From Runella rosea (GTDB lineage: Bacteria; Bacteroidota; Bacteroidia; Cytophagales; Spirosomataceae), in the NCBI RefSeq assembly GCF_003325355.1, contig NZ_CP030850.1, forward strand, positions 3,844,001 to 3,908,000: a stretch of 64,000 nt of DNA, written 5' to 3'. Shown here piece by piece: positions 1 through 64,000 of the stretch. Every line of letters starts with the position of its first letter. The first letter of the stretch is position 1. The position numbers were made by a program, and so were the translations under genes. The notes under the pieces were generated by a model. It had not been told where the DNA came from, ran no database searches, and saw nothing but the letters and a program-made list of their open reading frames with translations.

Positions 1-2
1 AG

Positions 3-1772
3 CTTGGCAGCGACTCATATACAAAAAGTACCTCCAACGATTCCCCTACCGTTGGTTCTTACAGCGGCTATGGTTTGAACGACGAATCAACCGGAGGGCA
101 AAAGTCAGCGACTAAATCAGGAAAAGCTGTTCCGTTTAGTAAGGAATTGAATACAAGATTTCACGAAGGCCCAGTTACGTTTTCGACCGACGGCTCCCAA
201 ATAATTTTTACGCGCAATAACTTTAACGAAGGCCAAAAAGGAGTAAGCGACGATAATAATATAAAACTCAAACTGTACAGTGCGCGGTGGGGAAATGGCG
301 ACTGGACGAATGTGCAGGAACTGCCCTTCAACAGCAACGATTATTCTACTGCCCATCCTTCTTTGAGCAAGGACGGCTCGCTACTGTATTTTGTCTCAGA
401 TATGCCCAAAGGAATGGGCGGCAAAGATATTTACGTATCGCGGTATGATAATGGACAATGGTCAACCCCTATTAATCTAGGAAAAGAGCTAAATACAAAA
501 CAGGATGAGGTTTTTCCTTTTGTCGACGCCCGTGGAAATCTGTATTTCTCAACCGCTGGCCGCAAAGGAGGCTATGGTGGCTTGGATTTATATTATGCAG
601 TACTGAGTAAAGACGGCACAAAAGTCATTGAAGTGATTCATTTAGACGCTCCTATCAACTCCAAAGCCGACGATTTTGGGCTCATCACTGATGCCGCCCG
701 AACGACAGGCTATTTCAGCAGCAACCGCCGCGAAGGAGATGACGATATTTATCGCTTCACGCGTGAGAGTTCCCTGTATGAATGTCGCGAGTTACTGGTA
801 AGGGTCTTTGATAACCAAACCCAACAGCCTCTCGACAGTGCTACTATTACCATTAAATCAAAATCAGAAAGCCCAGAAGCTGATAAACCGTTGCAGACCG
901 ACGCCAACGGCTGGGCCCATTTATGCCTCGCTTCCAACAACGATTTTATCTTTAATATTTCTAAAAATGGTTATTTAGACAACACAATCGGTTTCTCGAC
1001 CCGCTATTTGACCGACGATAAACCAACGCGCTTGGAATTGGGCATGGAGACATTTACTCCCAGCAATATTATATCTACGGCAACTACCGAAACCGCATCA
1101 AAAAAGATACCAATAGGAGATGAAGTTTCGGACTTAAAGCACTCTCGGGTGAGGGGAATCGTACGCACAGAAACCGACCGACAGCCAATCGAGGGGGTTT
1201 TGGTCAAACTACGAAACGAATGTGATAAAAAAATATACGAATCTATTACTGGCCCCGACGGGCGTTATGATTTTGAGATTGCGGAGGGGTGTGATTATAC
1301 TTTGATTTATTCCAAAGATACCTACGGAACAAATACCGTTAAGATTAACAGAGTTCCCAAAAAAGCCGAACCCAAAGTGCTTTCCAAAGACATTGGACTT
1401 CTGAAAAAGGGCGATATTGTCAAACTTGACAATATTTATTACGACCAAGGCAAAGACGGAATTCGTCCGGATGCAGCTCGTGAATTGGAGAAGGTAGTTG
1501 CTACCATGAAACGTTATCCTTCTCTGCAGGCCGAAATCCTCTCCCATACCGACAGCCGAGGCGATGCCAACTTCAACCTGGTTCTTTCGCAAAAAAGAGC
1601 GCAAGCGGTTGTTGACTACATGGTTTCAAAAGGCGTTAGCCGAAATAGACTAAAACCCACCGGAATGGGCGAAAGTACCCCCGTCAATGGTTGTGTTGAT
1701 GGTGTTATTTGTACGGAAGCTGAGTATCAGAGAAATCGCCGTACCGAGTTTAAAGTACTAGAAATCAGATAA
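3..1772 (+). CDS. OmpA-family envelope protein with PD40 propeller, 5' partial
   Basis: The reading frame is open to the left edge, so the N-terminus lies outside the window; an internal TTG at 75 is not the real start. Visible parts in order: PD40/WD40-like propeller blades over roughly the first 230 residues (repeats such as FSTDGSQIIF and LSKDGSLLYFVSD), two carboxypeptidase-regulatory-like beta domains (the second starts near VRGIVRTETDRQPIEGV), and a C-terminal OmpA domain with the peptidoglycan-binding signature HTDSRGDANFNLVLSQKRA. This order matches OmpA-like proteins that anchor outer-membrane complexes to peptidoglycan, including the T9SS protein PorE and partners of PorP/SprF. Assignment to T9SS is inference; a general OmpA/MotB envelope protein is the safe call. 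A hairpin terminator follows. Confidence 0.85.
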   Translation, partial: LGSDSYTKSTSNDSPTVGSYSGYGLNDESTGGQKSATKSGKAVPFSKELNTRFHEGPVTFSTDGSQIIFTRNNFNEGQKGVSDDNNIKLKLYSARWGNGDWTNVQELPFNSNDYSTAHPSLSKDGSLLYFVSDMPKGMGGKDIYVSRYDNGQWSTPINLGKELNTKQDEVFPFVDARGNLYFSTAGRKGGYGGLDLYYAVLSKDGTKVIEVIHLDAPINSKADDFGLITDAARTTGYFSSNRREGDDDIYRFTRESSLYECRELLVRVFDNQTQQPLDSATITIKSKSESPEADKPLQTDANGWAHLCLASNNDFIFNISKNGYLDNTIGFSTRYLTDDKPTRLELGMETFTPSNIISTATTETASKKIPIGDEVSDLKHSRVRGIVRTETDRQPIEGVLVKLRNECDKKIYESITGPDGRYDFEIAEGCDYTLIYSKDTYGTNTVKINRVPKKAEPKVLSKDIGLLKKGDIVKLDNIYYDQGKDGIRPDAARELEKVVATMKRYPSLQAEILSHTDSRGDANFNLVLSQKRAQAVVDYMVSKGVSRNRLKPTGMGESTPVNGCVDGVICTEAEYQRNRRTEFKVLEIR

Positions 1773-1789
1773 ATAAATGTTTTTAATTT

Positions 1790-1822
1790 AAAAAGAGGGG
1801 CCTAGTCTGGGTCCCTCTTTTT
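1790..1822 (+). terminator. Rho-independent terminator after the OmpA-family gene
   Basis: The stem is AAAAGAGGG paired with CCCTCTTTT around a 13-nt loop, followed by a T-rich run. It starts 18 bp after the stop codon of the OmpA-family gene. Confidence 0.8.
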
Positions 1823-1919
1823 CTTTTTTATTGAGCCTAATCCATAAAACGCCTATTTTTGAGGTTTCGGTCCATGTATTTACTTTTTTGCAAAGACCCC
1901 AAACCATAAAGACTCAACA

Positions 1920-3410
1920 ATGGGCTTCCGCTCTTTTCTCAGCAAACCGCTCGCAAAATACATTTTTAACAGTCAGCAAAACTGGATGTATAACGCCCCA
2001 GCCGCCCAAAATCAATGGCGCACAAAATTAGTCTCAACTGCCGCAAGTACGGCTTTTGGGCGCGATCATTTTTTTAAGGATGTTGCATCATACGAGGATT
2101 TTAAGCAGGCCGTTCCCATTCGGGATTATGAAGACTTAAAAGGATACATCCAACAGATAATCGACGGTCAGGAAAATATTTTATGGCCTGGGAAACCTAT
2201 CTATTTTGCTAAGACATCGGGCACCACATCAGGGACAAAATACATCCCAATCAGCAAAGATTCTATCTCGAATCATATCAATTCCGCCCGCGACGCGCTG
2301 CTCAACTATATTCATGAAACTGGCAAAGGGGCATTTTTGGATAACAAACTCATTTTTTTATCGGGCAGCCCCGTGCTAGATACCAAAGGAAGCGTGCCCA
2401 CGGGGCGGTTATCGGGCATTTCTAATCATCATGTCCCTGCCTATCTGCGTACCAATCAACTACCAAGCTACCAAACCAATTGCATCGAAGAATGGGAAGA
2501 AAAATTGGAACGGATTATTGACGAAACCATTTCGAAGCCCATGTCACTCATTTCGGGCATTCCCCCGTGGGTACAGATGTACTTTGATCGCATCATTGCC
2601 CGAACTGGAAAACCCATCAAAGATGTTTTTCCCGAATTTCAACTCTTTGTTTACGGAGGGGTCAATTTTGAACCTTATCGGGCCAAGTTGTATGAGTCTA
2701 TTGGAAAAAAAATAGACTCCATTGAGATGTATCCTGCCTCAGAGGGCTTTATTGCCTACCAGGATTCTCAGTATGCGGAAGGTCTGTTATTGTTGGCTGA
2801 TACGGGTATTTTCTACGAGTTTATTCCTACGGAAGAGTTTTTTAACGAAAAACCAACACGTTTGTCGCTGGAAGAAGTCGAAGTAGGCAAAAACTACGCC
2901 CTCATTATCAACAATAACGCAGGCCTTTGGGGCTATTCTATTGGTGATACCGTTAAATTTGTTTCCAAAGACCCTTATCGTCTGTTGGTCACGGGGCGCA
3001 TCAAGCATTTTATTTCTGCTTTTGGAGAACACGTCATTGGTGAAGAAGTGGAAAAAGCGCTCAAATACGCCATGGAACGGCAGCCCGAAACTGAAGTTGT
3101 AGAGTTTACGGTAGCTCCGATGGTGACCCCGAGTGAGGGACTCCCCTACCATGAATGGCTCATTGAATTTGCAACTCCCCCCAACGATATAGAACGTTTT
3201 TCGCTCGATATCGACCATCGGCTCGCGGAATTAAACGTTTATTATGACGATCTCGTCTCAGGTAGCATTTTGCGGCCTTTAAAAATCACAACATTGGCAA
3301 AAAATGCCTTTATTGACTATATGCGCTCACAAGGCAAATTAGGAGGACAAAATAAGGTTCCCCGCTTAGCAAATGACCGAAAAATTGCTGATTCCCTGTC
3401 AATAAGCTAA
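1920..3410 (+). CDS. GH3-family acyl-adenylating enzyme
   Basis: This 496-residue protein matches the GH3 auxin-responsive-promoter family (PF03321), which adenylates carboxylic acids and, in plants, joins them to amino acids. Family motifs are present: the phosphate-binding loop KTSGTTSGTKYIPIS at residues 98-112, YPASEGF in the middle (the family's Y-x-A-S-E-G), and the hinge region YSIGDTVKF followed by TGRIKHFISAFGEHV. Its length is normal for bacterial members. The bacterial substrate is not established, so no specific reaction is claimed. The ATG at 1920 puts the usual N-terminal helix at the start. No signal peptide is visible, so it is probably cytoplasmic. It stands alone between two terminators. 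Confidence 0.88.
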   Translation: MGFRSFLSKPLAKYIFNSQQNWMYNAPAAQNQWRTKLVSTAASTAFGRDHFFKDVASYEDFKQAVPIRDYEDLKGYIQQIIDGQENILWPGKPIYFAKTSGTTSGTKYIPISKDSISNHINSARDALLNYIHETGKGAFLDNKLIFLSGSPVLDTKGSVPTGRLSGISNHHVPAYLRTNQLPSYQTNCIEEWEEKLERIIDETISKPMSLISGIPPWVQMYFDRIIARTGKPIKDVFPEFQLFVYGGVNFEPYRAKLYESIGKKIDSIEMYPASEGFIAYQDSQYAEGLLLLADTGIFYEFIPTEEFFNEKPTRLSLEEVEVGKNYALIINNNAGLWGYSIGDTVKFVSKDPYRLLVTGRIKHFISAFGEHVIGEEVEKALKYAMERQPETEVVEFTVAPMVTPSEGLPYHEWLIEFATPPNDIERFSLDIDHRLAELNVYYDDLVSGSILRPLKITTLAKNAFIDYMRSQGKLGGQNKVPRLANDRKIADSLSIS

Positions 3411-3436
3411 CAAAATTTTCTCTAAATCTTCATTGC

Positions 3437-3470
3437 CTAAGCCGTCTTATACGACGGCTTAGCTGTTTTA
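3437..3470 (+). terminator. Terminator after the GH3-like gene
   Basis: A perfect 10-bp stem, CTAAGCCGTC paired with GACGGCTTAG, with a 6-nt loop, followed by CTGTTTTA, begins 27 bp after the GH3-like stop codon. Confidence 0.8.
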
Positions 3471-3752
3471 TGCCATCAATTATTTGTTGATTTCTTCCGA
3501 ATACAAATTTGCAAAAAGTACAAGTTTGGTCCGTTTTTTGCTAGATATAATTACCGTTAAATAATTATTTTACTACGATAAAATATAGACCGCTATATTG
3601 CAAGTGCCTGATAATCTATTGGTAAATTTTTAGGACGTTGAACAATTTTTACGTATCTTTACGTTAATGTAGCTTTACAGCTATTGAAAAGCGAGGTACT
3701 TTACCCTTCTTAAAAGGCATACCTAGCAATGTTTCACTAACCAAAAATCGTT
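3471..3752. other. AT-rich intergenic stretch before the transglycosylase gene
   Basis: No gene was found in this AT-rich stretch. A TATCTTTA at 3654-3661 resembles the Bacteroidota -7 box, but no TTG lies about 20 nt upstream, so I do not call a promoter. Confidence 0.5.
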
Positions 3753-4781
3753 TTGAAAAGAAGACAATGTATCATTCTATCAACGCTTTTGTTGTCAAGT
3801 TTAGGAGCTGAAGCCGAGGGCTTCAATGAATCCTCATGTATTCGCTTTTGTAATGAGCCACTCCCAGTTTATGAAAGCCAAGTACTCAAGTATTTTCAAT
3901 CTGCTTTGCTCCACACGGCCAGTATGCCCCTGCATCAAATCAAGCCAAGAGCACAGAAATTCTTTCAGGTCATTGACCCAATTTTAAAACAATATCAAGT
4001 TCCGCTGGATTTTAAGTACTTGTGTGTAGTAGAAAGTGCGCTCAACCCTAAGGCCATCTCCCACAAAGGAGCCTATGGCTATTGGCAGTTCATGCCCCAC
4101 ACAGCTCGCGCGATGGGCCTCATTGTTGATGGCCCAAAGGATGAACGCGAAAACCTGGTCAAATCTACCCACGCTGCCTGTCAGTACTTTTTAGACCTTT
4201 ATCGCCAACTCGGCTCGTGGTCGTTGGTAGCTGCTGCTTACAATGCTGGTCCTACAAAAGTGCGACGGTATTTGTCAGCGCGCGGCAAAACGAGTTATTA
4301 TAATCTTCGCATCAGCGCCGAAAATCGTCGTTATTTATACCGAGTTTTGGCCGCAAAGGAGCTTTTTACCCGCCCCGAACTGTACAAGTCGGTGATTAGT
4401 GAAGAGATGACTCTCCAAAAATTCATCCGACAACATGGACTGGCACTGGGCTTGATTGCCCCTTTAAAAATAAAAGTAAAGTCTCCTAAGACAAACGAGT
4501 TTCTCACCGAAGAAACGACGGCTACTTTGGATGAAGGGCTTTTAACAGGTTTTGACGATTTGATTTCGTTATCGTTTAAGCGGAACGGTATCTTCCGTTA
4601 CACGCCTCCTGAGTCAATCGACGAGTTGGAGTTTGCCCAAAATACTGACTCTAAAACGAATCTGTATTGGTGGAGAGCGCCCCGAGTCAACACTCGCCGA
4701 CGAAACGATCTGAAAGCTTTATTGGCTGAGGCTCGTAGCAGAGTGGCGCGTACTCCTCAATTAAACTCCAGTTTAGTTTAG
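3753..4781 (+). CDS. Secreted lytic transglycosylase (SLT/MltD-like)
   Basis: This enzyme should cleave peptidoglycan between MurNAc and GlcNAc in the periplasm. The goose-lysozyme-type SLT domain covers roughly residues 75-215. The catalytic Glu94 sits in VESALNPKAISHKGAYGYWQF, and the AAYNAGPTKVRRYL motif follows about 70 residues later. An N-terminal signal peptide (MKRRQCIILSTLLLSSLGAEA) supports the TTG start at 3753: the in-frame ATG at 3729 runs straight into a stop, and no later ATG would keep the signal peptide. The 342-residue length is shorter than MltD proteins with LysM repeats, and I see no LysM domain in the roughly 125-residue C-terminal part. It ends at a strong bidirectional terminator. 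Confidence 0.87.
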   Translation: MKRRQCIILSTLLLSSLGAEAEGFNESSCIRFCNEPLPVYESQVLKYFQSALLHTASMPLHQIKPRAQKFFQVIDPILKQYQVPLDFKYLCVVESALNPKAISHKGAYGYWQFMPHTARAMGLIVDGPKDERENLVKSTHAACQYFLDLYRQLGSWSLVAAAYNAGPTKVRRYLSARGKTSYYNLRISAENRRYLYRVLAAKELFTRPELYKSVISEEMTLQKFIRQHGLALGLIAPLKIKVKSPKTNEFLTEETTATLDEGLLTGFDDLISLSFKRNGIFRYTPPESIDELEFAQNTDSKTNLYWWRAPRVNTRRRNDLKALLAEARSRVARTPQLNSSLV

Positions 4782-4792
4782 TACGCTGTATT

Positions 4793-4840
4793 TTCAAACA
4801 AAAAGCGTCATCTCCTTCGAGATGACGCTTTTTGTTTGAA
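4793..4840. terminator. Bidirectional terminator between transglycosylase and YceI genes
   Basis: A perfect 22-bp stem with a CTTC loop (4815-4818) carries A-rich and T-rich ends, so it works on both strands. It separates two convergent genes. Confidence 0.92.
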
Positions 4841-4858
4841 CTAGAAATTTTAATTCTA

Positions 4859-5398
4859 TTAAGCTTGTTTAATCAACTGGATATTGATGTGCAGTTTCAC
4901 TTCATCGCTTACCACAATTCCGCCCGCTTCAGTAACAGCCGCCCAGTTTAAACCAAATTCTTTACGGTTGACTTTACCAGCAATTTCAAATCCTACTTTC
5001 GTATTACCATAAAAATCAACCATTTGCCCACCATACTCGGCAGAAAGGGTTACAGATTTAGTTACACCTCGCATGGTCAAATCGCCAGTCAAAACGTACT
5101 CATCATCACTCTTTTTAGTCAATGAGGTAGATACAAATGAAAGCGTAGGAAAATTTTCGGCATCAAAAAAATCGGCACTTTTAAGGTGAGCATCCCGCTG
5201 CTCCATGTTGGTATCAATGCTGTTAACATCGGCACTGAACTTTACGGATGCGCCTTCAAAACTATCGCCATCCGTTTCGGCAGATGCTTCAAATGACTTA
5301 AAGCTGCCCGTTACGGTCGAAATTACTAAGTGCTTTACTTTAAATTGTACTTCTGAGTGTGTTGGGTCAGCTACCCAAGCAGTTTTTAATGTTGACAT
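4859..5398 (-). CDS. YceI-family protein
   Basis: This 179-residue protein is a typical YceI-like lipocalin-fold protein (PF04264). It starts with WVADPTHSEVQFKVKHLVISTVTG and has SVKFSADVNSIDT, RDAHLKSADFFDAENFPTLSF and LTMRGVTKSV, which recur throughout the family. Members bind polyisoprenoids or other amphiphiles inside a beta barrel, and are often induced by stress or pH. Unlike E. coli YceI, it has no signal peptide, so it is probably cytoplasmic; this is common in Bacteroidota. It is a single-gene unit with its own promoter (5439-5469) and a shared terminator. The ligand is unknown. Confidence 0.92.
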   Translation of the reverse strand: MSTLKTAWVADPTHSEVQFKVKHLVISTVTGSFKSFEASAETDGDSFEGASVKFSADVNSIDTNMEQRDAHLKSADFFDAENFPTLSFVSTSLTKKSDDEYVLTGDLTMRGVTKSVTLSAEYGGQMVDFYGNTKVGFEIAGKVNRKEFGLNWAAVTEAGGIVVSDEVKLHINIQLIKQA

Positions 5399-5438
5399 TG
5401 TCTTATGTAAGTTTTGTGTAAATCAAAAATTGATGACA

Positions 5439-5469
5439 CAAATTTATGTGTATATACATTAAATGTCAA
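5439..5469 (-). promoter_or_regulatory. Promoter of the YceI gene
   Basis: On the minus strand, TTG (5469-5467) is followed by 20 nt and then TAAATTTG (5446-5439). This matches the Bacteroidota primary-sigma pattern TTTG-N19/20-TAnnTTTG and leaves a 5' leader of about 35 nt before the ATG at 5398. Confidence 0.75.
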
Positions 5470-5502
5470 GACATTTTTTAAATATTTTTTTTAGGGCATA
5501 AA

Positions 5503-5542
5503 AAAAGTTGCCAGCAAGGGTTTGCTTACCAGCAACTTCAGG
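5503..5542 (-). terminator. Terminator of the hemE-GT87-GT2 transcript
   Basis: Read on the minus strand, AAGTTGC and GCAACTT form a stem that closes on a run of seven T residues just downstream of the GT2 stop codon. Confidence 0.65.
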
Positions 5543-5569
5543 GAGAAACGGCTGCAATCCGTATCAGGT

Positions 5570-6358
5570 TTATACCATTTCTGTAACGGAGGCTTTAAGA
5601 GCCCCCTCAGCTTCTATTTTAGGAATGTAGGTTTTAAAAAAACTTCTAATTTTTAAATAGAGTACCCCCAAAACCGCTTCCTTAAAAATCTTAGTGGACA
5701 TTTTCGAAACGCCTTTGGTCCGGTCTGTAAAAATGATAGGCACTTCTGTTATTTTATAGCCATATTTCCACGTGTTAAATTTCATTTCGATTTGAAAAGC
5801 ATAGCCTACAAAACGAATATCGTTTAAGCCAATCCCCTGCAAAACTTCACGCTTATAGCAAATAAAACCAGCGGTGGGGTCCATAATTTCCATCCCCGTT
5901 ATGAAACGAACGTAGACGCCTGCAAAATAAGACATTAAAACGCGCCCCATCGGCCAATTGACCACATTTACCCCTTTGATATACCGAGAGCCAATGGCCA
6001 CATCATTTCCATCTTTTGCACAGGCCGTATACAAACGAACCAAATCGTCAGGGTTATGGGAGAAATCAGCGTCCATTTCAAATAAATAACGATATCCTTC
6101 TCCAAATGCCCATTGAAATCCATGAATATAAGCAGTACCAAGCCCCTGCTTCCCTTTGCGTTCAAGCAAGTGCAATTGACCAGGATACTCCTGCTGAAGC
6201 TCTTTCACTTTCAACGCAGTACCATCAGGAGAACCATCATCTACAACGAGCACGTCAAAAGGGTGAGACAAACTAAATACCTTACGGATAATAGCCTCAA
6301 TATTTTCAATTTCATTATAGGTAGGAATGACTACAAGATTCTCTTTGAAGATTCCCAT
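5570..6358 (-). CDS. Polyprenyl-phosphate mannose synthase-like GT2 glycosyltransferase
   Basis: This 262-residue GT-A fold enzyme resembles dolichol/polyprenyl-phosphate mannosyltransferases (DPM1/Ppm1). It shows VVIPTYNEIENI at the start, the nucleotide-sugar DD pair at residues 40-41 (VVDDGSPDGT), QGLGTAYIHGF, and the metal-binding DAD at 96-98 (FEMDADFSHNPDDL). It lacks the multi-span tail of fused DPM proteins, as in soluble DPM1. It should make a polyprenyl-phosphate sugar, probably mannose, at the inner face of the membrane. Its first 28 bp overlap the end of the upstream membrane glycosyltransferase gene, so the two are translationally coupled. The lipid-linked sugar is probably the donor for that partner. 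Confidence 0.85.
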   Translation of the reverse strand: MGIFKENLVVIPTYNEIENIEAIIRKVFSLSHPFDVLVVDDGSPDGTALKVKELQQEYPGQLHLLERKGKQGLGTAYIHGFQWAFGEGYRYLFEMDADFSHNPDDLVRLYTACAKDGNDVAIGSRYIKGVNVVNWPMGRVLMSYFAGVYVRFITGMEIMDPTAGFICYKREVLQGIGLNDIRFVGYAFQIEMKFNTWKYGYKITEVPIIFTDRTKGVSKMSTKIFKEAVLGVLYLKIRSFFKTYIPKIEAEGALKASVTEMV

Positions 6359-7593
6359 ATGTTTTTTCGTTTTAAATTAATATTAATTCTATTCAAAAAA
6401 GGCATCGAAAAAAGAGCCAACATCAACATGGCAACTATCAGGCCATTTCGTAAGTTCAGCATTATTACCCACAACAACTTCATTTCAACCAAGCGGTGAT
6501 ACGAGCCTGGATAAATAACTATTGTAAAGATAAACGCCGCGGCAAAACAATAAATTATTGTAGGCCGTAAAAAAGGAATAAACGGTAAAAGCCAAATTAA
6601 GTATTGCGGAGAAAACACTTTATTACTTACTAAAAACAAAAGTAACACTGCTCCAAAAGCAATCAGCAGCATCTCGGTAGATACGCGATTTTGCTTCTGA
6701 AAGAAGAGGTATATTATTCCCAAAACCAATAAATAAGCCACGGGAAATCCCCACGATAATGCTTTTAACAAAGGTCTGGTCAAAGGGGTAACCAGATGAA
6801 TGGCCCCAAAATTAGCGATTGTTTGTAGAGGAGTTCCAACTATTTTATTCCAAAGCACCAACCATCCTCCTACTAAACTTTCAAGCTGAATACCTCTTAC
6901 GTGGTGATATTTTAGGAAAGACAATACATCCTCGCCCACCAAAAAATACATTCCAACAATTGTAAATGCAGAAATCACCGACACTCCCCCTAAAAATAGC
7001 CCTAAAAATCGGTATTGCTTATTTACAAAATAATAAAAAATGATTGGCGCTACAAAAACAATAGGGTATAGTTTTGCAAAAATACCAACCGCCAACCATA
7101 CGCCAGAAGCTGTTGGAGACTGCTTTACAACGTAATAAACGACCAGAATAGTTGAAAAAGTTACAAACGCATCATACCTGAATAGAAATATCGGCAAACT
7201 GATTACCCATAAAACCCAATAAATTAGGCGTATCTCCTGCACTTTAGATTCTTCTAAAAATGTATTCGCTATTTTAAAAGCAACCCTCCCTGTATAAAAG
7301 CCGAAAATAATATTTTGCAGCGCAAAAAAGACCACAAAGCCATCAAAACCAGTATCTCCAATTTGACACAACAATTGGGGAAACAACATAGTAAGAATAG
7401 CAAACGGCGGGTATTCCAACCTAAAATCATGGTAAGGAACTAGCCTGTTCACAACTATATTTTTAGAAAGGTCATAGTAAACCTGCAAGTCCCCTAAATG
7501 AACCGAAAAATTACGAAGGGTTACCACCACCTCAAAACACACAAACAACCCTACAAAAACAAGTATATTTTTTCTAAACAGGGCTGAATTCAT
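6331..7593 (-). CDS. GT87/DUF2029-type polyprenyl-sugar-dependent membrane glycosyltransferase
   Basis: This 420-residue protein has about ten hydrophobic spans and the GT-C features of the DUF2029/GT87 family: an acidic motif in the first loop (HLGDLQVYYDLSKNI, then RLVPYHDFRLEYPPF) followed by alternating membrane spans. GT87 members use polyprenyl-phosphate-mannose to add mannose on the outer face of the membrane. The adjacent, overlapping DPM1-like gene would supply that donor. The acceptor is unknown; an outer-surface glycan or glycoprotein O-glycan is possible in Bacteroidota, but this is inference. It follows hemE by 19 bp on the same strand, so co-transcription is likely despite the unrelated function. 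Confidence 0.78.
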   Translation of the reverse strand: MNSALFRKNILVFVGLFVCFEVVVTLRNFSVHLGDLQVYYDLSKNIVVNRLVPYHDFRLEYPPFAILTMLFPQLLCQIGDTGFDGFVVFFALQNIIFGFYTGRVAFKIANTFLEESKVQEIRLIYWVLWVISLPIFLFRYDAFVTFSTILVVYYVVKQSPTASGVWLAVGIFAKLYPIVFVAPIIFYYFVNKQYRFLGLFLGGVSVISAFTIVGMYFLVGEDVLSFLKYHHVRGIQLESLVGGWLVLWNKIVGTPLQTIANFGAIHLVTPLTRPLLKALSWGFPVAYLLVLGIIYLFFQKQNRVSTEMLLIAFGAVLLLFLVSNKVFSPQYLIWLLPFIPFLRPTIIYCFAAAFIFTIVIYPGSYHRLVEMKLLWVIMLNLRNGLIVAMLMLALFSMPFLNRININLKRKNIWESSKRIL

Positions 7594-7612
7594 GCCTATT
7601 ATTTAAGTGGAA

Positions 7613-8635
7613 TCAGTACGATTTTACAGCATTAATAAAGCAACGCACCTTCTCAGGATCAGTGTCAGGATATACTCCATGGCCTAAGTTAGCAATATAA
7701 CGCTGATTACCAAAGGCCTCCAGCATTTTTCGAACTTCTTTTTCTATTTGACTGAATGAGGAATAAAGCACGCACGGGTCCAGGTTTCCTTGCAACGTTT
7801 TGGTAGGAATCAACTGGCGCGACTCCTCAATATCCATATTCCAGTCCAGCCCTACTACTTCGCAACTTAATTCGCCTATTTCCTTACGCGCAAAAAAGGC
7901 TCCCTTGGCAAATACTGTGACGGGAACTTCGGTGATTGCGTCACAAATTTGTTTGATATAAGGCAACGAATACTCCCGATACTGCGTCGGCGACAAGATT
8001 CCCGCCCAAGAGTCAAATATTTGAACCAAATTTGCTCCCGCCGCAATCTGGGCTTTTAGGTACAAAATAGTACTGTCTGTGATTTTTTGGAGCAATTTAT
8101 GCGAAAATTCAGGGTCAGCGTAGAGGGCTTTTTTGGCCACTGAAAACGTTTTTGAGCCTTTGCCCTCCGTCATGTAGCAAAAGATAGTAAATGGCGCACC
8201 TGCAAAACCAATCAAAGGCACTCGGCCGTTGAGTTCTTTCTTTACAATACGAATGGCCTTCAGCACATACCCTAAATCAGCTTCTGGATCGGCGATTCTC
8301 AATTGGTCGATATCGCCCATTGATTTCACCACCTTTGGAAACACTGGCCCGCGTTTTTCTTCCATTTCGTAGGGTAAGCCCATCGCTTCGGGCACAACCA
8401 AAATATCGGAAAAAATAATCGCCGCATCTACCCCCAACAAATCTACGGGTTGGATAGTGACTTCGGCGGCCAGTTCTGGCGTAGTGGCAAGTTGAATAAA
8501 GCTACCCGCTTTTTCGCGCACGGCACGGTATTCGGCCAATATTCGTCCTGCTTGACGCATCATCCAAACAGGTACACGATCGGTTTTTTCTCCTCGCGCA
8601 GCCCGCAGGAGAAGGTCATTTTGTAATAATTCCAT
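7613..8635 (-). CDS. hemE: Uroporphyrinogen decarboxylase
   Basis: HemE removes four carboxyl groups from uroporphyrinogen III to give coproporphyrinogen III in cytoplasmic haem synthesis. The 340-residue length is normal. Signatures include [18 protein letters not shown] near residue 25, [13 protein letters not shown] with the catalytic Asp, and the second signature [17 protein letters not shown] place the start at the ATG at 8635; a TTG five codons earlier gives MYICS, which the family does not need and which overlaps the -7 box. That box (8640-8647) is so close to the ATG that the mRNA may be leaderless. The two glycosyltransferase genes follow on the same strand. Confidence 0.93.
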
Positions 8636-8639
8636 ACTG

Positions 8640-8647
8640 CAAATGTA
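8640..8647 (-). promoter_or_regulatory. -7 box upstream of hemE
   Basis: TACATTTG matches TAnnTTTG and lies 4 nt before the hemE ATG. Transcription would start at or next to the start codon. No clear -33 TTG is present at the usual spacing. Confidence 0.45.
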
Positions 8648-8726
8648 CAAAGAAGCTGGTAGTAGGTTGGTGAGATGGGGAGAAATATCAACAACTCTGC
8701 CTAAAGAAGCTCGAAAAATTTAAATG

Positions 8727-9380
8727 TTATTTTACCAAAAGATTTTTTGCAACTTCATGACTGACAAACAACGTACGTACATTGTCAATCAAAACGCTTA
8801 CTGATTTATCAAAATCGCTGACTTCATTCACTTTCAGTTGACAACCGAGGGTGAGGCCCGCTTTGTCTAAATGCTGCAAAAACGCGGGGGAATGTTCTGA
8901 TACTCCCGTCATAACCACGGTAGTTCCTTCCACAATTTCCGAAAGTTTACGGTAAATAAAACGGGGCATTTCGCCCGCCGCGTTAGGGATTGGATCGCCG
9001 TGGGGGTCAAACTTGGGATACCCCAAAAAAGCGTCTAATTTTTCAATCAGGCGCTCCGAGCGTATATGCTCTAGTTCTTCGGCAATCACGTGTACTTCGT
9101 CCCAGCCAAACTGAAGTTTTTCGGCCAAAAAAACCTCCCAAAGACGGTGCTTCCGAATGACCAGCAACGCAAGCCGCTCACCTTCTTCGGTCAAGGTGAC
9201 ACCTCGGTATTTTTGATAATTGATCAATCCTTTCTCTGCCAACCGCTTAAGCATGTCTGAAACCGACGCCGCTCGCGTATTGGTACTGTCGGCCAGAGCG
9301 TTGGTTGAGACACCTTCCTTAGCCCCGATTGACAGGTAAAAGATGGTCTTGAGGTAATTTTCTTCCGTGAATGAATACAA
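8727..9380 (-). CDS. DtxR/MntR-family metal-responsive regulator
   Basis: This 217-residue protein has the three-part layout of DtxR/MntR repressors: an N-terminal winged helix (FTEENYLKTIFYLSIGAKEG ... RAASVSDMLKRLAEKGLINY), a metal-binding dimerisation domain (HRLWEVFLAEKLQF, EELEHIRSERLIEKLDAFLG, DPHGDPIP), and a C-terminal FeoA/SH3-like domain from about residue 145. It lies divergent from an Nramp transporter gene, so Mn2+-dependent repression of mntH is the likely job; Fe2+ cannot be excluded. The TTG start at 9380 is chosen because TEENYLK begins right after it, as in relatives, and the nearby ATG at 9390 reads into a stop. A 9-bp inverted repeat (9389-9397/9406-9414) lies directly upstream. 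Confidence 0.88.
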   Translation of the reverse strand: MYSFTEENYLKTIFYLSIGAKEGVSTNALADSTNTRAASVSDMLKRLAEKGLINYQKYRGVTLTEEGERLALLVIRKHRLWEVFLAEKLQFGWDEVHVIAEELEHIRSERLIEKLDAFLGYPKFDPHGDPIPNAAGEMPRFIYRKLSEIVEGTTVVMTGVSEHSPAFLQHLDKAGLTLGCQLKVNEVSDFDKSVSVLIDNVRTLFVSHEVAKNLLVK

Positions 9381-9530
9381 GACTTTACATTTTGTTTCAA
9401 CAAAAAAACAAAATTTAGCTCACTTTTCTGCACTCAGCATTTCAATATCTCTGATAAAGCCTTGAATTTCAGTGAAAAATACTTGACAACTTTCATCAAA
9501 AAAGAAAATTTAGAAACGATAAATAAAAAA

Positions 9531-9546
9531 TTTAGACCAATCTAAA
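9531..9546. promoter_or_regulatory. Probable metal-repressor operator in the regulator-mntH gap
   Basis: A palindrome TTTAGA-CCAA-TCTAAA lies 20 bp upstream of the mntH -7 box, over the -33 region, between a DtxR/MntR gene and its expected target. The position suits repression. A lone TTTAGA half-site lies about 20 bp further upstream. Confidence 0.6.
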
Positions 9547-9565
9547 AAAAATATTTGAAAACCCT

Positions 9566-9573
9566 TATATTTG
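9566..9573 (+). promoter_or_regulatory. -7 box of mntH
   Basis: TATATTTG matches TAnnTTTG. The -33 region has no good TTG and is occupied by the palindrome at 9531-9546. The transcript would have a leader of about 90 nt holding a 12-codon reading frame and a hairpin. Confidence 0.55.
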
Positions 9574-9595
9574 TATTGTCTATTATTAACAAGCC

Positions 9596-9634
9596 ATGAA
9601 AACACCTCGGTGGCACAGCTATTTTGAGTACTAA
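9596..9634 (+). CDS. Possible 12-codon leader peptide upstream of mntH
   Basis: An ATG at 9596 opens a short frame, MKTPRWHSYFEY, that stops at 9632-9634, about 30 nt before the mntH ATG. Its codons cover the left arm and most of the loop of the hairpin at 9609-9647, so its translation could change that structure. I recognise no known leader peptide; it may be chance. Confidence 0.3.
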   Translation: MKTPRWHSYFEY

Positions 9635-9647
9635 ATGCTGTGCCGCC
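9609..9647 (+). promoter_or_regulatory. Hairpin in the mntH leader
   Basis: GGTGGCACAGC (9609-9619) pairs with GCTGTGCCGCC (9637-9647) over 11 bp with one G-U pair and a 17-nt loop. No T-run follows, so it is not a simple terminator. It ends 18 nt before the mntH ATG and could affect ribosome access. Confidence 0.5.
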
Positions 9648-9665
9648 ACAAAACGAACGAAAACA

Positions 9666-10991
9666 ATGAAATTAATACTGTCTACCCAAAATATGCCTCT
9701 CGACCGCCAATCTCTTTCTGAAACCAACGCGAGCATTGCCGTACACACAAAAGGCAGTTTTTGGAAAAAAATGTCGGCCTACATTGGGCCAGGTTTAATG
9801 GTTGCCGTTGGATATATGGACCCCGGAAACTGGGCGACCGACATCGCAGGAGGAGCGCGCTTTGGCTACACGCTATTGTCCGTTATTCTGATATCCAATC
9901 TCTTTGCCATGCTTCTGCAACATTTATCGCTCAAGCTGGGTATTGCCACTGGTATGGATTTGGCGCAGGCTTGCCGCGCTTATTTTCCCAAAAAAGTAGC
10001 CCTCGTTTTGTGGGCCTTGGCCGAAATAGCCATTACGGCCTGTGATTTGGCCGAAGTTTTAGGCTCCGCTATTGCCCTCAATTTGCTATTTCATATTCCT
10101 TTATCGGTGGGAGTAGTCATTACTACGTTGGATGTATTGCTGATTTTATATTTTCAGAATAAAGGGTTCCGAATCATTGAAAGCATTGTGGGTGGGCTGA
10201 TTGGCGTCGTATTGATGTGTTTTGTGTACGAAGTCATCGTTTCTCACCCCGAATGGAGCCAAGTAGCGGGTGGATTGATTCCGCAAAAAGAAGTGATTAC
10301 TAACCCCGGGATGTTGTACGTAGCCATTGGTATTTTGGGCGCTACGGTGATGCCGCATAACTTATATTTACACTCTAGCATTATCCAAACCCGCGCCTAC
10401 GCACGCACGGATGAAGGGCGCAAATCGGCCATTCGTTATGCCACTATCGACTCAACGGCATCGCTTGGCATTGCGTTTTTTATCAACGCAGCCATTTTGA
10501 TTTTGGCGGCGGCTACTTTTCATACCAGTGGAAACCAACAAGTAGCCGACATTACCGACGCCCATCACCTCCTCGACCCGCTTCTGGGCAGTCGATGGGC
10601 CAGCGTATTGTTTGCCGTGGCTTTGTTGGCCGCCGGACAAAACGCCACCATCACGGGCACCATGGCGGGGCAGATTGTGATGGAAGGTTTTTTGAATCTG
10701 CAAATGAAACCGTGGCTTCGCCAACTCATCACTCGGCTGATTGCAATTGTTCCCGCGCTGTTTGTTGCTATCCAATACGGCGAACATGGCACGAGCGAAC
10801 TGCTTGTTTTCAGTCAAGTAATTCTCTCCATCCAATTGAGCTTTGCCGTGATTCCCCTGATTATTTTCACCAACAAACGCGACTGGATGGGTCGTTTTGT
10901 CAACTCTCGTTTACTTTCTACGGTTAGTTGGGTGATTGCCGCCATCATTGTAGTGCTGAATCTATATTTATTGATAGATACTTTCACTTAG
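9666..10991 (+). CDS. mntH: Nramp-family divalent metal transporter, MntH-like
   Basis: This 441-residue, 11-span inner-membrane protein imports Mn2+ (and often Fe2+) with protons. Metal-site residues are intact: DPGN at 52-55 in span 1 (GYMDPGNWATDI) and Ala226/Met229 in the span 6 motif ATVMPHNLYLHS. I start it at the ATG at 9666; a frame from the TTG at 9624 would run through the leader hairpin. It is divergent from the DtxR/MntR gene with a palindrome between them, so it is probably repressed when metal is plentiful. The leader has a hairpin and a short reading frame, which may add translational control. Confidence 0.93.
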   Translation: MKLILSTQNMPLDRQSLSETNASIAVHTKGSFWKKMSAYIGPGLMVAVGYMDPGNWATDIAGGARFGYTLLSVILISNLFAMLLQHLSLKLGIATGMDLAQACRAYFPKKVALVLWALAEIAITACDLAEVLGSAIALNLLFHIPLSVGVVITTLDVLLILYFQNKGFRIIESIVGGLIGVVLMCFVYEVIVSHPEWSQVAGGLIPQKEVITNPGMLYVAIGILGATVMPHNLYLHSSIIQTRAYARTDEGRKSAIRYATIDSTASLGIAFFINAAILILAAATFHTSGNQQVADITDAHHLLDPLLGSRWASVLFAVALLAAGQNATITGTMAGQIVMEGFLNLQMKPWLRQLITRLIAIVPALFVAIQYGEHGTSELLVFSQVILSIQLSFAVIPLIIFTNKRDWMGRFVNSRLLSTVSWVIAAIIVVLNLYLLIDTFT

Positions 10992-11064
10992 GACCCGTTT
11001 TGCGTAAAAGACATACGTTTAACGTGCCTAAAGCTTAGCTCAACTACCAAAATACCTTAAAAAA

Positions 11065-11111
11065 TACCTGAATTCCGGTATTGTGGCCTACTATATAAAC
11101 ACAGATATTTG
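11065..11111 (+). promoter_or_regulatory. Palindrome plus promoter of the SGNH-like lipoprotein gene
   Basis: The near-perfect palindrome TACCTGAATTCCGGTA (11065-11080) abuts a TTG (11081-11083). Twenty nt later comes GATATTTG (11104-11111), a TAnnTTTG-like -7 box. The same arrangement with one change in the palindrome occurs on the minus strand at 25241-25287. Confidence 0.5.
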
Positions 11112-11198
11112 CACCGACAAAGCCGATTTCAAATAGATAAAAAAATACCTATTAACAGCCTTCTATTTTTGACTTTTCCAGCACTTATCTATCTCGCC

Positions 11199-12605
11199 AT
11201 GAAAAAAAAACCTTTTGTTTCATTGGTGTTGGCCTCTATTTTAACCGAATTTATTGCCTGCACCTCCAACATTGACCTGTCTATTATCAATTCCGACGCT
11301 CCATTGATTGAGGCTATCAAAGCAGAAAATAGCTGGTTGGGATTGAGCAATGTAGGAAACACCACCATCCGCGTAAGACCTGATACGGAGGTATTGCCCG
11401 AAAAACCCGCGAAAGCGCCCGATTTGAGTAAAATTCAGAAAGAAGCGGGTAAGTTTCGACTGGTCTCGGTGGGCGGGGCACTGTCGGCGGGATTTCGTGA
11501 CGGTGGCCTGTATCGAGAAGGGCAACTGACTGCCTTCCCTAATTTGGTTGCTCGACAAATGGGCGTATCGTTTGTGCAACCGCTGTTTTCGGAGGCAGAA
11601 GGCAATGGTACGGGTTACAAGACCGTGGCGGGCACAGCAGGACCCTTGGTAAAATTCAACATGGTAACCAATAATCTAGGGGTAATTCAGCGCAACGGGG
11701 AAACGGCCTACACGGATTTTGGAGATAAAGACAAAGTGGAAATCGATCAGATGGCTTTTCCGGAGATACCAAAAGGATTACAATATTACCACTTAATCAA
11801 TCCAAAAAACAAGAGTTATAAATATATTGACCAGGTGGTAAATGAAGCAATAAAAAGTAGACACAATACCCCTTCAAGATGGGTAGAGGCACAAAATGCT
11901 GATTTATTTATTATCGAACTTGGATCGGATGACACTTACTTTGCCATATCAGCAGGGGGTGGTTCCATTTCAGGCAGTCAGGGTTTAGTGGCAACCTCAC
12001 CTGAATTCCTTTTGATAAAATCTTTAACCGATAAGAAAAATAAAGCAGTGCTCCTCAATGTCCCTAACTTACTTGAAGTTCCTTACTTTCAACAAATTAG
12101 TGAAGAAAAAATTAAAAAGTCCGGACTTGAGCTGTTAATACAGACAAACTTGGGTTCAAATAATTATCGGCCTTATAATGCTTCCGTTGACAGAATAATC
12201 ATTAATGATAAAACCGGCCAATTGTTTAATGGAGGAATAAAGGGAGTTGTAAAATTACAGGATGAAGATGTTATTTCGGAAGCTTATTCAGATCCTGAGA
12301 TTACGATGGTATCTCCTGAAAGTTATAACACCTTCGAAATAGAACGCCAAGCGCAATTGCTTAATTTACCTGTAGTTGATATATACAGCCTTTATAAACG
12401 GATTTTGGCAGGTAATTATGTCACAGATGATGGAGTCGCTGTGAGCCCGGCTTGGCCTAAAAACGGTAATTTCTTCTCAGCAGATGGCATTTACCCTACG
12501 GCTTTCGGGCAGGCCGTCATTGCCAATGAGGTCATCAAAACCCTCAATCGGCATTACGGCTTGGAAATACCGCTTCTCCAAACCCGCTTTTTTGTAGGAA
12601 AATAA
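11199..12605 (+). CDS. SGNH/GDSL-hydrolase-like lipoprotein lacking catalytic residues
   Basis: This 468-residue lipoprotein starts at the ATG at 11199 (MKKKPFVSLVLASILTEFIAC, with a cysteine at the lipobox). Its layout resembles Bacteroidota SGNH/GDSL esterases: block I near residue 90 (VSVGGALSAGFRDGGLYREG), block III (IIELGSDDTYFAI) and block V near the end (DGIYPTAFGQAVIANEV). Compared with the usual GGSLT, GNND and DGxHP, the nucleophile Ser is Ala, the oxyanion Asn is Ser and the His is Tyr, so hydrolysis is unlikely. The middle of the gene (about 11760-12450) is more AT-rich than its ends. A binding or scaffold role is inference. Confidence 0.7.
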   Translation: MKKKPFVSLVLASILTEFIACTSNIDLSIINSDAPLIEAIKAENSWLGLSNVGNTTIRVRPDTEVLPEKPAKAPDLSKIQKEAGKFRLVSVGGALSAGFRDGGLYREGQLTAFPNLVARQMGVSFVQPLFSEAEGNGTGYKTVAGTAGPLVKFNMVTNNLGVIQRNGETAYTDFGDKDKVEIDQMAFPEIPKGLQYYHLINPKNKSYKYIDQVVNEAIKSRHNTPSRWVEAQNADLFIIELGSDDTYFAISAGGGSISGSQGLVATSPEFLLIKSLTDKKNKAVLLNVPNLLEVPYFQQISEEKIKKSGLELLIQTNLGSNNYRPYNASVDRIIINDKTGQLFNGGIKGVVKLQDEDVISEAYSDPEITMVSPESYNTFEIERQAQLLNLPVVDIYSLYKRILAGNYVTDDGVAVSPAWPKNGNFFSADGIYPTAFGQAVIANEVIKTLNRHYGLEIPLLQTRFFVGK

Positions 12606-12641
12606 AAATAGGCCGTAATCTTTTCCTTCTTCCAACTTTTC

Positions 12642-12674
12642 AAACCCGTAATCGCCAACCGATTACGGGTTTTT
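12642..12674 (+). terminator. Terminator after the SGNH-like gene
   Basis: A perfect 13-bp stem (AAACCCGTAATCG paired with CGATTACGGGTTT) with a 5-nt loop ends in a T-run. Confidence 0.88.
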
Positions 12675-12798
12675 AATTGCTTCTCCCCGATTATTGCATC
12701 AATAAGATGCCCGATTTCTCCATTCAGCAAAGCACAGGACAGTGTAGAAATCGACTTATCTTTCCTTTATTCCTTAAATCAATCTATTGTTACACCCC

Positions 12799-15501
12799 AT
12801 GAAATATTTGTTCGGCTTATTGTGGTTCTTTTCGACGATTGCATTCGCCCAAACTTCTCCTCTGCGCGTAGAGCAGCCGCGCGTCGAATATAAAACCAAC
12901 CCCATCGGTATTGATGTAGCGTTGCCGCGCTTTAGCTGGAAACTCATTTCGTCGCAGCGCAATACGATGCAAAAATCGTATCAATTACAAGTCGCCAAAG
13001 ACGCAAAATTCTCCAAAAAATCAACGATTTGGAATTCAGGCGACATCCCTTCTGACGCCTCTCATCTGGTTGATTACCAAGGCCCAACCCTGCAATCTCG
13101 GCAACGGTATTTTTGGAAAGTAAAAGTGACGGATAACTTAGGAAATGTTGCAGAATCGGCGGTGCAGTATTTTGAAATGGGACTTATGAATTCCGCTGAT
13201 TGGCAAGCCCAGTGGATTGAACCCGAAAAAGAAGGCTTTGACGTTAAAAAACAGCAGCCCGCACCTCTCATTCGCAAAGAATTTACCACTAAATCCAAAG
13301 GAAAAATAGCATCCGCCCGGCTATACTTAACGGGTCGTGGACTCCCCGAAATGTACATCAACGGGCAGCGCGTAGGCCAAGACGTACTTGTACCTGGCTG
13401 GACGGCCTACCAAGCGCGTATTCAGTATTTTACGTATGATGTGACCAATCAAGTACAATCGGGCAAAAACGCCATTGGCGCAATGCTCGGCGATGGCTGG
13501 TACCGTGGAAATTTGGTGTGGGAAAACAACCGCAATCTTTGGGGAACGCGGGTGGCGCTGCTGGCGCAACTCGTTGTAAAGTACACCGACGGCAGCGAAC
13601 AAATCATCGGAACGGATGAATCATGGAAAGCAACTACCGACGGGCCCATCCGCGAAAATGACCTTTATAACGGCGAAACCTACGACGCTCGCCTCGAAAA
13701 AAACGGCTGGGCATCCGTAGGTTTTGACGCGTCGACTTGGTGGAATGTAAAACTCGGCAACTACCCCAAAGATAATTTAGTGGCTCCCGCTGGTCCACCC
13801 GTACGTAGAATTGAAGAAATCAAACCCCTCAAAATCTTCAAAACACCCGCGGGAGAAACCGTACTTGATTTTGGACAAAACATGGTTGGGTGGGTAAAAA
13901 TAAAGGTAAAAGGTGACGCAGGAACCAAAATCCGCGTGACCCACGCCGAAGTGCTTGACCAAAAAGGCAACTTTTATACCGCCAATCTCCGCCATGCCAA
14001 ATGTGAGTTGAATTATACCCTCAAAGGCGGGGTTAATGAAACCTACGAACCCCATTTTACCTTTATGGGCTTTCGCTACGTACGGCTAGAAGGATGGCCT
14101 GGCGAGCCCGCCCCAGATGATGTTACGGGCGTCGTGATTCATTCAGACGTTCCTATTTCGGGAACTTTCGAATCTTCCAAACCACTTGTTAATCAACTTC
14201 ATAAAAACATTGTATGGAGTCAGCGTGGCAATTTTGTCGATGTTCCTACCGATTGTCCTCAACGCGATGAACGTCTCGGTTGGACTGGCGACGCTCAGGC
14301 TTTTGCGCGTACGGCTACTTTCAACCGAGAAGTGGCGAGCTTCTTTACAAAATGGCTCCGCGACGTAGCCATTGACCAAAAGCCCAATGGCGGAGTGCCG
14401 CACATTGTCCCTGATTTGCTCCAACGCGATAATCCTGATGGTATCAAATCATCAGCAGGTTGGGCCGACGTAGCCACCATCGTACCGTGGACGATGTATG
14501 AAGTATACGGCGACCGTCGTTTGCTCGAAACCCAGTACGAAAGCATGAAAAAGTGGGTAGAGTATATCCGCAAAAATGCGGGGGATAAATTGCTTTGGAG
14601 CAACGGTGAACATTTCGGCGATTGGCTTTCGTATCGCGGAAATGCTCAAATAGGCGAACCCGTAACCGACAATGATTTTATCGCAACGGCTTTTTTTGCG
14701 CATTCGGCTCACTTGACCTCCAAAGCTGCCCTAGCCCTCGGAAAAGCCACCGATGCCGTGCTGTACGGGGAATTGTACAATAATATTAAAAAAGCATTTC
14801 TTGAGGAATATATGTCGCCAAGCGGTCGATTGGTGTGTAATACCCAAACTGCCTATGTATTGGCATTGCATTTTGACCTGCTGCCCGAAAACATGCGCCC
14901 CCAAGCCGCTGAACGGCTGGTGCAGGACATCAAAAACCACGGCAATCACCTCACAACAGGGTTTTTAGGCACCCCCTACCTCTGTCATGTTCTTACACGT
15001 TTCGGTAAAAATGAAATCGCTTATGCGTTGTTGAATCAAGAAACCTACCCTTCGTGGCTCTATCCCGTCAAGATGGGAGCAACCACGATTTGGGAGCGCT
15101 GGGACGGCATCAAACCAGACGGCAGTTTTCAGGATGTGAGCATGAATTCTTACAATCACTACGCTTACGGAGCCATCGGCGACTGGATGTATAGAAATAT
15201 ACTGGGCATCGACTTGATAGACAACGGTTTCAAAAAATTCCTGATTGCCCCCAAACCCGGCGGCGGTTTTACGTATGCAAAAGGGTCGTACGAAAGCCCT
15301 TACGGAACCATTTCGTCGGCATGGGAACAAAAAGACGGAAAAACAACGCTGAAAGTAAGCGTGCCTGCCAACTCAAAAGCCCTTATTTTACTACCTAACG
15401 CGAGCGTTGACAAGGTAAATCAGGCCGCAAAATCGCAAAGTCTTAAAGTAACAGCCCAAGGCATTGAAGCGGGCTCTGGAGAGTATGTATTTGAATGGTA
15501 A
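12799..15501 (+). CDS. Secreted alpha-L-rhamnosidase (GH78)
   Basis: This 900-residue enzyme should release terminal alpha-L-rhamnose from glycosides or polysaccharides. A signal peptide (MKYLFGLLWFFSTIAFAQ) supports the ATG at 12799 over the TTG at 12787. Domain order matches GH78: N-terminal beta-sandwiches with NPIGIDVALPRFSWKL, a rhamnosidase-N-like region (YINGQRVG ... GDGWYRGNLVW), a concanavalin-like part, then the (alpha/alpha)6 catalytic domain with the acidic cluster DVPTDCPQRDERLGWTGDAQ and later GATTIWERWDG, and a C-terminal beta domain. It is not next to a SusC/SusD pair in this window, so it is not clearly part of a polysaccharide utilisation locus. A bidirectional terminator follows. 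Confidence 0.93.
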   Translation: MKYLFGLLWFFSTIAFAQTSPLRVEQPRVEYKTNPIGIDVALPRFSWKLISSQRNTMQKSYQLQVAKDAKFSKKSTIWNSGDIPSDASHLVDYQGPTLQSRQRYFWKVKVTDNLGNVAESAVQYFEMGLMNSADWQAQWIEPEKEGFDVKKQQPAPLIRKEFTTKSKGKIASARLYLTGRGLPEMYINGQRVGQDVLVPGWTAYQARIQYFTYDVTNQVQSGKNAIGAMLGDGWYRGNLVWENNRNLWGTRVALLAQLVVKYTDGSEQIIGTDESWKATTDGPIRENDLYNGETYDARLEKNGWASVGFDASTWWNVKLGNYPKDNLVAPAGPPVRRIEEIKPLKIFKTPAGETVLDFGQNMVGWVKIKVKGDAGTKIRVTHAEVLDQKGNFYTANLRHAKCELNYTLKGGVNETYEPHFTFMGFRYVRLEGWPGEPAPDDVTGVVIHSDVPISGTFESSKPLVNQLHKNIVWSQRGNFVDVPTDCPQRDERLGWTGDAQAFARTATFNREVASFFTKWLRDVAIDQKPNGGVPHIVPDLLQRDNPDGIKSSAGWADVATIVPWTMYEVYGDRRLLETQYESMKKWVEYIRKNAGDKLLWSNGEHFGDWLSYRGNAQIGEPVTDNDFIATAFFAHSAHLTSKAALALGKATDAVLYGELYNNIKKAFLEEYMSPSGRLVCNTQTAYVLALHFDLLPENMRPQAAERLVQDIKNHGNHLTTGFLGTPYLCHVLTRFGKNEIAYALLNQETYPSWLYPVKMGATTIWERWDGIKPDGSFQDVSMNSYNHYAYGAIGDWMYRNILGIDLIDNGFKKFLIAPKPGGGFTYAKGSYESPYGTISSAWEQKDGKTTLKVSVPANSKALILLPNASVDKVNQAAKSQSLKVTAQGIEAGSGEYVFEW

Positions 15502-15511
15502 TGTTAGTTCG

Positions 15512-15542
15512 GCCTTGGCAAGTTTTAACTACTTGCCAAGGC
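15512..15542. terminator. Bidirectional terminator between rhamnosidase and DUF748 genes
   Basis: A perfect 12-bp stem (GCCTTGGCAAGT with ACTTGCCAAGGC) with a 7-nt loop lies between convergent genes. Confidence 0.8.
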
Positions 15543-15552
15543 ATTTTATGGA

Positions 15553-16704
15553 TTATTTCTTCTCTTGTTCTTTCTCCTTTTTGTTAAAGATTTTCTGGAT
15601 CAGATTCCGCTTATCTTCTTTGTCTACATCTTTTAGTGAATTTAAGCTGATTTGATTATCAACACTCGGTACGAGTGCCCGGATAAAAGCATTCCGGAGC
15701 AGTTCAAAAATGGCATCAATGGTTTTAGTGCGTGGATTTTCGAAACTTCCTTCAATGGCTACTTTGGTAGCCACCTGGTCTTTTTTAGGATTTTCCAGCA
15801 CTTTGGTCACTCCGTCGGCTAGTCCTTCCCACAATTTCTGAAAGAATGCATCCTTTCTATCTTCTGGTCCGAGCACATCCAATTCTTTGATGATGGGTTT
15901 TACATACCCCTTAAATTTCCCGTCTTGGGCCGCGAATTCAGTATAAAGCCCAAAATTTCCTTTATTGACGTCAAAATGCCCGTACACCTTGAAAAAATCA
16001 TTCAGCAATACCAAATTTGAATTCTTGATTTCGGCGTTTAAATCAAAAGTTGGCTCTTCGGCCAAAGGGTTCAATTTCATATTCAGCACCATCTCACCTG
16101 TGTAAGCCACGGCCCGGGCGCTCACGGTTGCGGGCAGGCTGTTGGAATTATCATCCGCGTTGGTCAAGTTTTGGGCCAGCATATACGTCTTCGTTAGAAA
16201 AACGTCCAATTTGGGCGTAGAATTGGGATTTATATAATGAATACTCCCATTTTTAATCTCAAATTTGTTGACTTTAAGCGGCATGAAGTCCTTCAGCAGT
16301 TTCCGAAAATCATTGCTATCTTTCTGAACATCATCCAACTCGGTTTTGTCTTTGGTAAATATCAGTGTGGGCGAATCAAACACCAACTGACCAACCAACG
16401 ACCCTTTCAATAAAGGTGCCCATTCAATAGACAACTCAATATTCTGGGTTTTAAAAAACTCCGTTTGACGCTTTGACTTTTCGTCAAGCTTATTCAAATA
16501 CATTTCGTTGATTTGATACGCTCCTCGGTAGATTGACAAATCAATGTCATCAATATGCCCATAGTAGTCGGGCATGGTTGCCAAGCTTTTGTTGGCATAA
16601 CGAAGAATAAAGAACGGAAGCAGAAGCCGAATCAGCATTAAAACGCCGACGGCAATGGTTATTATTCTGATTTTTTTATTTCTGAAAGGATTTCCAAAGG
16701 CCAT
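15553..16704 (-). CDS. DUF748-family membrane-anchored protein
   Basis: This 383-residue protein has one N-terminal membrane span (residues 12-34, IRIITIAVGVLMLIRLLLPFF) and a large periplasmic part built of the beta-rich repeats of DUF748/AsmA-like proteins: LVFDSPTLIF, FEIKNGSIHYINP, ANLVLLNDFF-type segments and KGYVKPIIKELDVLGP. The C-terminal 40 residues are charged and Lys/Glu-rich. DUF748 proteins are thought to act in the envelope between the two membranes; a precise role is not known. It lies 73 bp downstream of the 1660-residue secreted protein gene on the same strand, with a hairpin in between. The giant neighbour contains a similar YIKPIIKKRPDLV segment, so they may be functionally linked. 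Confidence 0.75.
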   Translation of the reverse strand: MAFGNPFRNKKIRIITIAVGVLMLIRLLLPFFILRYANKSLATMPDYYGHIDDIDLSIYRGAYQINEMYLNKLDEKSKRQTEFFKTQNIELSIEWAPLLKGSLVGQLVFDSPTLIFTKDKTELDDVQKDSNDFRKLLKDFMPLKVNKFEIKNGSIHYINPNSTPKLDVFLTKTYMLAQNLTNADDNSNSLPATVSARAVAYTGEMVLNMKLNPLAEEPTFDLNAEIKNSNLVLLNDFFKVYGHFDVNKGNFGLYTEFAAQDGKFKGYVKPIIKELDVLGPEDRKDAFFQKLWEGLADGVTKVLENPKKDQVATKVAIEGSFENPRTKTIDAIFELLRNAFIRALVPSVDNQISLNSLKDVDKEDKRNLIQKIFNKKEKEQEKK

Positions 16705-16716
16705 TGAATAAGTCGG

Positions 16717-16750
16717 TTAGGTGTGAACATTGTAGAATATTCACACCTAA
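16717..16750. terminator. Hairpin between the giant secreted-protein gene and the DUF748 gene
   Basis: An 11-bp perfect stem (TTAGGTGTGAA with TTCACACCTAA), 12-nt loop, sits in the 73-bp gap. On the minus strand it lacks a downstream T-run, so it may be a processing or stability element rather than a terminator. Confidence 0.45.
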
Positions 16751-16777
16751 AAAACCATGCCCGTTGTGGCGTTTTAT

Positions 16778-19700
16778 CTAAAACCCTTCTTTTTCCTCTT
16801 CTTTCTCTTTTTTCTTAGCAGGGACTTTGGCGGGGGTCTGCGCTACTTTTGCCCCTGGCTTAGCTTTCGGGTCAGTTGGCTTAGCGGCCGTTTTGGTATC
16901 CTTAGCCGTTGAAGTTTTCGTGTCTTTCTTTCCTTTCGCAGGGGTGGCTTTATCGGCTACTTTTGTATCGGCTTCCTCCGCTATTTCTTCTTCGGGCTCC
17001 GTCTCTTCTACTTTAGGTTCTTTGGTTTTGGCTGGAGCAACGGCCGCAGTTTTGTTTCCGCCGCTAGGAGCGGCTTTGGCAGGAGTACCCTTGGCGGGTG
17101 TCTTGGTATCTTTGGCCAATGTAGGCTTTTTAGGTCTTGGGCGGTACATTGACATGAACCGGCTCACAAACATATCGCGTTCTTCTAGCCCAATCGGTAG
17201 CACGGTTGACTCTTTTTTATCGCGAGATTTGACCGTAATAAAATCATTCACTTCCTGAACCGAAGACACCATCGCCAATTTCCCCTGTTGCCAGTCAAAG
17301 TAATACCAAACATCTTCCGACGACTCGATATAAATACTCACTTCATCGCCCCGGGCGTTTTTACGGATTTCAACCATACCTTCCAACTCCGCATTTATGT
17401 CGGTGTTTCCAAGGTTTGACACCCCGATTTTGCCCACACTATAAAACGCATTTTGCGGTGCCGACCACCTCAAATCAACGTTTGATAATACCAACGACGC
17501 ATTAAATTTGGGCGATGCATCAAACAGCGGCTTATACGCCGCCGCCGTACGAGCAATGTAGCTATCGGTAGCTTTTCGGCCGATTAAGGCGGTCAACTTC
17601 GCCCCTAAACGTTCAAAATCGGGCTCTGCGGGATCGCTGTTTTGTTCATCCAAATTCGTTTGAACAATATTCTCCGCCGCTTTGGTGATAATCTCCCGAT
17701 TGGCGGGAAAATTCATTGAAAGCAACGTATTAAAACGATAGGAAGTGCTGTCAATGTTTGTTTGCACACTTCCCGACGCCAAAATCATCTCTTCTCCTTC
17801 TTTCTCGCTCCGTTCGTTAATCAAGTTAAGTTTTCCCAGATAACTGATGGTCCCTTTGGCATCATTGAAGGTGTACGCATTTTCTTCATCCACCAACTCA
17901 TCCGCTGATTTTGTCTCGGGAATAATTTTAAATAATTTGCTCTTCGCATCAAACCGCAACAGCCCCTGCGCTTCAAAAATAGTCTGGTCATTTCGGGCTT
18001 CTTTGGGCGATAAAAACGTACTGTATAACCCATCGGCCCCCGCCCGATAGTGTAATCCGACCGAAATCGGCAAATCAGACTCATTTTTGAGGGCTGGCGT
18101 TACTTTTAGCGCCACATCTTTGGTCGGTGTTTCTTTGAACGGAATCCAAGATGCGACCAAGTCGGGCCGTTTTTTTATAATGGGCTTGATGTAGCCGTCA
18201 AATTGCAAGTTCGGCTCTGGGGCCAACATCGTCATGCCGCCTTTGTACTGCAACCTCGGTCCCACCACAAAATTATCGGTCTCCACAATCTCTGCCCGGG
18301 CAACGGTCGAAAATACCTTTGTTTTATTCTGCGGAGCGCGGGTACTGGTTGAGGCCGAAGCCGTTGCTATCTGGCGCAAATCAAAATTGCCCATTTTTAC
18401 GGGAATGGTGTCATTGGTTACCGTGGCATATAAGTAGGTGGCATCGCCCGAGAATTTAGTGCGGGACACAATCTGGATATTTCCGTTTTTCAGGCGGTGG
18501 TATTCATTCAACGTATCAAGGACCAAACGTGCATTTTTAAATGCTGTCATTTCTCCGTTGCGACGCACCACCACCAAGCCCTTGTCAGGTAGCACCTTGG
18601 CATCAGCAGCTTTGATAAACGGTACACCTCCGATGTTGAGCGTCATTTTTTCAATCTCATACAATGCCGACGAGCCGTTGAAGGTCAAGCCTTCTTGTTC
18701 GGGTGCGGTCGCCGTAAAGGTCGACGTAGCCACATCACCTTTCATCGCAATGGTTTTGGCATTAATATTCCATTGCGCGCGGTTGATAGACGTTCGATAC
18801 GAGGCAAACGGAAATTCCATCAATGTGTTTTCTAACGAATTTTTGTTCGTAGAAATCCCCACCAATCCTTTCACGATGTTGAAATCAATGTCCACATTTT
18901 GCCCTAACAATACTGGCCGGGTGGCGTTGGTGGCGGAGATAATTTTATACTGCGACTCGCCCGCCAAAAACCCTTCTTTGTTAAATTTAATGTCCTGAGA
19001 AGTGAGCTCAGAGTCATCTCGACGCAGAAGACCCTTGCCGTACAATCCCGTAGAGCGCAGTACAATACGTCCGTCTAACTTGGTGGTAGCGTTGTAAAAA
19101 TTAAAGGTATTCCCCTTGGTAGTCAGCGACATACTATCAGCTTTGGGCATCCAGCGTAAGCTATAATTGCGTAGTTCTACTTTAGGAAAATAGGCTTTGC
19201 CAATGGTCGCTTCTTTGATTTCTGCCTCCGCTCCGCTCGCAATCAACGAATCAGACATAAATAGCATGGCTTGGGTCGGAATCCGCGCACTCAGGTGGGC
19301 AATTTCGCCCTGCGAGCGGAGTCCTTGCTTATCCATTACCAGTTCTTTTGTAAACTTGACGGTGGTATTGGAACCGTAGACTTTATAACCAGCCGCGGGA
19401 GGCGTGTAGTTGAAACCTAATGAATTGTCGGGCATAGACCGCAGTTGTGCCTGAAACGGCGGAAAAATCCCGCCCGAATTGAAGGTCCCGATAAACACAA
19501 TGTCCTGCGTACCGAGGCTGTCATAATCCAGTGAAGGAATTTTGAAAAAGACTTTTTTATCGTAGGCTAGCTCTCCCCGATCGGGTTGGTCAAAATAAAC
19601 CGTCATGCCTTCAGGCACACTCAGGCGCGGGAATACCGAATTTTTCTTACCTCCTGATTTGTTCCCAGGGTCATTTAGGTAGATTCTCCCTGATTTTTCG

Positions 19701-21760
19701 TACACAATATCACCACCCACTTCGGTCGAACTTCCTTTATCATAGGCTTCTTTGGGGATATACGTAATCTTATCAATTTTGTTCAAGTCCACAAAAAACT
19801 TGTCGTAATTAAACATCAAATCACGCCCATTGAACCTAAAGTTGGCTGACATCAGCAAGCCATTCATCATAAAATCCCGATTCTTATAGACTTTGATTTG
19901 CTTGTCTGACGGAATCGCCACGATTTTCAGGGAATCACTAATGGTAAATTTCTCAACCCCCCGAATCGTTAACACATTGTCTTTAAGGTCGATAGAAGCA
20001 TTGGCAGTGGTACTGTTGGCGGGATAGAGCGACGACACCAGAAAGTTGTCAAAGTCGGTTTGTTTGTTATTGGCCAACACATACAAAAGTCCTTTGCTCG
20101 CCATTCGGTACAGCCCCGTCTTGGGCTCAATGGCCAAGTACCCATCGGCATTCAACTGACTGAATGCCGTACGCAGCGCCCCGGGGTCACGCTTGTAAAA
20201 CAGCGCGATATCTTCGGCAAAAAAGGTCGGTGTTTTTTGTTTGGAAATATAGTTGGCTACCATCAGCAACGGATGAAAACCGTACTGCTCGCTCATGGCC
20301 CGAAAACGCTCTGGCTTGAAAAAACTAAAGGATTCAAAACGGACAGGAACGACATTTTTGCCCGCAATGACCGAAAACTCAATTTCATTTTTCACAAAAC
20401 TCCAGCGTACCATTTCGGCGTCGATGTACATTTTGTGATAAGAATCAGTAAAAAGGGTATTTTGATACCCCGTTCGCTCGGCTTTTTGAACCTTCACCAG
20501 CCCTTCTGAGTCGTTGTAAGAAAGTCGAATGGCGGGGTGATACAAAGAATCTTTATCGCCTAAATAAGTTGCAAAACTTGCCAACGGCGACGTAATGAGG
20601 GAGTCGGCAAATTCAAACCGACGGCTCGTTGATTTAAACGCTGTTTTGTTGCCGTTGCTGATAATAAGCGTTGACGGCTCCTGACTTAACGAACCGCTCG
20701 ACAGTTTCAAACCCACCAACGACACGCCGCCTTTGTAGCGCATATTTTTGCTCAGTCCTTTCAACTGCGCGTCGTTCTGATAAGACACAAACCGTGGATA
20801 CGGCGACGGCTGACCCTTGGGCCGCCGCTTGCTTTCGTACTCAAAAAGTCCATCAACGGGTTGGGCGAGCTTGGCTGCGTAATTCAGTTTAGCGTCGTCG
20901 GTCATGATTTTTGGCAAGCCTACGTTAAAACTATACCCCCCAAATGTGACGTACACATCCGGCGTGCCCGCCATCTCCCAGGTCATTTTCCCGCCTTTTC
21001 CGAGCCAAATTCCTTCTCTGACCGCCAGCTGCCCGTTGGTTTGGGTGATGGGAACGGAGTCATTGGCCGTGGTCATGACCAAATTTACATTTTTGAATTC
21101 AATAAGCGCACCCGTAACGGTGGGCAAAGGCTTTTTTTCGTAAGCGGTGGCGCTGCTGAGCAACCCCGTCGAATCGGCAGTCACACTTCCCCATCCGTCA
21201 TTGGCAGCGACAGGTTTGGTCGGGTCGGTGGCTTTGGCGGCATCGGCCGCCGCATCCACAAAGCGAAAGCTGAACGTACCCTCGAAGGCAAACAAACGGT
21301 TAAAATTTGAAAGATAAATCAGGCGATTTTCAAACAGGTTTCGCGCCGTTTCGAAATATTTAAGCGCGCTTTTGGTATCGTAAGTTTCCACCACTTGCGT
21401 AGCCACGGTCAAGTAATTATCAACTTCGGCGGGGTTGGCGTAGGTGCCGTTAAAGGCCGCATTGATGCCGCTAAAAAACTGCTCAAAATGCGGCATAGCA
21501 GGTTTGTAGCCTTTGGCCACCATCCGCCGCGAGAGCGCAATGATACTTTTTTGGTGGTTTTGCGTCAAACGGCTGTCTAACCACAGCGTTTCTAGGTTCT
21601 TAGCCGCTTTGACATACGCCGGACTGCCACTCATCGCCATCATTTTTTGCGCATCGGCCATAAACTGGGCGGGGTCTTCCGAGAGCTTTACCACTTGGGC
21701 TTGCACACGCACCCCAACCAACAGCACCGAGACTAAAAATATATGTTGAAACTGTTTCAT
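16778..21760 (-). CDS. Giant secreted protein of unknown function with Lys/Ala/Pro-rich tail
   Basis: I do not recognise a named family. The 1660-residue product starts with a signal peptide (MKQFQHIFLVSVLLVGVRVQAQ; ATG at 21760, seven codons inside a longer frame that starts at 21781). An alpha-helical segment of about 150 residues comes first (DPAQFMADAQKMMAMSG..., KYFETARNLFENR). More than 1200 residues of beta-rich sequence with many Gly-Asn turns follow, recalling AsmA/DUF748 or large surface proteins. A segment FDGYIKPIIKKRPDLVASWIPF resembles one in the downstream DUF748 protein. The last 130 residues are low-complexity, full of KTPAKG/DTK/EE blocks, and end in KEKEEEKEGF. There is no T9SS sorting domain. 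An envelope structural or transport role is inference. Confidence 0.7.
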   Translation of the reverse strand: MKQFQHIFLVSVLLVGVRVQAQVVKLSEDPAQFMADAQKMMAMSGSPAYVKAAKNLETLWLDSRLTQNHQKSIIALSRRMVAKGYKPAMPHFEQFFSGINAAFNGTYANPAEVDNYLTVATQVVETYDTKSALKYFETARNLFENRLIYLSNFNRLFAFEGTFSFRFVDAAADAAKATDPTKPVAANDGWGSVTADSTGLLSSATAYEKKPLPTVTGALIEFKNVNLVMTTANDSVPITQTNGQLAVREGIWLGKGGKMTWEMAGTPDVYVTFGGYSFNVGLPKIMTDDAKLNYAAKLAQPVDGLFEYESKRRPKGQPSPYPRFVSYQNDAQLKGLSKNMRYKGGVSLVGLKLSSGSLSQEPSTLIISNGNKTAFKSTSRRFEFADSLITSPLASFATYLGDKDSLYHPAIRLSYNDSEGLVKVQKAERTGYQNTLFTDSYHKMYIDAEMVRWSFVKNEIEFSVIAGKNVVPVRFESFSFFKPERFRAMSEQYGFHPLLMVANYISKQKTPTFFAEDIALFYKRDPGALRTAFSQLNADGYLAIEPKTGLYRMASKGLLYVLANNKQTDFDNFLVSSLYPANSTTANASIDLKDNVLTIRGVEKFTISDSLKIVAIPSDKQIKVYKNRDFMMNGLLMSANFRFNGRDLMFNYDKFFVDLNKIDKITYIPKEAYDKGSSTEVGGDIVYEKSGRIYLNDPGNKSGGKKNSVFPRLSVPEGMTVYFDQPDRGELAYDKKVFFKIPSLDYDSLGTQDIVFIGTFNSGGIFPPFQAQLRSMPDNSLGFNYTPPAAGYKVYGSNTTVKFTKELVMDKQGLRSQGEIAHLSARIPTQAMLFMSDSLIASGAEAEIKEATIGKAYFPKVELRNYSLRWMPKADSMSLTTKGNTFNFYNATTKLDGRIVLRSTGLYGKGLLRRDDSELTSQDIKFNKEGFLAGESQYKIISATNATRPVLLGQNVDIDFNIVKGLVGISTNKNSLENTLMEFPFASYRTSINRAQWNINAKTIAMKGDVATSTFTATAPEQEGLTFNGSSALYEIEKMTLNIGGVPFIKAADAKVLPDKGLVVVRRNGEMTAFKNARLVLDTLNEYHRLKNGNIQIVSRTKFSGDATYLYATVTNDTIPVKMGNFDLRQIATASASTSTRAPQNKTKVFSTVARAEIVETDNFVVGPRLQYKGGMTMLAPEPNLQFDGYIKPIIKKRPDLVASWIPFKETPTKDVALKVTPALKNESDLPISVGLHYRAGADGLYSTFLSPKEARNDQTIFEAQGLLRFDAKSKLFKIIPETKSADELVDEENAYTFNDAKGTISYLGKLNLINERSEKEGEEMILASGSVQTNIDSTSYRFNTLLSMNFPANREIITKAAENIVQTNLDEQNSDPAEPDFERLGAKLTALIGRKATDSYIARTAAAYKPLFDASPKFNASLVLSNVDLRWSAPQNAFYSVGKIGVSNLGNTDINAELEGMVEIRKNARGDEVSIYIESSEDVWYYFDWQQGKLAMVSSVQEVNDFITVKSRDKKESTVLPIGLEERDMFVSRFMSMYRPRPKKPTLAKDTKTPAKGTPAKAAPSGGNKTAAVAPAKTKEPKVEETEPEEEIAEEADTKVADKATPAKGKKDTKTSTAKDTKTAAKPTDPKAKPGAKVAQTPAKVPAKKKEKEEEKEGF

Positions 21761-21866
21761 GTACAGGCTTTTTGCTAACATTCTAAAGTAACGTTCAAAG
21801 CGTTACAATCATTTTAACAACGACGGTTTTTACGTTTTTTTTTCGACCGCTCCCTTCAAAATTAGC

Positions 21867-21906
21867 AAAAAGCGGCAGTATCGTCAAAGTGAACGCTACT
21901 GCCGCT
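21867..21906 (-). terminator. Terminator downstream of the sorting-domain remnant
   Basis: On the minus strand a 10-bp stem (AGCGGCAGTA with TACTGCCGCT, 16-nt loop) ends in TTTTTGC. It follows the T9SS domain remnant and looks like the original 3' end of the lost protease gene. Confidence 0.75.
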
Positions 21907-21929
21907 GCTCAGAAAACAATTTCCTACTT

Positions 21930-22109
21930 TTACTTCACAATCATAAACTTGCGGGTTATGGTTCGTTTATCTGCCTCAAAACGCAGTAGATACGCCCCAT
22001 TGGGCTGATGCGACAGGTCCGTTTGGTCCCGCTGCCAACCCCCTTCGCCCACCAGCGTCTTCTGCATAATGACACCGCCGGTGAGATGCATGAATTGCAG
22101 CCTCGCTTC
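21930..22109 (-). pseudogene. Remnant of a T9SS C-terminal sorting domain
   Basis: About 59 codons ending in TAA read EARLQFMHLTGGVIMQ ... NGAYLLRFEADKRTITRKFMIVK. This matches the type A sorting domain that ends T9SS cargo (hydrophobic strand, Gly-x-Tyr, then a basic Lys-rich end). It opens right after an in-frame stop, has no start, and no intact gene precedes it. It lies at the 3' end of the lipoprotein/propeptide array and just before a terminator. The simplest reading is that it is the tail of a secreted metalloprotease whose catalytic part was deleted. That link is inference; the sorting-domain match itself is strong. Confidence 0.75.
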
Positions 22110-22221
22110 TTACCCTTTTTCCAAATAACACCCAAGTATTACCCTTTCGTTAATACATTAAAAAGCGGTGGCACTCTTTCAAAATAAATTCTCTATAAAA
22201 TAATTAGACTACATAGATTGC

Positions 22222-22339
22222 TTATATCTTTTTTAATGCTGCGCTGTCTTCATGTAAGTATTTGGGTTGGTATTTTTAAGCGAATAGTCGCCCCCCCATA
22301 GACTAAAAATAAAACGTAAAATATTACTGTATTTTTCAT
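22222..22339 (-). pseudogene. Third, decayed copy of the protease-propeptide gene
   Basis: From the ATG at 22339 the DNA tracks the start of the two intact copies, including the ATAGACTA-flanked poly-G tract, but the tract here is 7 G (22291-22297). The frame shifts there. In the family frame a TAA also replaces the codon after Leu-Phe-Ala, then KYQPKYLHEDSAALKKI resumes similarity with RPKYLREDDKSFKEM of the copy at 24028. Similarity ends near 22222. It follows the lipoprotein gene at 22352, in the same order as the other pairs. Confidence 0.72.
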
Positions 22340-22351
22340 AGTGGCAGTTGG

Positions 22352-22720
22352 TTAATCAATTTTTTCAATTTTATCAATTACAATATGAGGAAAAGGATCT
22401 GCGGTAAGTGTAGGGCATCCACCACAGTCAAATATTCTTCCCCAAATGCGGTATTTAAAAGGCTGGGGCTTTCCTCGTACATAGGTATTCTCATAAGTGG
22501 CAAACTTTTCAACTTGAAAGGGGCAAATAAGAGGCCCATCTCCTCCTTCTATGATAAACCCGGCATTTTGGTATAAATCAGCGCGGGCATTTTTCACGGT
22601 TTTCATGTACTTATAGCGTTGATCTTCGGGTCCACAGGAAGTGGGGTCTTTTTTTCCACAGCTCACGCTCATCAGCAGCACAGCGGCGGCGTAGAGCAGG
22701 GGTTTTACGAATCGTTTCAT
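22352..22720 (-). CDS. Small lipoprotein C of the tandem array
   Basis: This 122-residue protein has a lipoprotein signal (MKRFVKPLLYAAAVLLMSVSC) nearly identical to those of the genes at 23393 and 24623. The ATG at 22720 gives the start shared with lipoprotein B; another ATG lies two codons earlier. The mature part aligns with lipoprotein A: RYKYMKTVKNARADLYQNAGF with RFKFIQQVENAPADFSRNGGF, PFKYRIWGRI with PYKYRVWGKI, and HIVIDKIEKID at the end. No named family is recognised. Because each paralogue sits just upstream of a gene for a metalloprotease propeptide, a protease inhibitor or immunity-like role is plausible, as in potempin/protease pairs of Tannerella; this is inference. Confidence 0.75.
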   Translation of the reverse strand: MKRFVKPLLYAAAVLLMSVSCGKKDPTSCGPEDQRYKYMKTVKNARADLYQNAGFIIEGGDGPLICPFQVEKFATYENTYVRGKPQPFKYRIWGRIFDCGGCPTLTADPFPHIVIDKIEKID

Positions 22721-22726
22721 GTTCAT

Positions 22727-22938
22727 ACGTTTTTTAAAGGGTTAAACTTTTCTTTTTGAGGGTGCTTCATAGGCAAAAGGGGGGGGTGAGGTGGATAAAT
22801 GGGTAAAAGGGATATGGATAGCTTTTATAGTTTGTTTAGGGGAGGTTAGCGGAACCTGTTTTTATAGTATTTTTAATATATAACTATTTGAATATTAGGA
22901 TTTTATACTATAAATAAAGGTTGGCGGTGAGAACACCA
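22727..22938. repeat. Array spacer, copy 1
   Basis: This spacer is an approximate direct repeat of the one at 23846-24047. Shared blocks in the same order include TTCATAGGCAAAA, GGTGGATAAATGG, AAAAGGGATATGGATAGC and CTATTTGAATAT. An 8-G run lies at about 22779-22786. It lies upstream of lipoprotein C and downstream of the FTP gene at 22939, marking the duplication unit. Confidence 0.75.
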
Positions 22939-22950
22939 TCAAGGGCGAAT
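22923..22950. repeat. 28-bp array repeat, copy 1
   Basis: Starts GGCGGTGAGAACACCATC on the plus strand. It differs from copy 2 (24048-24075) at one position and covers the 3' end of the propeptide gene at 22939. Confidence 0.8.
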
Positions 22951-23370
22951 AGGCTTTGCTATATCTATTTCCAATCCATCTATGATTCTACCGTGCGCAA
23001 TGTTCAAAACATTGTTCTGAGAATGTAAGCTAAACTCTGCGCCCTCAACGGGTATATTTTTATAGTGTAATTGAAACCGTTGGTGCTTGATTTGTTTATT
23101 GTCGGTTTCCTCTTTGAGAGCCTTAAAATCGTAGTGCTGCCCAAGGCCAAGACTACCGGCATAATCCTTGAAGAAAGTATTTGGATTGAGTTTGGCCTCT
23201 TTTTTGAACGCTATCCAGCCATTTTCGGTAGCTCGCGTAGTGAGATTTTTAAACGCTTGGTTGTCTTCACGCAGGTATTTGGGAGTATATTGAGAATTGC
23301 CCTGTTGTGCAAATAGCCCCCCCCCCCAATAGACTAAACAGATTGTAGTTAAGATTAGTAGCTTTTTCAT
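22939..23370 (-). CDS. Truncated M4-type protease: FTP propeptide only (copy 2)
   Basis: This 143-residue secreted protein has a signal peptide (MKKLLILTTICLVYWGGGLFAQ) and then only the FTP inhibitory propeptide of thermolysin/fungalysin-type metalloproteases: FFKDYAGSLGLGQHYDFKAL, HQRFQLHYKNIPVEGAEFSLH and IAHGRIIDGLEIDIAKPI. It stops inside the 28-bp repeat, before any catalytic domain; HExxH is absent. The signal peptide is encoded across an 11-G run (23317-23327) that would shift frame if its length changed. FTP domains fold and inhibit their own protease, so the product could act as an inhibitor in trans, or be a relic. It lies 22 bp after lipoprotein B. Confidence 0.78.
   Translation of the reverse strand: MKKLLILTTICLVYWGGGLFAQQGNSQYTPKYLREDNQAFKNLTTRATENGWIAFKKEAKLNPNTFFKDYAGSLGLGQHYDFKALKEETDNKQIKHQRFQLHYKNIPVEGAEFSLHSQNNVLNIAHGRIIDGLEIDIAKPIRP
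23317..23327 (-). repeat. Poly-G tract of 11 in a signal-peptide coding region
   Basis: Eleven consecutive C on the plus strand (G in the mRNA) encode the Trp-Gly-Gly-Gly of the signal peptide. Paralogues have 9 and 7 at the same place. Confidence 0.9.
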
Positions 23371-23392
23371 GGTAAAGATTCTTTAAAAAAGT

Positions 23393-23845
23393 TTAACGGA
23401 CTAATTCTGCTTTTTCGATGCTTAATTCATACAAATAGCTTGTATTTAACGAATAAGTAGTTTGACCTTTATTCAGATACACTTTTCCTGACACACGAAT
23501 CTGGGCTTTGGTAATAGGAGTAGCTGATAAGCCTTTCAATTTTTCAAGGCCCAATTCACACAAAAAGCCTCCCAAAGTTTTCCCATTAATCTTTATACCG
23601 GAACCCCACAAATAGGGAAAAATACTATCAGAGATGGCCGAAATCGATATTAATTCGTCTTTGAGTTCGGTTATAAATTCATATCTAATCCCAGGTGTAG
23701 TCCTACAGCAGTTGCCATTGGAACTTTCGCAGTCAAGTTCCGGGCGGAGCGCAAAACGGTCAATCGGGGTCTGTTCCTTCTTACAGCTCACGCTCATCAG
23801 CAGCGCAGCGGCGGCGTAGAGCAGGGGTTTTAACAATCGTTTCAT
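23393..23845 (-). CDS. Small lipoprotein B of the tandem array
   Basis: This 150-residue protein starts MKRLLKPLLYAAAALLMSVSC, a lipoprotein signal shared with its paralogues. Its mature part is more divergent than A and C, but keeps the LDC...CC motif found in lipoprotein A, RYEFITELKDEL near the start, AQIRVSGKVY in place of YKYRVWGKIY, and an ending YELSIEKAELVR like YMINVEKVEEVK. It was probably diversified after duplication. It lies 22 bp upstream of a propeptide gene and is preceded by a duplicated spacer. Function is unknown; an inhibitor of a secreted protease is the working idea from context. Confidence 0.73.
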   Translation of the reverse strand: MKRLLKPLLYAAAALLMSVSCKKEQTPIDRFALRPELDCESSNGNCCRTTPGIRYEFITELKDELISISAISDSIFPYLWGSGIKINGKTLGGFLCELGLEKLKGLSATPITKAQIRVSGKVYLNKGQTTYSLNTSYLYELSIEKAELVR

Positions 23846-24047
23846 GTTTCTGTTGTTTTAAGGGTTAAATATTTCATTTTGAGGATGCTTCATAGGCAAA
23901 ATGAGGGGTTTTAAGGTGGATAAATGGATAAAAGGGATATGGATAGCTTTTATGGTCTTTCTTTAGGAGGTTATCAAAACCTGTTTCATAATCTTTTTTA
24001 TACTATATCTATTTGAATATCAAAGCTTTATGCCGTAAGTAAGGCCT
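23846..24047. repeat. Array spacer, copy 2
   Basis: Direct repeat of 22727-22922, with the same ordered blocks upstream of lipoprotein B. No gene lies in it. Confidence 0.75.
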
Positions 24048-24597
24048 GGCGGTGAGAACACCACCAAGGGCGAATTAATTTTGCAAATAGCAGTGTTCCG
24101 TCGGGCAATTTAGTTTCTCCTTCTTTAAAATCGTCGAAAGATAGTTTCTTATCGGCTAATGCGATTTCAAGGGCACGTCGTTCTGTTATGGGCTTAGATA
24201 CATCGGTATCAATCCCCTCTACGATTCGCCCGTGGGCGGTTTGAAGCGTGCCATCCTCAAAAGTATGCAGTGAAAACTCCATCCCTTCGACGGGGATATT
24301 TTTATAATGAAGCTGAAAACGTTGGTGAAGTCGCTCTTTTTCATCCCTTTGTTCATTAAGGGCCTTAAAATCGTAGTGTTGGCTGAGGCCGAGGCTATTG
24401 GCGTAGTCTTTGAAGAAAGATTGGGGATTGATTTTAGCCTCCTTTTTGAACTCTATCCATCCATTTTCGGAGACCCGCGTAGTCATCTCCTTAAATGATT
24501 TGTCATCTTCACGCAGATACTTGGGCCGGTCTTTTTGCGCTATTAGTCGCCCCCCCCCATAGACTAAACATATCAAAAATATTAAAATCTTTTTCAT
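24028..24597 (-). CDS. Truncated M4-type protease: FTP propeptide only (copy 1)
   Basis: This 189-residue product has a signal peptide (MKKILIFLICLVYGGGRLIAQ) and the longest propeptide of the array: FFKDYANSLGLSQHYDFKAL, HQRFQLHYKNIPVEGMEFSLH, TAHGRIVEGIDTD, then ITERRALEIALADKKLSFDDF and LPDGTLLFAKL, typical of FTP plus the start of the following PepSY-like part in M4 proteases. It then runs into the 28-bp repeat, giving an unrelated tail (IRPWWCSHRQALLTA), so truncation was through fusion to that repeat. The break point is later than in the copy at 22939. Nine G (24550-24558) lie in the signal-peptide codons. It is 25 bp downstream of lipoprotein A. Confidence 0.8.
   Translation of the reverse strand: MKKILIFLICLVYGGGRLIAQKDRPKYLREDDKSFKEMTTRVSENGWIEFKKEAKINPQSFFKDYANSLGLSQHYDFKALNEQRDEKERLHQRFQLHYKNIPVEGMEFSLHTFEDGTLQTAHGRIVEGIDTDVSKPITERRALEIALADKKLSFDDFKEGETKLPDGTLLFAKLIRPWWCSHRQALLTA
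24048..24075. repeat. 28-bp array repeat, copy 2
   Basis: Starts GGCGGTGAGAACACCACC on the plus strand and lies inside the 3' end of the propeptide gene at 24028, encoding its foreign tail. Confidence 0.8.
24550..24558 (-). repeat. Poly-G tract of 9 in a signal-peptide coding region
   Basis: Nine consecutive G on the minus strand encode Gly-Gly-Gly in the signal peptide of the FTP gene. Confidence 0.9.
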
Positions 24598-24622
24598 TGT
24601 GGTATGTAGGTTTAACAGGTTC

Positions 24623-25057
24623 TTACTTTACTTCCTCTACTTTTTCAACATTGATCATGTAAACCGGTAAACCAGCAAATGACCGTGCATCTAAAGATTG
24701 ATATATTTTACCCCAAACTCTATATTTATACGGTGGTGGAGTATTTGTACCAAAAGTTGAGGTATGTTTTAATTTGCTTACATCAAATGCATTAACATCA
24801 CAAACAATAATATCGCGCATTGGAGTATTTGCCTCCGATGAAAAATTGAAACCGCCATTTCTTGAAAAATCAGCGGGAGCATTTTCTACCTGTTGAATGA
24901 ATTTGAATCTGCCGGCTTGCACAGAGCCGCAGCAAGTACCGTCGTCACAGTCTAAATTAGGTTCTTCTTTCTTACAACTCACGCTCATCAGCAGCACAGC
25001 GGCGGCGTAGAGAGTCCAAAGTCTCCTAGGGCTTGATTTTCTTGCTGGATTATTCAT
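24623..25057 (-). CDS. Small lipoprotein A of the tandem array
   Basis: This 144-residue protein is the first gene of the array in the direction of transcription. After an unusual Arg-rich N-terminus (MNNPARKSSPRRLW) comes the shared TLYAAAVLLMSVSC lipoprotein signal. The mature part has LDCDDGTCC (also in lipoprotein B), RFKFIQQVENAPADFSRNGGF, PPYKYRVWGKIY and a C-terminal YMINVEKVEEVK (close to lipoprotein C). No family is recognised. It is expected on the periplasmic or outer face of the outer membrane. The palindromic promoter at 25241-25287 probably drives it and the following FTP gene. Confidence 0.75.
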   Translation of the reverse strand: MNNPARKSSPRRLWTLYAAAVLLMSVSCKKEEPNLDCDDGTCCGSVQAGRFKFIQQVENAPADFSRNGGFNFSSEANTPMRDIIVCDVNAFDVSKLKHTSTFGTNTPPPYKYRVWGKIYQSLDARSFAGLPVYMINVEKVEEVK

Positions 25058-25210
25058 GTTTTTAATGGTTTAAGTGATAAAACGATTGATAGCGTGAAAA
25101 AAAACATTTTTAATGGCTCCATAAATGTGATGGTTTGAGGGTGAAAAAATAACTTTTGGTTCATCAAAAAACAGAGCGTTTCAAACGGGGAGTAAATTCA
25201 AAAAAGCGGT

Positions 25211-25238
25211 GGCGATGAGAACACCGCCAAAGGCAAAT
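25211..25238. repeat. 28-bp array repeat, copy 3 (in the leader)
   Basis: Starts GGCGATGAGAACACCGCC. It is about 80% identical to copies 1 and 2 and lies just downstream of the promoter, in the leader of lipoprotein A. Confidence 0.75.
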
Positions 25239-25240
25239 AA

Positions 25241-25287
25241 CAAATAACGGTGAGCCGAGCGAAAAGAACAATACCGGAATTCCGGTA
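25241..25287 (-). promoter_or_regulatory. Palindrome plus promoter of the lipoprotein/propeptide array
   Basis: On the minus strand the perfect 16-bp palindrome TACCGGAATTCCGGTA (25287-25272) is followed directly by TTG and, 20 nt later, GTTATTTG (25248-25241). The plus-strand site at 11065-11111 shares 19 of 20 bases across the palindrome and TTGT and has identical spacing. Confidence 0.5.
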
Positions 25288-25688
25288 ATTTTTATGGATG
25301 CTGGTAAAAAACCGCTTGCCAAACATACCTCACAGGCAAGCCAAAGTCAATAGCTACTGAGAAAAGTTCAAAACCCACATTAGGGAAAAATAACGGATAG
25401 GAATAAAGCCAGAAAGGGATACAAAAGCACCGCGAAATCACATTAAAGCCCGGTGAATCCTACCAAACTACGAGTGAACTCAACAGGTAATGAAGCAAAA
25501 AATATACCTGAGCGCCTTCTTAACGGAAATCGCTATACGTCAAAAGACTCATCAAAAATTCTTATTCTTTACCGTCTTACACCATGTCTTTTTTGTTTTC
25601 TAGCGCAAAAAACAATGATACTTTTTATCCGATTTTTCGTCAAAAAAACTACCCTGCTTTCACATTTTCCCTATTTGAATCAACGCCC

Positions 25689-26972
25689 ATGTCTGAAGAT
25701 TTTCTGTATTTTCTGTGGCAATTTCAGTATTTCCAAAAAACCAACCTGCAAACCGTTACGGGCGAGGCACTTCAGATTTTGGCCGTGGGGCTGCGCAATA
25801 CCAATGCAGGGCCCGATTTTCTGAACGGACGCGTGCTCATCGACGGCTTGGAATGGGTAGGTAACGTCGAAATGCACCTGCGCAGCTCAGATTGGCACCG
25901 TCATACCCACACGCACGACCGCGCCTACGACAGCGTTATCCTGCACGTAGTCTGGGAAAACGACGCCGTCATTGCCCGCCCCGATGGTTCATTGGTGCCT
26001 ACACTCGCACTCAAACCGCTGACGTCTTTGTTGTTACTTCAAAAATACCATTCGCTCATCGACAACCACGAGATGATTCCGTGCGCCGGTCAATTTGAAC
26101 ATGTACCCGAACTCCAAAAACGCTCCATGCTCGACCGCGCCCTCCTCCAACGCCTCCAACGCAAGGCGGCCACCGTGCATGAAATGCTGATGCGAAATCA
26201 GCAAGATTGGGAGGAAACCACTTATCAGTTGTTGGCCCAAAACTTTGGCTTTAAAATCAACGCCGAACCGATGCTTAGATTGGCGCAGGGACTACCCCTC
26301 AAAGTCTTGCAAAAACACCGCGACAATCGCACACAACTGGAGGCCATGTTGTTGGGCCAATCGGGCTTGCTTTCCAACGCGCAAGATTCGGACGACTATT
26401 CTCTGATGTTAGAACGTGAATATAGTTTTTTATCGGCCAAGTACGGCCTTAATTCTCACCAACTCCGCCTGCACGAATGGAAATTTTTACGTTTGCGTCC
26501 CGCCAATTTTCCAACGGTGCGCCTTGCCCAATTGGCCACCCTAATTCAACAACAAACAAGCTTTTTTTCGTTGTTCATTCATGCCGAAAACGTTGAACAA
26601 TTGAGTAGGCTGCTACGCGTTGAGCAATCGGCCTATTGGCAAAAACATTATTTGTTTCAGAAAGAGGCGTCGGCAAAAGTAGCCCTATTAGGCAAATCAT
26701 CGGTTGAAAATATCGTCATTAATACCGTCATTCCGCTTTTAGTGGCTTATTCGGAAGCCCGCGACAATCGCGTTTTTTTGGATAAAGCGATGGACTTTTT
26801 AGAACAACTCCCTACCGAAAAAAACCACATAACGGAGGTCTGGGCAGCGTTGGGGCAAACCACGAAGACAGCGTTTGATTCGCAAGGGGTTATTGAACTT
26901 TACACGCATTTTTGCCAACCCAAACAGTGTTTAAATTGCACGATTGGCACATCTCTTTTGCGTCACACCTAA
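25689..26972 (+). CDS. DUF2851-family protein
   Basis: This 427-residue protein belongs to DUF2851, common in Bacteroidota. It opens with MSEDFLYFLWQFQYFQKTNLQT, as relatives do, which supports the ATG at 25689 over frames from 25584. Conserved segments include LRNTNAGPDFLNGRVLIDGLEWVGNVEMHLRSSDWHRHTH, HVVWENDAVI, and a Cys-rich end (FCQPKQCLNCTIGTSLL). No signal peptide or membrane span is visible. Function is not known; the HxHxHD cluster and C-terminal cysteines suggest metal or nucleic-acid binding, but this is speculative. Confidence 0.85.
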   Translation: MSEDFLYFLWQFQYFQKTNLQTVTGEALQILAVGLRNTNAGPDFLNGRVLIDGLEWVGNVEMHLRSSDWHRHTHTHDRAYDSVILHVVWENDAVIARPDGSLVPTLALKPLTSLLLLQKYHSLIDNHEMIPCAGQFEHVPELQKRSMLDRALLQRLQRKAATVHEMLMRNQQDWEETTYQLLAQNFGFKINAEPMLRLAQGLPLKVLQKHRDNRTQLEAMLLGQSGLLSNAQDSDDYSLMLEREYSFLSAKYGLNSHQLRLHEWKFLRLRPANFPTVRLAQLATLIQQQTSFFSLFIHAENVEQLSRLLRVEQSAYWQKHYLFQKEASAKVALLGKSSVENIVINTVIPLLVAYSEARDNRVFLDKAMDFLEQLPTEKNHITEVWAALGQTTKTAFDSQGVIELYTHFCQPKQCLNCTIGTSLLRHT

Positions 26973-26984
26973 CCGTTTGATAAT

Positions 26985-26992
26985 TACTTTTG
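26985..26992 (+). promoter_or_regulatory. -7 box upstream of the M28 peptidase gene
   Basis: TACTTTTG fits TAnnTTTG. The nearest TTTG upstream is 24 nt away, longer than usual. Confidence 0.4.
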
Positions 26993-27059
26993 ACACGAAG
27001 AAACGATAATGTCTGCTTTTTTGTATTTTTATAAGTTCTTAACGCTTCCACAACCCCGT

Positions 27060-28529
27060 ATGTATCGTCAAGTTTTATCTGCTTCTTCAGTAAGCCTTTT
27101 GTTGGTCGCTTTGTTGGCTTTCCGAGGCGACAATGAATTCGTTTCTTCCTTCCAAAAAATCAACGAAGATGTCCTTAAAAACAGCCGAGCGTACGAAACT
27201 TTAGGCAATGCGGTATCTACCATCGGCCACCGGCTGACGGGCAGTATCAACGGTGCCAAAGCGGAGCAATATGCTTTTAATTTGTTCAAAAAGTACGGTT
27301 ATACGGATGTAAAATTCCAGCCGTTTGAAGTAGAATCATGGATGCGCGACACCGTTACGCTCGAAGTTGTTCCCAATAAAAGCGATAATTTTCGCAGTGT
27401 ACCCGTCGTGGCCTTGGCGCACTCGCCCGTGCAGGCGCGGGTCAATGGTGCCATTGTTGATGTTGGCAACGGCCTAGAAGAAGACTTTGAGGCGGTAAAA
27501 GAGCAGATAAAGGGCAATATCGCCATGGCAAACATCAGCTTGGTCAACGGAAAGCCCGGCCAAAAAAATCTACACCGCTCCGAAAAAACGGCCTTGGCCA
27601 TTCAATACGGCGCTACGGCGATTATCACAGTCAATCAAGTTCCAGGCAATGTACTGCTGACGGGAACCGCTTCTGTGACTGGCTCGCTGATTTCCATTCC
27701 TGCCGTGAACATTTCTAAAGAAAGCGGCGAAGAAATCAGGAATTGGATAAAAGTAGACACTGATTTGCACGCCATTGTGGACATGCGCAACGTCAGTAAA
27801 AAAATCAAAGCCCGCAATGTCATTGCCACCTTGCCCGGAAAAACCGACGAGCGTATCATCATCGGAGGACACCTAGATTCGTGGGACTTGGCCACGGGTG
27901 CCACCGATAATGGCCTTGGTTCTTTTACGATTATGGACATCGCCCGTGCCTTTAAAGCCCTTAAATTAAAGCCAAAACGAACCATTGATTTTGTACTTTT
28001 CATGGGTGAAGAGCAAGGGTTATTGGGCTCACGTCAGGTGGTGAAAGAGCTCGTAAAAAATAAGCAGATTGACAAGGTAAAATTCATGATGAACCTCGAC
28101 ATGACCAACAATGTACAGGGCATGAACGTAGGGGGGCGCGATGAGCTGATTCCTTTTTTTCAGGCTGTTGGCGAACAAATAAAGAAGGTAGACGGAAACT
28201 TTGCCAACTTGGTCGGCAGTCGTGCAGCATTGCATTCAGACCATCAACCCTTCATGTTGGAAGGGATTCCAACGGGCGCACCTGCGGGTCGTTTGGCGCC
28301 TAATGTATTCGGCTGCTACCACGCCGACTGCGACAACTTCAACCTCGTCAATCGGGAAGAAATGACCAATGGTGTGCGCTTTTCGGCTATGTTGCTCTAC
28401 GCCCTCGCCAACGCCGACGCTCTTCCTGCCAAAAAATTAGACAGCAACAAAACCCGCGATTTGCTCGTGGCCCAAGGTCTTAAAAAAGAATTGATTTTGG
28501 GAAAAGACTGGAAATGGAACGATAATTAA
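27060..28529 (+). CDS. Secreted M28-family metallopeptidase with PA domain
   Basis: This 489-residue zinc aminopeptidase/carboxypeptidase-like enzyme has a signal segment (MYRQVLSASSVSLLLVALLAF), an inserted PA domain over about residues 120-240, and the M28 catalytic domain. Zinc and catalytic residues are in place: His271 in GGHLDSWDLATGATDNG, the Glu pair in FMGEEQGLLGSRQV, Asp in MNLDMTN, and a C-terminal His in LHSDHQPF. It resembles plasma glutamate carboxypeptidase-type peptidases that trim peptides in the periplasm or outside. Another ATG at 27009 gives 17 extra residues with more hydrophobic sequence; the -7 box at 26985 allows either start. Confidence 0.9.
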   Translation: MYRQVLSASSVSLLLVALLAFRGDNEFVSSFQKINEDVLKNSRAYETLGNAVSTIGHRLTGSINGAKAEQYAFNLFKKYGYTDVKFQPFEVESWMRDTVTLEVVPNKSDNFRSVPVVALAHSPVQARVNGAIVDVGNGLEEDFEAVKEQIKGNIAMANISLVNGKPGQKNLHRSEKTALAIQYGATAIITVNQVPGNVLLTGTASVTGSLISIPAVNISKESGEEIRNWIKVDTDLHAIVDMRNVSKKIKARNVIATLPGKTDERIIIGGHLDSWDLATGATDNGLGSFTIMDIARAFKALKLKPKRTIDFVLFMGEEQGLLGSRQVVKELVKNKQIDKVKFMMNLDMTNNVQGMNVGGRDELIPFFQAVGEQIKKVDGNFANLVGSRAALHSDHQPFMLEGIPTGAPAGRLAPNVFGCYHADCDNFNLVNREEMTNGVRFSAMLLYALANADALPAKKLDSNKTRDLLVAQGLKKELILGKDWKWNDN

Positions 28530-28535
28530 CCTCTT

Positions 28536-28572
28536 TTATTTTCGGGACACCCTAATGGCGTCCCGAAAATAA
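28536..28572. terminator. Bidirectional terminator between M28 and A2M genes
   Basis: The stem TTATTTTCGGGAC paired with GTCCCGAAAATAA, with an 11-nt loop, lies between convergent genes with T-rich runs at both ends. Confidence 0.85.
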
Positions 28573-28574
28573 CC

Positions 28575-31500
28575 TCAATCTACTTTCACTTTTCCTCCTC
28601 CCGAATAGCTTCTGAAATCTCCCGAATACATCGCATCGGCCGAAACGGGACCGAGTGTAAATGTGCCTTTGGTAATCACACGCACCATGTAATAAAACGT
28701 CTTCGGCGTGTTATCGGCTGTAGTATAATAATTGATGCGGTCGTCGCGAATATCGAAATGATTTGGGATGCTCGGTGCTTTAATCCACGGCATGTCGCGC
28801 GGCTCCGTCAGACGCGGATTTTCAATTTCAAAGGCGGCAGGAAGTAAATCCGTTACCACCACATTTTCCACGGGAGAGCCGTCGGTACTCGTCAGCGTAA
28901 TTTTCACCACCACTAAATCATTTTGACGGAAGGTACTCAATGGCTGGCCGTTACGACTCAAAAACTGCTTGCGTACCCGCAGACCAGCATCCTCTTCTAC
29001 ATACGCACCCGTAGCACTCAGACCTTCACTTTGCGCAAACCAGTAAAGAGACCCTTTACCTGAAGTGTTGATTTGCAATTTACGGTTGGCGATTTGTGAT
29101 TGTAATACCAAATCTTTCCCATCAAATGCCACCAACTGCTTACTGCCTACTGCCAACTTAGCCGTTACCGTCGAACCGGCATTTTTCTTAGCCAGTTTGC
29201 CTAATGCCAAAAACGAGAACGCAGCCTCTTGCGTATTTAAGTATGCGGTCGAATTGAGCGCCTGCGACAGGCGGCGCGCCAAGGTTGGAATTTGCAGGTT
29301 ACTCGCGTCAGTTTCAATCAATGTATTCAGCGTCAACGCTAAATTCCGAATGGGCGATGCAAAACTGCCGCTTAATTGGCGCGCTGAGCGGGTTTCGGCC
29401 AGAGCGGCTGGCAGTAAAGCAACGTAACTGCGCTCATCACCAATCTGCTTAAAAGCCGCCGCCAGCAGATAGCGCGTATCTGACGTCAGCAACTGCTGAT
29501 TTTGTTTGTAATAATTCATCGAGGCGCGGTTGGCTTTTCCGCCCAACGCCAAGGCATACAGCGAGTACAGCGACGAACGGCTCGCAATCGTCACCTGCGT
29601 ATAGCCACTTGCTTCGTCGTAGGTGTAGTCATACTCGGTAGCGGGTGAGCCTGTTTTTACGGTCAAATAATCCAACATGCGCCCCAAAGCCGATTGATTG
29701 ATTTCGAATCCTGCGCGTTGAGCTTCGATGAGAAAATGGGTGGCATAGGCCGTTCCCCAAGCAGACTCTTCGGTACTTGCGGGCCAGTAGCTCACCGCAC
29801 CGCTCGGCAACTGCATACTTTCTATTTTTTGAATCGCCGCCTGTACATTAAAGGTCGGATTATAGTCACTATCTCCGCTTTTAACCACGTAGGTCTTTGG
29901 CGCAATCGACTTGGCGATGTCGGCAAAATACAGTTGGGGGAATGCCTTGGAGATTGTCTGCTCAATACAACCGTGTGGATATCCCAACAGATAATCCAAG
30001 GCTTTGGCATATTGCACCATCGGCGAGCGACTCACCACCAATTTACTGCTGACCGTTGAAGGAATAAAGTCATTTCCACTTAAATCAACAGTTCCTGCAC
30101 TACCACCTGCTATCACACCTGACTGCGATGTTTTCAGCAATGAAGTGGCAGGCCGTATGGTTAATTCGGTCTTCTCTACAAACTTTTCTTTGCCGTTGTT
30201 GACCGTCACAGTCACACTGCCAGTACCCATCGCCTGTGCAGCTTTTACCACAAATGAAGTACGACTTTCTTTTTCGGGCGCAATGCTCAGCGTTTGACTT
30301 TTGGCTTGCAAATTCTGAAGTTGGCCGTTCACACTCAGGCTTACCTGCACGTTGGCGGCTGTTTTTTCGGTATTAGTTACGTTGACGGGCACAATCAGTT
30401 CATCATCTGGACTCAAAAAGCGCGGCAAAGCGGTACTGATCACGATGGGGTCTGCCACTTTCATGTTTTTGTTGCCCGAACCAAAACCATTGTCTTTATA
30501 AGCCACGGCCATGATGCGCAAATCACCCGAAAATTGGGGAATATCAACCTCAAATTCGGCTTCACCGTCCATGCCCGCGTCCAGTTGCCCAGACCAATAG
30601 GCCACTAAATTAACCCGTCCGTTGGAAAGCGGATTGATGCGTTTTTCTAAATCATAACCATCTCCCCCCACACTGCTGGTGGAAGCCAGTGAAAGTTCGG
30701 GGAACAAAAACGGGTACAAATCGTGGCTACTAACCTCCAAGGCCCGTTTTTGATAGAAAAATCCATGAATATCTGGCGTTTGAAAATTCTTGATTTGCAA
30801 AATTCCTTCATCCACTACGGCCACGGTTACTTGCGCATTGCGGGCCGTTTTGATGCGAATCTTTTGCTTGGTTTTGGAACGAGACTTTTCCACGGCAACA
30901 ATCTCCACGGGCAGTTTCGTATCCTCATCTTCGACCTTGACCGACGCAAACCCGTGCGCCACAGTCAGCGGCAGGTTAGAGTTGTCCAACGGTCGAATCA
31001 AAGTTGCGGAAATAAAAACATTCGGCAAATGATTGCTGCCCACGGAGAAACTGAATTCGGCAGATTTGTTATCGGTCGTTAAATAGGTGTGTTCCAGTAT
31101 TTTATTGCGCTCGACCGTCACCAATAATTTGCCCACAAACGGTGTTTTGAACAAAACCGTGGCTTTGTCGCCTACTTTATAGCTTGGTTTGTCAAATTCC
31201 ATGAGCACTTCTCCTTCATTGCTCACCTCAAACGACGAGGCCGAAGTACTTCCCCAACCATAAGCGTAAAAGTTGATCACCGAATACCCAGTGGTCGGTG
31301 TCCCCACCGACCCACTCGTGCGCCGTATCCGCACTTGATATTCCCCCGACACAGTTGGCACGTAACGAACTTCCGCCAAACCGTTTTTAAAATTCACGAC
31401 GTTGGAATACACTACTTTTTCGCGCTTTTTGGAAGAATAACGCAATTGATCGTTTTGTTTTTCCACTACCGTTTGGTAATCCATGCGTATTACTTCCACT

Positions 31501-34040
31501 TGGGCCTGAGACGTTGCTTTGGGCTTTCCGTCTTTATCGACCGCTACCAACCCAATAGGTACGGGCGCATTGAGTCCCACGTAGTTATCGGCCATTTTTA
31601 CCCCGTAAAAAACATCCTGCGTAAACACATCAAAGCGCTTGAGGCGATTGACGGGGCGGCCCGTTTCGTCAAAAACTGTGACGTAAATTTTTCCTTCCAA
31701 CACGCCCAAATCTTGGTACTCGGCGGGAAGTAAAAACGCTTCTTTTGCCAAACCATTGTCATCAGTCACGCCTTGCCGCAGCACATTTTCAAACTTAACG
31801 GCGTTGTCGGGCATATCGAAAATGTACTCTTTGTAGTTGGCGGCAAAAAAAGCTTTGCGTTTGAGCGAAAACTCCATTTCATAATTACGTCCCGACGCAG
31901 GAGGCCCAAACAGGTTGAGCGCCGTCGCGTTGAGGGTAATGGTTTGACTGGTTCGGTAAAATTCCTGATTGGTTTTGGCGTCTACCTTAATACGGTCGGG
32001 CATAAATTCCTCAATATTCAGCTTTTTAGAGGCCAGCAACACATCATTTGCGTTGTATACTTCCACGCTGTACCCACCCGTCACGGCGGCTTTGTCGAGC
32101 GCCAAAGACGTTTCTACCGCGCCTTCGCCGTTGGTGGATACGCGATAATTTTTGAGCTCTTTGCCGTTGGGTAACAGCACTTTGATCTTCAGCGGCACCT
32201 CCCCTACACTTTTCCAGTTTTGCTGACGCACCACCGTGTTGAAATGAATGGTTTCGCCAGGACGATAAATGTCCCGGTCACCGTAGATAAAAGCTTCAAA
32301 ACCCGAATTATTGTCGCGCTTACCTTCCACTTCAAAGCGAGACGTTTCGACCTGCGTATCTTCCAGAAGGAGATAATTAAAATCGGCATCGCGACTTTGG
32401 GCTTCACCGCTGTGGGCCACCACCATCGCAATGGAAAAATTAGGAGCTTTTTCCGACAATTTTTCAAACTTAACCACGCCTTTGCTGTCGGTCTTTCCTG
32501 TCAGTACGGTTTGGTTATTGGAAGAAATAAGGCTAATTTCTAGCTTATCCAGCGGCTCGGCGGTTTTGATAGAATTAGCAAACACCCACAATTCATCCTT
32601 TCCCTGTTTGGCAATCAACCCAATATCTGACAACGAAACCAATTTATTGGCGCGTTGGTATTGCTCATCTTTCGACTGCACGCTCACCAAATAAATACCG
32701 CGAAAGGCATTGGGGGCATCTGGCAAGCCCAGATTGAGCGCCGAAACGCCTTTTACTTTGGGGAGGTTATCGGTCTCAACGGTCTTATCCACCACAAGGT
32801 CGCTGTAAGATTGGTTGTCATCTTCCTGATAGTTATACGCGCCCGTAGGTCCCCAATTGTCGTCGCCACCCAAGTATCCGTACTCTTCGTAGCGGTTATT
32901 TCGCAGGTACTGTAAAATGTTATTTTCATAAATCTTGGCAATTTTTACCTGAACTTTAGGCACGTTCACAATTTGCACCCCCACGTTGCGCGCGCCTTTG
33001 GAAGAAAGATACACCGCTTTTTTATTGGCAAATGCAATGCTTGCGGGCATCATGCCAAAGAACAGGTCTTTACTAACCACTTCTTCTAAATTTGCCCCCA
33101 AAACGCCTTTCACTTGGTCGGTGAGGGTCAACACGTAGGTATCTGTTTCGTTAAAATCTCCCCGAATGATAAAACCGTTTTCGGTCAGCTCGGCCTTGGT
33201 TTGTACGGCGGGCTGAATTGTATAAAAGGTCGACAAATCCACATTTTGAAGTTCCTGCGTGGTCACGACCCGCACCATGCCACGGTTGTTCTCAAAACCC
33301 GTTTTTACCTCTTTTACTTCGAGGGTCGTGGCCGACGGAATCGTGCCTGAGAGCGTAATATCTTCTTTGCTGGTATATGCCGTGTTGGGCACTTTCAACC
33401 CTTTTTCGACCGATAGCTCTAGCGGTTGTTCGTTCTTATCAGCGACGGCATCGTTCAACGAAACCGTAACAGCCTCAGCTATTTGCGATTGCGTAATGGA
33501 AGAGCTAAGTGCTTTCTCCTCACTTTTTACCTTCAACTTTCCGCCCACGTCACCGCCATTGACGGCGTAGTTGAAATGCAACTTGGCTTTGGCCAATGCT
33601 TTGCCCGTTTCGCGCGATTTAGTCCAGTAGGTTTCGGCTTCGGTGAGTTGGAGATATGGCGTATGAAATTCGATTTCTTCGCCAGATACATCGTAGCGTT
33701 TTTCGATGGTTTTCTTCGCCAGCTCTTTGCTCAGCTCGGCGCGGTATTCGGTAGCAGGCTCAAAGCCACTCGCGGGCGAAAAAATCAGTTCGTTGGGTGC
33801 AGTCCACTTAAATTTTCCCGCCACGGCAGGGATGAACTCCACAAATTTGGTCGACTCCCAACTGTTCAGTTCTGATTCGGAAACAATGTCTTTGTTGAAG
33901 GTAAAGACCAGGTTTTGTGCCAGATTAATTTCATCCTCAAAATTTCGCCCCACCACCCGAATTTCATTGAGTTTTCCACATTGTGTAAAGAAGAGTGTGG
34001 AAAAGAGAAGCGTAAAAAGGGAAAAACGAACGAATTTCAT
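28575..34040 (-). CDS. Alpha-2-macroglobulin family lipoprotein with thioester
   Basis: This 1821-residue lipoprotein (MKFVRFSLFTLLFSTLFFTQC; ATG at 34040) is a bacterial A2M, a periplasmic protease trap. Segments in order: macroglobulin-like beta domains, the MG2 domain (GYSVEVYNAND; YIFGDRDIYRPGETIHF-like YGDRDIYRPGETIHF), the A2M domain (NLVAYWSGQLDAGMDGEAEF, DIPQFSGDLRIMAVA), and the thioester region YPHGCIEQTISKAFPQL with Cys1358 and Gln1361 intact, then TED helices and a C-terminal receptor-like domain (VVVTDLLPAAFEIENPRL). The thioester implies covalent trapping of attacking proteases. No penicillin-binding protein 1C gene, the usual partner, is adjacent. Longer frames back to 34142 lack a signal and are not used. 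Confidence 0.93.
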   Translation of the reverse strand: MKFVRFSLFTLLFSTLFFTQCGKLNEIRVVGRNFEDEINLAQNLVFTFNKDIVSESELNSWESTKFVEFIPAVAGKFKWTAPNELIFSPASGFEPATEYRAELSKELAKKTIEKRYDVSGEEIEFHTPYLQLTEAETYWTKSRETGKALAKAKLHFNYAVNGGDVGGKLKVKSEEKALSSSITQSQIAEAVTVSLNDAVADKNEQPLELSVEKGLKVPNTAYTSKEDITLSGTIPSATTLEVKEVKTGFENNRGMVRVVTTQELQNVDLSTFYTIQPAVQTKAELTENGFIIRGDFNETDTYVLTLTDQVKGVLGANLEEVVSKDLFFGMMPASIAFANKKAVYLSSKGARNVGVQIVNVPKVQVKIAKIYENNILQYLRNNRYEEYGYLGGDDNWGPTGAYNYQEDDNQSYSDLVVDKTVETDNLPKVKGVSALNLGLPDAPNAFRGIYLVSVQSKDEQYQRANKLVSLSDIGLIAKQGKDELWVFANSIKTAEPLDKLEISLISSNNQTVLTGKTDSKGVVKFEKLSEKAPNFSIAMVVAHSGEAQSRDADFNYLLLEDTQVETSRFEVEGKRDNNSGFEAFIYGDRDIYRPGETIHFNTVVRQQNWKSVGEVPLKIKVLLPNGKELKNYRVSTNGEGAVETSLALDKAAVTGGYSVEVYNANDVLLASKKLNIEEFMPDRIKVDAKTNQEFYRTSQTITLNATALNLFGPPASGRNYEMEFSLKRKAFFAANYKEYIFDMPDNAVKFENVLRQGVTDDNGLAKEAFLLPAEYQDLGVLEGKIYVTVFDETGRPVNRLKRFDVFTQDVFYGVKMADNYVGLNAPVPIGLVAVDKDGKPKATSQAQVEVIRMDYQTVVEKQNDQLRYSSKKREKVVYSNVVNFKNGLAEVRYVPTVSGEYQVRIRRTSGSVGTPTTGYSVINFYAYGWGSTSASSFEVSNEGEVLMEFDKPSYKVGDKATVLFKTPFVGKLLVTVERNKILEHTYLTTDNKSAEFSFSVGSNHLPNVFISATLIRPLDNSNLPLTVAHGFASVKVEDEDTKLPVEIVAVEKSRSKTKQKIRIKTARNAQVTVAVVDEGILQIKNFQTPDIHGFFYQKRALEVSSHDLYPFLFPELSLASTSSVGGDGYDLEKRINPLSNGRVNLVAYWSGQLDAGMDGEAEFEVDIPQFSGDLRIMAVAYKDNGFGSGNKNMKVADPIVISTALPRFLSPDDELIVPVNVTNTEKTAANVQVSLSVNGQLQNLQAKSQTLSIAPEKESRTSFVVKAAQAMGTGSVTVTVNNGKEKFVEKTELTIRPATSLLKTSQSGVIAGGSAGTVDLSGNDFIPSTVSSKLVVSRSPMVQYAKALDYLLGYPHGCIEQTISKAFPQLYFADIAKSIAPKTYVVKSGDSDYNPTFNVQAAIQKIESMQLPSGAVSYWPASTEESAWGTAYATHFLIEAQRAGFEINQSALGRMLDYLTVKTGSPATEYDYTYDEASGYTQVTIASRSSLYSLYALALGGKANRASMNYYKQNQQLLTSDTRYLLAAAFKQIGDERSYVALLPAALAETRSARQLSGSFASPIRNLALTLNTLIETDASNLQIPTLARRLSQALNSTAYLNTQEAAFSFLALGKLAKKNAGSTVTAKLAVGSKQLVAFDGKDLVLQSQIANRKLQINTSGKGSLYWFAQSEGLSATGAYVEEDAGLRVRKQFLSRNGQPLSTFRQNDLVVVKITLTSTDGSPVENVVVTDLLPAAFEIENPRLTEPRDMPWIKAPSIPNHFDIRDDRINYYTTADNTPKTFYYMVRVITKGTFTLGPVSADAMYSGDFRSYSGGGKVKVD

Positions 34041-34338
34041 TTTAGGACGATAAGTATCTTGGTCATTCTGAAAGAAAGTGTTTTCAGACCTTTTCAGGGT
34101 GACAAAGTAGGCTTGGAAGCGACTGCTAAACAAGGAGCGCATTAGGGTGAGAGGTTTAGAATTTAAGCGTATTAACGCTAAAAGTACGGGAAATTGTTAT
34201 CACAAAACAACAAAAGAATTTCCCATTTATTTGGCGGCCTGTACAGGAGATTTTAACGCCGCGTTGTGGGCAAGCCACCAGTATTTTTTTGACGTCAGGA
34301 TAGAAAAATTTGATAAATTTGCAGAAAAATCAAAAGAG
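34041..34338. other. Intergenic region between A2M and antitoxin genes
   Basis: No gene is supported in this stretch. A reading frame in phase with the antitoxin extends to 34147 but its product has no family resemblance before the ATG at 34339. The antitoxin promoter lies at the right end. Confidence 0.5.
34288..34321 (+). promoter_or_regulatory. Promoter of the toxin-antitoxin pair
   Basis: TTTG (34288-34291) and TAAATTTG (34314-34321) are separated by 22 nt, slightly longer than usual. The antitoxin ATG lies 17 nt downstream, preceded by AAAAGAG. Confidence 0.5.
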
Positions 34339-34548
34339 ATGGCAACCGACCAATTGTTATTGAAAGAGTTTAACAAACTGCCCGCTTCTTTACAGCAGGA
34401 AGTACTAGACTTTGTTGGCTATCTTTCTTCTAAGTATAAAACAAAGCGTTCTGTACCCAAACGTAAAGCCGGCAGTATGAAGGGTTTAGTTTCGTATATT
34501 TCAGACGACTTCAATGCTCCCCTGGAGGATTTCAAAGAGTATATGTAA
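34339..34548 (+). CDS. DUF2281-type antitoxin (VapB-like)
   Basis: This 69-residue protein begins MATDQLLLKEFNKLPASLQQEVLDFVGYL, the helix typical of DUF2281 antitoxins, and ends in an acidic region SDDFNAPLEDFKEYM, which in this group wraps into the toxin active site. It lies 12 bp upstream of a PIN-domain toxin. The pair should be autoregulated, and the antitoxin should neutralise the RNase. The start at 34339 fits family length; the longer frame back to 34147 adds unrelated sequence. Confidence 0.82.
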   Translation: MATDQLLLKEFNKLPASLQQEVLDFVGYLSSKYKTKRSVPKRKAGSMKGLVSYISDDFNAPLEDFKEYM

Positions 34549-34560
34549 AAATTATTCGTA

Positions 34561-34935
34561 ATGTATTTATTGGACACGCATACTTTGTTGTGGTATTTGG
34601 AAGAAAATGCTCAGTTATCCCCCAAAGTCAAGAAGTTAATAGAACACCGAATTTGCTTCGTTCACATCGCTTCTTTTTGGGAAATAGCCATAAAGGTTTC
34701 CATTGGCAAGCTTGCTCTTACATATACCATTGACCAGATGATAGCTCAGTTACGAAAAGAAGCCATTACGATTTTACCAATTTCCGAAAAAGCCATTGAA
34801 GTAGTAAAAACCCTGCCGCTCCATCATCGTGACCCATTCGACAGGCTCTTGATTGCAGAGGCCATCACTCAAAACTATATTCTGCTGAGTATTGATATAC
34901 AAATAGACCCTTATCCTGTTCAAAGGATTTGGTAG
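34561..34935 (+). CDS. PIN-domain RNase toxin (VapC-like)
   Basis: This 124-residue toxin has the PIN fold with acidic residues Asp5 (MYLLDTHTLLWYL), Glu41 (ASFWEIAIKVSIGKL), Asp94 (HHRDPFDRLLIAEA) and Asp112 (LLSIDIQIDPY), which bind Mg2+/Mn2+ for RNA cleavage. The closest group is the PIN/Sll0205-type toxins, which pair with DUF2281 antitoxins, as here. VapC toxins often cut tRNA or rRNA, but the target is unknown. All catalytic residues are present, so the toxin is probably active. Confidence 0.88.
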   Translation: MYLLDTHTLLWYLEENAQLSPKVKKLIEHRICFVHIASFWEIAIKVSIGKLALTYTIDQMIAQLRKEAITILPISEKAIEVVKTLPLHHRDPFDRLLIAEAITQNYILLSIDIQIDPYPVQRIW

Positions 34936-35056
34936 TTATTCCCTTCATCCTATCGTCCGTGCCTTTACGCCACGTCATTGAGGGCGTTTGCCACCTTTAT
35001 TTTCAGGCTTCATTGGGTTGTTTTTGATTTGCATCATCATCCTTATCTTTACCACT

Positions 35057-36235
35057 ATGCAAATCAACAAATGGCGACTTTTTTGGCTTCATTATGCTAT
35101 CATTCTTCTCTTTTTGCTATTATGGACTTTTGCTCTAAATGATTATCTCTGGATTTATCGCACTGAACATGTAAACGCCTTTATCCCCTGGCAATCTATT
35201 CTAATAGACTTATTTGCCAACAAAAATGCCCCCTTTATCAATGCATTTTTGTTGACTTCAATATCAATGTACTTTTACTTGTATATTTTTCAGGATTTGC
35301 TTCAAAAACAGTTTAAAAGTTTTGTAATTAAATTTTACTTATTCCTCGGATTTTTGATATTTCTTCAAATCATTCTTTGGGCTTTTCACGATTGGTTGCT
35401 GTTTAATTACACTTACGAATATGAAAAAAATCTGGCATGGATAGAGACTCAAAAAAATAATGGTAATCTGTTTCGTCCATTTTTTCCTCTTTTAGTGGAT
35501 TCTTTTACGATTCTTACTCAAAACGGATTCGTAAGTATGTTACTTGGACTGAGGATTGATGATATTATTTTTTATCTCCTCTACACCGCCTTCTTTACCC
35601 TCATCATGTACGTTTGGCAAAGCCGCCGGCGGGAGGCAGAATTGGAAAAACTACAACGCGAAACGGAAATCCAGTCGTTGAAGGCGCAGTTGAACCCGCA
35701 TTTTTTGTTCAATTCGCTCAATACCATTTACGGTTCGGCTCTCACGGAAAAAGATACCTCAACGGCGCAGTTGGTCCAACAGCTTTCAGGGATTTTGCGG
35801 CACAGTGTCGAGGAAGTGCAGCAGGAAAAAACGGATATTCAAAAAGAACTGATGTTTATTGAAAAGTACATCGCACTTCAACGCGCCCGCTTGCCGGAGC
35901 ACCCCAATGTTTCGATTCAATCCACGCTGTTTTGGGACCAAGAACCCGCCGACATTGCGCCGCTGCTGCTGATTCCGTTGATCGAAAATGCGTTTCAGTA
36001 TGGCGTCAGCATTGATGAGCCGAGCTTTGTGCGCGTGGACTTGCGAGTGGAAGACCGAACACTGCACCTTACCGTAAAAAACAGTATTACAACTCACCAC
36101 TCCGAAAAAAAAGGCGCGGGAACGGGTTTGAAAAATACCGAAAAACGCTTGGCGTTGCTTTATCCTGACCGGTATTCATTACATTGTGGCCGACAACAAG
36201 ATACCTTTGAAATTGATTTGACCCTTCAGCTGTAA
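35057..36235 (+). CDS. LytS-like sensor histidine kinase
   Basis: This 392-residue kinase has about four N-terminal membrane spans and then the His_kinase domain (PF06580): LKAQLNPHFLFNSLNTIYG with the phosphoacceptor His, and the ATP-binding region LLLIPLIENAFQYG and GAGTGLKNTEKRLALLYP. It lacks a separate sensor domain, so the spans may sense membrane state. I chose the ATG at 35057 (MQINKWRLFWLHYAIILL), typical of the family; a TTG at 34988 adds another hydrophobic segment. The first half of the gene is distinctly more AT-rich than the kinase half. Its stop lies 3 bp before the LytTR regulator gene. Confidence 0.9.
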   Translation: MQINKWRLFWLHYAIILLFLLLWTFALNDYLWIYRTEHVNAFIPWQSILIDLFANKNAPFINAFLLTSISMYFYLYIFQDLLQKQFKSFVIKFYLFLGFLIFLQIILWAFHDWLLFNYTYEYEKNLAWIETQKNNGNLFRPFFPLLVDSFTILTQNGFVSMLLGLRIDDIIFYLLYTAFFTLIMYVWQSRRREAELEKLQRETEIQSLKAQLNPHFLFNSLNTIYGSALTEKDTSTAQLVQQLSGILRHSVEEVQQEKTDIQKELMFIEKYIALQRARLPEHPNVSIQSTLFWDQEPADIAPLLLIPLIENAFQYGVSIDEPSFVRVDLRVEDRTLHLTVKNSITTHHSEKKGAGTGLKNTEKRLALLYPDRYSLHCGRQQDTFEIDLTLQL

Positions 36236-36238
36236 GCT

Positions 36239-36919
36239 ATGAAAATCTCCTGCATCGCCATTGACGACGAACCAGCCTCCTTGGCCGTTATTGAGCAATA
36301 CGCAGAGCTGGTACCGTTTCTGGCCTTGAAACGTACGTTTGTGAGCGTCAAAGAAGCATTGGCTTTTCTCAAAAATGAGCGGGTGGATTGTGTTTTTTTA
36401 GATGTAAAAATGCCCGATATGCCCGGTACGGAACTGGCGCGTATCCTGCGCGGACAAACGCAGATCATATTCATCACGGCCTATTCCGAGTATGCCGTGC
36501 AGGGTTTTGAAGTACAGGCCATTGATTATCTGCTGAAACCCATCGAATTTGACCGCTTTTTGCAGGCGGTCAATCGGGTTCATGCGCACCTCAGCCAACG
36601 CATAGAAGGCCAAAGTTCTATCTTTGTCAAGGAAGGCTACGATTGGGTACGGGTGTCTTTGAATGAGATTCTGTACATTCAGTCCGACACGAATCTGCTG
36701 TTTATTTACGAGCAAAATCGCCGCGTCATCACGCGCATGACCATGACCGAGATGTTGAGCTTATTACCGTCGGAGCGATTCATCCGCGTTCATAAATCGT
36801 TCATTGTCGCGATTGAAGCCATCCAAAAAATAGAACGCCATCAACTCACCTTGGCCAAAGGAAATGTGCCGATCGGCGAACTGTACCGCGAGGGCTTAGA
36901 GCGGTTGCTGTTGCGATAA
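36239..36919 (+). CDS. LytTR-family response regulator
   Basis: This 226-residue protein has a receiver domain with acidic residues DDE near residue 9, phospho-acceptor Asp55 (CVFLDVKMPDMPG), a Thr (FITAYSEYA) and Lys (DYLLKPI), then a LytTR DNA-binding domain from about residue 120 (DTNLLFIYEQNRRVITRMTM ... RFIRVHKSFIVAIEAI). It is cognate to the kinase 3 bp upstream. LytTR regulators usually control envelope or adhesion functions; the target is not known. A strong terminator follows. Confidence 0.93.
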   Translation: MKISCIAIDDEPASLAVIEQYAELVPFLALKRTFVSVKEALAFLKNERVDCVFLDVKMPDMPGTELARILRGQTQIIFITAYSEYAVQGFEVQAIDYLLKPIEFDRFLQAVNRVHAHLSQRIEGQSSIFVKEGYDWVRVSLNEILYIQSDTNLLFIYEQNRRVITRMTMTEMLSLLPSERFIRVHKSFIVAIEAIQKIERHQLTLAKGNVPIGELYREGLERLLLR

Positions 36920-36923
36920 AAAA

Positions 36924-36956
36924 AGAGAGCCGCCCTTTTATTTGGCGGCTCTCTTC
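36924..36956. terminator. Bidirectional terminator after the LytTR regulator
   Basis: Perfect 11-bp stem AGAGAGCCGCC with GGCGGCTCTCT, 9-nt loop, with A and T runs on its flanks. Confidence 0.88.
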
Positions 36957-36981
36957 GTACATATTACTTTAATTCAGTGAT

Positions 36982-39096
<2,115 letters not shown>

Positions 39097-39360
39097 TCAC
39101 CCCCACCAAATGTGAGATAAAAGCCCTACCTCGTTTCTCAATTCGGTTTCTGAAATCTCAATAGGTCGCTGGAGATTTTCTGAATAGCAATCACAACTTG
39201 TGAACAATCGGTCTATTAGCCGTTGAAATTTAGAGTCATGAACAATCTCGTTGTCTCTATCATGCTTCCACTGCTGGAAGAACGCATTTGTGAATTTTTC
39301 TACGCTGCTCCCTTTGTTAAGGTAGTTGTCTATAAGCAGTTTGTATTTTTGTTCAGTCAT
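39097..39360 (-). CDS. Colicin-type self-protective immunity protein
   Basis: This 87-residue, helical, acidic protein resembles the bacterial self-protective colicin-like immunity family (PF09204): YKLLIDNYLNKGSSVEKFTNAFF, then FQRLIDRLFTSCDCYSENL, and an ending ISETELRNEVGLLSHIWWG. The LIDNYLNG..S..F start and the helix-helix-acidic loop order are characteristic. Such proteins bind a tRNase toxin such as colicin D or E5 and protect the producer. No toxin gene is intact here; a 23-codon fragment directly upstream could be its last piece. The region is AT-rich and resembles an accessory cassette, so it may be an orphan immunity gene. Confidence 0.7.
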   Translation of the reverse strand: MTEQKYKLLIDNYLNKGSSVEKFTNAFFQQWKHDRDNEIVHDSKFQRLIDRLFTSCDCYSENLQRPIEISETELRNEVGLLSHIWWG

Positions 39361-39368
39361 ATAAACGT

Positions 39369-39440
39369 TTAGGATAATTCAATCAAGTCGCCGTTATCAA
39401 ACATATCCTGCTTATCATAAAATTCATTGTTGAACTGCAT
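39369..39440 (-). pseudogene. 23-codon frame, possible tail of a lost toxin
   Basis: From an ATG at 39440 the frame reads MQFNNEFYDKQDMFDNGDLIEL, ends with TAA at 39371-39369, and is followed 8 bp later by the immunity gene start. In-frame stops lie above it. Charged, Asp-rich tails of this kind, directly before an immunity gene, suit the end of a polymorphic toxin, but nothing here proves it. Confidence 0.35.
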
Positions 39441-39543
39441 TTCTGGCCGCTTTTAAGGCCTGTATTCCAGTCTATTGCCTTTTGTTTTCAGTAGCTGATA
39501 TTTCAGTGTCCATTCTCACCACTGGCAGTACTACTTTTGTTGG

Positions 39544-40290
39544 CTAACGAATTTCTTTCTGTTTAATTTTCTTTCCGTGTCTAAAGCCAACCTGTCTTGC
39601 TTCATTTCCTACTGACTTTCTAAAATCAACAGCGTCGAGCCCTTGTAAATTTTCCCATACAATATTGATAGGCATATACATGACATCATTAATTCCAATG
39701 TCAATATATGGGCAATCTCCGTCGTAATCGATACTGATTTTCCATTGTCCATTTACTTTTTTACGGATTACTTCTCCAACGTAGGCAACTAAGTTGTCAT
39801 AAATGTCAGTGAGGGCTTTATCAATATCATAAAGTTCTGTCTGTATAGAAACGATGTCCAAACTTTTATAGCTTTTGTCAAGTTGCTTAATATCAATTTG
39901 GAGTTTGTCTGCCAGTTCCGAAATAAGTCTGTCAACTTGGTTAATGAGGTTGGATTGATATTTTGAATAAAATCTCCAATGGTCAACTGAACTGCCTCGA
40001 TTGTTAGCATAGTCGTCCTTAACTCGCTTATGCCATTTTACAGATTTTGCAAAGTAGTCTTTGGGATAAATGTCGCCTTTACCTGCAAGCAAGGTGCCAT
40101 TTGGGTCAAATACAAAAAGAATTCTATCATTAGGCAATTCGTAAACTAAGTCTTGTTTTATATAACCAGATGCATAGGTTTCCTTTGACTCTTTTGTGTA
40201 TTCATCGTGAAGTCGTCCTTCAGACTTTATTAAGTCTTGGACTTGCTTCTTCGTCAGTCGCCTTTCGTTTAATGATTTGCGTTGTCCCAT
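39544..40290 (-). CDS. Hypothetical protein in an accessory patch
   Basis: I do not recognise this 248-residue protein. It has a basic N-terminus (MGQRKSLNERRLTKKQVQD), no signal peptide or membrane spans, a helical middle (YQSNLINQVDRLISELADKLQIDI), and a conserved-looking C-terminal part (KISIDYDGDCPYIDIGINDVMYMPINIVWENLQGL). Its base composition is AT-rich compared with its core-gene neighbours. It has its own strong promoter (40310-40341) and lies upstream of a toxin-like fragment and colicin-type immunity gene on the same strand, with a 103-bp gap. A role in the same toxin or immunity module is possible, but only from position. Confidence 0.6.
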   Translation of the reverse strand: MGQRKSLNERRLTKKQVQDLIKSEGRLHDEYTKESKETYASGYIKQDLVYELPNDRILFVFDPNGTLLAGKGDIYPKDYFAKSVKWHKRVKDDYANNRGSSVDHWRFYSKYQSNLINQVDRLISELADKLQIDIKQLDKSYKSLDIVSIQTELYDIDKALTDIYDNLVAYVGEVIRKKVNGQWKISIDYDGDCPYIDIGINDVMYMPINIVWENLQGLDAVDFRKSVGNEARQVGFRHGKKIKQKEIR

Positions 40291-40309
40291 TGTTGTTGTT
40301 GTGTTGTTG

Positions 40310-40341
40310 CAAAGGTATTTTGTTAGGGTAATATTCTCAAA
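40310..40341 (-). promoter_or_regulatory. Promoter of the 248-residue hypothetical gene
   Basis: On the minus strand TTTG (40341-40338) and TACCTTTG (40317-40310) are separated by 20 nt, a textbook Bacteroidota promoter. The start codon lies 19 nt past the -7 box. Confidence 0.75.
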
Positions 40342-40793
40342 AGGAGTTTTATAGGATGAAGTTTTCTATCTACCCTGCTTATCATAAATCCTATTATAAG
40401 ACTACTTGTATCTCACTGAAATAACTTTACACTAACCATTTAAATTTATGTAGGCGAACCGCTTTTTCTGATTTAACTATCTGTATTTTAGATAATTAAT
40501 CTACATTCAATACATTAAGTCCTCCCGTTTCGTAAGACACAATTATACAGAAAATGCTCTGATGTAGTTGAAAAAGATGTTCGCCCGATTGAACACTTTT
40601 TGTCAAGCCCTATTACTTGGAAGGCAGGGCCTTCACATTTCACTCCCCTCCTATTAAATCTGACACAACACTTTCTACGCTTCGTCGGAATTTGCCGGCG
40701 TAGCACTCGCCCATCCGCTATTTTTGATTCAACAAACAGCCGAAAGCACCTAATTCAAACAAAAATTAACCGAAACTTAAAACCTTTATAACC
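40342..40793. other. Intergenic region before the 2TM gene
   Basis: No gene is supported in this AT-rich stretch, which joins the accessory patch to core genes. Confidence 0.5.
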
Positions 40794-41078
40794 ATGAACA
40801 CAACCTTCACCTCCGCCCCCGAACGCAATGAATTTTTAATGAAAATCGCCCGCCGTCGGGTGAAATTTCAAAAACACGCCATCGTTTATTTAATCGTTTG
40901 TTCTGTTATTTCGTTGCTGTGTCTGGTCTCAGGCGGCCGAGTACCCGTTGATTTGTGGTGGGCGTGGGGTATTGGCTTAGGGTTTCACGGCATCGGAGCT
41001 TACGGCCTGCTACTTGATGAGCAAAAAGCCACGGAAGAAGAATACCGAAAATTGCTCCGTCAGGAAAGAGAAAATTAA
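40794..41078 (+). CDS. Small 2TM-domain membrane protein
   Basis: This 94-residue protein fits the 2TM domain (PF13239): a basic N-terminal helix (RRRVKFQKHAIVYLIV), two membrane spans at about 28-46 and 54-74 (LWWAWGIGLGFHGIGAYGLL), and a charged C-terminal helix. In Bacteroidota this domain often precedes LytTR or histidine-kinase modules, but here it is free-standing. Its role is unknown. It ends before a 19-bp terminator stem. Confidence 0.8.
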   Translation: MNTTFTSAPERNEFLMKIARRRVKFQKHAIVYLIVCSVISLLCLVSGGRVPVDLWWAWGIGLGFHGIGAYGLLLDEQKATEEEYRKLLRQEREN

Positions 41079-41122
41079 AAATCACTCACCATTATTAGTC
41101 AATCTCAAGGTAGAGTTGCCCC

Positions 41123-41172
41123 AAAACGGGGGATGAGTTTAGCTACAAACGTTAAACTCATCCCCCGTTTTC
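41123..41172 (+). terminator. Terminator after the 2TM gene
   Basis: A perfect 19-bp stem (41123-41141 with 41153-41171), 11-nt loop, begins with AAAACGGGGGATG and ends in CCCCCGTTTT. Confidence 0.88.
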
Positions 41173-41194
41173 ATGATGAAAAATGAAGAATAGG

Positions 41195-41225
41195 TTGCAT
41201 TTGCTAATCATTTAGCCAACATTTG
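41195..41225 (+). promoter_or_regulatory. Promoter of the phosphoesterase gene
   Basis: TTG (41195-41197), 20 nt, then AACATTTG (41218-41225), one mismatch from TAnnTTTG. The leader would be about 45 nt. Confidence 0.6.
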
Positions 41226-41272
41226 TATCTGTCAACACCTTGGTTTTGAAAAAGCGGCGGCTACCCAAAACA

Positions 41273-42004
41273 ATGAAGAGAACGTTAGTAATTGGTGACA
41301 TACACGGCGGGCTGAAGGCTTTGTTGCAAGCGCTTGGACGCGCAGAGATTCAACCCAGCGACACCCTTATCTTCTTGGGCGACTATGTAGATGGTTGGAG
41401 CGAATCCGCCCAAGTCATTACCTTTCTTATGGAACTAGCGACCACGCAAACCTGCCTTTTCATGAAAGGAAACCATGATATGTGGTGCGAAAACTGGCTT
41501 GACAGCGGCCTAGCACCCCACGTTTGGCTCATGCACGGCGGAAGCAGCACGGCGGAGAGTTACCGATACATGGATTTTCAAACCCGCCAAATCCATTTGT
41601 CATTTTTCAACCAATTGAAAAGTTATCACATCGACTCGCAAAATCGTCTGTTTGTGCACGCGGGTTTTGCTTCCATTCACGGCCCCGAAGATGAGCACGA
41701 TGACAACAATTTTTTGTGGGACCGAACCCTCTGGGAAACCGCGCTCACAATAGAACGCCGGAACCAAAAGGACGAAGCCATGATTCCCAAACGCCTGAAA
41801 CTTTTCAAAGAGATATTTATCGGTCATACGCCCACGCTCAATTATAACATAGATGTTCCGATGCACGCTGCCACGGTTTGGAACATCGACACGGGGGCCG
41901 CTTTTCACGGCAGACTTAGTATCATGGACATCGACACCAAGGAGTTTTGGCAAAGCGACGTCGTGCAAAGTTTATATCCCAACGAAAAAGGGCGAAACAA
42001 TTAA
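41273..42004 (+). CDS. PP1-like serine/threonine metallophosphoesterase
   Basis: This 243-residue enzyme has the calcineurin-like metallophosphoesterase core: VIGDIHGG with Asp9 and His11, FLGDYVDG, the catalytic FMKGNHDMW, and FVHAGF further on, followed by GHTPTLNY. The pattern is of the PP1/PPP-type protein phosphatases also seen as diadenosine-tetraphosphatase-like enzymes in bacteria. It needs two metals (Mn2+/Fe). The start is the ATG at 41273; a TTG at 41240 adds unrelated basic residues. It is cytoplasmic and ends convergent with recO, with only 27 bp between them. Confidence 0.87.
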   Translation: MKRTLVIGDIHGGLKALLQALGRAEIQPSDTLIFLGDYVDGWSESAQVITFLMELATTQTCLFMKGNHDMWCENWLDSGLAPHVWLMHGGSSTAESYRYMDFQTRQIHLSFFNQLKSYHIDSQNRLFVHAGFASIHGPEDEHDDNNFLWDRTLWETALTIERRNQKDEAMIPKRLKLFKEIFIGHTPTLNYNIDVPMHAATVWNIDTGAAFHGRLSIMDIDTKEFWQSDVVQSLYPNEKGRNN

Positions 42005-42031
42005 GGATATAAAAATTTCATAATCAGACAC

Positions 42032-42727
42032 TTACTTCATCAATTCCCGCAATACATCCAGCGACTTGATTTCGCCCAAACCTTCTAAATGGATTTTGAA
42101 GTAAAAAATAAGGGTATCCAATAATTGCCCACGCCGCTGCCGGTCCAACGACGCGGGGTAATCAAACGGCATCAGAATGAAATTCTGCGTGACTTCGCGG
42201 GTGGAAGCATCTAGCGCGTAAGGGTATAGATTTTCTTTGAGCTGCTGTTCCATTTCATGGACGGTTTCGGCCCCAAATCCCAGATAAAAGGCGTATTTAG
42301 CCAGAAACTGCAAGTGAAAATTCTCAAAATGTTGATCGGCTTCTTCGAGGTAGATAATCCCTTCCATCAAAAAATGGAAAAGCGGCTGATTGGCTTCTTC
42401 TTCACGCAGGGTTTTGACCAACATTTCCGTTACAAACAGCGCAATGCTTGATTTGATAAAATCAAACGGCAAACTTCGAAACGGCAAACTGCACTTCACT
42501 TCCGAAAGCCGATGAATGGTTTGCTCTTTGTTTTTGTGATAAACGACTAAATCTAGTAAAGTAAGCGGCTGAAAAAGAGCGATGCGGTTGGTTTTGGATT
42601 TTGCACTGCGTACGCCGTTTACAATGTAACTTTGAATGCCAAAATCTTCGGTGTAAATCTTAACGATAATGGAAGTTTCACGGTAGCGAATATAATTGAG
42701 AACAATACCGCGTGTTTTGTGGAGCAT
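42032..42727 (-). CDS. recO: DNA repair protein RecO
   Basis: RecO helps RecF/RecR load RecA on gapped DNA and anneals single strands. The 231-residue protein has the N-terminal OB fold (MLHKTRGIVLNYIRYRETSIIVKIYTEDFG), the GVRSAKSKTNRIALFQPLTLLDLVVYHK motif of Bacteroidota RecO, and the helical C-terminal part. It lacks the zinc-binding cysteine cluster found in many Gram-positive RecO proteins. I start it at the ATG at 42727, which matches the family; a frame ten codons longer adds CYFRFKVTL and overlaps the argB promoter. It is divergent from argB across only 45 bp. Confidence 0.9.
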   Translation of the reverse strand: MLHKTRGIVLNYIRYRETSIIVKIYTEDFGIQSYIVNGVRSAKSKTNRIALFQPLTLLDLVVYHKNKEQTIHRLSEVKCSLPFRSLPFDFIKSSIALFVTEMLVKTLREEEANQPLFHFLMEGIIYLEEADQHFENFHLQFLAKYAFYLGFGAETVHEMEQQLKENLYPYALDASTREVTQNFILMPFDYPASLDRQRRGQLLDTLIFYFKIHLEGLGEIKSLDVLRELMK

Positions 42728-42732
42728 GAGTG

Positions 42733-42740
42733 TAACTTTG
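42733..42740 (+). promoter_or_regulatory. -7 box of argB
   Basis: TAACTTTG matches TAnnTTTG and lies 33 bp before the argB ATG. Its -33 region falls inside the recO coding region. Confidence 0.45.
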
Positions 42741-42772
42741 AAGCGAAAATAACACAAAATGTACAGATTTTT

Positions 42773-43582
42773 ATGAAACCAAAGCTATACGTTGTCAAGA
42801 TTGGCGGAAATATAATCGACAATTCCGAGGCGCTACGTTCTTTTCTGACCTCTTTTGCGGCGTTGAAAGGCAATAAGATTTTGCTCCACGGAGGAGGTAA
42901 AATCGCCACCCAAGTGGCCGAAAAATTGGGAATCCCCACCGAAATGGTGGAAGGGCGCCGTATCACCGACCACGCCATGCTCGATGTGGTAACAATGGTC
43001 TACGGAGGATTGGTAAACAAAAACATCGTGGCCACCCTCCAATCGTTAAACAGCAACGCCATCGGGCTTACGGGCGCGGATGCGGGCCTGATTCGAGCAC
43101 ACAAACGCCCCGTCAATGACAAAGTAGACCCCGTGATTGACTACGGTTTTGTGGGAGATATTGACGCCGTCAATGGCAAGCAATTGACCGCCTTCCTAAA
43201 AAACAAACTCCTGCCCATCATCGCACCATTAACCTTTGACCCCACCTTGGGCGTGATGCTCAACACCAATGCCGACACAATGGCCTCGGCCGTAGCCGTT
43301 GGATTATCTGAATTTTATGACGTAAATCTGGTCTATTGTTTTGAAAAAAATGGCGTGCTGCTCGATGCCGACAACGACGACACCGTCATTCCTGTACTGA
43401 CGCCTGAACTTTACGCCACTTGCAAAACCGCAGGAGCTATTTATAAAGGCATGATTCCGAAACTAGACAATGCCTTTGCGGCCCTGCGCAACGGCGTTGC
43501 GGAGGTGACTATTTGCCATGCCGACCAACTCGGTTTGGCATTAACCAAAAAAACAGCCGGGACAAAACTTACGCTTGGTTAA
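42773..43582 (+). CDS. argB: Acetylglutamate kinase (ArgB)
   Basis: ArgB phosphorylates N-acetylglutamate (in Bacteroidota, sometimes N-succinylglutamate) in arginine synthesis. The 269-residue protein has the amino-acid-kinase fold: VVKIGGNIIDN at the N-terminus, ILLHGGGKIATQVAEKLGIP, RITDHAMLDVVTMVYGGLVNKN, and the C-terminal GMIPKLDNAFAALRNGVAEV. I use the ATG at 42773, since the longer frame to 42632 overlaps recO and lies before the -7 box. No other arg genes are in the window. A RidA-family gene follows 53 bp later, perhaps in the same transcript. Confidence 0.92.
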   Translation: MKPKLYVVKIGGNIIDNSEALRSFLTSFAALKGNKILLHGGGKIATQVAEKLGIPTEMVEGRRITDHAMLDVVTMVYGGLVNKNIVATLQSLNSNAIGLTGADAGLIRAHKRPVNDKVDPVIDYGFVGDIDAVNGKQLTAFLKNKLLPIIAPLTFDPTLGVMLNTNADTMASAVAVGLSEFYDVNLVYCFEKNGVLLDADNDDTVIPVLTPELYATCKTAGAIYKGMIPKLDNAFAALRNGVAEVTICHADQLGLALTKKTAGTKLTLG

Positions 43583-43635
43583 TTCAATTCATCGCTATTT
43601 TTCATTATCCTCATTTTTCATCATCCTATAATTAC

Positions 43636-44097
43636 ATGACTCCCGAACAAAACCTTGCCAATCTGGGCATTACTCTTCCATCACCTCCCGCCAAAGGAGG
43701 CGTTTATACCCCCGTCGTTGTAACGGGTAATTTAGCTTACATTTCTGGACACATCTCTTTAGACCTCGACGGTAGCCTGATTGCGGGCAAAGTAGGCCGA
43801 GACCTCACCGCCGAAGAGGCAAAAGAAGCCTCCCGCAAAACGGGCTATTTGTTGCTCGCTACGCTTCGTTCTTATTTTGGTAGCCTCGACAAAATCAATA
43901 AAGTTGTGAAAATTCTGGGCATGATTAACGCCGTTCCAGAATTTGAACAGCACGCCTTCGTCATGAACGGTTGCAGTGAATTATTTGCCGAAATTTGGGG
44001 CCCTGAAAAAGGCGTTGGCGCCCGCAGCGCGGTAGGAATGGGCTCTCTCCCGCGCATGGCGGCGATTGAAATAGAAGTGATTTTTGAACTGGCGTAA
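43636..44097 (+). CDS. RidA-family protein (YjgF/UK114)
   Basis: This 153-residue protein matches the larger YjgF-like RidA subfamily: MTPEQNLANLGITLP at the start, VVVTGNLAYISGHISLDLDG, the LLLATLRSYFGSLDKINKVVKI helix, and a RxAVGMGSLPRMAAIEIEV ending with the conserved Arg. RidA-type proteins deaminate reactive enamine/imine intermediates of amino-acid metabolism, working as trimers. The subfamily's specific substrate is unknown. The short gap after argB suggests co-transcription. Its 3' side has a REP-like palindrome. Confidence 0.9.
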   Translation: MTPEQNLANLGITLPSPPAKGGVYTPVVVTGNLAYISGHISLDLDGSLIAGKVGRDLTAEEAKEASRKTGYLLLATLRSYFGSLDKINKVVKILGMINAVPEFEQHAFVMNGCSELFAEIWGPEKGVGARSAVGMGSLPRMAAIEIEVIFELA

Positions 44098-44100
44098 ATA

Positions 44101-44180
44101 CCTCACCGCATCTGTTTGCAGTCCCACATTTGGCATCCCTCTCCTTAACCTTAAACAAGGAGAGGGGCTGGGGGTGAGGT
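44101..44180. repeat. REP-like palindrome between RidA and sprA genes
   Basis: Nested arms: outer CCTCACC (44101-44107) with GGTGAGG (44173-44179), and inner CCCTCTCCTT (44137-44146) with AAGGAGAGGG (44157-44166). The end GGCTGGGGGTGAGG is a common bacterial interspersed palindrome. It lies between convergent genes and may also end transcription. Confidence 0.65.
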
Positions 44181-44185
44181 AAAAC

Positions 44186-47100
44186 TTACAGCTCCGCTAC
44201 GTTAAACCGCACCTGGATTCCTCCTGCCGTAGTAGCCCTTCTGAAAGAGTTAAGTACGTACGGATTGTTGAACGTACGGTCGAAATAAAGCTGCAAACTC
44301 CACAATTTGCTGACGGTATAATTAAGTTGCGGACGCAATTGGAAGTTATAATTACCAGCAATCGCCGTTGGCGGCTCGTCAAAACGCCGCTGTATGGCGC
44401 GCGTATCGCGAATGGTAAAGTTGCACTGAAACTGCAAATCATTCTTCAATTTTTTGAACTCCCCATTGATACGGAACGGAATCCGCACATTATTTCGGGT
44501 CAGGCCTAATGTGATGGTTACGTCGCGGTTGAATAATTCTGCAATTTGAGAGTTCGAAAGGTTGAGTGATATATTGCGGTCTTGGTTGTACGTAAAACGC
44601 ATATCAATCTTATTCTGCGTACGCGCCCGAATCCCAATCAACGGCGCAAATTTCTCCGACATCGTAATTGTACTCATCACAAACACGGGCACAAACTGAC
44701 CCTCTTCATTGGCAAAGGAGGCAATCGGATAATTCATTACCGCCAAATTGACAAACATGGCACCGTAGTCCAGCGACGACGTAAAGTTACCCACGCTGTA
44801 GGTCGATTGGTAACTGTGCTCTAAGGTAAACGAACTGAAAATTTTCTTGAAGGCGGGTAGTTGCGCCAGTCCGTTGTAGTCTACGCGCCAGTTAGGCAAC
44901 GGAAATCCTAAAAACGGATTAAGACGCACTTCTTTGGGATCTTTGCCATTATACGCCGCAAAAAACGCCGCAATCAATACATCCTGTGAATTGATATTGT
45001 ATTCACCTCCCTTGTACTCAGGATCGTCACGTTTCGTCGCCATAAGGCGGTCAAGTACCACCTGCCGATTGGCTTTGAATTGGTCAAAAACGGGGGAGCT
45101 GTTGTCTGAATTGATTTTTGCAAAAGCCGTTTTGAACGACATAAACGACATTTGGAAGTTACCGTTACGAATCGGACTTTGGACTTCATACGGTCCGCCG
45201 GGCGTAGAAGGACGATAAAACTCGCGGTAGTCATCTCCCCGGGTCAGTCGCGCTTCAATTTGCACCCTAAAATCTTTGAAAGGCTCAATACGCGTACTCA
45301 TCCGGAACGTCCTATTAAGGGTTTGCATGAAGGGTAAATTCAGCATGGTACTCTTCGACAACCAACCGTTTTCGGCAGCTCGGTAGTGAATGGTACGATC
45401 CTGACTACCAAAAATAAAAGGCAAACCGGGCGCATTGATGGCATCCAAACCCAAGGCTTTGGGCGTAGAAGGTAAGAAGCCCGGTAGCGTTGTGGTTTCT
45501 TGCCGCGTATAATCCACATCAATTCCTCGCACCGCCATCAGTAGACGCGTCAGGTTTTTGAGCAATTTGCTCGGTTCACGGTTTATTTCTTCATCGTCAC
45601 CTGGACTACGCGCAAAATTTTTGCGCGGTGGCGAAGGGTTATTAGCAAATTTGAGGTAGCGTAGCTTGTTATATGCCTTCACTAAATCCACTTTGCCGCG
45701 AATCGACCGTTCCAAACTATTTCGGGCTACGTTTCCAAAAACGCTCCCTAAACTATCCTGTATTCCCAACGAATTGGCTTGGTATTGGTACGTAATATTG
45801 TGGTTATAGTCGGCGGTCATCCAGTCCAGCAACGGAATTTTTTCCAACGGCAACCGGTAAGTAAGACGCACTTTTTGGTCAAAGTTTTTCATCCGACCAA
45901 AGTTTCTAAAATTACGCCAAATCGAATCTTGCTTGGTTCGCGTGTTAATATCTCCTTGGGGCTCATCCACCACTGCATTGGCGAACGAACTGTAGCTCAA
46001 GACCACGTTTTTGGTCAAGTTCCAGGAGAGGTCATAGGCCCGATTAAACAAGAAATATTTTTCAAACAAAGGCTCTTGGCTGTCGTCTGTGAGGTCGGCA
46101 CCACGATACAGCGTACGTACAAAACTACGGTCGGCATCAAAGCGCACGGCTATTTGCGTAGGCAACAGCGAAAGATTGAAATCTTTGAGCAGTTCCAAGT
46201 AGGGCCGTTCAAAACCCTTTACGTTGCGCATAGGCTCCCACGAGCGCTGTGGGAACCCGTATTGATAGACAATACCGCCGCGATACTGCCGTTGGGCATA
46301 ATCGGCGATGGTACTGGTTCGACGGGTCTGTTCGTTGAAAGCGTAGGTAAAGGAGAAGTTTTCAAAATCCCACAAATGCCGCTTGGCGTTCGGGCTTGTT
46401 TTGGTTTTGCGTACGTTGGAAAAGTTAAACCCACGCCGCTCGGCTTTTTCCGTAGAAGCATTTTCGAGCTGCGCCCGTCGCGGGTCATTTTCAGCATAAT
46501 TTGCCAGCGACATCGACAAAGGTGTATCTGGGTCGTAAGGGTTAAAATGTGGTTTTACGTCGCGCAGGTCATAGTTGACATACAACGGAATTTTGAAGCC
46601 CCATTTTTCAGGCAAAAATTTATCCAGCGCCAGCGCCGCCGAAAGGTTGAACTCGCGCGAATCGTCGCGGGAGCGGTCGGTCAGTTTTTGCTGAACCCCA
46701 CCAAAACCAAACGTGGTGTATTTTCCTGCCACCTGCACCGTCCCTAAATCCGCCAGTTTGATGTCAGCCCGCGCAATCGCCGCCGTCCCCGACTGATTGT
46801 CAAAACCCTGCACGTGCATTTCGTTGACCCAAATACAAAAGCTTTTGGGTTGTTGGTCTGGCGTACGTGGGTTTCGCATCCCAATCATGATAATCATCAC
46901 GTTGCTCAAATCGGGCCGGCCCACCACGGTAATCCGGTACACTCGGCCAATGGCATCAGTTTTAGTGACTGTGTAAGGCGCCGAAATCGTCCCACTTGCC
47001 TGACGGTCACGCTCCGCTTTGGCCTCTATCAGCCAAGGTATTTCAATATCAATTTCGTTTTGTTGGGGCCAAACTCGCTCGGGGTCCGCTTCATTGGGTG

Positions 47101-50100
47101 GCGTGGCCTGCAAATTAGTCACCTCAATTTCGTAGTAATGTTCCGAAACGTCCGTTCCCAAACGCATAAATGCCGACACCTGACCGTTTTCATTTTGGTC
47201 ATTTTGCATGTGCACAAACATCTTCAGGCGCTCACGGAAAAGCAGGTTTTGGCTCGTTACATTCTTAAAAGCCGCTCTTGAGTCACCATCCCGCAAGTTG
47301 GTCACGCAGAGGCTCATGGATTGCTCGTTCAACGGGCGTTGGTTAGGGGTGGTATAATCCACATCACGTTGCCATCCCGGAGGTACAGTGTAAATATTGC
47401 GCCCTTGGCCTTGTCCGCCTGTGGTTACGGGAGCGCTGTTTTCTTCCACACTAACGGTAGCAATTTTAAACTGCGCGTCGTAAGGCTCGGGAACTTCCTG
47501 CAAACCTCGGGCGTTGAGGTCGCCTGTGTATTTACGATATTGCGTGGCAACCATTTGCAACTGCGCAAAACGCAAAACCACCGGCTGTTCCCAATCGGTC
47601 ATATACATCCGCACAAAACGGATGGATTTAAAACCATTGATGTTCCCAACTTTGCGCGTAAACTCCCGCACAGGGATACGGAACAAGTACCAATTTACTT
47701 CTTCACTAGCACCATTGGGGGCACTTACTTTGTCCACAATATAGGGTTTTCCTACGTCCAACTGCCCCGGCTTTAGGTCTACTTCGTATTCATAATAGGC
47801 CTCTTGGTCATTGATGGTATTGTCGGTGTTGAGGTCTTCAATATCGGGCAAATTCGTGGCGGCGGCGGTAATTTCGTTATTGCTCTGAAACTCCGGCGTA
47901 TTGTTTTCTACCCCCATATAGTTTTTATAGCGCTCAACGATTTTCTTATTGGCGCTGTCGGCTTTCGCACTGAAATAAAACTCAAAGTCATCCCCCGACG
48001 GGTCGGTCAAGATTTGGTTACGGGCTTCTGTTTTGAGGGTAGGCGGAAGGTTCTGAATGTAATTTTGGAAGAAAGTTCGCTCTTCTTCATTGCTCAAGCC
48101 ATCCAATCCTACATCCTGCTTTGGCCGAGCACCTGCCTCGTTGGTAAACGCATTGATAATGTATTGTTGCCGTGTAGAGTAGCCCCAGGCCGATTCGGCC
48201 ACGTTAGCGGGAAGTGTTCCCGTGGTAGTGGTTCTTTTTTCGTCCAAAGGCAATCCGTTCTCGAAATCGTACCGTCCGTTTTTAACCACGTCTTCCGAAA
48301 CCTCACCCAAGTTAAAGTACAATTTCCCCCCTGTCGTGTTATTGGTATTGGTAACTCCATCACGAACCACCCCGTTGGGACCTTCTTTAAAGGGGTCCAT
48401 CAACCAAAACTCCATGATTTCGACGTTGGCATTGTCAAAATCAACGTCTGACCCAATGGCCCGCGTAATGGCACCAAAGTTTTTCCGTGGATTTTTGAGC
48501 CTTCCGTCGGGGTCAAGGTCGGTATTAAAATTGTACATTCCCCGTTCACGCGGGAAATACGCAATGTCCAGAATGTTTTCTGGCAAATTGACCAAATACT
48601 GCCCCCGTCCTTTGAAAATATCCTGCGGGGTAAAAAGTCGTTCGTAGAAATTATTAAAATCCTGCGTCGTAATGTTTGGACGAACGCTTAACCCCACTTG
48701 TGCTTGGGGAGAAAACGTAATGTCGATGGTATAGGCAGATATTTTGGCGCGGTTGTAGGCATATTCCAGTGGATTGGTCGGGGTGCCTTGCGGGAATTGC
48801 TGCGGAGTACCGCCCAAACGCCAGCGCGTCGGTTGGCGAGTTAAGTCAAACTGCGTACGAGCCGCTTCAAAATCATCAATCATGATGCGGTTTCTGACCT
48901 GCGGGTGCAAGCCCGCAAAAGATTGCGCGATTTCTCCCTGAAACTGAATAGCTGATATCTCCTTGGTCTGTAAAAGAGGCAGTTTATCCAACAATTTTGT
49001 CAGAAAACGAGACTCTTTTCGAAAAGTAATGTCGGCCCCAATGATGCTGTTGTTGACGGGGTCGTTGCCCAGCGCAGCGCGGGTCAAAAAGCCCGGCGGC
49101 GTTTCGCGCATATTCATGGCCGTAAGGCCGATCTGCATATCGCGGTTAACAACGTAGTTCAGGCGAGTCCCTAACAACCGACGAATTTGGTTCTGAAACA
49201 AGTCTGGCTGTTCATAACAAATTTCAATGTCACGGCCCGAATTCAGCACACTTTCATTAATCAACCGCACTGAGCCCGATTGGCTTTCTACAGCATAATC
49301 AATACCTGGCTGGAGCTGAACACCACCCGCACGTACAGTTACTGATTTTTCAGATACGCCAAATGGCAATGGAATTGACGCCCCACCCGACGAGCCTTGA
49401 AAAGACCCTTTCAGGAAGAACTTATTTTTCTCGGTTACCTGCTGCGCGTCGATTTGGGTAGTACGATACAGCTCATTAAAGACGTATTTGTTGGCTAATA
49501 CTGGATCGCTGTTGAACTGCTTCACTAGATTTGAACCGAAAGGCTCCAAAACGGGGAAAATAATACGACCAAAACGACTATCAATCGTGACATTATCTAC
49601 GAAGTCAAAGTTACCGTCCCCAATGGCTTTCCCTGAATTATCCAAAACGGGGTCATTGAGCGGGTTCAACTTATCCAATCCCATGACGCGCAATAACGGT
49701 ACGTTGGCTATCGGCCCTTCCTGTAGGTTAGGATTGTCAATTCCCGTTAAATCATCTTTATAAATCACTCGGAGTTGGAAATTTTGTTTTCCAACTTGTG
49801 TAGTATTCAATGAGTAAATATTTTTCATCATCAAATTCCACATCGGGTGGCTCGTATTGTTACGAATCGTTGATGATTTCAATAACTTCAACACCAACAC
49901 TTCGTCATCGCGGCGAGCCTGATAATCTTCAGTCAACTCACCTACTTTAAACTTCTGTCCATTGAGGGTATATTCATAAGCCACGGCCAAAACCTCATCG
50001 TTGCGTAGCGGCGTTAATAATGAAACATAGCCCAGTTCCGCCTGAAATTTATATTCGCGTTCGCTCAACTTCCGAGCGCCGCGTAGGAGGTCATAATCAT

Positions 50101-51589
50101 CACCACGACGGAGGTTATAGCGGCTGTCGAGTGCAAAACTCGTCTTGTCCGCTTCGCGAAGTTCAGGATCATTGGTTACTTTTTGATACAGGCCGTTGCT
50201 TTTGTTGTTGACCGGCTGATTGGCCACAATGGGTGCCAGATTTGGATTGGCGCTGTTGACGGGGGCAGATTCTCCCAAATCAGAAAACGCGACAAAGTTG
50301 CGCAGGGTTTCGGTATTGTTGGTGCGGTTGGTTACGTACACTTCCAAACGCGTAATGGTCACCCCCGACATAATCATGGGAAGATTGCCCAACCAGCGTT
50401 CATAATTATTGCGGAAGAAATAAGAGAGAAAGAAGTGGCGATTTTCGTCATAGGCATCCGCACGAATTTCAAACGGGCGATTTTGCACACCTCCTCGTAA
50501 CGTAATACACTGTTGTTTAGAGCGTTGCTGTGAAGCTACAACCGTGGTAGTCAAACGTCCGAAACGTAAATCAACCTTGGCCCCGAATAAATTTTGCACC
50601 CCTGGAATCAACTGCGAAGGAATTTGCCAGTTGATATTTCCCGCCTGAATTCCCTGAATGATACTTTCGTTTTCAGGAATATAGTTCTGCGGCCCTGCCC
50701 CCAAACCACCGAATGGATTTTGGCCTGCACTACCATTTTGACCCAAGCCCGGCACTCCGTTTTGACCTAAACCCGCAGCATTGGGGAGATTGGAAGCATT
50801 AGGAAGATTAGCGGAGTTGGTGGGAAGATTTCCTGGACGATAATCCAGTTTGAACTGATTCTCAAAATTAAAACTTGACTTAGTATCAAAGTTGGTCAAC
50901 ATTCCCAGCTTATCGCCAATCTTTCCGTTAAAGTTAATGTTGATTTGCTCATTAAACAGGAAGTTCGTGGATTTCCGCTGACGGATAGGCACCTGCGGAT
51001 TGTCAATATTTTGGTGCAACACGCCAAAATCCAACAGTACAAAACCGTTGGGTTTAAAATCGACAAGATTGCTGCCAAAAATACGGTCAAGGCCTGGAGG
51101 TAAGTCCAATTTGGGCAACAAGCCACGCGCACCAAGCGCGCCTTTGCCGTCCTGTTTGGAAGAATAATCACGCCAGAGGTAGTTAAAGACCCGTTTGTCC
51201 TGCAATTTCTGGAAATCTTCGTAGCTCATACTCAGCGGGTCGCGGTAGTTGAGGGTGGGCAATTTTGCATCGCCAATGCGCTCATAAACCGAAATACGGC
51301 GGGTGGTATCCAACCGAAATTCATTGGAAAGCCCTTTGGGCTCTTTCAGAAAGAAAGTGGAACGGGGCGGTGTATAAATGAAACGGTTACCAATACGGTC
51401 GTTCCAACGAGAATAGAGCAGCCGACGACTTTGACGGTCGTTTCGACTGGTATCCTGAGCCACGGGACGTCGGTTGGTCGGTTGTTGAGCAACCCCCACA
51501 TACGCAACTAACCACAGAGCTACGACTAGCCCGATGATAAAGTATGATTTGGTAGAGATAAGGTAGAGCTGTTTTCTGATAATTCCCAC
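44186..51589 (-). CDS. sprA: SprA/Sov, outer-membrane translocon of the type IX secretion system
   Basis: This 2467-residue protein is the size expected of SprA (about 2400-2500), the huge outer-membrane beta barrel through which T9SS cargo passes and which gliding needs. Its N-terminal third resembles SprA (LSMSYEDFQKLQDKR, GLLPKLDLPPGLDRIFGSNLVD, KSSFNFENQFKLDY), with an Asn-Leu-Pro/Gly-rich insertion near residues 265-310. Later come the TDWEQP, WVNEMHVQGFDNQSGTAA and RTSTIADYAQRQYRGG segments and a C-terminal beta-barrel end (QLYFDRTFNNPYVLNS). The start is GTG at 51589, leading into a signal-anchor-like sequence. No other T9SS genes are adjacent, as usual for sprA. Confidence 0.93.
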   Translation of the reverse strand: MGIIRKQLYLISTKSYFIIGLVVALWLVAYVGVAQQPTNRRPVAQDTSRNDRQSRRLLYSRWNDRIGNRFIYTPPRSTFFLKEPKGLSNEFRLDTTRRISVYERIGDAKLPTLNYRDPLSMSYEDFQKLQDKRVFNYLWRDYSSKQDGKGALGARGLLPKLDLPPGLDRIFGSNLVDFKPNGFVLLDFGVLHQNIDNPQVPIRQRKSTNFLFNEQININFNGKIGDKLGMLTNFDTKSSFNFENQFKLDYRPGNLPTNSANLPNASNLPNAAGLGQNGVPGLGQNGSAGQNPFGGLGAGPQNYIPENESIIQGIQAGNINWQIPSQLIPGVQNLFGAKVDLRFGRLTTTVVASQQRSKQQCITLRGGVQNRPFEIRADAYDENRHFFLSYFFRNNYERWLGNLPMIMSGVTITRLEVYVTNRTNNTETLRNFVAFSDLGESAPVNSANPNLAPIVANQPVNNKSNGLYQKVTNDPELREADKTSFALDSRYNLRRGDDYDLLRGARKLSEREYKFQAELGYVSLLTPLRNDEVLAVAYEYTLNGQKFKVGELTEDYQARRDDEVLVLKLLKSSTIRNNTSHPMWNLMMKNIYSLNTTQVGKQNFQLRVIYKDDLTGIDNPNLQEGPIANVPLLRVMGLDKLNPLNDPVLDNSGKAIGDGNFDFVDNVTIDSRFGRIIFPVLEPFGSNLVKQFNSDPVLANKYVFNELYRTTQIDAQQVTEKNKFFLKGSFQGSSGGASIPLPFGVSEKSVTVRAGGVQLQPGIDYAVESQSGSVRLINESVLNSGRDIEICYEQPDLFQNQIRRLLGTRLNYVVNRDMQIGLTAMNMRETPPGFLTRAALGNDPVNNSIIGADITFRKESRFLTKLLDKLPLLQTKEISAIQFQGEIAQSFAGLHPQVRNRIMIDDFEAARTQFDLTRQPTRWRLGGTPQQFPQGTPTNPLEYAYNRAKISAYTIDITFSPQAQVGLSVRPNITTQDFNNFYERLFTPQDIFKGRGQYLVNLPENILDIAYFPRERGMYNFNTDLDPDGRLKNPRKNFGAITRAIGSDVDFDNANVEIMEFWLMDPFKEGPNGVVRDGVTNTNNTTGGKLYFNLGEVSEDVVKNGRYDFENGLPLDEKRTTTTGTLPANVAESAWGYSTRQQYIINAFTNEAGARPKQDVGLDGLSNEEERTFFQNYIQNLPPTLKTEARNQILTDPSGDDFEFYFSAKADSANKKIVERYKNYMGVENNTPEFQSNNEITAAATNLPDIEDLNTDNTINDQEAYYEYEVDLKPGQLDVGKPYIVDKVSAPNGASEEVNWYLFRIPVREFTRKVGNINGFKSIRFVRMYMTDWEQPVVLRFAQLQMVATQYRKYTGDLNARGLQEVPEPYDAQFKIATVSVEENSAPVTTGGQGQGRNIYTVPPGWQRDVDYTTPNQRPLNEQSMSLCVTNLRDGDSRAAFKNVTSQNLLFRERLKMFVHMQNDQNENGQVSAFMRLGTDVSEHYYEIEVTNLQATPPNEADPERVWPQQNEIDIEIPWLIEAKAERDRQASGTISAPYTVTKTDAIGRVYRITVVGRPDLSNVMIIMIGMRNPRTPDQQPKSFCIWVNEMHVQGFDNQSGTAAIARADIKLADLGTVQVAGKYTTFGFGGVQQKLTDRSRDDSREFNLSAALALDKFLPEKWGFKIPLYVNYDLRDVKPHFNPYDPDTPLSMSLANYAENDPRRAQLENASTEKAERRGFNFSNVRKTKTSPNAKRHLWDFENFSFTYAFNEQTRRTSTIADYAQRQYRGGIVYQYGFPQRSWEPMRNVKGFERPYLELLKDFNLSLLPTQIAVRFDADRSFVRTLYRGADLTDDSQEPLFEKYFLFNRAYDLSWNLTKNVVLSYSSFANAVVDEPQGDINTRTKQDSIWRNFRNFGRMKNFDQKVRLTYRLPLEKIPLLDWMTADYNHNITYQYQANSLGIQDSLGSVFGNVARNSLERSIRGKVDLVKAYNKLRYLKFANNPSPPRKNFARSPGDDEEINREPSKLLKNLTRLLMAVRGIDVDYTRQETTTLPGFLPSTPKALGLDAINAPGLPFIFGSQDRTIHYRAAENGWLSKSTMLNLPFMQTLNRTFRMSTRIEPFKDFRVQIEARLTRGDDYREFYRPSTPGGPYEVQSPIRNGNFQMSFMSFKTAFAKINSDNSSPVFDQFKANRQVVLDRLMATKRDDPEYKGGEYNINSQDVLIAAFFAAYNGKDPKEVRLNPFLGFPLPNWRVDYNGLAQLPAFKKIFSSFTLEHSYQSTYSVGNFTSSLDYGAMFVNLAVMNYPIASFANEEGQFVPVFVMSTITMSEKFAPLIGIRARTQNKIDMRFTYNQDRNISLNLSNSQIAELFNRDVTITLGLTRNNVRIPFRINGEFKKLKNDLQFQCNFTIRDTRAIQRRFDEPPTAIAGNYNFQLRPQLNYTVSKLWSLQLYFDRTFNNPYVLNSFRRATTAGGIQVRFNVAEL

Positions 51590-51679
51590 GATTCTTCAGC
51601 GGTCTGGGTACTCAAATCCTTAACGGCTAAAACCTTGCCAATCGTCTCTGAGCGTTCAACTATTTTTAAGAATGTGGGG

Positions 51680-51711
51680 TAAAGATAGAAACAGGCACGA
51701 GATAAACGCAA
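51680..51711 (-). promoter_or_regulatory. Probable sprA promoter
   Basis: On the minus strand TTG (51711-51709), 21 nt, then TATCTTTA (51687-51680), one base off TAnnTTTG. The leader would be about 90 nt. Confidence 0.45.
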
Positions 51712-51776
51712 TTTTTAGCCAAAAAAGGCGGAATTGTACAACTTACGGATTTTTAAGAAAAGCTTGAATAGAAACA

Positions 51777-51811
51777 AAAAGAGACTACCCTTTTGAGATA
51801 ATCTCTTTTAT
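51777..51811 (-). terminator. Terminator after purH
   Basis: AAAAGAGA and TCTCTTTT form a stem on the minus strand that ends in T residues about 25 bp past the purH stop. Confidence 0.6.
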
Positions 51812-51832
51812 CAATCTGATTATTTTAGAATA

Positions 51833-53353
51833 CTAGTGCTTAAAATGCCGCACGCCCGTGGTTACCATCGCCATGTCGTTTGCATCGCAATAGTTAATAG
51901 AGTCTTGGTCACGAATGGAGCCTCCCGGTTGCACAACGGCCGTTACACCAGCCAGACGGGCAATTTCCACGCAATCAGCAAAAGGGAAGAACGCATCAGA
52001 AGCCATTACTGAGCCCTTCAGTTCAAACCCAAAAGCAAGTGCCTTGTCGATGGCCTGGCGCAATGCATCCACGCGCGAGGTTTGGCCAGTTCCGCTGGCA
52101 ATCAGGCGGTTTTCGGTGGCCAACACAATCGTATTTGATTTGGTGTGCTTGCACACTTTCAGCGCAAACTCCAACGCCCGTACTTCTGCTTCGGTCGGTG
52201 CTTTGGCAGTTACGGTTTTAAATTGTGAAGCGGTTTCCACTACCAAATCTTTATCTTGCTCAAGTACTCCATTCAAGATGGTTTTAAACATCTTAGCGGG
52301 CAATTCCACATTTTTACGCTGAAGTAAAATGCGATTTTTCTTCGATTGCAACAACGCCAATGCCTCAGGCTCATAGGCGGGAGCAATCAATATTTCCATA
52401 AACAATTTATTCAATTCTTCGGCCGTGGCCACGTCAACGGTAGCGTTGGTAATAATCACTCCTCCAAAGGCAGAAACTGGATCACAGGCCAAGGCCGTTG
52501 CGTAGGCTTCTTTGGCGGTAGCTGCGGTAGCTACGCCGCAGGCATTGGTATGTTTGATGATGGCAAATGTGGGTTCGGTCCCAAATTCATCAATCAATGC
52601 TACACACGCATCTACATCGACCAAGTTGTTGTACGACAACTCTTTACCATGAAGTTTATCAAACATTGCCTCTAAGTCTCCGTAAAAAGTGGCCGCTTGG
52701 TGCGGGTTTTCTCCGTAGCGCAATGAATTTTGCGGCAACTCGGTAAACGCGTAAATATCCGGCGTCGATTTCCCCAAAAACCACTGATTGATGGCCGTGT
52801 CGTAATGGCTCGTGGTCGCAAAAGCCTCTTGCGCATAACGACGGCGATCTGAAAGTTCAGTGCTGCAATTTTTCTCGGTCAAAATGCTCAAAACATCCGC
52901 GTATTGCGTGCGCGACGATACGATGAGTGAATCTTGAAAGTTTTTGGCACCCGCCCGAATCAACGAGATTCCTCCAATGTCAATTTTTTCGATGATGTCT
53001 TCTTCACTCGCTCCCGACGCCACGGTTTCTTCAAACGGATACAAATCTACCACCACCAAATCAATGGCAGGAATCTTGAACTGAGCAGCCTGCGCTACAT
53101 CACCTGCATCTTCGCGACGGTACAGAATACCGCCAAAAACCGCAGGGTGAAGGGTTTTGACACGCCCCCCAAAAATGGAGGGATAGCCCGTAAGGTCTTC
53201 CACCGCCGTCACGGGAATACCCATGTTCTCGATAAAAGTTTGCGTACCACCCGTCGAATACAGCTTAACGCCATTTTGGTGGAGAAGTTGGACAATAGGT
53301 TCGAGACCGTCTTTGTAATAGACCGAAAGTAAAGCCGATTGGATTTTTTTCAT
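51833..53353 (-). CDS. purH: Bifunctional AICAR formyltransferase/IMP cyclohydrolase (PurH)
   Basis: PurH performs the last two steps of purine synthesis, formylating AICAR with 10-formyl-THF and closing the ring to IMP. The 506-residue protein has the N-terminal MGS-like cyclohydrolase (LLSVYYKDGLEPIVQLLHQNGVKLYSTGGTQTF; RVKTLHPAVFGGIL) to about residue 195 and the formyltransferase domain with LRYGENPHQAATFYG, IIKHTNACGVA, ASDAFFPFADCVE and TAVVQPGGSIRDQDSI. Start ATG at 53353. It forms a single-gene unit ending at the hairpin near 51790. Confidence 0.96.
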   Translation of the reverse strand: MKKIQSALLSVYYKDGLEPIVQLLHQNGVKLYSTGGTQTFIENMGIPVTAVEDLTGYPSIFGGRVKTLHPAVFGGILYRREDAGDVAQAAQFKIPAIDLVVVDLYPFEETVASGASEEDIIEKIDIGGISLIRAGAKNFQDSLIVSSRTQYADVLSILTEKNCSTELSDRRRYAQEAFATTSHYDTAINQWFLGKSTPDIYAFTELPQNSLRYGENPHQAATFYGDLEAMFDKLHGKELSYNNLVDVDACVALIDEFGTEPTFAIIKHTNACGVATAATAKEAYATALACDPVSAFGGVIITNATVDVATAEELNKLFMEILIAPAYEPEALALLQSKKNRILLQRKNVELPAKMFKTILNGVLEQDKDLVVETASQFKTVTAKAPTEAEVRALEFALKVCKHTKSNTIVLATENRLIASGTGQTSRVDALRQAIDKALAFGFELKGSVMASDAFFPFADCVEIARLAGVTAVVQPGGSIRDQDSINYCDANDMAMVTTGVRHFKH

Positions 53354-53578
53354 TGAATTGAGTGCTTCTGCACTGTTGATTATTTATCGTGGGGAATGAA
53401 TTAATTATCCTGACGAACAAATCGTTAGTGCAGCAAAAGCGGTTAATTAACAACTGATTACATCACTGATAAAAAATGAAGCCGCAAAATTACTGCTTTT
53501 AATCTTAGAAAAGGAAGAATGAAAAAAGAAAACCTGCAACAAGGCGGGTCTTTAGGAAACCAGCGTTGGTGAAACCGT

Positions 53579-54733
53579 TTATATTCGTCGTGAAGCAACT
53601 AATCCAACAACTCCTCCCAAGCCCAGCACGGCCAGTGCAATGTGCCCATACGCATTAAAAAGCCATTGGGTCAAATAGAGGCTCGGAATCGTAATGAAAA
53701 AACCAATCGAAGTGACCAACGTCAGTGCTGTAGCCCGATAATCTGAGGGGGCGTTTTGCGAAACCAAGGTCGAAAACTGCGGCGAATCTCCCACCACACT
53801 GATGCCCCAAATAAACATTAATACCAGAAAAAAGAAAACAGAATAGACCGGGAGAAAAACACACAGTCCACAGCAAATGCACGAAATCAGCAGTGAAAAC
53901 CAAGCCGTCTGGTGGCTTCCCCAACGCAGCGAAAGCTCGCCCGTCAGAACGCACCCCAATGCCCCCGAAGCAATGATACCAAAAGCAAACAACGGAACAG
54001 GCAGATTCTGGTGAGCAAGTTGATTATATGAAGTGATGAGAACTGGAACAAAAGCCCAAAAAGTATAAAGCTCAAACATGTGTCCGAAATAACCGAAAGC
54101 CGAGCGGCGAAAAGCCTTATTCTTAAACACATCTTGCAAAACGGCGGGATTAAAACGTCCAGCTACACGCCTAAAGGGTCCGTCTTTTACGAACACCCCA
54201 ATCACAATTCCTCCCAAAACGGCCAAGCCCGAGGTAACTATAATGACATATTGCCAAGGCAGGCTGAGCGAAAATGATTTAAGAATATACGGAAACGCAG
54301 TTCCCAACACCAACGCACCCACCAAATAGCCTAAAGCTTTTCCTAATCCCGTTTCGTACCAATCACTGCAAATTTTCATGCCCACGGGGTAGACACCCGC
54401 CAGAAAGAATCCAACACCCAGCCGTGCCATAAACAGGCCTTCGAGCGACTGATAACTGACTAAAACTGACAGATTACAAGAAGCCGCCAGCGCGGCCGAA
54501 ACCATAAAAATCCGCACGGGAGAAAAACGGTCGGCAATGGAGAAATAAGAATAAAAAAGCGTACCCAACACAAACCCCAACTGAACGGCCGTGGTCATAG
54601 TGGGCATAAAGGCCAAGGTTTGGGGGTGAAATGCCTCTAATGTTTGCATGACAGCATTGACCGCAAACCACAGCGACGTGCCCGCAAACTGCGCCACCAC
54701 CACCAGCGGAAGAAGGTAAAAAGGTCGTTTCAT
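53579..54733 (-). CDS. MFS transporter
   Basis: This 384-residue protein has 12 predicted spans and the short loops of major facilitator transporters. The loop between spans 2 and 3 (DRFSPVRIFMVSA) is in the usual position of the GxxxDRxGRR motif. The first span has AGTSLWFAVNAVMQ and the fourth has the LAGVYPVGMKICSDWYETGLGKALG motif seen in the nitrate/CynX-like branch of MFS. The substrate is not clear. The start is the ATG at 54733; a TTG three codons earlier is not needed. Confidence 0.85.
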   Translation of the reverse strand: MKRPFYLLPLVVVAQFAGTSLWFAVNAVMQTLEAFHPQTLAFMPTMTTAVQLGFVLGTLFYSYFSIADRFSPVRIFMVSAALAASCNLSVLVSYQSLEGLFMARLGVGFFLAGVYPVGMKICSDWYETGLGKALGYLVGALVLGTAFPYILKSFSLSLPWQYVIIVTSGLAVLGGIVIGVFVKDGPFRRVAGRFNPAVLQDVFKNKAFRRSAFGYFGHMFELYTFWAFVPVLITSYNQLAHQNLPVPLFAFGIIASGALGCVLTGELSLRWGSHQTAWFSLLISCICCGLCVFLPVYSVFFFLVLMFIWGISVVGDSPQFSTLVSQNAPSDYRATALTLVTSIGFFITIPSLYLTQWLFNAYGHIALAVLGLGGVVGLVASRRI

Positions 54734-54837
54734 TGCATTCAAAAAGCAATGTTACCAAAGAATAAGCGCTTTCTCAAAAGGAAATAGATTTTGATTCGTT
54801 TTTACTTTCATAGAAAAACCTTTTGACCTTTTTCTTC

Positions 54838-55686
54838 ATGACGCTTTCTAAAATTACGCTGATTTTTGGCAGTCTTCTGCTTGGTATGCTTCAATTATCC
54901 TATGCACAACCCGCCGCCGAAATGGATATTTTCCAGTCGTTGCCTCCCGAAAAACAACTCAGTACGTTTAGTGGATTTCCTTGCGCTTCGTTTATCTTTA
55001 TCGGACGCCAAGCCAAAGTCGTGAAGCCAATCAAAGTGGCAAGAAATGCCCCTTGGGTGTGGCGGGCACGTTTTTGGGGGCACGAGCCGCAGGCCGACAG
55101 TGCGCTGTTGGCTCGCGGGTTTCACGTAGTGTATTGCGACGTAGCCGAACTCTACGGCAACGCCCACGCTGTTGAAATCTGGAATCAATTTTACGCTTTT
55201 TTACATAAAGCGGGGCTTTCATCCAAAGTTGCGCTCGAAGGCTTCAGCCGCGGCGGGGTGTATGCCTACAATTGGGCCATCGCCAATCCCGAAAAAGTAT
55301 CCTGCGTTTACGCCGACGCGCCCGTTATGGACCTAAAAAGTTGGCCAGGCGGGAAAGGACGAGGCCCCGGAAGCCCAAAAGACTGGGAATTATTTAAACA
55401 AGATTATAATCTGCAAACCGAAGAAGAAGCGGCGCAATTTAAAGGAAGCCCGCTCGACAACGTGGAGAAAATCGTCAAAGGAGGCTATCCGATGCTTCAT
55501 GTGTGCGGCGATGCCGATGAGGTGGTACCCATTGAAGAAAATACTACATTGTTTGAACAACGCGTAAAAGCACTCGGCGGCAACATCACGGTTATTCACA
55601 AACCCGGCGTAAAGCATCACCCGCACAGCCTGAAAGACCCTTCGCCTATCGTGGCGTTTATATTACGCGCTACATGGCGAGATTAA
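54838..55686 (+). CDS. Secreted alpha/beta hydrolase
   Basis: This 282-residue protein has a signal peptide (MTLSKITLIFGSLLLGMLQLSYAQ) and an alpha/beta-hydrolase fold. The nucleophile Ser lies in LEGFSRGGVYAYNW (G-x-S-x-G form), an Asp in CGDADEVVPIEENT and the His in HKPGVKHHPHSL. The spacing is of dienelactone-hydrolase or prolyl-oligopeptidase-like esterases. The large mid-part (WVWRARFWGHEPQADSALLARG) is shared with Bacteroidota esterases that act on plant or algal sugars. Start ATG 54838 leads into the signal peptide. It precedes DUF4846 and M15 genes on the same strand by 39 bp, so co-transcription is likely. Confidence 0.82.
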   Translation: MTLSKITLIFGSLLLGMLQLSYAQPAAEMDIFQSLPPEKQLSTFSGFPCASFIFIGRQAKVVKPIKVARNAPWVWRARFWGHEPQADSALLARGFHVVYCDVAELYGNAHAVEIWNQFYAFLHKAGLSSKVALEGFSRGGVYAYNWAIANPEKVSCVYADAPVMDLKSWPGGKGRGPGSPKDWELFKQDYNLQTEEEAAQFKGSPLDNVEKIVKGGYPMLHVCGDADEVVPIEENTTLFEQRVKALGGNITVIHKPGVKHHPHSLKDPSPIVAFILRATWRD

Positions 55687-55725
55687 TGCGTTGTCGCCCT
55701 GAAACACTAACAATTTGAATAACAC

Positions 55726-56493
55726 ATGTCAAAAGCGTTTTTTCTCCCAATACTTTTTGTTGTTTTAAACACCGCCGCACAGGTAAAAATTGACAAATCA
55801 GCGACGACTATTTCGACGCGTTTTGCTCCGCCCGTTGGTTTTGAACGCAAAGCTTTCGAATCAAACTCCTTTGCATACTACCTCAGGCGTTTGCCGCTAA
55901 AATCTTGGAACAGCAACGTGTTGTATTTTGACGGGCGAACCAAAAATACGCCCAACGTGTACGTCTCCGTCGTAGATTTAGGCATCGGCAAAAGAGACCT
56001 GCACCAATGCGCCGACGCCGTGATGCGCCTACGGGCAGAATACCTGTATGCCCAACGCCGTCTTGATGAGATTCATTTCAATTTTGTGGCCGACGGGAAG
56101 CCGCGTTTTTTTAAGAATTACGCAAAGGGCGATTATAGTTACCCAAAATTCTGGAAATACATGGAGTACATTTTTATATCGGCCAATACCCGTTCTTTGC
56201 ATGATGAATTAAAACCCATTACGATGTCAAAAATGCAAATCGGCGATGTTTTTATTCAGAAAGGAATTCCCTTTGGTCACGCTGTTATTGTAGTGGATAT
56301 GGCCGAAAATCCAACAACGGGGCAAAAAGTGTATCTGCTGGCTCAAAGCTACATGCCCGCCCAAGAAATTCAGTTATTGGTCAACCCTCAAAATAACTCA
56401 CTCAGTCCTTGGTATGAACTTAAAAATGAGACAATTACAACCCCTGAGTGGACTTTCGAGCCCGCTAACCTCCGTCGTTTTGCGGGCAATTAA
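55726..56493 (+). CDS. DUF4846-family secreted protein
   Basis: This 255-residue protein has a signal peptide (MSKAFFLPILFVVLNTAAQ) and matches DUF4846, which occurs in Bacteroidota envelope loci. Conserved pieces include VSVVDLGIGKRDLHQCADAVMRLRAEYLY, IQKGIPFGHAVIVVDMAENP and LLAQSYMPAQEIQLLVNP. The Cys and His in these motifs (Cys in HQCADAV; His in PFGHAV) are laid out like papain-fold/NlpC hydrolases, so a cell-wall amidase activity is possible, but this is inference. It is followed by an overlapping M15 peptidase gene, which supports a peptidoglycan context. Confidence 0.8.
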   Translation: MSKAFFLPILFVVLNTAAQVKIDKSATTISTRFAPPVGFERKAFESNSFAYYLRRLPLKSWNSNVLYFDGRTKNTPNVYVSVVDLGIGKRDLHQCADAVMRLRAEYLYAQRRLDEIHFNFVADGKPRFFKNYAKGDYSYPKFWKYMEYIFISANTRSLHDELKPITMSKMQIGDVFIQKGIPFGHAVIVVDMAENPTTGQKVYLLAQSYMPAQEIQLLVNPQNNSLSPWYELKNETITTPEWTFEPANLRRFAGN

Positions 56494-57262
56494 TCCATTT
56501 TTTATCCGTAAAAACCCACATTCTCAAGCGCTTTCCTTATCTGCATTTTTGCTCTGTTCGACGGCCTACGCTCAATCTGAATATCTCAAAGCTTATCCCG
56601 ACTACATCGTTAGAATCACCAAAAATCAACTCATTTGGAAAGATTCCACGGTGATGCCGTTTGATGATGGACAAAAAAAAACGTTTGCTCAGCTGCTTCA
56701 AAATGCTGATTTAGAAGACCAATTAGCTCAAAAATACCCTTTAAGTCGCGTTCAAAATCCACCTACCATCAATCAAGACCCCGGTCGTTTTCGTTACGAG
56801 CCTTTTTTTCGAAAGATGTACGGAAACACAGAGGCCGAAGTCCGCAAAAAACTAACGGAGATTACCTGGCTGCCTAAAACCCTGAAAAAGAAGTTATTGG
56901 TAACACAAGTGAACGATGTTGACAAGCATTTTCAGGCTGTTTCTGATGAACTGGAAAAACATCCTGAATTACTAAAATACGTCAACAATCCTGCTGGAAC
57001 ATTTTCGTGGCGGGTCATCAGCGGCACCAACCGGCTTAGTATGCACAGCTACGGCACCGCCATTGATATTAACTTAAATCTCTCGCATTATTGGCAGTGG
57101 GACTGCCGCTGCAAGGATGAATCCGTCCAGCTCAAGTACCGCAACCTCATCGCCGCCCAAGTCGTAGAAATCTTTGAAAAACACGGTTTTATCTGGGGTG
57201 GCAAATGGTACCATTATGACACTATGCACTTTGAATACCGCCCCGAATTACTGCTAAAATAA
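56480..57262 (+). CDS. M15-family D-Ala-D-Ala carboxypeptidase-like peptidase
   Basis: This zinc peptidase has the M15 signature: zinc ligands in RLSMHSYGTAIDINL (His and Asp) and in HYDTMHFEYRPELL (His), plus ISGTNR. It should trim peptidoglycan peptides in the periplasm. The start is uncertain: TTG at 56480 gives MRAINPFFIRKNPHSQALSLSAFLLCSTAYAQ, a plausible signal peptide, overlapping the previous gene by 14 bp; an ATG at 56414 would overlap by 80 bp and bury the signal. The size and residues fit D-alanyl-D-alanine carboxypeptidases. It shares a transcript with DUF4846. A long hairpin follows. Confidence 0.83.
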   Translation: MRAINPFFIRKNPHSQALSLSAFLLCSTAYAQSEYLKAYPDYIVRITKNQLIWKDSTVMPFDDGQKKTFAQLLQNADLEDQLAQKYPLSRVQNPPTINQDPGRFRYEPFFRKMYGNTEAEVRKKLTEITWLPKTLKKKLLVTQVNDVDKHFQAVSDELEKHPELLKYVNNPAGTFSWRVISGTNRLSMHSYGTAIDINLNLSHYWQWDCRCKDESVQLKYRNLIAAQVVEIFEKHGFIWGGKWYHYDTMHFEYRPELLLK

Positions 57263-57307
57263 TTGACGTTAGCAAAAATACCTCAAAAACCAGAAATAGG
57301 TACAAGC

Positions 57308-57370
57308 AAAAAATCCACCTTTTATAGTAAACAGACGCTTGGCTGTCTACCCTAAAAGGCGGATTTTTAG
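57308..57370. terminator. Bidirectional terminator between M15 and pruA genes
   Basis: A long stem (57308-57334 with 57342-57369, few mismatches), starting AAAAAATCC and ending GGATTTTT, lies between convergent genes. Confidence 0.82.
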
Positions 57371-57386
57371 TCTTAAAAACGGTTTA

Positions 57387-59015
57387 TTATTCCGCTAAAA
57401 ACGGATAACGATAGTCTACTGGCGAAACAAAAGTTTCTTTTATAGTGCGAGGCGACACCCAACGCAATAGGTTCAAAATAGAGCCCGCTTTGTCGTTCGT
57501 TCCCGAAGCACGCGCCCCACCAAACGGCTGTTGTCCTACCACGGCCCCCGTGGGTTTGTCGTTGATGTAAAAATTCCCAGCGGCATTTACCAATTTCTTG
57601 CTTGCCTGCTCAATTACGTAGCGGTCTTGGGCAAAAATAGAGCCTGTCAGCGCATAAGGTGATGTTTTGTCGACCAATTCGAGCGTTTCTTCAAATTTTT
57701 CGGGTTCATAGACATATATCGTCAACACTGGCCCGAAGATTTCTTCACACATCGTGGTGTACATTGGGTCGGTAGTGAGCAGTACCGTAGGCTCAATAAA
57801 ATAGCCCGTTGATTTGTCATAATTTCCACCCGCGATGACCGTCACACGAGGGTCATTTTTGGCATTATCAATATAGCCCGCGATTTTATCAAACGATTTT
57901 TCGTCAATGACGGCGTTGATAAAGTTGGAAAAATCTTCCGTAACGCCCATTTTCATGCTTGCCAAATCGGCAATCATATAGCCTTTTACTTCTTCCCATA
58001 AGTTGGCAGGGATGTAGGCTCGCGAAGCCGCCGAACATTTTTGTCCCTGATACTCAAACGCGCCGCGCACCAGTCCTACCGCCACCGCTTTGGCGTTGGC
58101 TGACGAATGCGCTACGACGAAGTCTTTACCGCCTGTTTCACCCACAATACGCGGAAAGGATTTATAAATCGAAAGATTATCGCCAATGGTTTTCCAAATG
58201 TACTGAAACACTTTTGTACTGCCCGTAAAATGAATTCCTGCAAAGTCGGGATGGCGCAAAATGACATCCCCAGCCACGGGGCCATCTACATAAATCAGGT
58301 TAATAACGCCGTCGGGGACGCCTGCTTCTTTGAATACTTTCATCAAGACATTGGCGGCGTAAACTTGCGTAAGCGCGGGTTTCCATACGCATACATTACC
58401 CATCAACGCCGCCGAAGTAGGCAAGTTTCCCGCAATCGCCGTAAAATTGAAGGGCGTTAAGGCAAACACAAACCCTTCCAACGGACGGTGCTCCAAGCGG
58501 TTCCAAACACCCTCCGACGACTGTGGCTGCTCACCGTATATTTGGGAGGCATAATGCACATTAAAACGCAAGAAATCAATCATTTCACAGGCCGCATCAA
58601 TCTCGGCCTGATAGGCATTTTTGGATTGTCCAAGCATGGTTGCCGCATTGATTTCGGCGCGATACGGTCCCGCCAGTAAATCAGCCGCTTTCAAGAAAAT
58701 GGCGGCCCGATGTTCCCAACTTAAATTTGCCCAATTTTCACGCGCCGCCAAAGCTGCCTCAATGGCTTTTGTCACGTGCGACGCATCCCCTAAAGAATAA
58801 TACCCAAGTACGTATTGGTGGTCGTGGGGAGGCGTCACGGCGTGTTTATCCTCCGTCATAATTTCCTCGCCACCGATGTACATTGGTATCTCTATTTGAC
58901 GACTTCGTGCTTCCACAAGGGCCGCTTTGAGCGCGGCCCGTTCGGGCGAATTCGGTGCGTAAGATTTGACGGGTTCGTTCTTGGGAACGGGTACGTTGAA
59001 AAATCCAGTAGCCAT
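57387..59015 (-). CDS. pruA: L-glutamate gamma-semialdehyde dehydrogenase
   Basis: PruA oxidises glutamate semialdehyde/pyrroline-5-carboxylate to glutamate with NAD+, ending proline breakdown. The 542-residue length is right for the stand-alone type. Motifs: TPFNFTAIAGNLPTSAALMGN (NAD binding), FTGSTKVFQ, the general base Glu293 in VGETGGKDFVV, catalytic Cys327 in QGQKCSAASRAY and EEIFGPVLTIYVY. The start is the ATG at 59015 (MATGFFNVPVPKNEPV); longer frames back to 59132 overlap the prolyl oligopeptidase gene and lack family similarity. It lies 31 bp downstream of that peptidase on the same strand, so peptide breakdown and proline use are probably linked. Confidence 0.95.
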   Translation of the reverse strand: MATGFFNVPVPKNEPVKSYAPNSPERAALKAALVEARSRQIEIPMYIGGEEIMTEDKHAVTPPHDHQYVLGYYSLGDASHVTKAIEAALAARENWANLSWEHRAAIFLKAADLLAGPYRAEINAATMLGQSKNAYQAEIDAACEMIDFLRFNVHYASQIYGEQPQSSEGVWNRLEHRPLEGFVFALTPFNFTAIAGNLPTSAALMGNVCVWKPALTQVYAANVLMKVFKEAGVPDGVINLIYVDGPVAGDVILRHPDFAGIHFTGSTKVFQYIWKTIGDNLSIYKSFPRIVGETGGKDFVVAHSSANAKAVAVGLVRGAFEYQGQKCSAASRAYIPANLWEEVKGYMIADLASMKMGVTEDFSNFINAVIDEKSFDKIAGYIDNAKNDPRVTVIAGGNYDKSTGYFIEPTVLLTTDPMYTTMCEEIFGPVLTIYVYEPEKFEETLELVDKTSPYALTGSIFAQDRYVIEQASKKLVNAAGNFYINDKPTGAVVGQQPFGGARASGTNDKAGSILNLLRWVSPRTIKETFVSPVDYRYPFLAE

Positions 59016-59046
59016 AATATTGTGTTTGTTGATTTTTGGATGAATG

Positions 59047-61149
59047 TTATTTCCAGCTAAGTCCCATGTTATAAAACATAAAAGCATAAATATCCGCCGT
59101 TTGTTCCAACGACTTAGCGGTATTGCTTGCACCGTGTCCGCTGTTCACGTCAACCCGAATCAAAAGAGGATTTGTGGTGGTTTTGGCGGCTTTGGCCTGC
59201 AATTCGGCAATGTATTTAAACGAGTGCGCTGGCACCACGCGGTCATCATGGTCGGCGGTTGTGACGAGCGTAGCGGGATAATTAACGCCTTCTTTGATGT
59301 TGTGCAATGGCGAATAGGCGTACAAGTTTTTAAAATCTGTGGCATTGTCGCTGCTGCCATAATCGGCAATCCAGTTCCAGCCGATGGTAAATTTATGAAA
59401 ACGAAGCATGTCCATCACGCCCACTTGCGGAAAAGCCACTTTGGCCAACTCAGGCCGCTGATTCATTACTGTTCCGACCAACAAGCCTCCGTTGGAGCCA
59501 CCGCGCAACGCTAAACGGGCGTTGGAGGTGTATTTTTGGGCAATCAGGTACTCCCCTGCCGCAATAAAGTCATCAAATACATTCTGCTTTTGAAGCCGCA
59601 TTCCTGCTTCGTGCCATTTATCACCGTATTCGGCCCCGCCGCGCAGGTTGGCCTGAGCATATACGCCGCCGTTGTCCAAAAACGGAATCAATACGGGACT
59701 GAAACTAGCCGTTAGGCTGATGTTAAATCCACCATAGCCGTACAAAATAGTAGGGTTTGTTCCGTCCAATTTCAGCCCTTTTTTATAGACAATAAACATC
59801 GGAATTTTGGTGCCGTCTTTGCTAGGATAAAACACCTGCTTTGTCTCGTAATCACCGGGGGTAAAGGTCACTTCGGGATTACGGAACACGGTACTTTTGC
59901 GCGACGCAATGTCGTAACTAAAAATCGTGGGGGGATAGTTGAACGAAGAAAACGTATAGAAAACCGTTTTGTCCTCTTTTTCGCCACCAAAACCACCCGC
60001 TGAGCCTAAACCAGGGAGCGGTACTTCATTTTCAAGCTTTCCGTTCAAATCGTACACATAAGCGCGGGTCGTTACGTCTTTGAGGTACGTCACAAACATT
60101 TTCCCACCCGCCGTACCTGCGCCCTGCAATGGTTCGGGTTTTTCAGGGAGAATTTCTTTCCAATTTTTCTCGTCAGGATCGGCTGGGTCAAAAAGAACTA
60201 CGCGCTCATTTTTGGCATTTTTATTGGTACGAAGTAAAAATTTATTTCCCACATTGTCTACGATTGAAAACTGATCGTCTGTAATTTCCGCGACTACGGG
60301 CTTAAATTCTTTTTGGCCACTTTCGCGATAAAAGAGCGCATTTCCGTCTTTCCCTTTGCCTCTATCTGAAATATTCAGGAATGAAAACCGCTCATCTTCA
60401 CTCACATACACTCCGTGAAAACGCTGTGGATTTGCTTTGTCTTCATACACCAATTCATCCGCTGACTGCGCGGTTCCTACTGTGTGAAAAAACACTTGGT
60501 GGTTTTCATTTTTTGCCGCCAACGCGCTGCCTTCAGGTTTGGGATAACGGCTATAGTAGAAGCCATTTCCTTGCCACGAAGCCCCCGATACTTTTACCCA
60601 TTCTATTTTGTCGGCGAGCATTTTCAGGGTTTTCATATCCATGATTTGGTATTCCTGCCAATCGGAGCCACCCTGAGAAAAACCACAAACCGCATAATCT
60701 CCTTTTTTGGACAAACTAAATACCGTCAGCCGCGTGGTGCCGTCGGCCGAAAGTTTGTTGGGATCCAACACCACTTCGGGCGCACCGCTCATTCCTTTTT
60801 GGCGGTACAACACCGACTGATTTTGCAATCCGTCGTTTTTATAAAAATAAAAATACTCTCCCTTGCGGCGCGGAGCCGAGTATTTGGGGTAGTTGTATAC
60901 TTTTTCCAATTGCTGTTTGATGAGGCCTCGGTAGGGTATTTTTTCCAAATATCCGAAAGTGACCTTGTTTTGCTCCATTACCCAAGCTTTGGTGTCAGCG
61001 GCGTTATCGTCTTCGAGCCAACGATAGGGATCGGCTACTTTTGTACCATGGTAGTCATCGGTATGAGCTACTTTTCGGGTGGTGGGATAGGTCATTTGGG
61101 CGTGTAGAGTGACGGAAAACAGAGCGAGAAAAATAAAGGGTTTTACCAT
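59047..61149 (-). CDS. Prolyl oligopeptidase family serine peptidase (S9A)
   Basis: This 700-residue peptidase cuts short peptides after proline. A signal peptide (MVKPFIFLALFSVTLHAQ) places it outside the inner membrane. The N-terminal beta-propeller starts with YPTTRKVAHTDDYHGTKVADPYRWLED. The C-terminal alpha/beta hydrolase has the nucleophile Ser552 in LRGGSNGGLLVG, the Asp in DHDDRVVPAHSF and the His in VDVNSGHGAS. Upstream GGFNISLTASFSP and ANLRGGAEYG are family marks. Start ATG 61149. It precedes pruA by 31 bp: peptide hydrolysis to proline would feed proline catabolism. Confidence 0.95.
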   Translation of the reverse strand: MVKPFIFLALFSVTLHAQMTYPTTRKVAHTDDYHGTKVADPYRWLEDDNAADTKAWVMEQNKVTFGYLEKIPYRGLIKQQLEKVYNYPKYSAPRRKGEYFYFYKNDGLQNQSVLYRQKGMSGAPEVVLDPNKLSADGTTRLTVFSLSKKGDYAVCGFSQGGSDWQEYQIMDMKTLKMLADKIEWVKVSGASWQGNGFYYSRYPKPEGSALAAKNENHQVFFHTVGTAQSADELVYEDKANPQRFHGVYVSEDERFSFLNISDRGKGKDGNALFYRESGQKEFKPVVAEITDDQFSIVDNVGNKFLLRTNKNAKNERVVLFDPADPDEKNWKEILPEKPEPLQGAGTAGGKMFVTYLKDVTTRAYVYDLNGKLENEVPLPGLGSAGGFGGEKEDKTVFYTFSSFNYPPTIFSYDIASRKSTVFRNPEVTFTPGDYETKQVFYPSKDGTKIPMFIVYKKGLKLDGTNPTILYGYGGFNISLTASFSPVLIPFLDNGGVYAQANLRGGAEYGDKWHEAGMRLQKQNVFDDFIAAGEYLIAQKYTSNARLALRGGSNGGLLVGTVMNQRPELAKVAFPQVGVMDMLRFHKFTIGWNWIADYGSSDNATDFKNLYAYSPLHNIKEGVNYPATLVTTADHDDRVVPAHSFKYIAELQAKAAKTTTNPLLIRVDVNSGHGASNTAKSLEQTADIYAFMFYNMGLSWK

Positions 61150-61193
61150 AATGGAATACGCGTTTGGATGAAGTGTTTGGCAAAAATAAAAAA

Positions 61194-61219
61194 TGTCGCC
61201 CTCTTGTCAGAGAACGACA
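61194..61219 (-). terminator. Terminator after the small lipoprotein gene
   Basis: On the minus strand TGTCG-TT-CTCT / AGAG-GG-CGACA forms a stem with an internal mismatch and ends in TTTTTTATTT. Confidence 0.65.
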
Positions 61220-61246
61220 CCTAAATAGTTTATTTTAACACCTTTT

Positions 61247-61702
61247 TTAAGGTGATACCAATGTATAGTTATTAATGGTTCCGCCCGTTTTTTGGCTTCC
61301 AGAGGTGCGGGTCATTACAAATTCGATTTCAGTAGCCGAGTTTATCGTAAACTGTATGGTTCCGTTGGTGCCCGTTGGCTGTGGTGTCAAATTCTTCAAT
61401 ATTAGGGTGTTACCCGCAGTTGTTTCCTGCACTTCCCACTGACCCGTAAAAGTATTTCCATCCCACTCTTTCAACGTTGCGGAGGTAGGGCTGCTCAAAT
61501 CCAACCGAAAATTAAGATACCCTGGTGTTGGATTGGTAGCGGCTCCCTTGGTATACACTACGCTCGAACCATGCTTAATCAATTGCGCGCTCCACACTCG
61601 TCCGATAATTTCGCTTAAAGGTTTAGGTTTCTTCTTGCAGCTTGAAACCATCACGGTACCTACCACTGCAATCATTACAAAAACCGTAAAAAAACGTTTC
61701 AT
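61247..61702 (-). CDS. Small lipocalin-like lipoprotein
   Basis: This 151-residue protein has a lipoprotein signal (MKRFFTVFVMIAVVGTVMVSSC) followed by a Lys-rich linker. The mature part is a run of short beta strands (IGRVWSAQLIKHGSSVVY, YLNFRLDLSS, ATLKEWDGNTFTGQWEV, TLILKNLTPQP, IEFVMTRTSG), like the lipocalin-like proteins common in Bacteroidota. It has no catalytic motif and no named role. It is an isolated gene, with a terminator on its 3' side. Confidence 0.68.
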   Translation of the reverse strand: MKRFFTVFVMIAVVGTVMVSSCKKKPKPLSEIIGRVWSAQLIKHGSSVVYTKGAATNPTPGYLNFRLDLSSPTSATLKEWDGNTFTGQWEVQETTAGNTLILKNLTPQPTGTNGTIQFTINSATEIEFVMTRTSGSQKTGGTINNYTLVSP

Positions 61703-61927
61703 AAATAGTTACTATTTTAAGTAAAATTGATTCTTCACAATTAACTCACTATACAAAACCCACGCCAAAGGTTTAATATTGCGCTCGAATATCAGTTTTT
61801 TTCGAAAAACTTACAAGCTTTCGGCGCAAAACCTATTCAATGGTACATTTAACTCGTCATATACCCAAGACGAAAAAAAGAGGACACACGTTGCATCGCT
61901 ACTTCTTTTTTAATCTGGGCTCGCTTC

Positions 61928-62377
61928 TCACGGTAAACGAAGAGATTGCCAAGTAACCATTTGCCAACCTTCCTTGCGCTTAATATACACATCTGTAAAA
62001 CGAAAACGGGTATTAAGTTGTTGGCCGTTGCTGACTACTTTGGCGGCACATACCCCCGTAATAATAGCCGTTTTATCGTAAATCCTTACTTTCAGCTCGT
62101 CGGCTGTCATTTCATTGTAGACCAATTTACCGTCCTTTATAGATTGAATGAAAGAGGCTTTCGTGTCAATCAATCCGTTGGAGTGGCAGTAAATTATATC
62201 TTCACCCATTACTTGGTTCAGGTACGCATAATCTTTGCTAACCAATGCGGCAAAGCGTTTTTTCTCAATGTCGGCAACCAATGTCTCTTTGGATGTTTGA
62301 GACAATGCCACGTAACTTTTAAATACCCAGAGCAGCAATATGGCCCCGATGAGGGTGAACCTTGATATATTTTTCAT
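61928..62377 (-). CDS. Secreted NTF2-like (DUF4440/SnoaL-like) protein
   Basis: This 149-residue protein has a hydrophobic N-terminus (MKNISRFTLIGAILLLWVFKSYVALSQ) that is a signal peptide or anchor, then a cone-shaped NTF2-like fold: ADIEKKRFAALVSKDYAYLNQVMGEDIIYCHSNG, TADELKVRIYDKTAIITGVCAAKV and a C-terminal RFRFTDVYIKRKEGWQMVTWQS, the characteristic ending of DUF4440. Such proteins bind or act on small molecules, but many are uncharacterised. The ATG at 62377 is used; a TTG two codons earlier is the alternative. It is 30 bp downstream of the GMC oxidoreductase gene, probably in one transcript. Confidence 0.8.
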   Translation of the reverse strand: MKNISRFTLIGAILLLWVFKSYVALSQTSKETLVADIEKKRFAALVSKDYAYLNQVMGEDIIYCHSNGLIDTKASFIQSIKDGKLVYNEMTADELKVRIYDKTAIITGVCAAKVVSNGQQLNTRFRFTDVYIKRKEGWQMVTWQSLRLP

Positions 62378-62412
62378 TTTCAATCAAATTATTGGAAAAC
62401 TAATGCACAAAA

Positions 62413-64000
62413 CTACAAATTCTTTTTCTTCATTTCCTCAACGGCATGGTTGGCCGCCCGGGCTGTAAACGCCATAAACGTCAAGGAGGGGTTTTGGGTG
62501 CCGATGGACGTCATGGCCGCCCCGTCGGTGACAAATACATTTTTACAGGCGTGCAATTGATTCCATTTATTGACCAGCGAGTTTTTGGGGTCAGCGCCCA
62601 TCCTTACACCGCCCATTTCGTGAATATCCAGTCCAGGATTACGTTTATCATCTACCAAACGAATATTTTTAAAACTTGCTTTGTCCAACATTTCGGCCAC
62701 TGTGGTATGAAAGTGTTTAATGATTTTCAGGTCATTGTCATCATATCCTACCGATGTAATCAGCTGCGGAATACCGTATTTATCTTTGTGGTCTGGGCTG
62801 AGCCGTAAATGGTTTTCAAACTTAGGGATCGTTTCGGCCTGAATCTGCACGTACAAATGCCATGGCCCAGGTTGACTGTTTTTGTCTTTCCAATCAGCCC
62901 CAAACCCTTCTTGTCCCGCCGCATTTCCCCAGCCACCACGGGCCGCGCTCAGCGCCACGAGATACCCCCGCAAAAAGTCGGTTTCTTGTTTATGCACATT
63001 CTGATAACGCGGCATAAATCCCGACGTTGGCCGCCTACCAAAATAATATTGATCTTCAAAGCCATCAATATCAGCATAAACGTTCCCGCGATAATTGTGA
63101 AAAGCCACAAAATGGCCGAGCAGCCCATTGTCATTTCCCAACCCTGCCGAAAAGCGGTTGGAGGTTGAATTGAGCAAAATCTGGTTGCTTGCCAAACAAG
63201 AAGCATTCAGAAAGATGATTTTTGCGTAATATTCAATCACCTCTTTGGTATTAGCATCAATAATCCGGACGCCTGAGGCTTTGCCCAGTTTTTCGTCATA
63301 AATAATGGAATGAACCACCGAATGTGGCCTCAGCGTGAGCTTCCCTGTTTTACGCGCGGCTGGCAAGGTAGATGATTGAGAACTAAAATACGCACCAAAA
63401 GGACAACCCCGATAGCACAAATGCCGCGCCTGACACTGCGCCCGGCCAAGGGCCGTATGCCAGGGTTGTGGCTTGGTGAGGTGCGCACAGCGACCAATGA
63501 TAAGGTGGCGGTCAGTGTAGTTAGCGTTCAGCGATTTTTGCAGGTGCTTCTCAACGCAGTTTAATTCCCACGGGGGTAAAAATTCCCCATCGGGCAACCC
63601 CTCCAGTCCATCTTTATTGCCACTGATGCCCGCAAATCGTTCAACATAACTGTACCAAGGGGCCATTTCATCGTAGGTGACGGGCCACGGAACCGCGAAG
63701 CCATCGCGGGCGGGCCCTTCGAAGTCAAACTTACTCCAACGCTGCACCTGCCGAGCCCATAAAAGGGATTTCCCCCCTACCTGATACGCCCGAATCCAGT
63801 CAAAGGGCTTTTCTTGAATGTAGGGTTGTTCGGCGTCTTTGGTAAAAAACTGCTGCGTGGCTTCGTCTAATGCGTAACACTTGCTTGCAATAGGATTTTC
63901 TTCTCTAAACGACGGTGGAAGGCGGTTATGGTGCTCAAATTCCCACGGATTTTTCATGGCCGTGGGGTAATCTGTGATGTGGTTTACATCGCGCCCGCGC
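62413..64000 (-). CDS. GMC-family oxidoreductase, 5' partial
   Basis: This flavoenzyme gene runs off the right edge: the frame stays open past the internal ATG at 63957 (upstream residues RDVNHITDYPTA are typical of the family) and the N-terminal GxGxxG FAD-binding motif is outside the window. The visible 529 residues have VGGKSLLWARQVQRWSKFDFEG, the NASCLASNQILLNSTSNRF segment, and the C-terminal HEMGGVRMGADPKNSLVN, VFVTDGAAMTSIGTQNPSLT with its His/Asn catalytic pair. The type resembles bacterial GMC sugar or gluconate dehydrogenases (including glycoside 3-dehydrogenases); the substrate is unknown. Confidence 0.88.
   Translation of the reverse strand, partial: RGRDVNHITDYPTAMKNPWEFEHHNRLPPSFREENPIASKCYALDEATQQFFTKDAEQPYIQEKPFDWIRAYQVGGKSLLWARQVQRWSKFDFEGPARDGFAVPWPVTYDEMAPWYSYVERFAGISGNKDGLEGLPDGEFLPPWELNCVEKHLQKSLNANYTDRHLIIGRCAHLTKPQPWHTALGRAQCQARHLCYRGCPFGAYFSSQSSTLPAARKTGKLTLRPHSVVHSIIYDEKLGKASGVRIIDANTKEVIEYYAKIIFLNASCLASNQILLNSTSNRFSAGLGNDNGLLGHFVAFHNYRGNVYADIDGFEDQYYFGRRPTSGFMPRYQNVHKQETDFLRGYLVALSAARGGWGNAAGQEGFGADWKDKNSQPGPWHLYVQIQAETIPKFENHLRLSPDHKDKYGIPQLITSVGYDDNDLKIIKHFHTTVAEMLDKASFKNIRLVDDKRNPGLDIHEMGGVRMGADPKNSLVNKWNQLHACKNVFVTDGAAMTSIGTQNPSLTFMAFTARAANHAVEEMKKKNL

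Follow-up and report, generated by a model that had tools for sequence, protein, structure and literature searches.

A tandem array of lipoproteins in Runella rosea that may have outlived its secreted M4 protease

Why would a genome keep several inhibitor-like lipoprotein genes beside the debris of a protease? This question is raised by an array within 64,000 nucleotides of Runella rosea DNA (the window), in which three homologous lipoprotein genes are interleaved with two truncated and one decayed M4-type protease heads. With moderate confidence, we favour the reading that the cognate protease has been lost and that its potempin-like lipoproteins survive as orphan immunity, directed at metalloproteases from siblings or rivals, or at further enzymes of this class made by the cell itself.

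Layout of the array

The array described in the initial annotation is real. The alternation of lipoproteins and protease heads was confirmed, no copy carries a catalytic domain, and the array ends in a remnant of a T9SS sorting domain, whose match falls below the curated cut-off and is supported by a scar in the sister genome G002. All array genes, heads and the tail remnant lie on the same strand (Table 1), and the sorting-tail remnant is the far end of a gutted terminal protease.

Table 1 Features of the lipoprotein and protease-head array (positions in the window)
Feature	Positions	Strand	Remarks
Lipoprotein A, 144 aa	24623-25057	-	Signal peptide to Cys28; AlphaFold model potempin-like
Truncated M4 protease head 1, 189 aa	24028-24597	-	Signal peptide and FTP motif (24226-24372); PF07504 E 1.7e-7
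Lipoprotein B, 150 aa	23393-23845	-	Most divergent mature domain; signal peptide nearly identical to that of C
Truncated M4 protease head 2, 143 aa	22939-23370	-	FTP motif 23008-23130; PF07504 E 1.5e-9
Lipoprotein C, 124 aa	22352-22726	-	Subtype shared with congeners; also at another site in own genome
Decayed protease head 3	22222-22339	-	Frameshift and stops; homologous decayed copy in G002
Por_Secre_tail remnant (T9SS C-terminal sorting domain)	21930-22091	-	PF18962 E 3.7e-4, below curated cut-off; G002 scar homologous
Palindromic repeat upstream of unit 1	25200-25239	.	Hairpin core 25211-25228; repeat analysis
Palindromic repeat at truncated end of head 1	24037-24076	.	Core 24048-24065; repeat analysis
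Palindromic repeat at truncated end of head 2	22912-22951	.	Core 22923-22940; repeat analysis
Conserved leader and signal-peptide block, lipoprotein B	23783-23908	-	Repeats D3 and D7; pairs with 22658-22785
Conserved leader and signal-peptide block, lipoprotein C	22658-22785	-	Repeats D3 and D7; pairs with 23783-23908

Repeat units recur every ~1.1-1.2 kb, which indicates a real tandem duplication rather than a chance arrangement. Palindromes mark three unit boundaries, and the palindrome GGYGGTG-TTCT-CACCGCC terminates both head 1 and head 2, so that in head 1 (189 aa) the final ~15 codons of the frame are made up of the palindrome and what lies beyond it. Reading the palindrome in frame as conserved coding sequence (RPWWCSHRQ) was rejected because it is a hairpin. 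Integron-type cassettes, suggested by the repeated unit boundaries, were likewise set aside, since the boundary is a near-perfect palindrome found at ~15 scattered places with no integrase nearby. An Rfam scan of 21-26 kb of the window returned no match, and no site-specific recombinase ORF was seen between 16.8 and 34 kb.

The three lipoproteins are homologous, B and C sharing 37-41% identity with A over the whole proteins, and Pfam scans assigned them to no family. Each of them, like the relatives' copies that were read, has a signal peptide and a lipobox with Cys at +1. The mature N-terminus of lipoprotein A, CKKEEP, fits the lipoprotein export signal C-X-K-(D/E)2-X (PMC5080379); among A-C it alone has the full motif, with a partial fit in B and C.

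An intact operon in related genomes

In relatives, the same parts occur beside a complete enzyme. At 15 Spirosomaceae loci, one to three homologous lipoproteins lie immediately upstream, on the same strand, of an intact M4 protease with the HExxH motif. Domains were checked at five of these loci, with M4 domains found in all five, a sorting tail in four (one below cut-off) and an FTP match in three; L051 ends at a contig edge. The named loci were obtained with a protease profile; the lipoprotein profile is without conserved stretches. A protease-first search found one to three lipoproteins beside 7/7 clade members and none at the more distant Bacteroidota loci that it covered, and the lipoprotein-linked M4 proteases form one clade (support 100/99). 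The relatives thus carry protease and lipoproteins together, the opposite of the pattern (an intact protease where the lipoproteins are not conserved) that the initial annotation had named as evidence against its reading. Its suggestion that the locus was amplified and then trimmed is borne out by intermediates: L087 and L089, from two related genomes, have lipoprotein-head-lipoprotein arrays next to a protease that is still full length. Head 1 of the Runella array is 68% identical to head 2 and 60% identical to the intact M4 protease of genome G018.

The R. rosea genome presents a different picture. A search of all 7.16 Mb for full-length M4 proteases outside the array, as the initial annotation had proposed, came back empty: Peptidase_M4_C has no match, the HExxH M4 catalytic domain is absent from array and genome alike, and the only two FTP (PF07504) matches are both in the array. 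Peptidase_M4_C is also missing from genome G009, which carries a lipoprotein as well. Across all 13 Runella genomes examined, the lipoprotein-linked M4 clade is apparently missing, and the M4 proteases of the genus are placed by the tree in two other clades outside it.

Selection, recombination and decay

One alternative holds that the locus is simply decaying, the protease having been lost recently and the lipoproteins being merely the slowest to decay, with no present function. Head 3 is indeed broken, and of the 11 other congeners inspected, 10 have an empty site where the array would lie, while the eleventh, G002, has only a protease scar (a decayed head and a sorting tail); because the scar is kept there without them, the lipoproteins are dispensable. 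Comparison of the sorting-tail remnant with the G002 scar gave pN 0.04 and pS 0.56, consistent with constraint on the tail until recently, and on this basis the protease loss may itself be recent. Within-genome gene conversion as the cause of the tail's likeness is unsupported, as the genome has no second copy. Against decay, all four lipoproteins of this genome (A, B, C and a fourth copy elsewhere) are undisrupted. Furthermore, same-subtype lipoproteins of the genus, from several sites and genomes that lack a cognate protease, gave dN/dS of 0.07-0.26 in nine of ten comparisons and 0.35 in the tenth, far from the value near 1 in all array genes that the initial annotation had listed as contrary evidence. 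This purifying selection may partly predate the loss of the protease; positive selection inside one subtype was not seen, these ratios being low. In an approximate simulation of neutral decay, scaled to the scar and uncertain in its dating, A, B and C all kept open frames with P ~0.0002-0.0004. We consider decay without function unlikely, and continue with orphan immunity as the preferred reading.

The lipoproteins also appear to be mosaic. Comparison of B with C gives a pS of 0.000 for the signal peptide and of 0.76 for the mature domain; their leader and signal-peptide blocks are 86-95% identical, as opposed to 41% nucleotide identity in the mature domains. The fourth copy joins an A-like signal peptide (dS 0.18) to a C-like mature domain (dS 0.51, compared with 1.96 to A). 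Separate recombination of signal peptides and mature domains is supported by these sequence comparisons.

Predicted fold and candidate targets

Two family members ~24% identical to each other were modelled with AlphaFold without templates (pLDDT 74.9 and 82.0), and the models were compared with known structures. The best structural match of both was potempin D (PotD, 8ehb), with Z 9.3 (2.8 A, 91/100 residues aligned) for the first model and Z 9.4 (3.0 A, 96/100) for the second. Potempin A (PotA) followed at Z 6.2-6.4 and 5.8-6.7, respectively, and the next unrelated fold reached Z 5.0 and 5.2, so that potempins occupy the first four places for both models, potempin D leading, with potempin A and every other OB fold behind it. 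OB folds are common. Foldseek gave no match below E 0.02 with these models, and for the second it placed SSB proteins level with or above potempins by E-value. A search of PDB sequences with the lipoprotein profile found nothing up to E 10. The lipoproteins are predicted to have a potempin-like, OB-like fold, which, with the position of the relatives' lipoproteins directly upstream of T9SS M4 proteases, agrees with the comparison to potempins drawn in the initial annotation.

The best match to potempin D also fits a second alternative, in which the lipoproteins act at home on other T9SS metalloproteases of their own cell, such as M43 (pappalysin) enzymes. Five M43 matches are present in the genome, and at the related locus L102 a family-A lipoprotein is followed by an FTP scar, then by another lipoprotein and finally by an M43 protease that has a sorting-tail frame. 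However, no family-A lipoprotein gene adjoins any M43 match in this genome, and the proteases linked to lipoproteins elsewhere are almost always M4 enzymes. This alternative is in our view improbable, to much the same degree as simple decay.

It is less probable still that the lipoproteins are helpers, aiding export, folding or surface attachment of the protease instead of inhibiting it: strict operon order suits a partner of any kind, but the lipoproteins persist and diversify where the cognate protease is gone, and their predicted fold best matches known inhibitors. The initial annotation's further suggestion, in which the inhibitors would include the truncated FTP heads as secreted products, fares worst and seems very doubtful, for although heads 1 and 2 retain a signal peptide, the FTP motif and open frames, with dN/dS of 0.11 between them, that ratio was obtained at saturated dS and mainly reflects their past as proteases, both heads end inside the palindrome, and among 12 FTP heads without a protease the other ten are shorter, stopped or fragmentary, leaving the motif in the window's two alone. 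As most copies elsewhere are broken, the heads are probably by-products of duplication.

Discussion

Taken together, these observations suggest a history in which the ancestral state was an operon of a lipoprotein and a T9SS-secreted M4 metalloprotease (FTP propeptide, catalytic domain and sorting tail), of which the array would be the remains. Tandem duplication of a segment comprising the lipoprotein and the start of the protease may have enlarged the array and yielded the truncated heads, as the intermediates in two related genomes support. Judging from the anatomy of the locus, the central part of the terminal protease was lost next, so that head 3 and the sorting tail are what remains of it. 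The lipoproteins, which most likely reside on the cell surface or in the periplasm, would act by obstructing the active site of metalloproteases of the M4 type or similar ones. As no cognate M4 enzyme was found in the genus, the immunity they confer would be directed at proteases from siblings or rivals, or at other metalloproteases of their own cell. Recombination swaps mature domains behind a common leader and signal peptide, a view that the mosaic copies support. More tentatively, the family could be a modular, recombining set of orphan potempin-like inhibitors, in which the leader and signal peptide stay constant and the inhibitor domains are swappable; maintained at several chromosomal sites in the absence of a cognate protease, it would serve immunity in a T9SS-metalloprotease arms race among Spirosomaceae.

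Potempins have, to our knowledge, been described from one oral pathogen. If our reading is correct, the scheme of a lipoprotein inhibitor encoded before a T9SS protease also holds in Spirosomaceae and for thermolysin-type enzymes, and an inhibitor can outlive its enzyme, multiply and be shuffled. Immunity genes involved in bacterial competition typically behave in this way, which would suggest that T9SS proteases can be weapons. The family would also offer ready candidates for natural metalloprotease inhibitors with matched enzymes.

Among known systems, the potempins of Tannerella forsythia (PotA-PotE; PDB 8b2m, 8b2n, 8b2q and 8ehb) are lipoprotein inhibitors of metalloproteases, encoded before KLIKK proteases (PMC4404884, PMC7296668), and the KLIKK-linked lipoproteins have no significant similarity to each other (PMC4404884). 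The array lipoproteins resemble them as small lipoproteins whose genes, here in relatives, precede a T9SS protease, and in their predicted OB-like fold and high divergence between members, with no detectable sequence similarity to potempins. They differ in that the partner in Spirosomaceae relatives is an M4 (thermolysin-like) enzyme, that several homologous copies stand in tandem, that the protease is gone in Runella and that inhibition is a putative role. The FTP heads compare with those of M4 proteases, heads 1 and 2 carrying PF07504 and being 60-68% identical to a relative's intact M4 protease, but they lack a catalytic domain and are cut at the palindrome, and most comparable heads are decayed. 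In Stenotrophomonas rhizophila, a PotempinA-like immunity protein has been reported alongside a metalloprotease-like effector of the T6SS (PMC13340143); there, too, the proposed role of a potempin-type protein is to give immunity to a metalloprotease used as a weapon, although as a single pair with T6SS delivery rather than a multi-copy orphan array derived from a T9SS operon. The rAID orphan immunity arrays of gut Bacteroidales (PMC12247911) likewise keep divergent immunity-like genes without an effector and are patchy among close relatives. The Runella array shares with them several divergent homologues, putatively immunity proteins, without a cognate effector; unlike rAID, which confers immunity to T6SS toxins, it has no recombinase gene and its lipoproteins would act against a secreted protease.

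Array layout and protease loss

The array lies on the minus strand, flanked by two core genes that are transcribed divergently. As the initial annotation had described, homologous potempin-like lipoprotein genes alternate with truncated M4 protease starts (heads), and a type IX secretion (T9SS) sorting-tail remnant closes the series. Lipoprotein and head are separated by 12-25 bp, a bicistron-like spacing, and G+C content is 40% in the array region versus 47.5% in its flanks. The whole genome contains no M4 catalytic domain and no match to the FTP propeptide motif (PF07504) beyond the array's own; all catalytic domains have been lost. A second kind of protease-trapping protein, a bacterial alpha-2-macroglobulin lipoprotein (A2M, bait region and thioester domain), is encoded approximately 3.5 kb from the array.

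Features of the array, in transcription order, and of the loci compared with it
Feature	Position	Strand
DUF2851 protein, flanking core gene	start near 25689	
Palindrome	25211	
Lipoprotein A	24623-25057	-
Head 1	24028-24597	-
Palindrome	24048	
Lipoprotein B	23393-23845	-
Head 2	22939-23370	-
Palindrome	22923	
Lipoprotein C	22352-22726	-
Head 3, decayed	22222-22339	-
T9SS sorting-tail remnant, region compared with L211	21933-22091	-
1667-aa protein, flanking core gene	start 21781	
Alpha-2-macroglobulin lipoprotein	28575-34142	-
Fourth lipoprotein of the genome	L044:7340-7729	
Fourth lipoprotein with palindromes and transposase gene	L044:7340-10311	
Second lipoprotein family, weak Ig-like Pfam matches	L048:6647-9371; L045:6423-6869; L046:4670-5116	
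Second lipoprotein-M4 pair, lipoprotein gene	L237:6076-6603; L238:2805-3296	
Locus with M43 protease	L102:7388-11210	
Loci between glutamine-synthetase-like genes	L053:8012-9480; L086:7067-7552	

The palindromic repeat of the array, CTTGGYGGTGTTCTCACCGCC, has 15 matches in the genome at ≤3 mismatches versus 0 for a reversed control; 5 of the 15 flank lipoprotein cassettes and the remainder lie near unrelated genes. The genome's fourth lipoprotein gene (L044) carries the same palindrome on both sides, and an IS200-like Y1 transposase gene comes after it.

A lipoprotein-protease operon in relatives

Relatives of R. rosea carry an operon of one or more such lipoproteins with an M4 protease. With head 1 as the query, an intact protease (60% identical) was found in the metagenome-assembled genome (MAG) G018 and a nearly intact one, with one stop codon in its head, in Rudanella paleaurantiibacter; in both, a homologous lipoprotein gene directly precedes the protease. 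A profile built from 18 lipoproteins matched 29 of 222 Spirosomaceae genomes, in 8 genera and often two or three times in a row, while a related profile yielded only one fragment with stop codons among 395 sampled genomes of the phylum outside the family. The lipoprotein genes stand immediately upstream of an HExxH M4 protease, on the same strand, in 15 of the loci fetched. Pfam analysis of five of these confirmed M4 domains in all five, a sorting tail in four (one just below the cut-off) and FTP in three; one of the five (L051) ends at a contig edge. In the converse search, with the protease as starting point, seven clade members emerged (Dyadobacter soli, D. fermentans, D. bucti, two further Dyadobacter, Rudanella and the G018 MAG). 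Each of these carries one to three lipoproteins, and no lipoprotein stands beside the protease at the more distant Bacteroidota loci checked.

Phylogenetic analysis places the lipoprotein-linked proteases in one clade (100/99), apart from the two M4 clades of the window's congeners, so that none of the 13 genomes searched in the genus appears to hold the cognate clade. Of the ten M4 matches in the genus, three, similar to the others in score and length, are outside this tree. Another M4 clade in congeners (L237, L238) is directly preceded by a different lipoprotein with a weak DUF6252 match, forming a second lipoprotein-M4 pair. At L102, a lipoprotein of the family studied here is followed by an FTP scar, a second lipoprotein, an M43 protease and a frame with ricin-like and sorting-tail parts, a possible change of partner protease. 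Two related genomes (L053, L086) carry, in the same neighbourhood between two glutamine-synthetase-like genes, a lipoprotein that is either accompanied by half of a protease or stands by itself, which is a parallel loss of the protease outside the genus.

Origin of the array

The array is absent from the same site in the other 11 congeners inspected: 10 have a short spacer, and the sister genome G002 has only the scar of head 3 and sorting tail. Related lipoproteins occupy four other sites in the genus (L044; L045, L046 and L048; L047; L049).

Duplication of a unit comprising a lipoprotein and a protease start would yield an extra lipoprotein copy with a head as by-product, and the last protease in the window was gutted afterwards, leaving head 3 and the sorting tail as its two ends. 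Loci L087 and L089, in which short heads alternate with lipoproteins and a full protease is still present, look like intermediates. Head 1 and head 2 break off at different residues of the protease, yet both do so at the palindrome, suggesting that this repeat promoted the deletions. The proposal that the FTP heads themselves act as inhibitors finds no support: among the 12 protease-less heads seen (three in the window, two in L087 and one each in L045, L046, L049, L050, L054, L089 and L102), the FTP motif survives only in heads 1 and 2 of the window, which makes it unlikely that the heads are inhibitors maintained by selection.

Selection and probable recombination

The lipoprotein subtypes are under purifying selection, with mature-domain dN/dS values of 0.07 to 0.26, and one of 0.35, in same-subtype comparisons within the genus. 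With 24-33% identity in the mature part, lipoproteins A, B and C represent different subtypes, and in the tree the lipoproteins of the genus fall into several groups, some beside protease-linked members from other genera. In a simulation of neutral evolution scaled to the scar that G002 also carries, P was about 0.0002-0.0004 for A, B and C all remaining open. We place little weight on this value, since the sorting tail is strongly constrained between the two genomes (pN 0.04, pS 0.56; core genes pS 0.27), which makes the date of protease loss at the site uncertain. The comparison is with locus L211 of G002; the catalytic domain is missing in both genomes, which have the deletion scar in common, and the pattern may reflect timing or recombination.

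Mosaic lipoprotein copies occur. Between B and C, synonymous differences are absent from the signal peptide (pS 0.000) and close to saturation across the mature domain (0.76). The fourth copy of the genome combines an A-like signal peptide (dS 0.18) with a C-like mature domain (dS 0.51 versus 1.96 to A). Among six lipoprotein genes of a congener (L045), leader and signal-peptide blocks are 83-100% identical and mature domains differ. Similar leaders and signal peptides also occur in a second, unrelated lipoprotein family in the same congener arrays, with an Lrp/AsnC-like regulator on one side and a gene beginning MKTNMTFF on the other. The simplest reading of these sequences is recombination at the signal-peptide boundary, by which the mature domain would be exchanged.

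Predicted fold and comparison with potempins

Template-free AlphaFold models were made of lipoprotein A (pLDDT 74.9, pTM 0.70) and a Dyadobacter soli member (pLDDT 82.0, pTM 0.74), which are approximately 24% identical to each other. Potempin D ranked first for both (Z 9.3, 2.8 Å over 91 residues of a 100-residue chain for lipoprotein A; Z 9.4, 3.0 Å over 96 residues for D. soli) and potempin A second (Z 6.2-6.4 and 5.8-6.7), followed by SSB and other OB folds (Z 5.0 and 5.2). Foldseek alone was weak (best E 0.088 for lipoprotein A and 0.022 for D. soli), and SSB proteins ranked level with potempins for the D. soli model. The match to potempins is thus good, but the potempin-like fold stays a prediction, and OB folds are common. 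The match gains weight because potempins D and A head the list for both of these divergent members and because the gene order agrees with that in the relatives, where a small lipoprotein precedes the protease: in Tannerella, each KLIKK protease is preceded by a small lipoprotein, and these Tannerella lipoproteins share no mutual sequence similarity (PMC4404884). The KLIKK-linked lipoproteins later received the name potempins and were reported to inhibit specifically the protease encoded downstream of each (PMC7296668). The potempin comparison of the initial annotation is better supported than sequence reading by itself would have led one to expect. The mature N-terminus of lipoprotein A (CKKEEP) conforms to C-X-K-(D/E)2-X, the motif that is optimal for surface export (PMC5080379); B (CKKEQT) and C (CGKKDP) match it only in part.

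By this comparison, the lipoproteins would inhibit a metalloprotease, and they may now serve as orphan immunity, directed at siblings or rivals or else at other enzymes of the cell itself, such as the five M43 matches in the genome. The two halves of this idea have precedents: a T6SS metalloprotease-like effector comes with a PotempinA-like immunity protein (PMC13340143), and rAID arrays consist of orphan immunity genes (PMC12247911).
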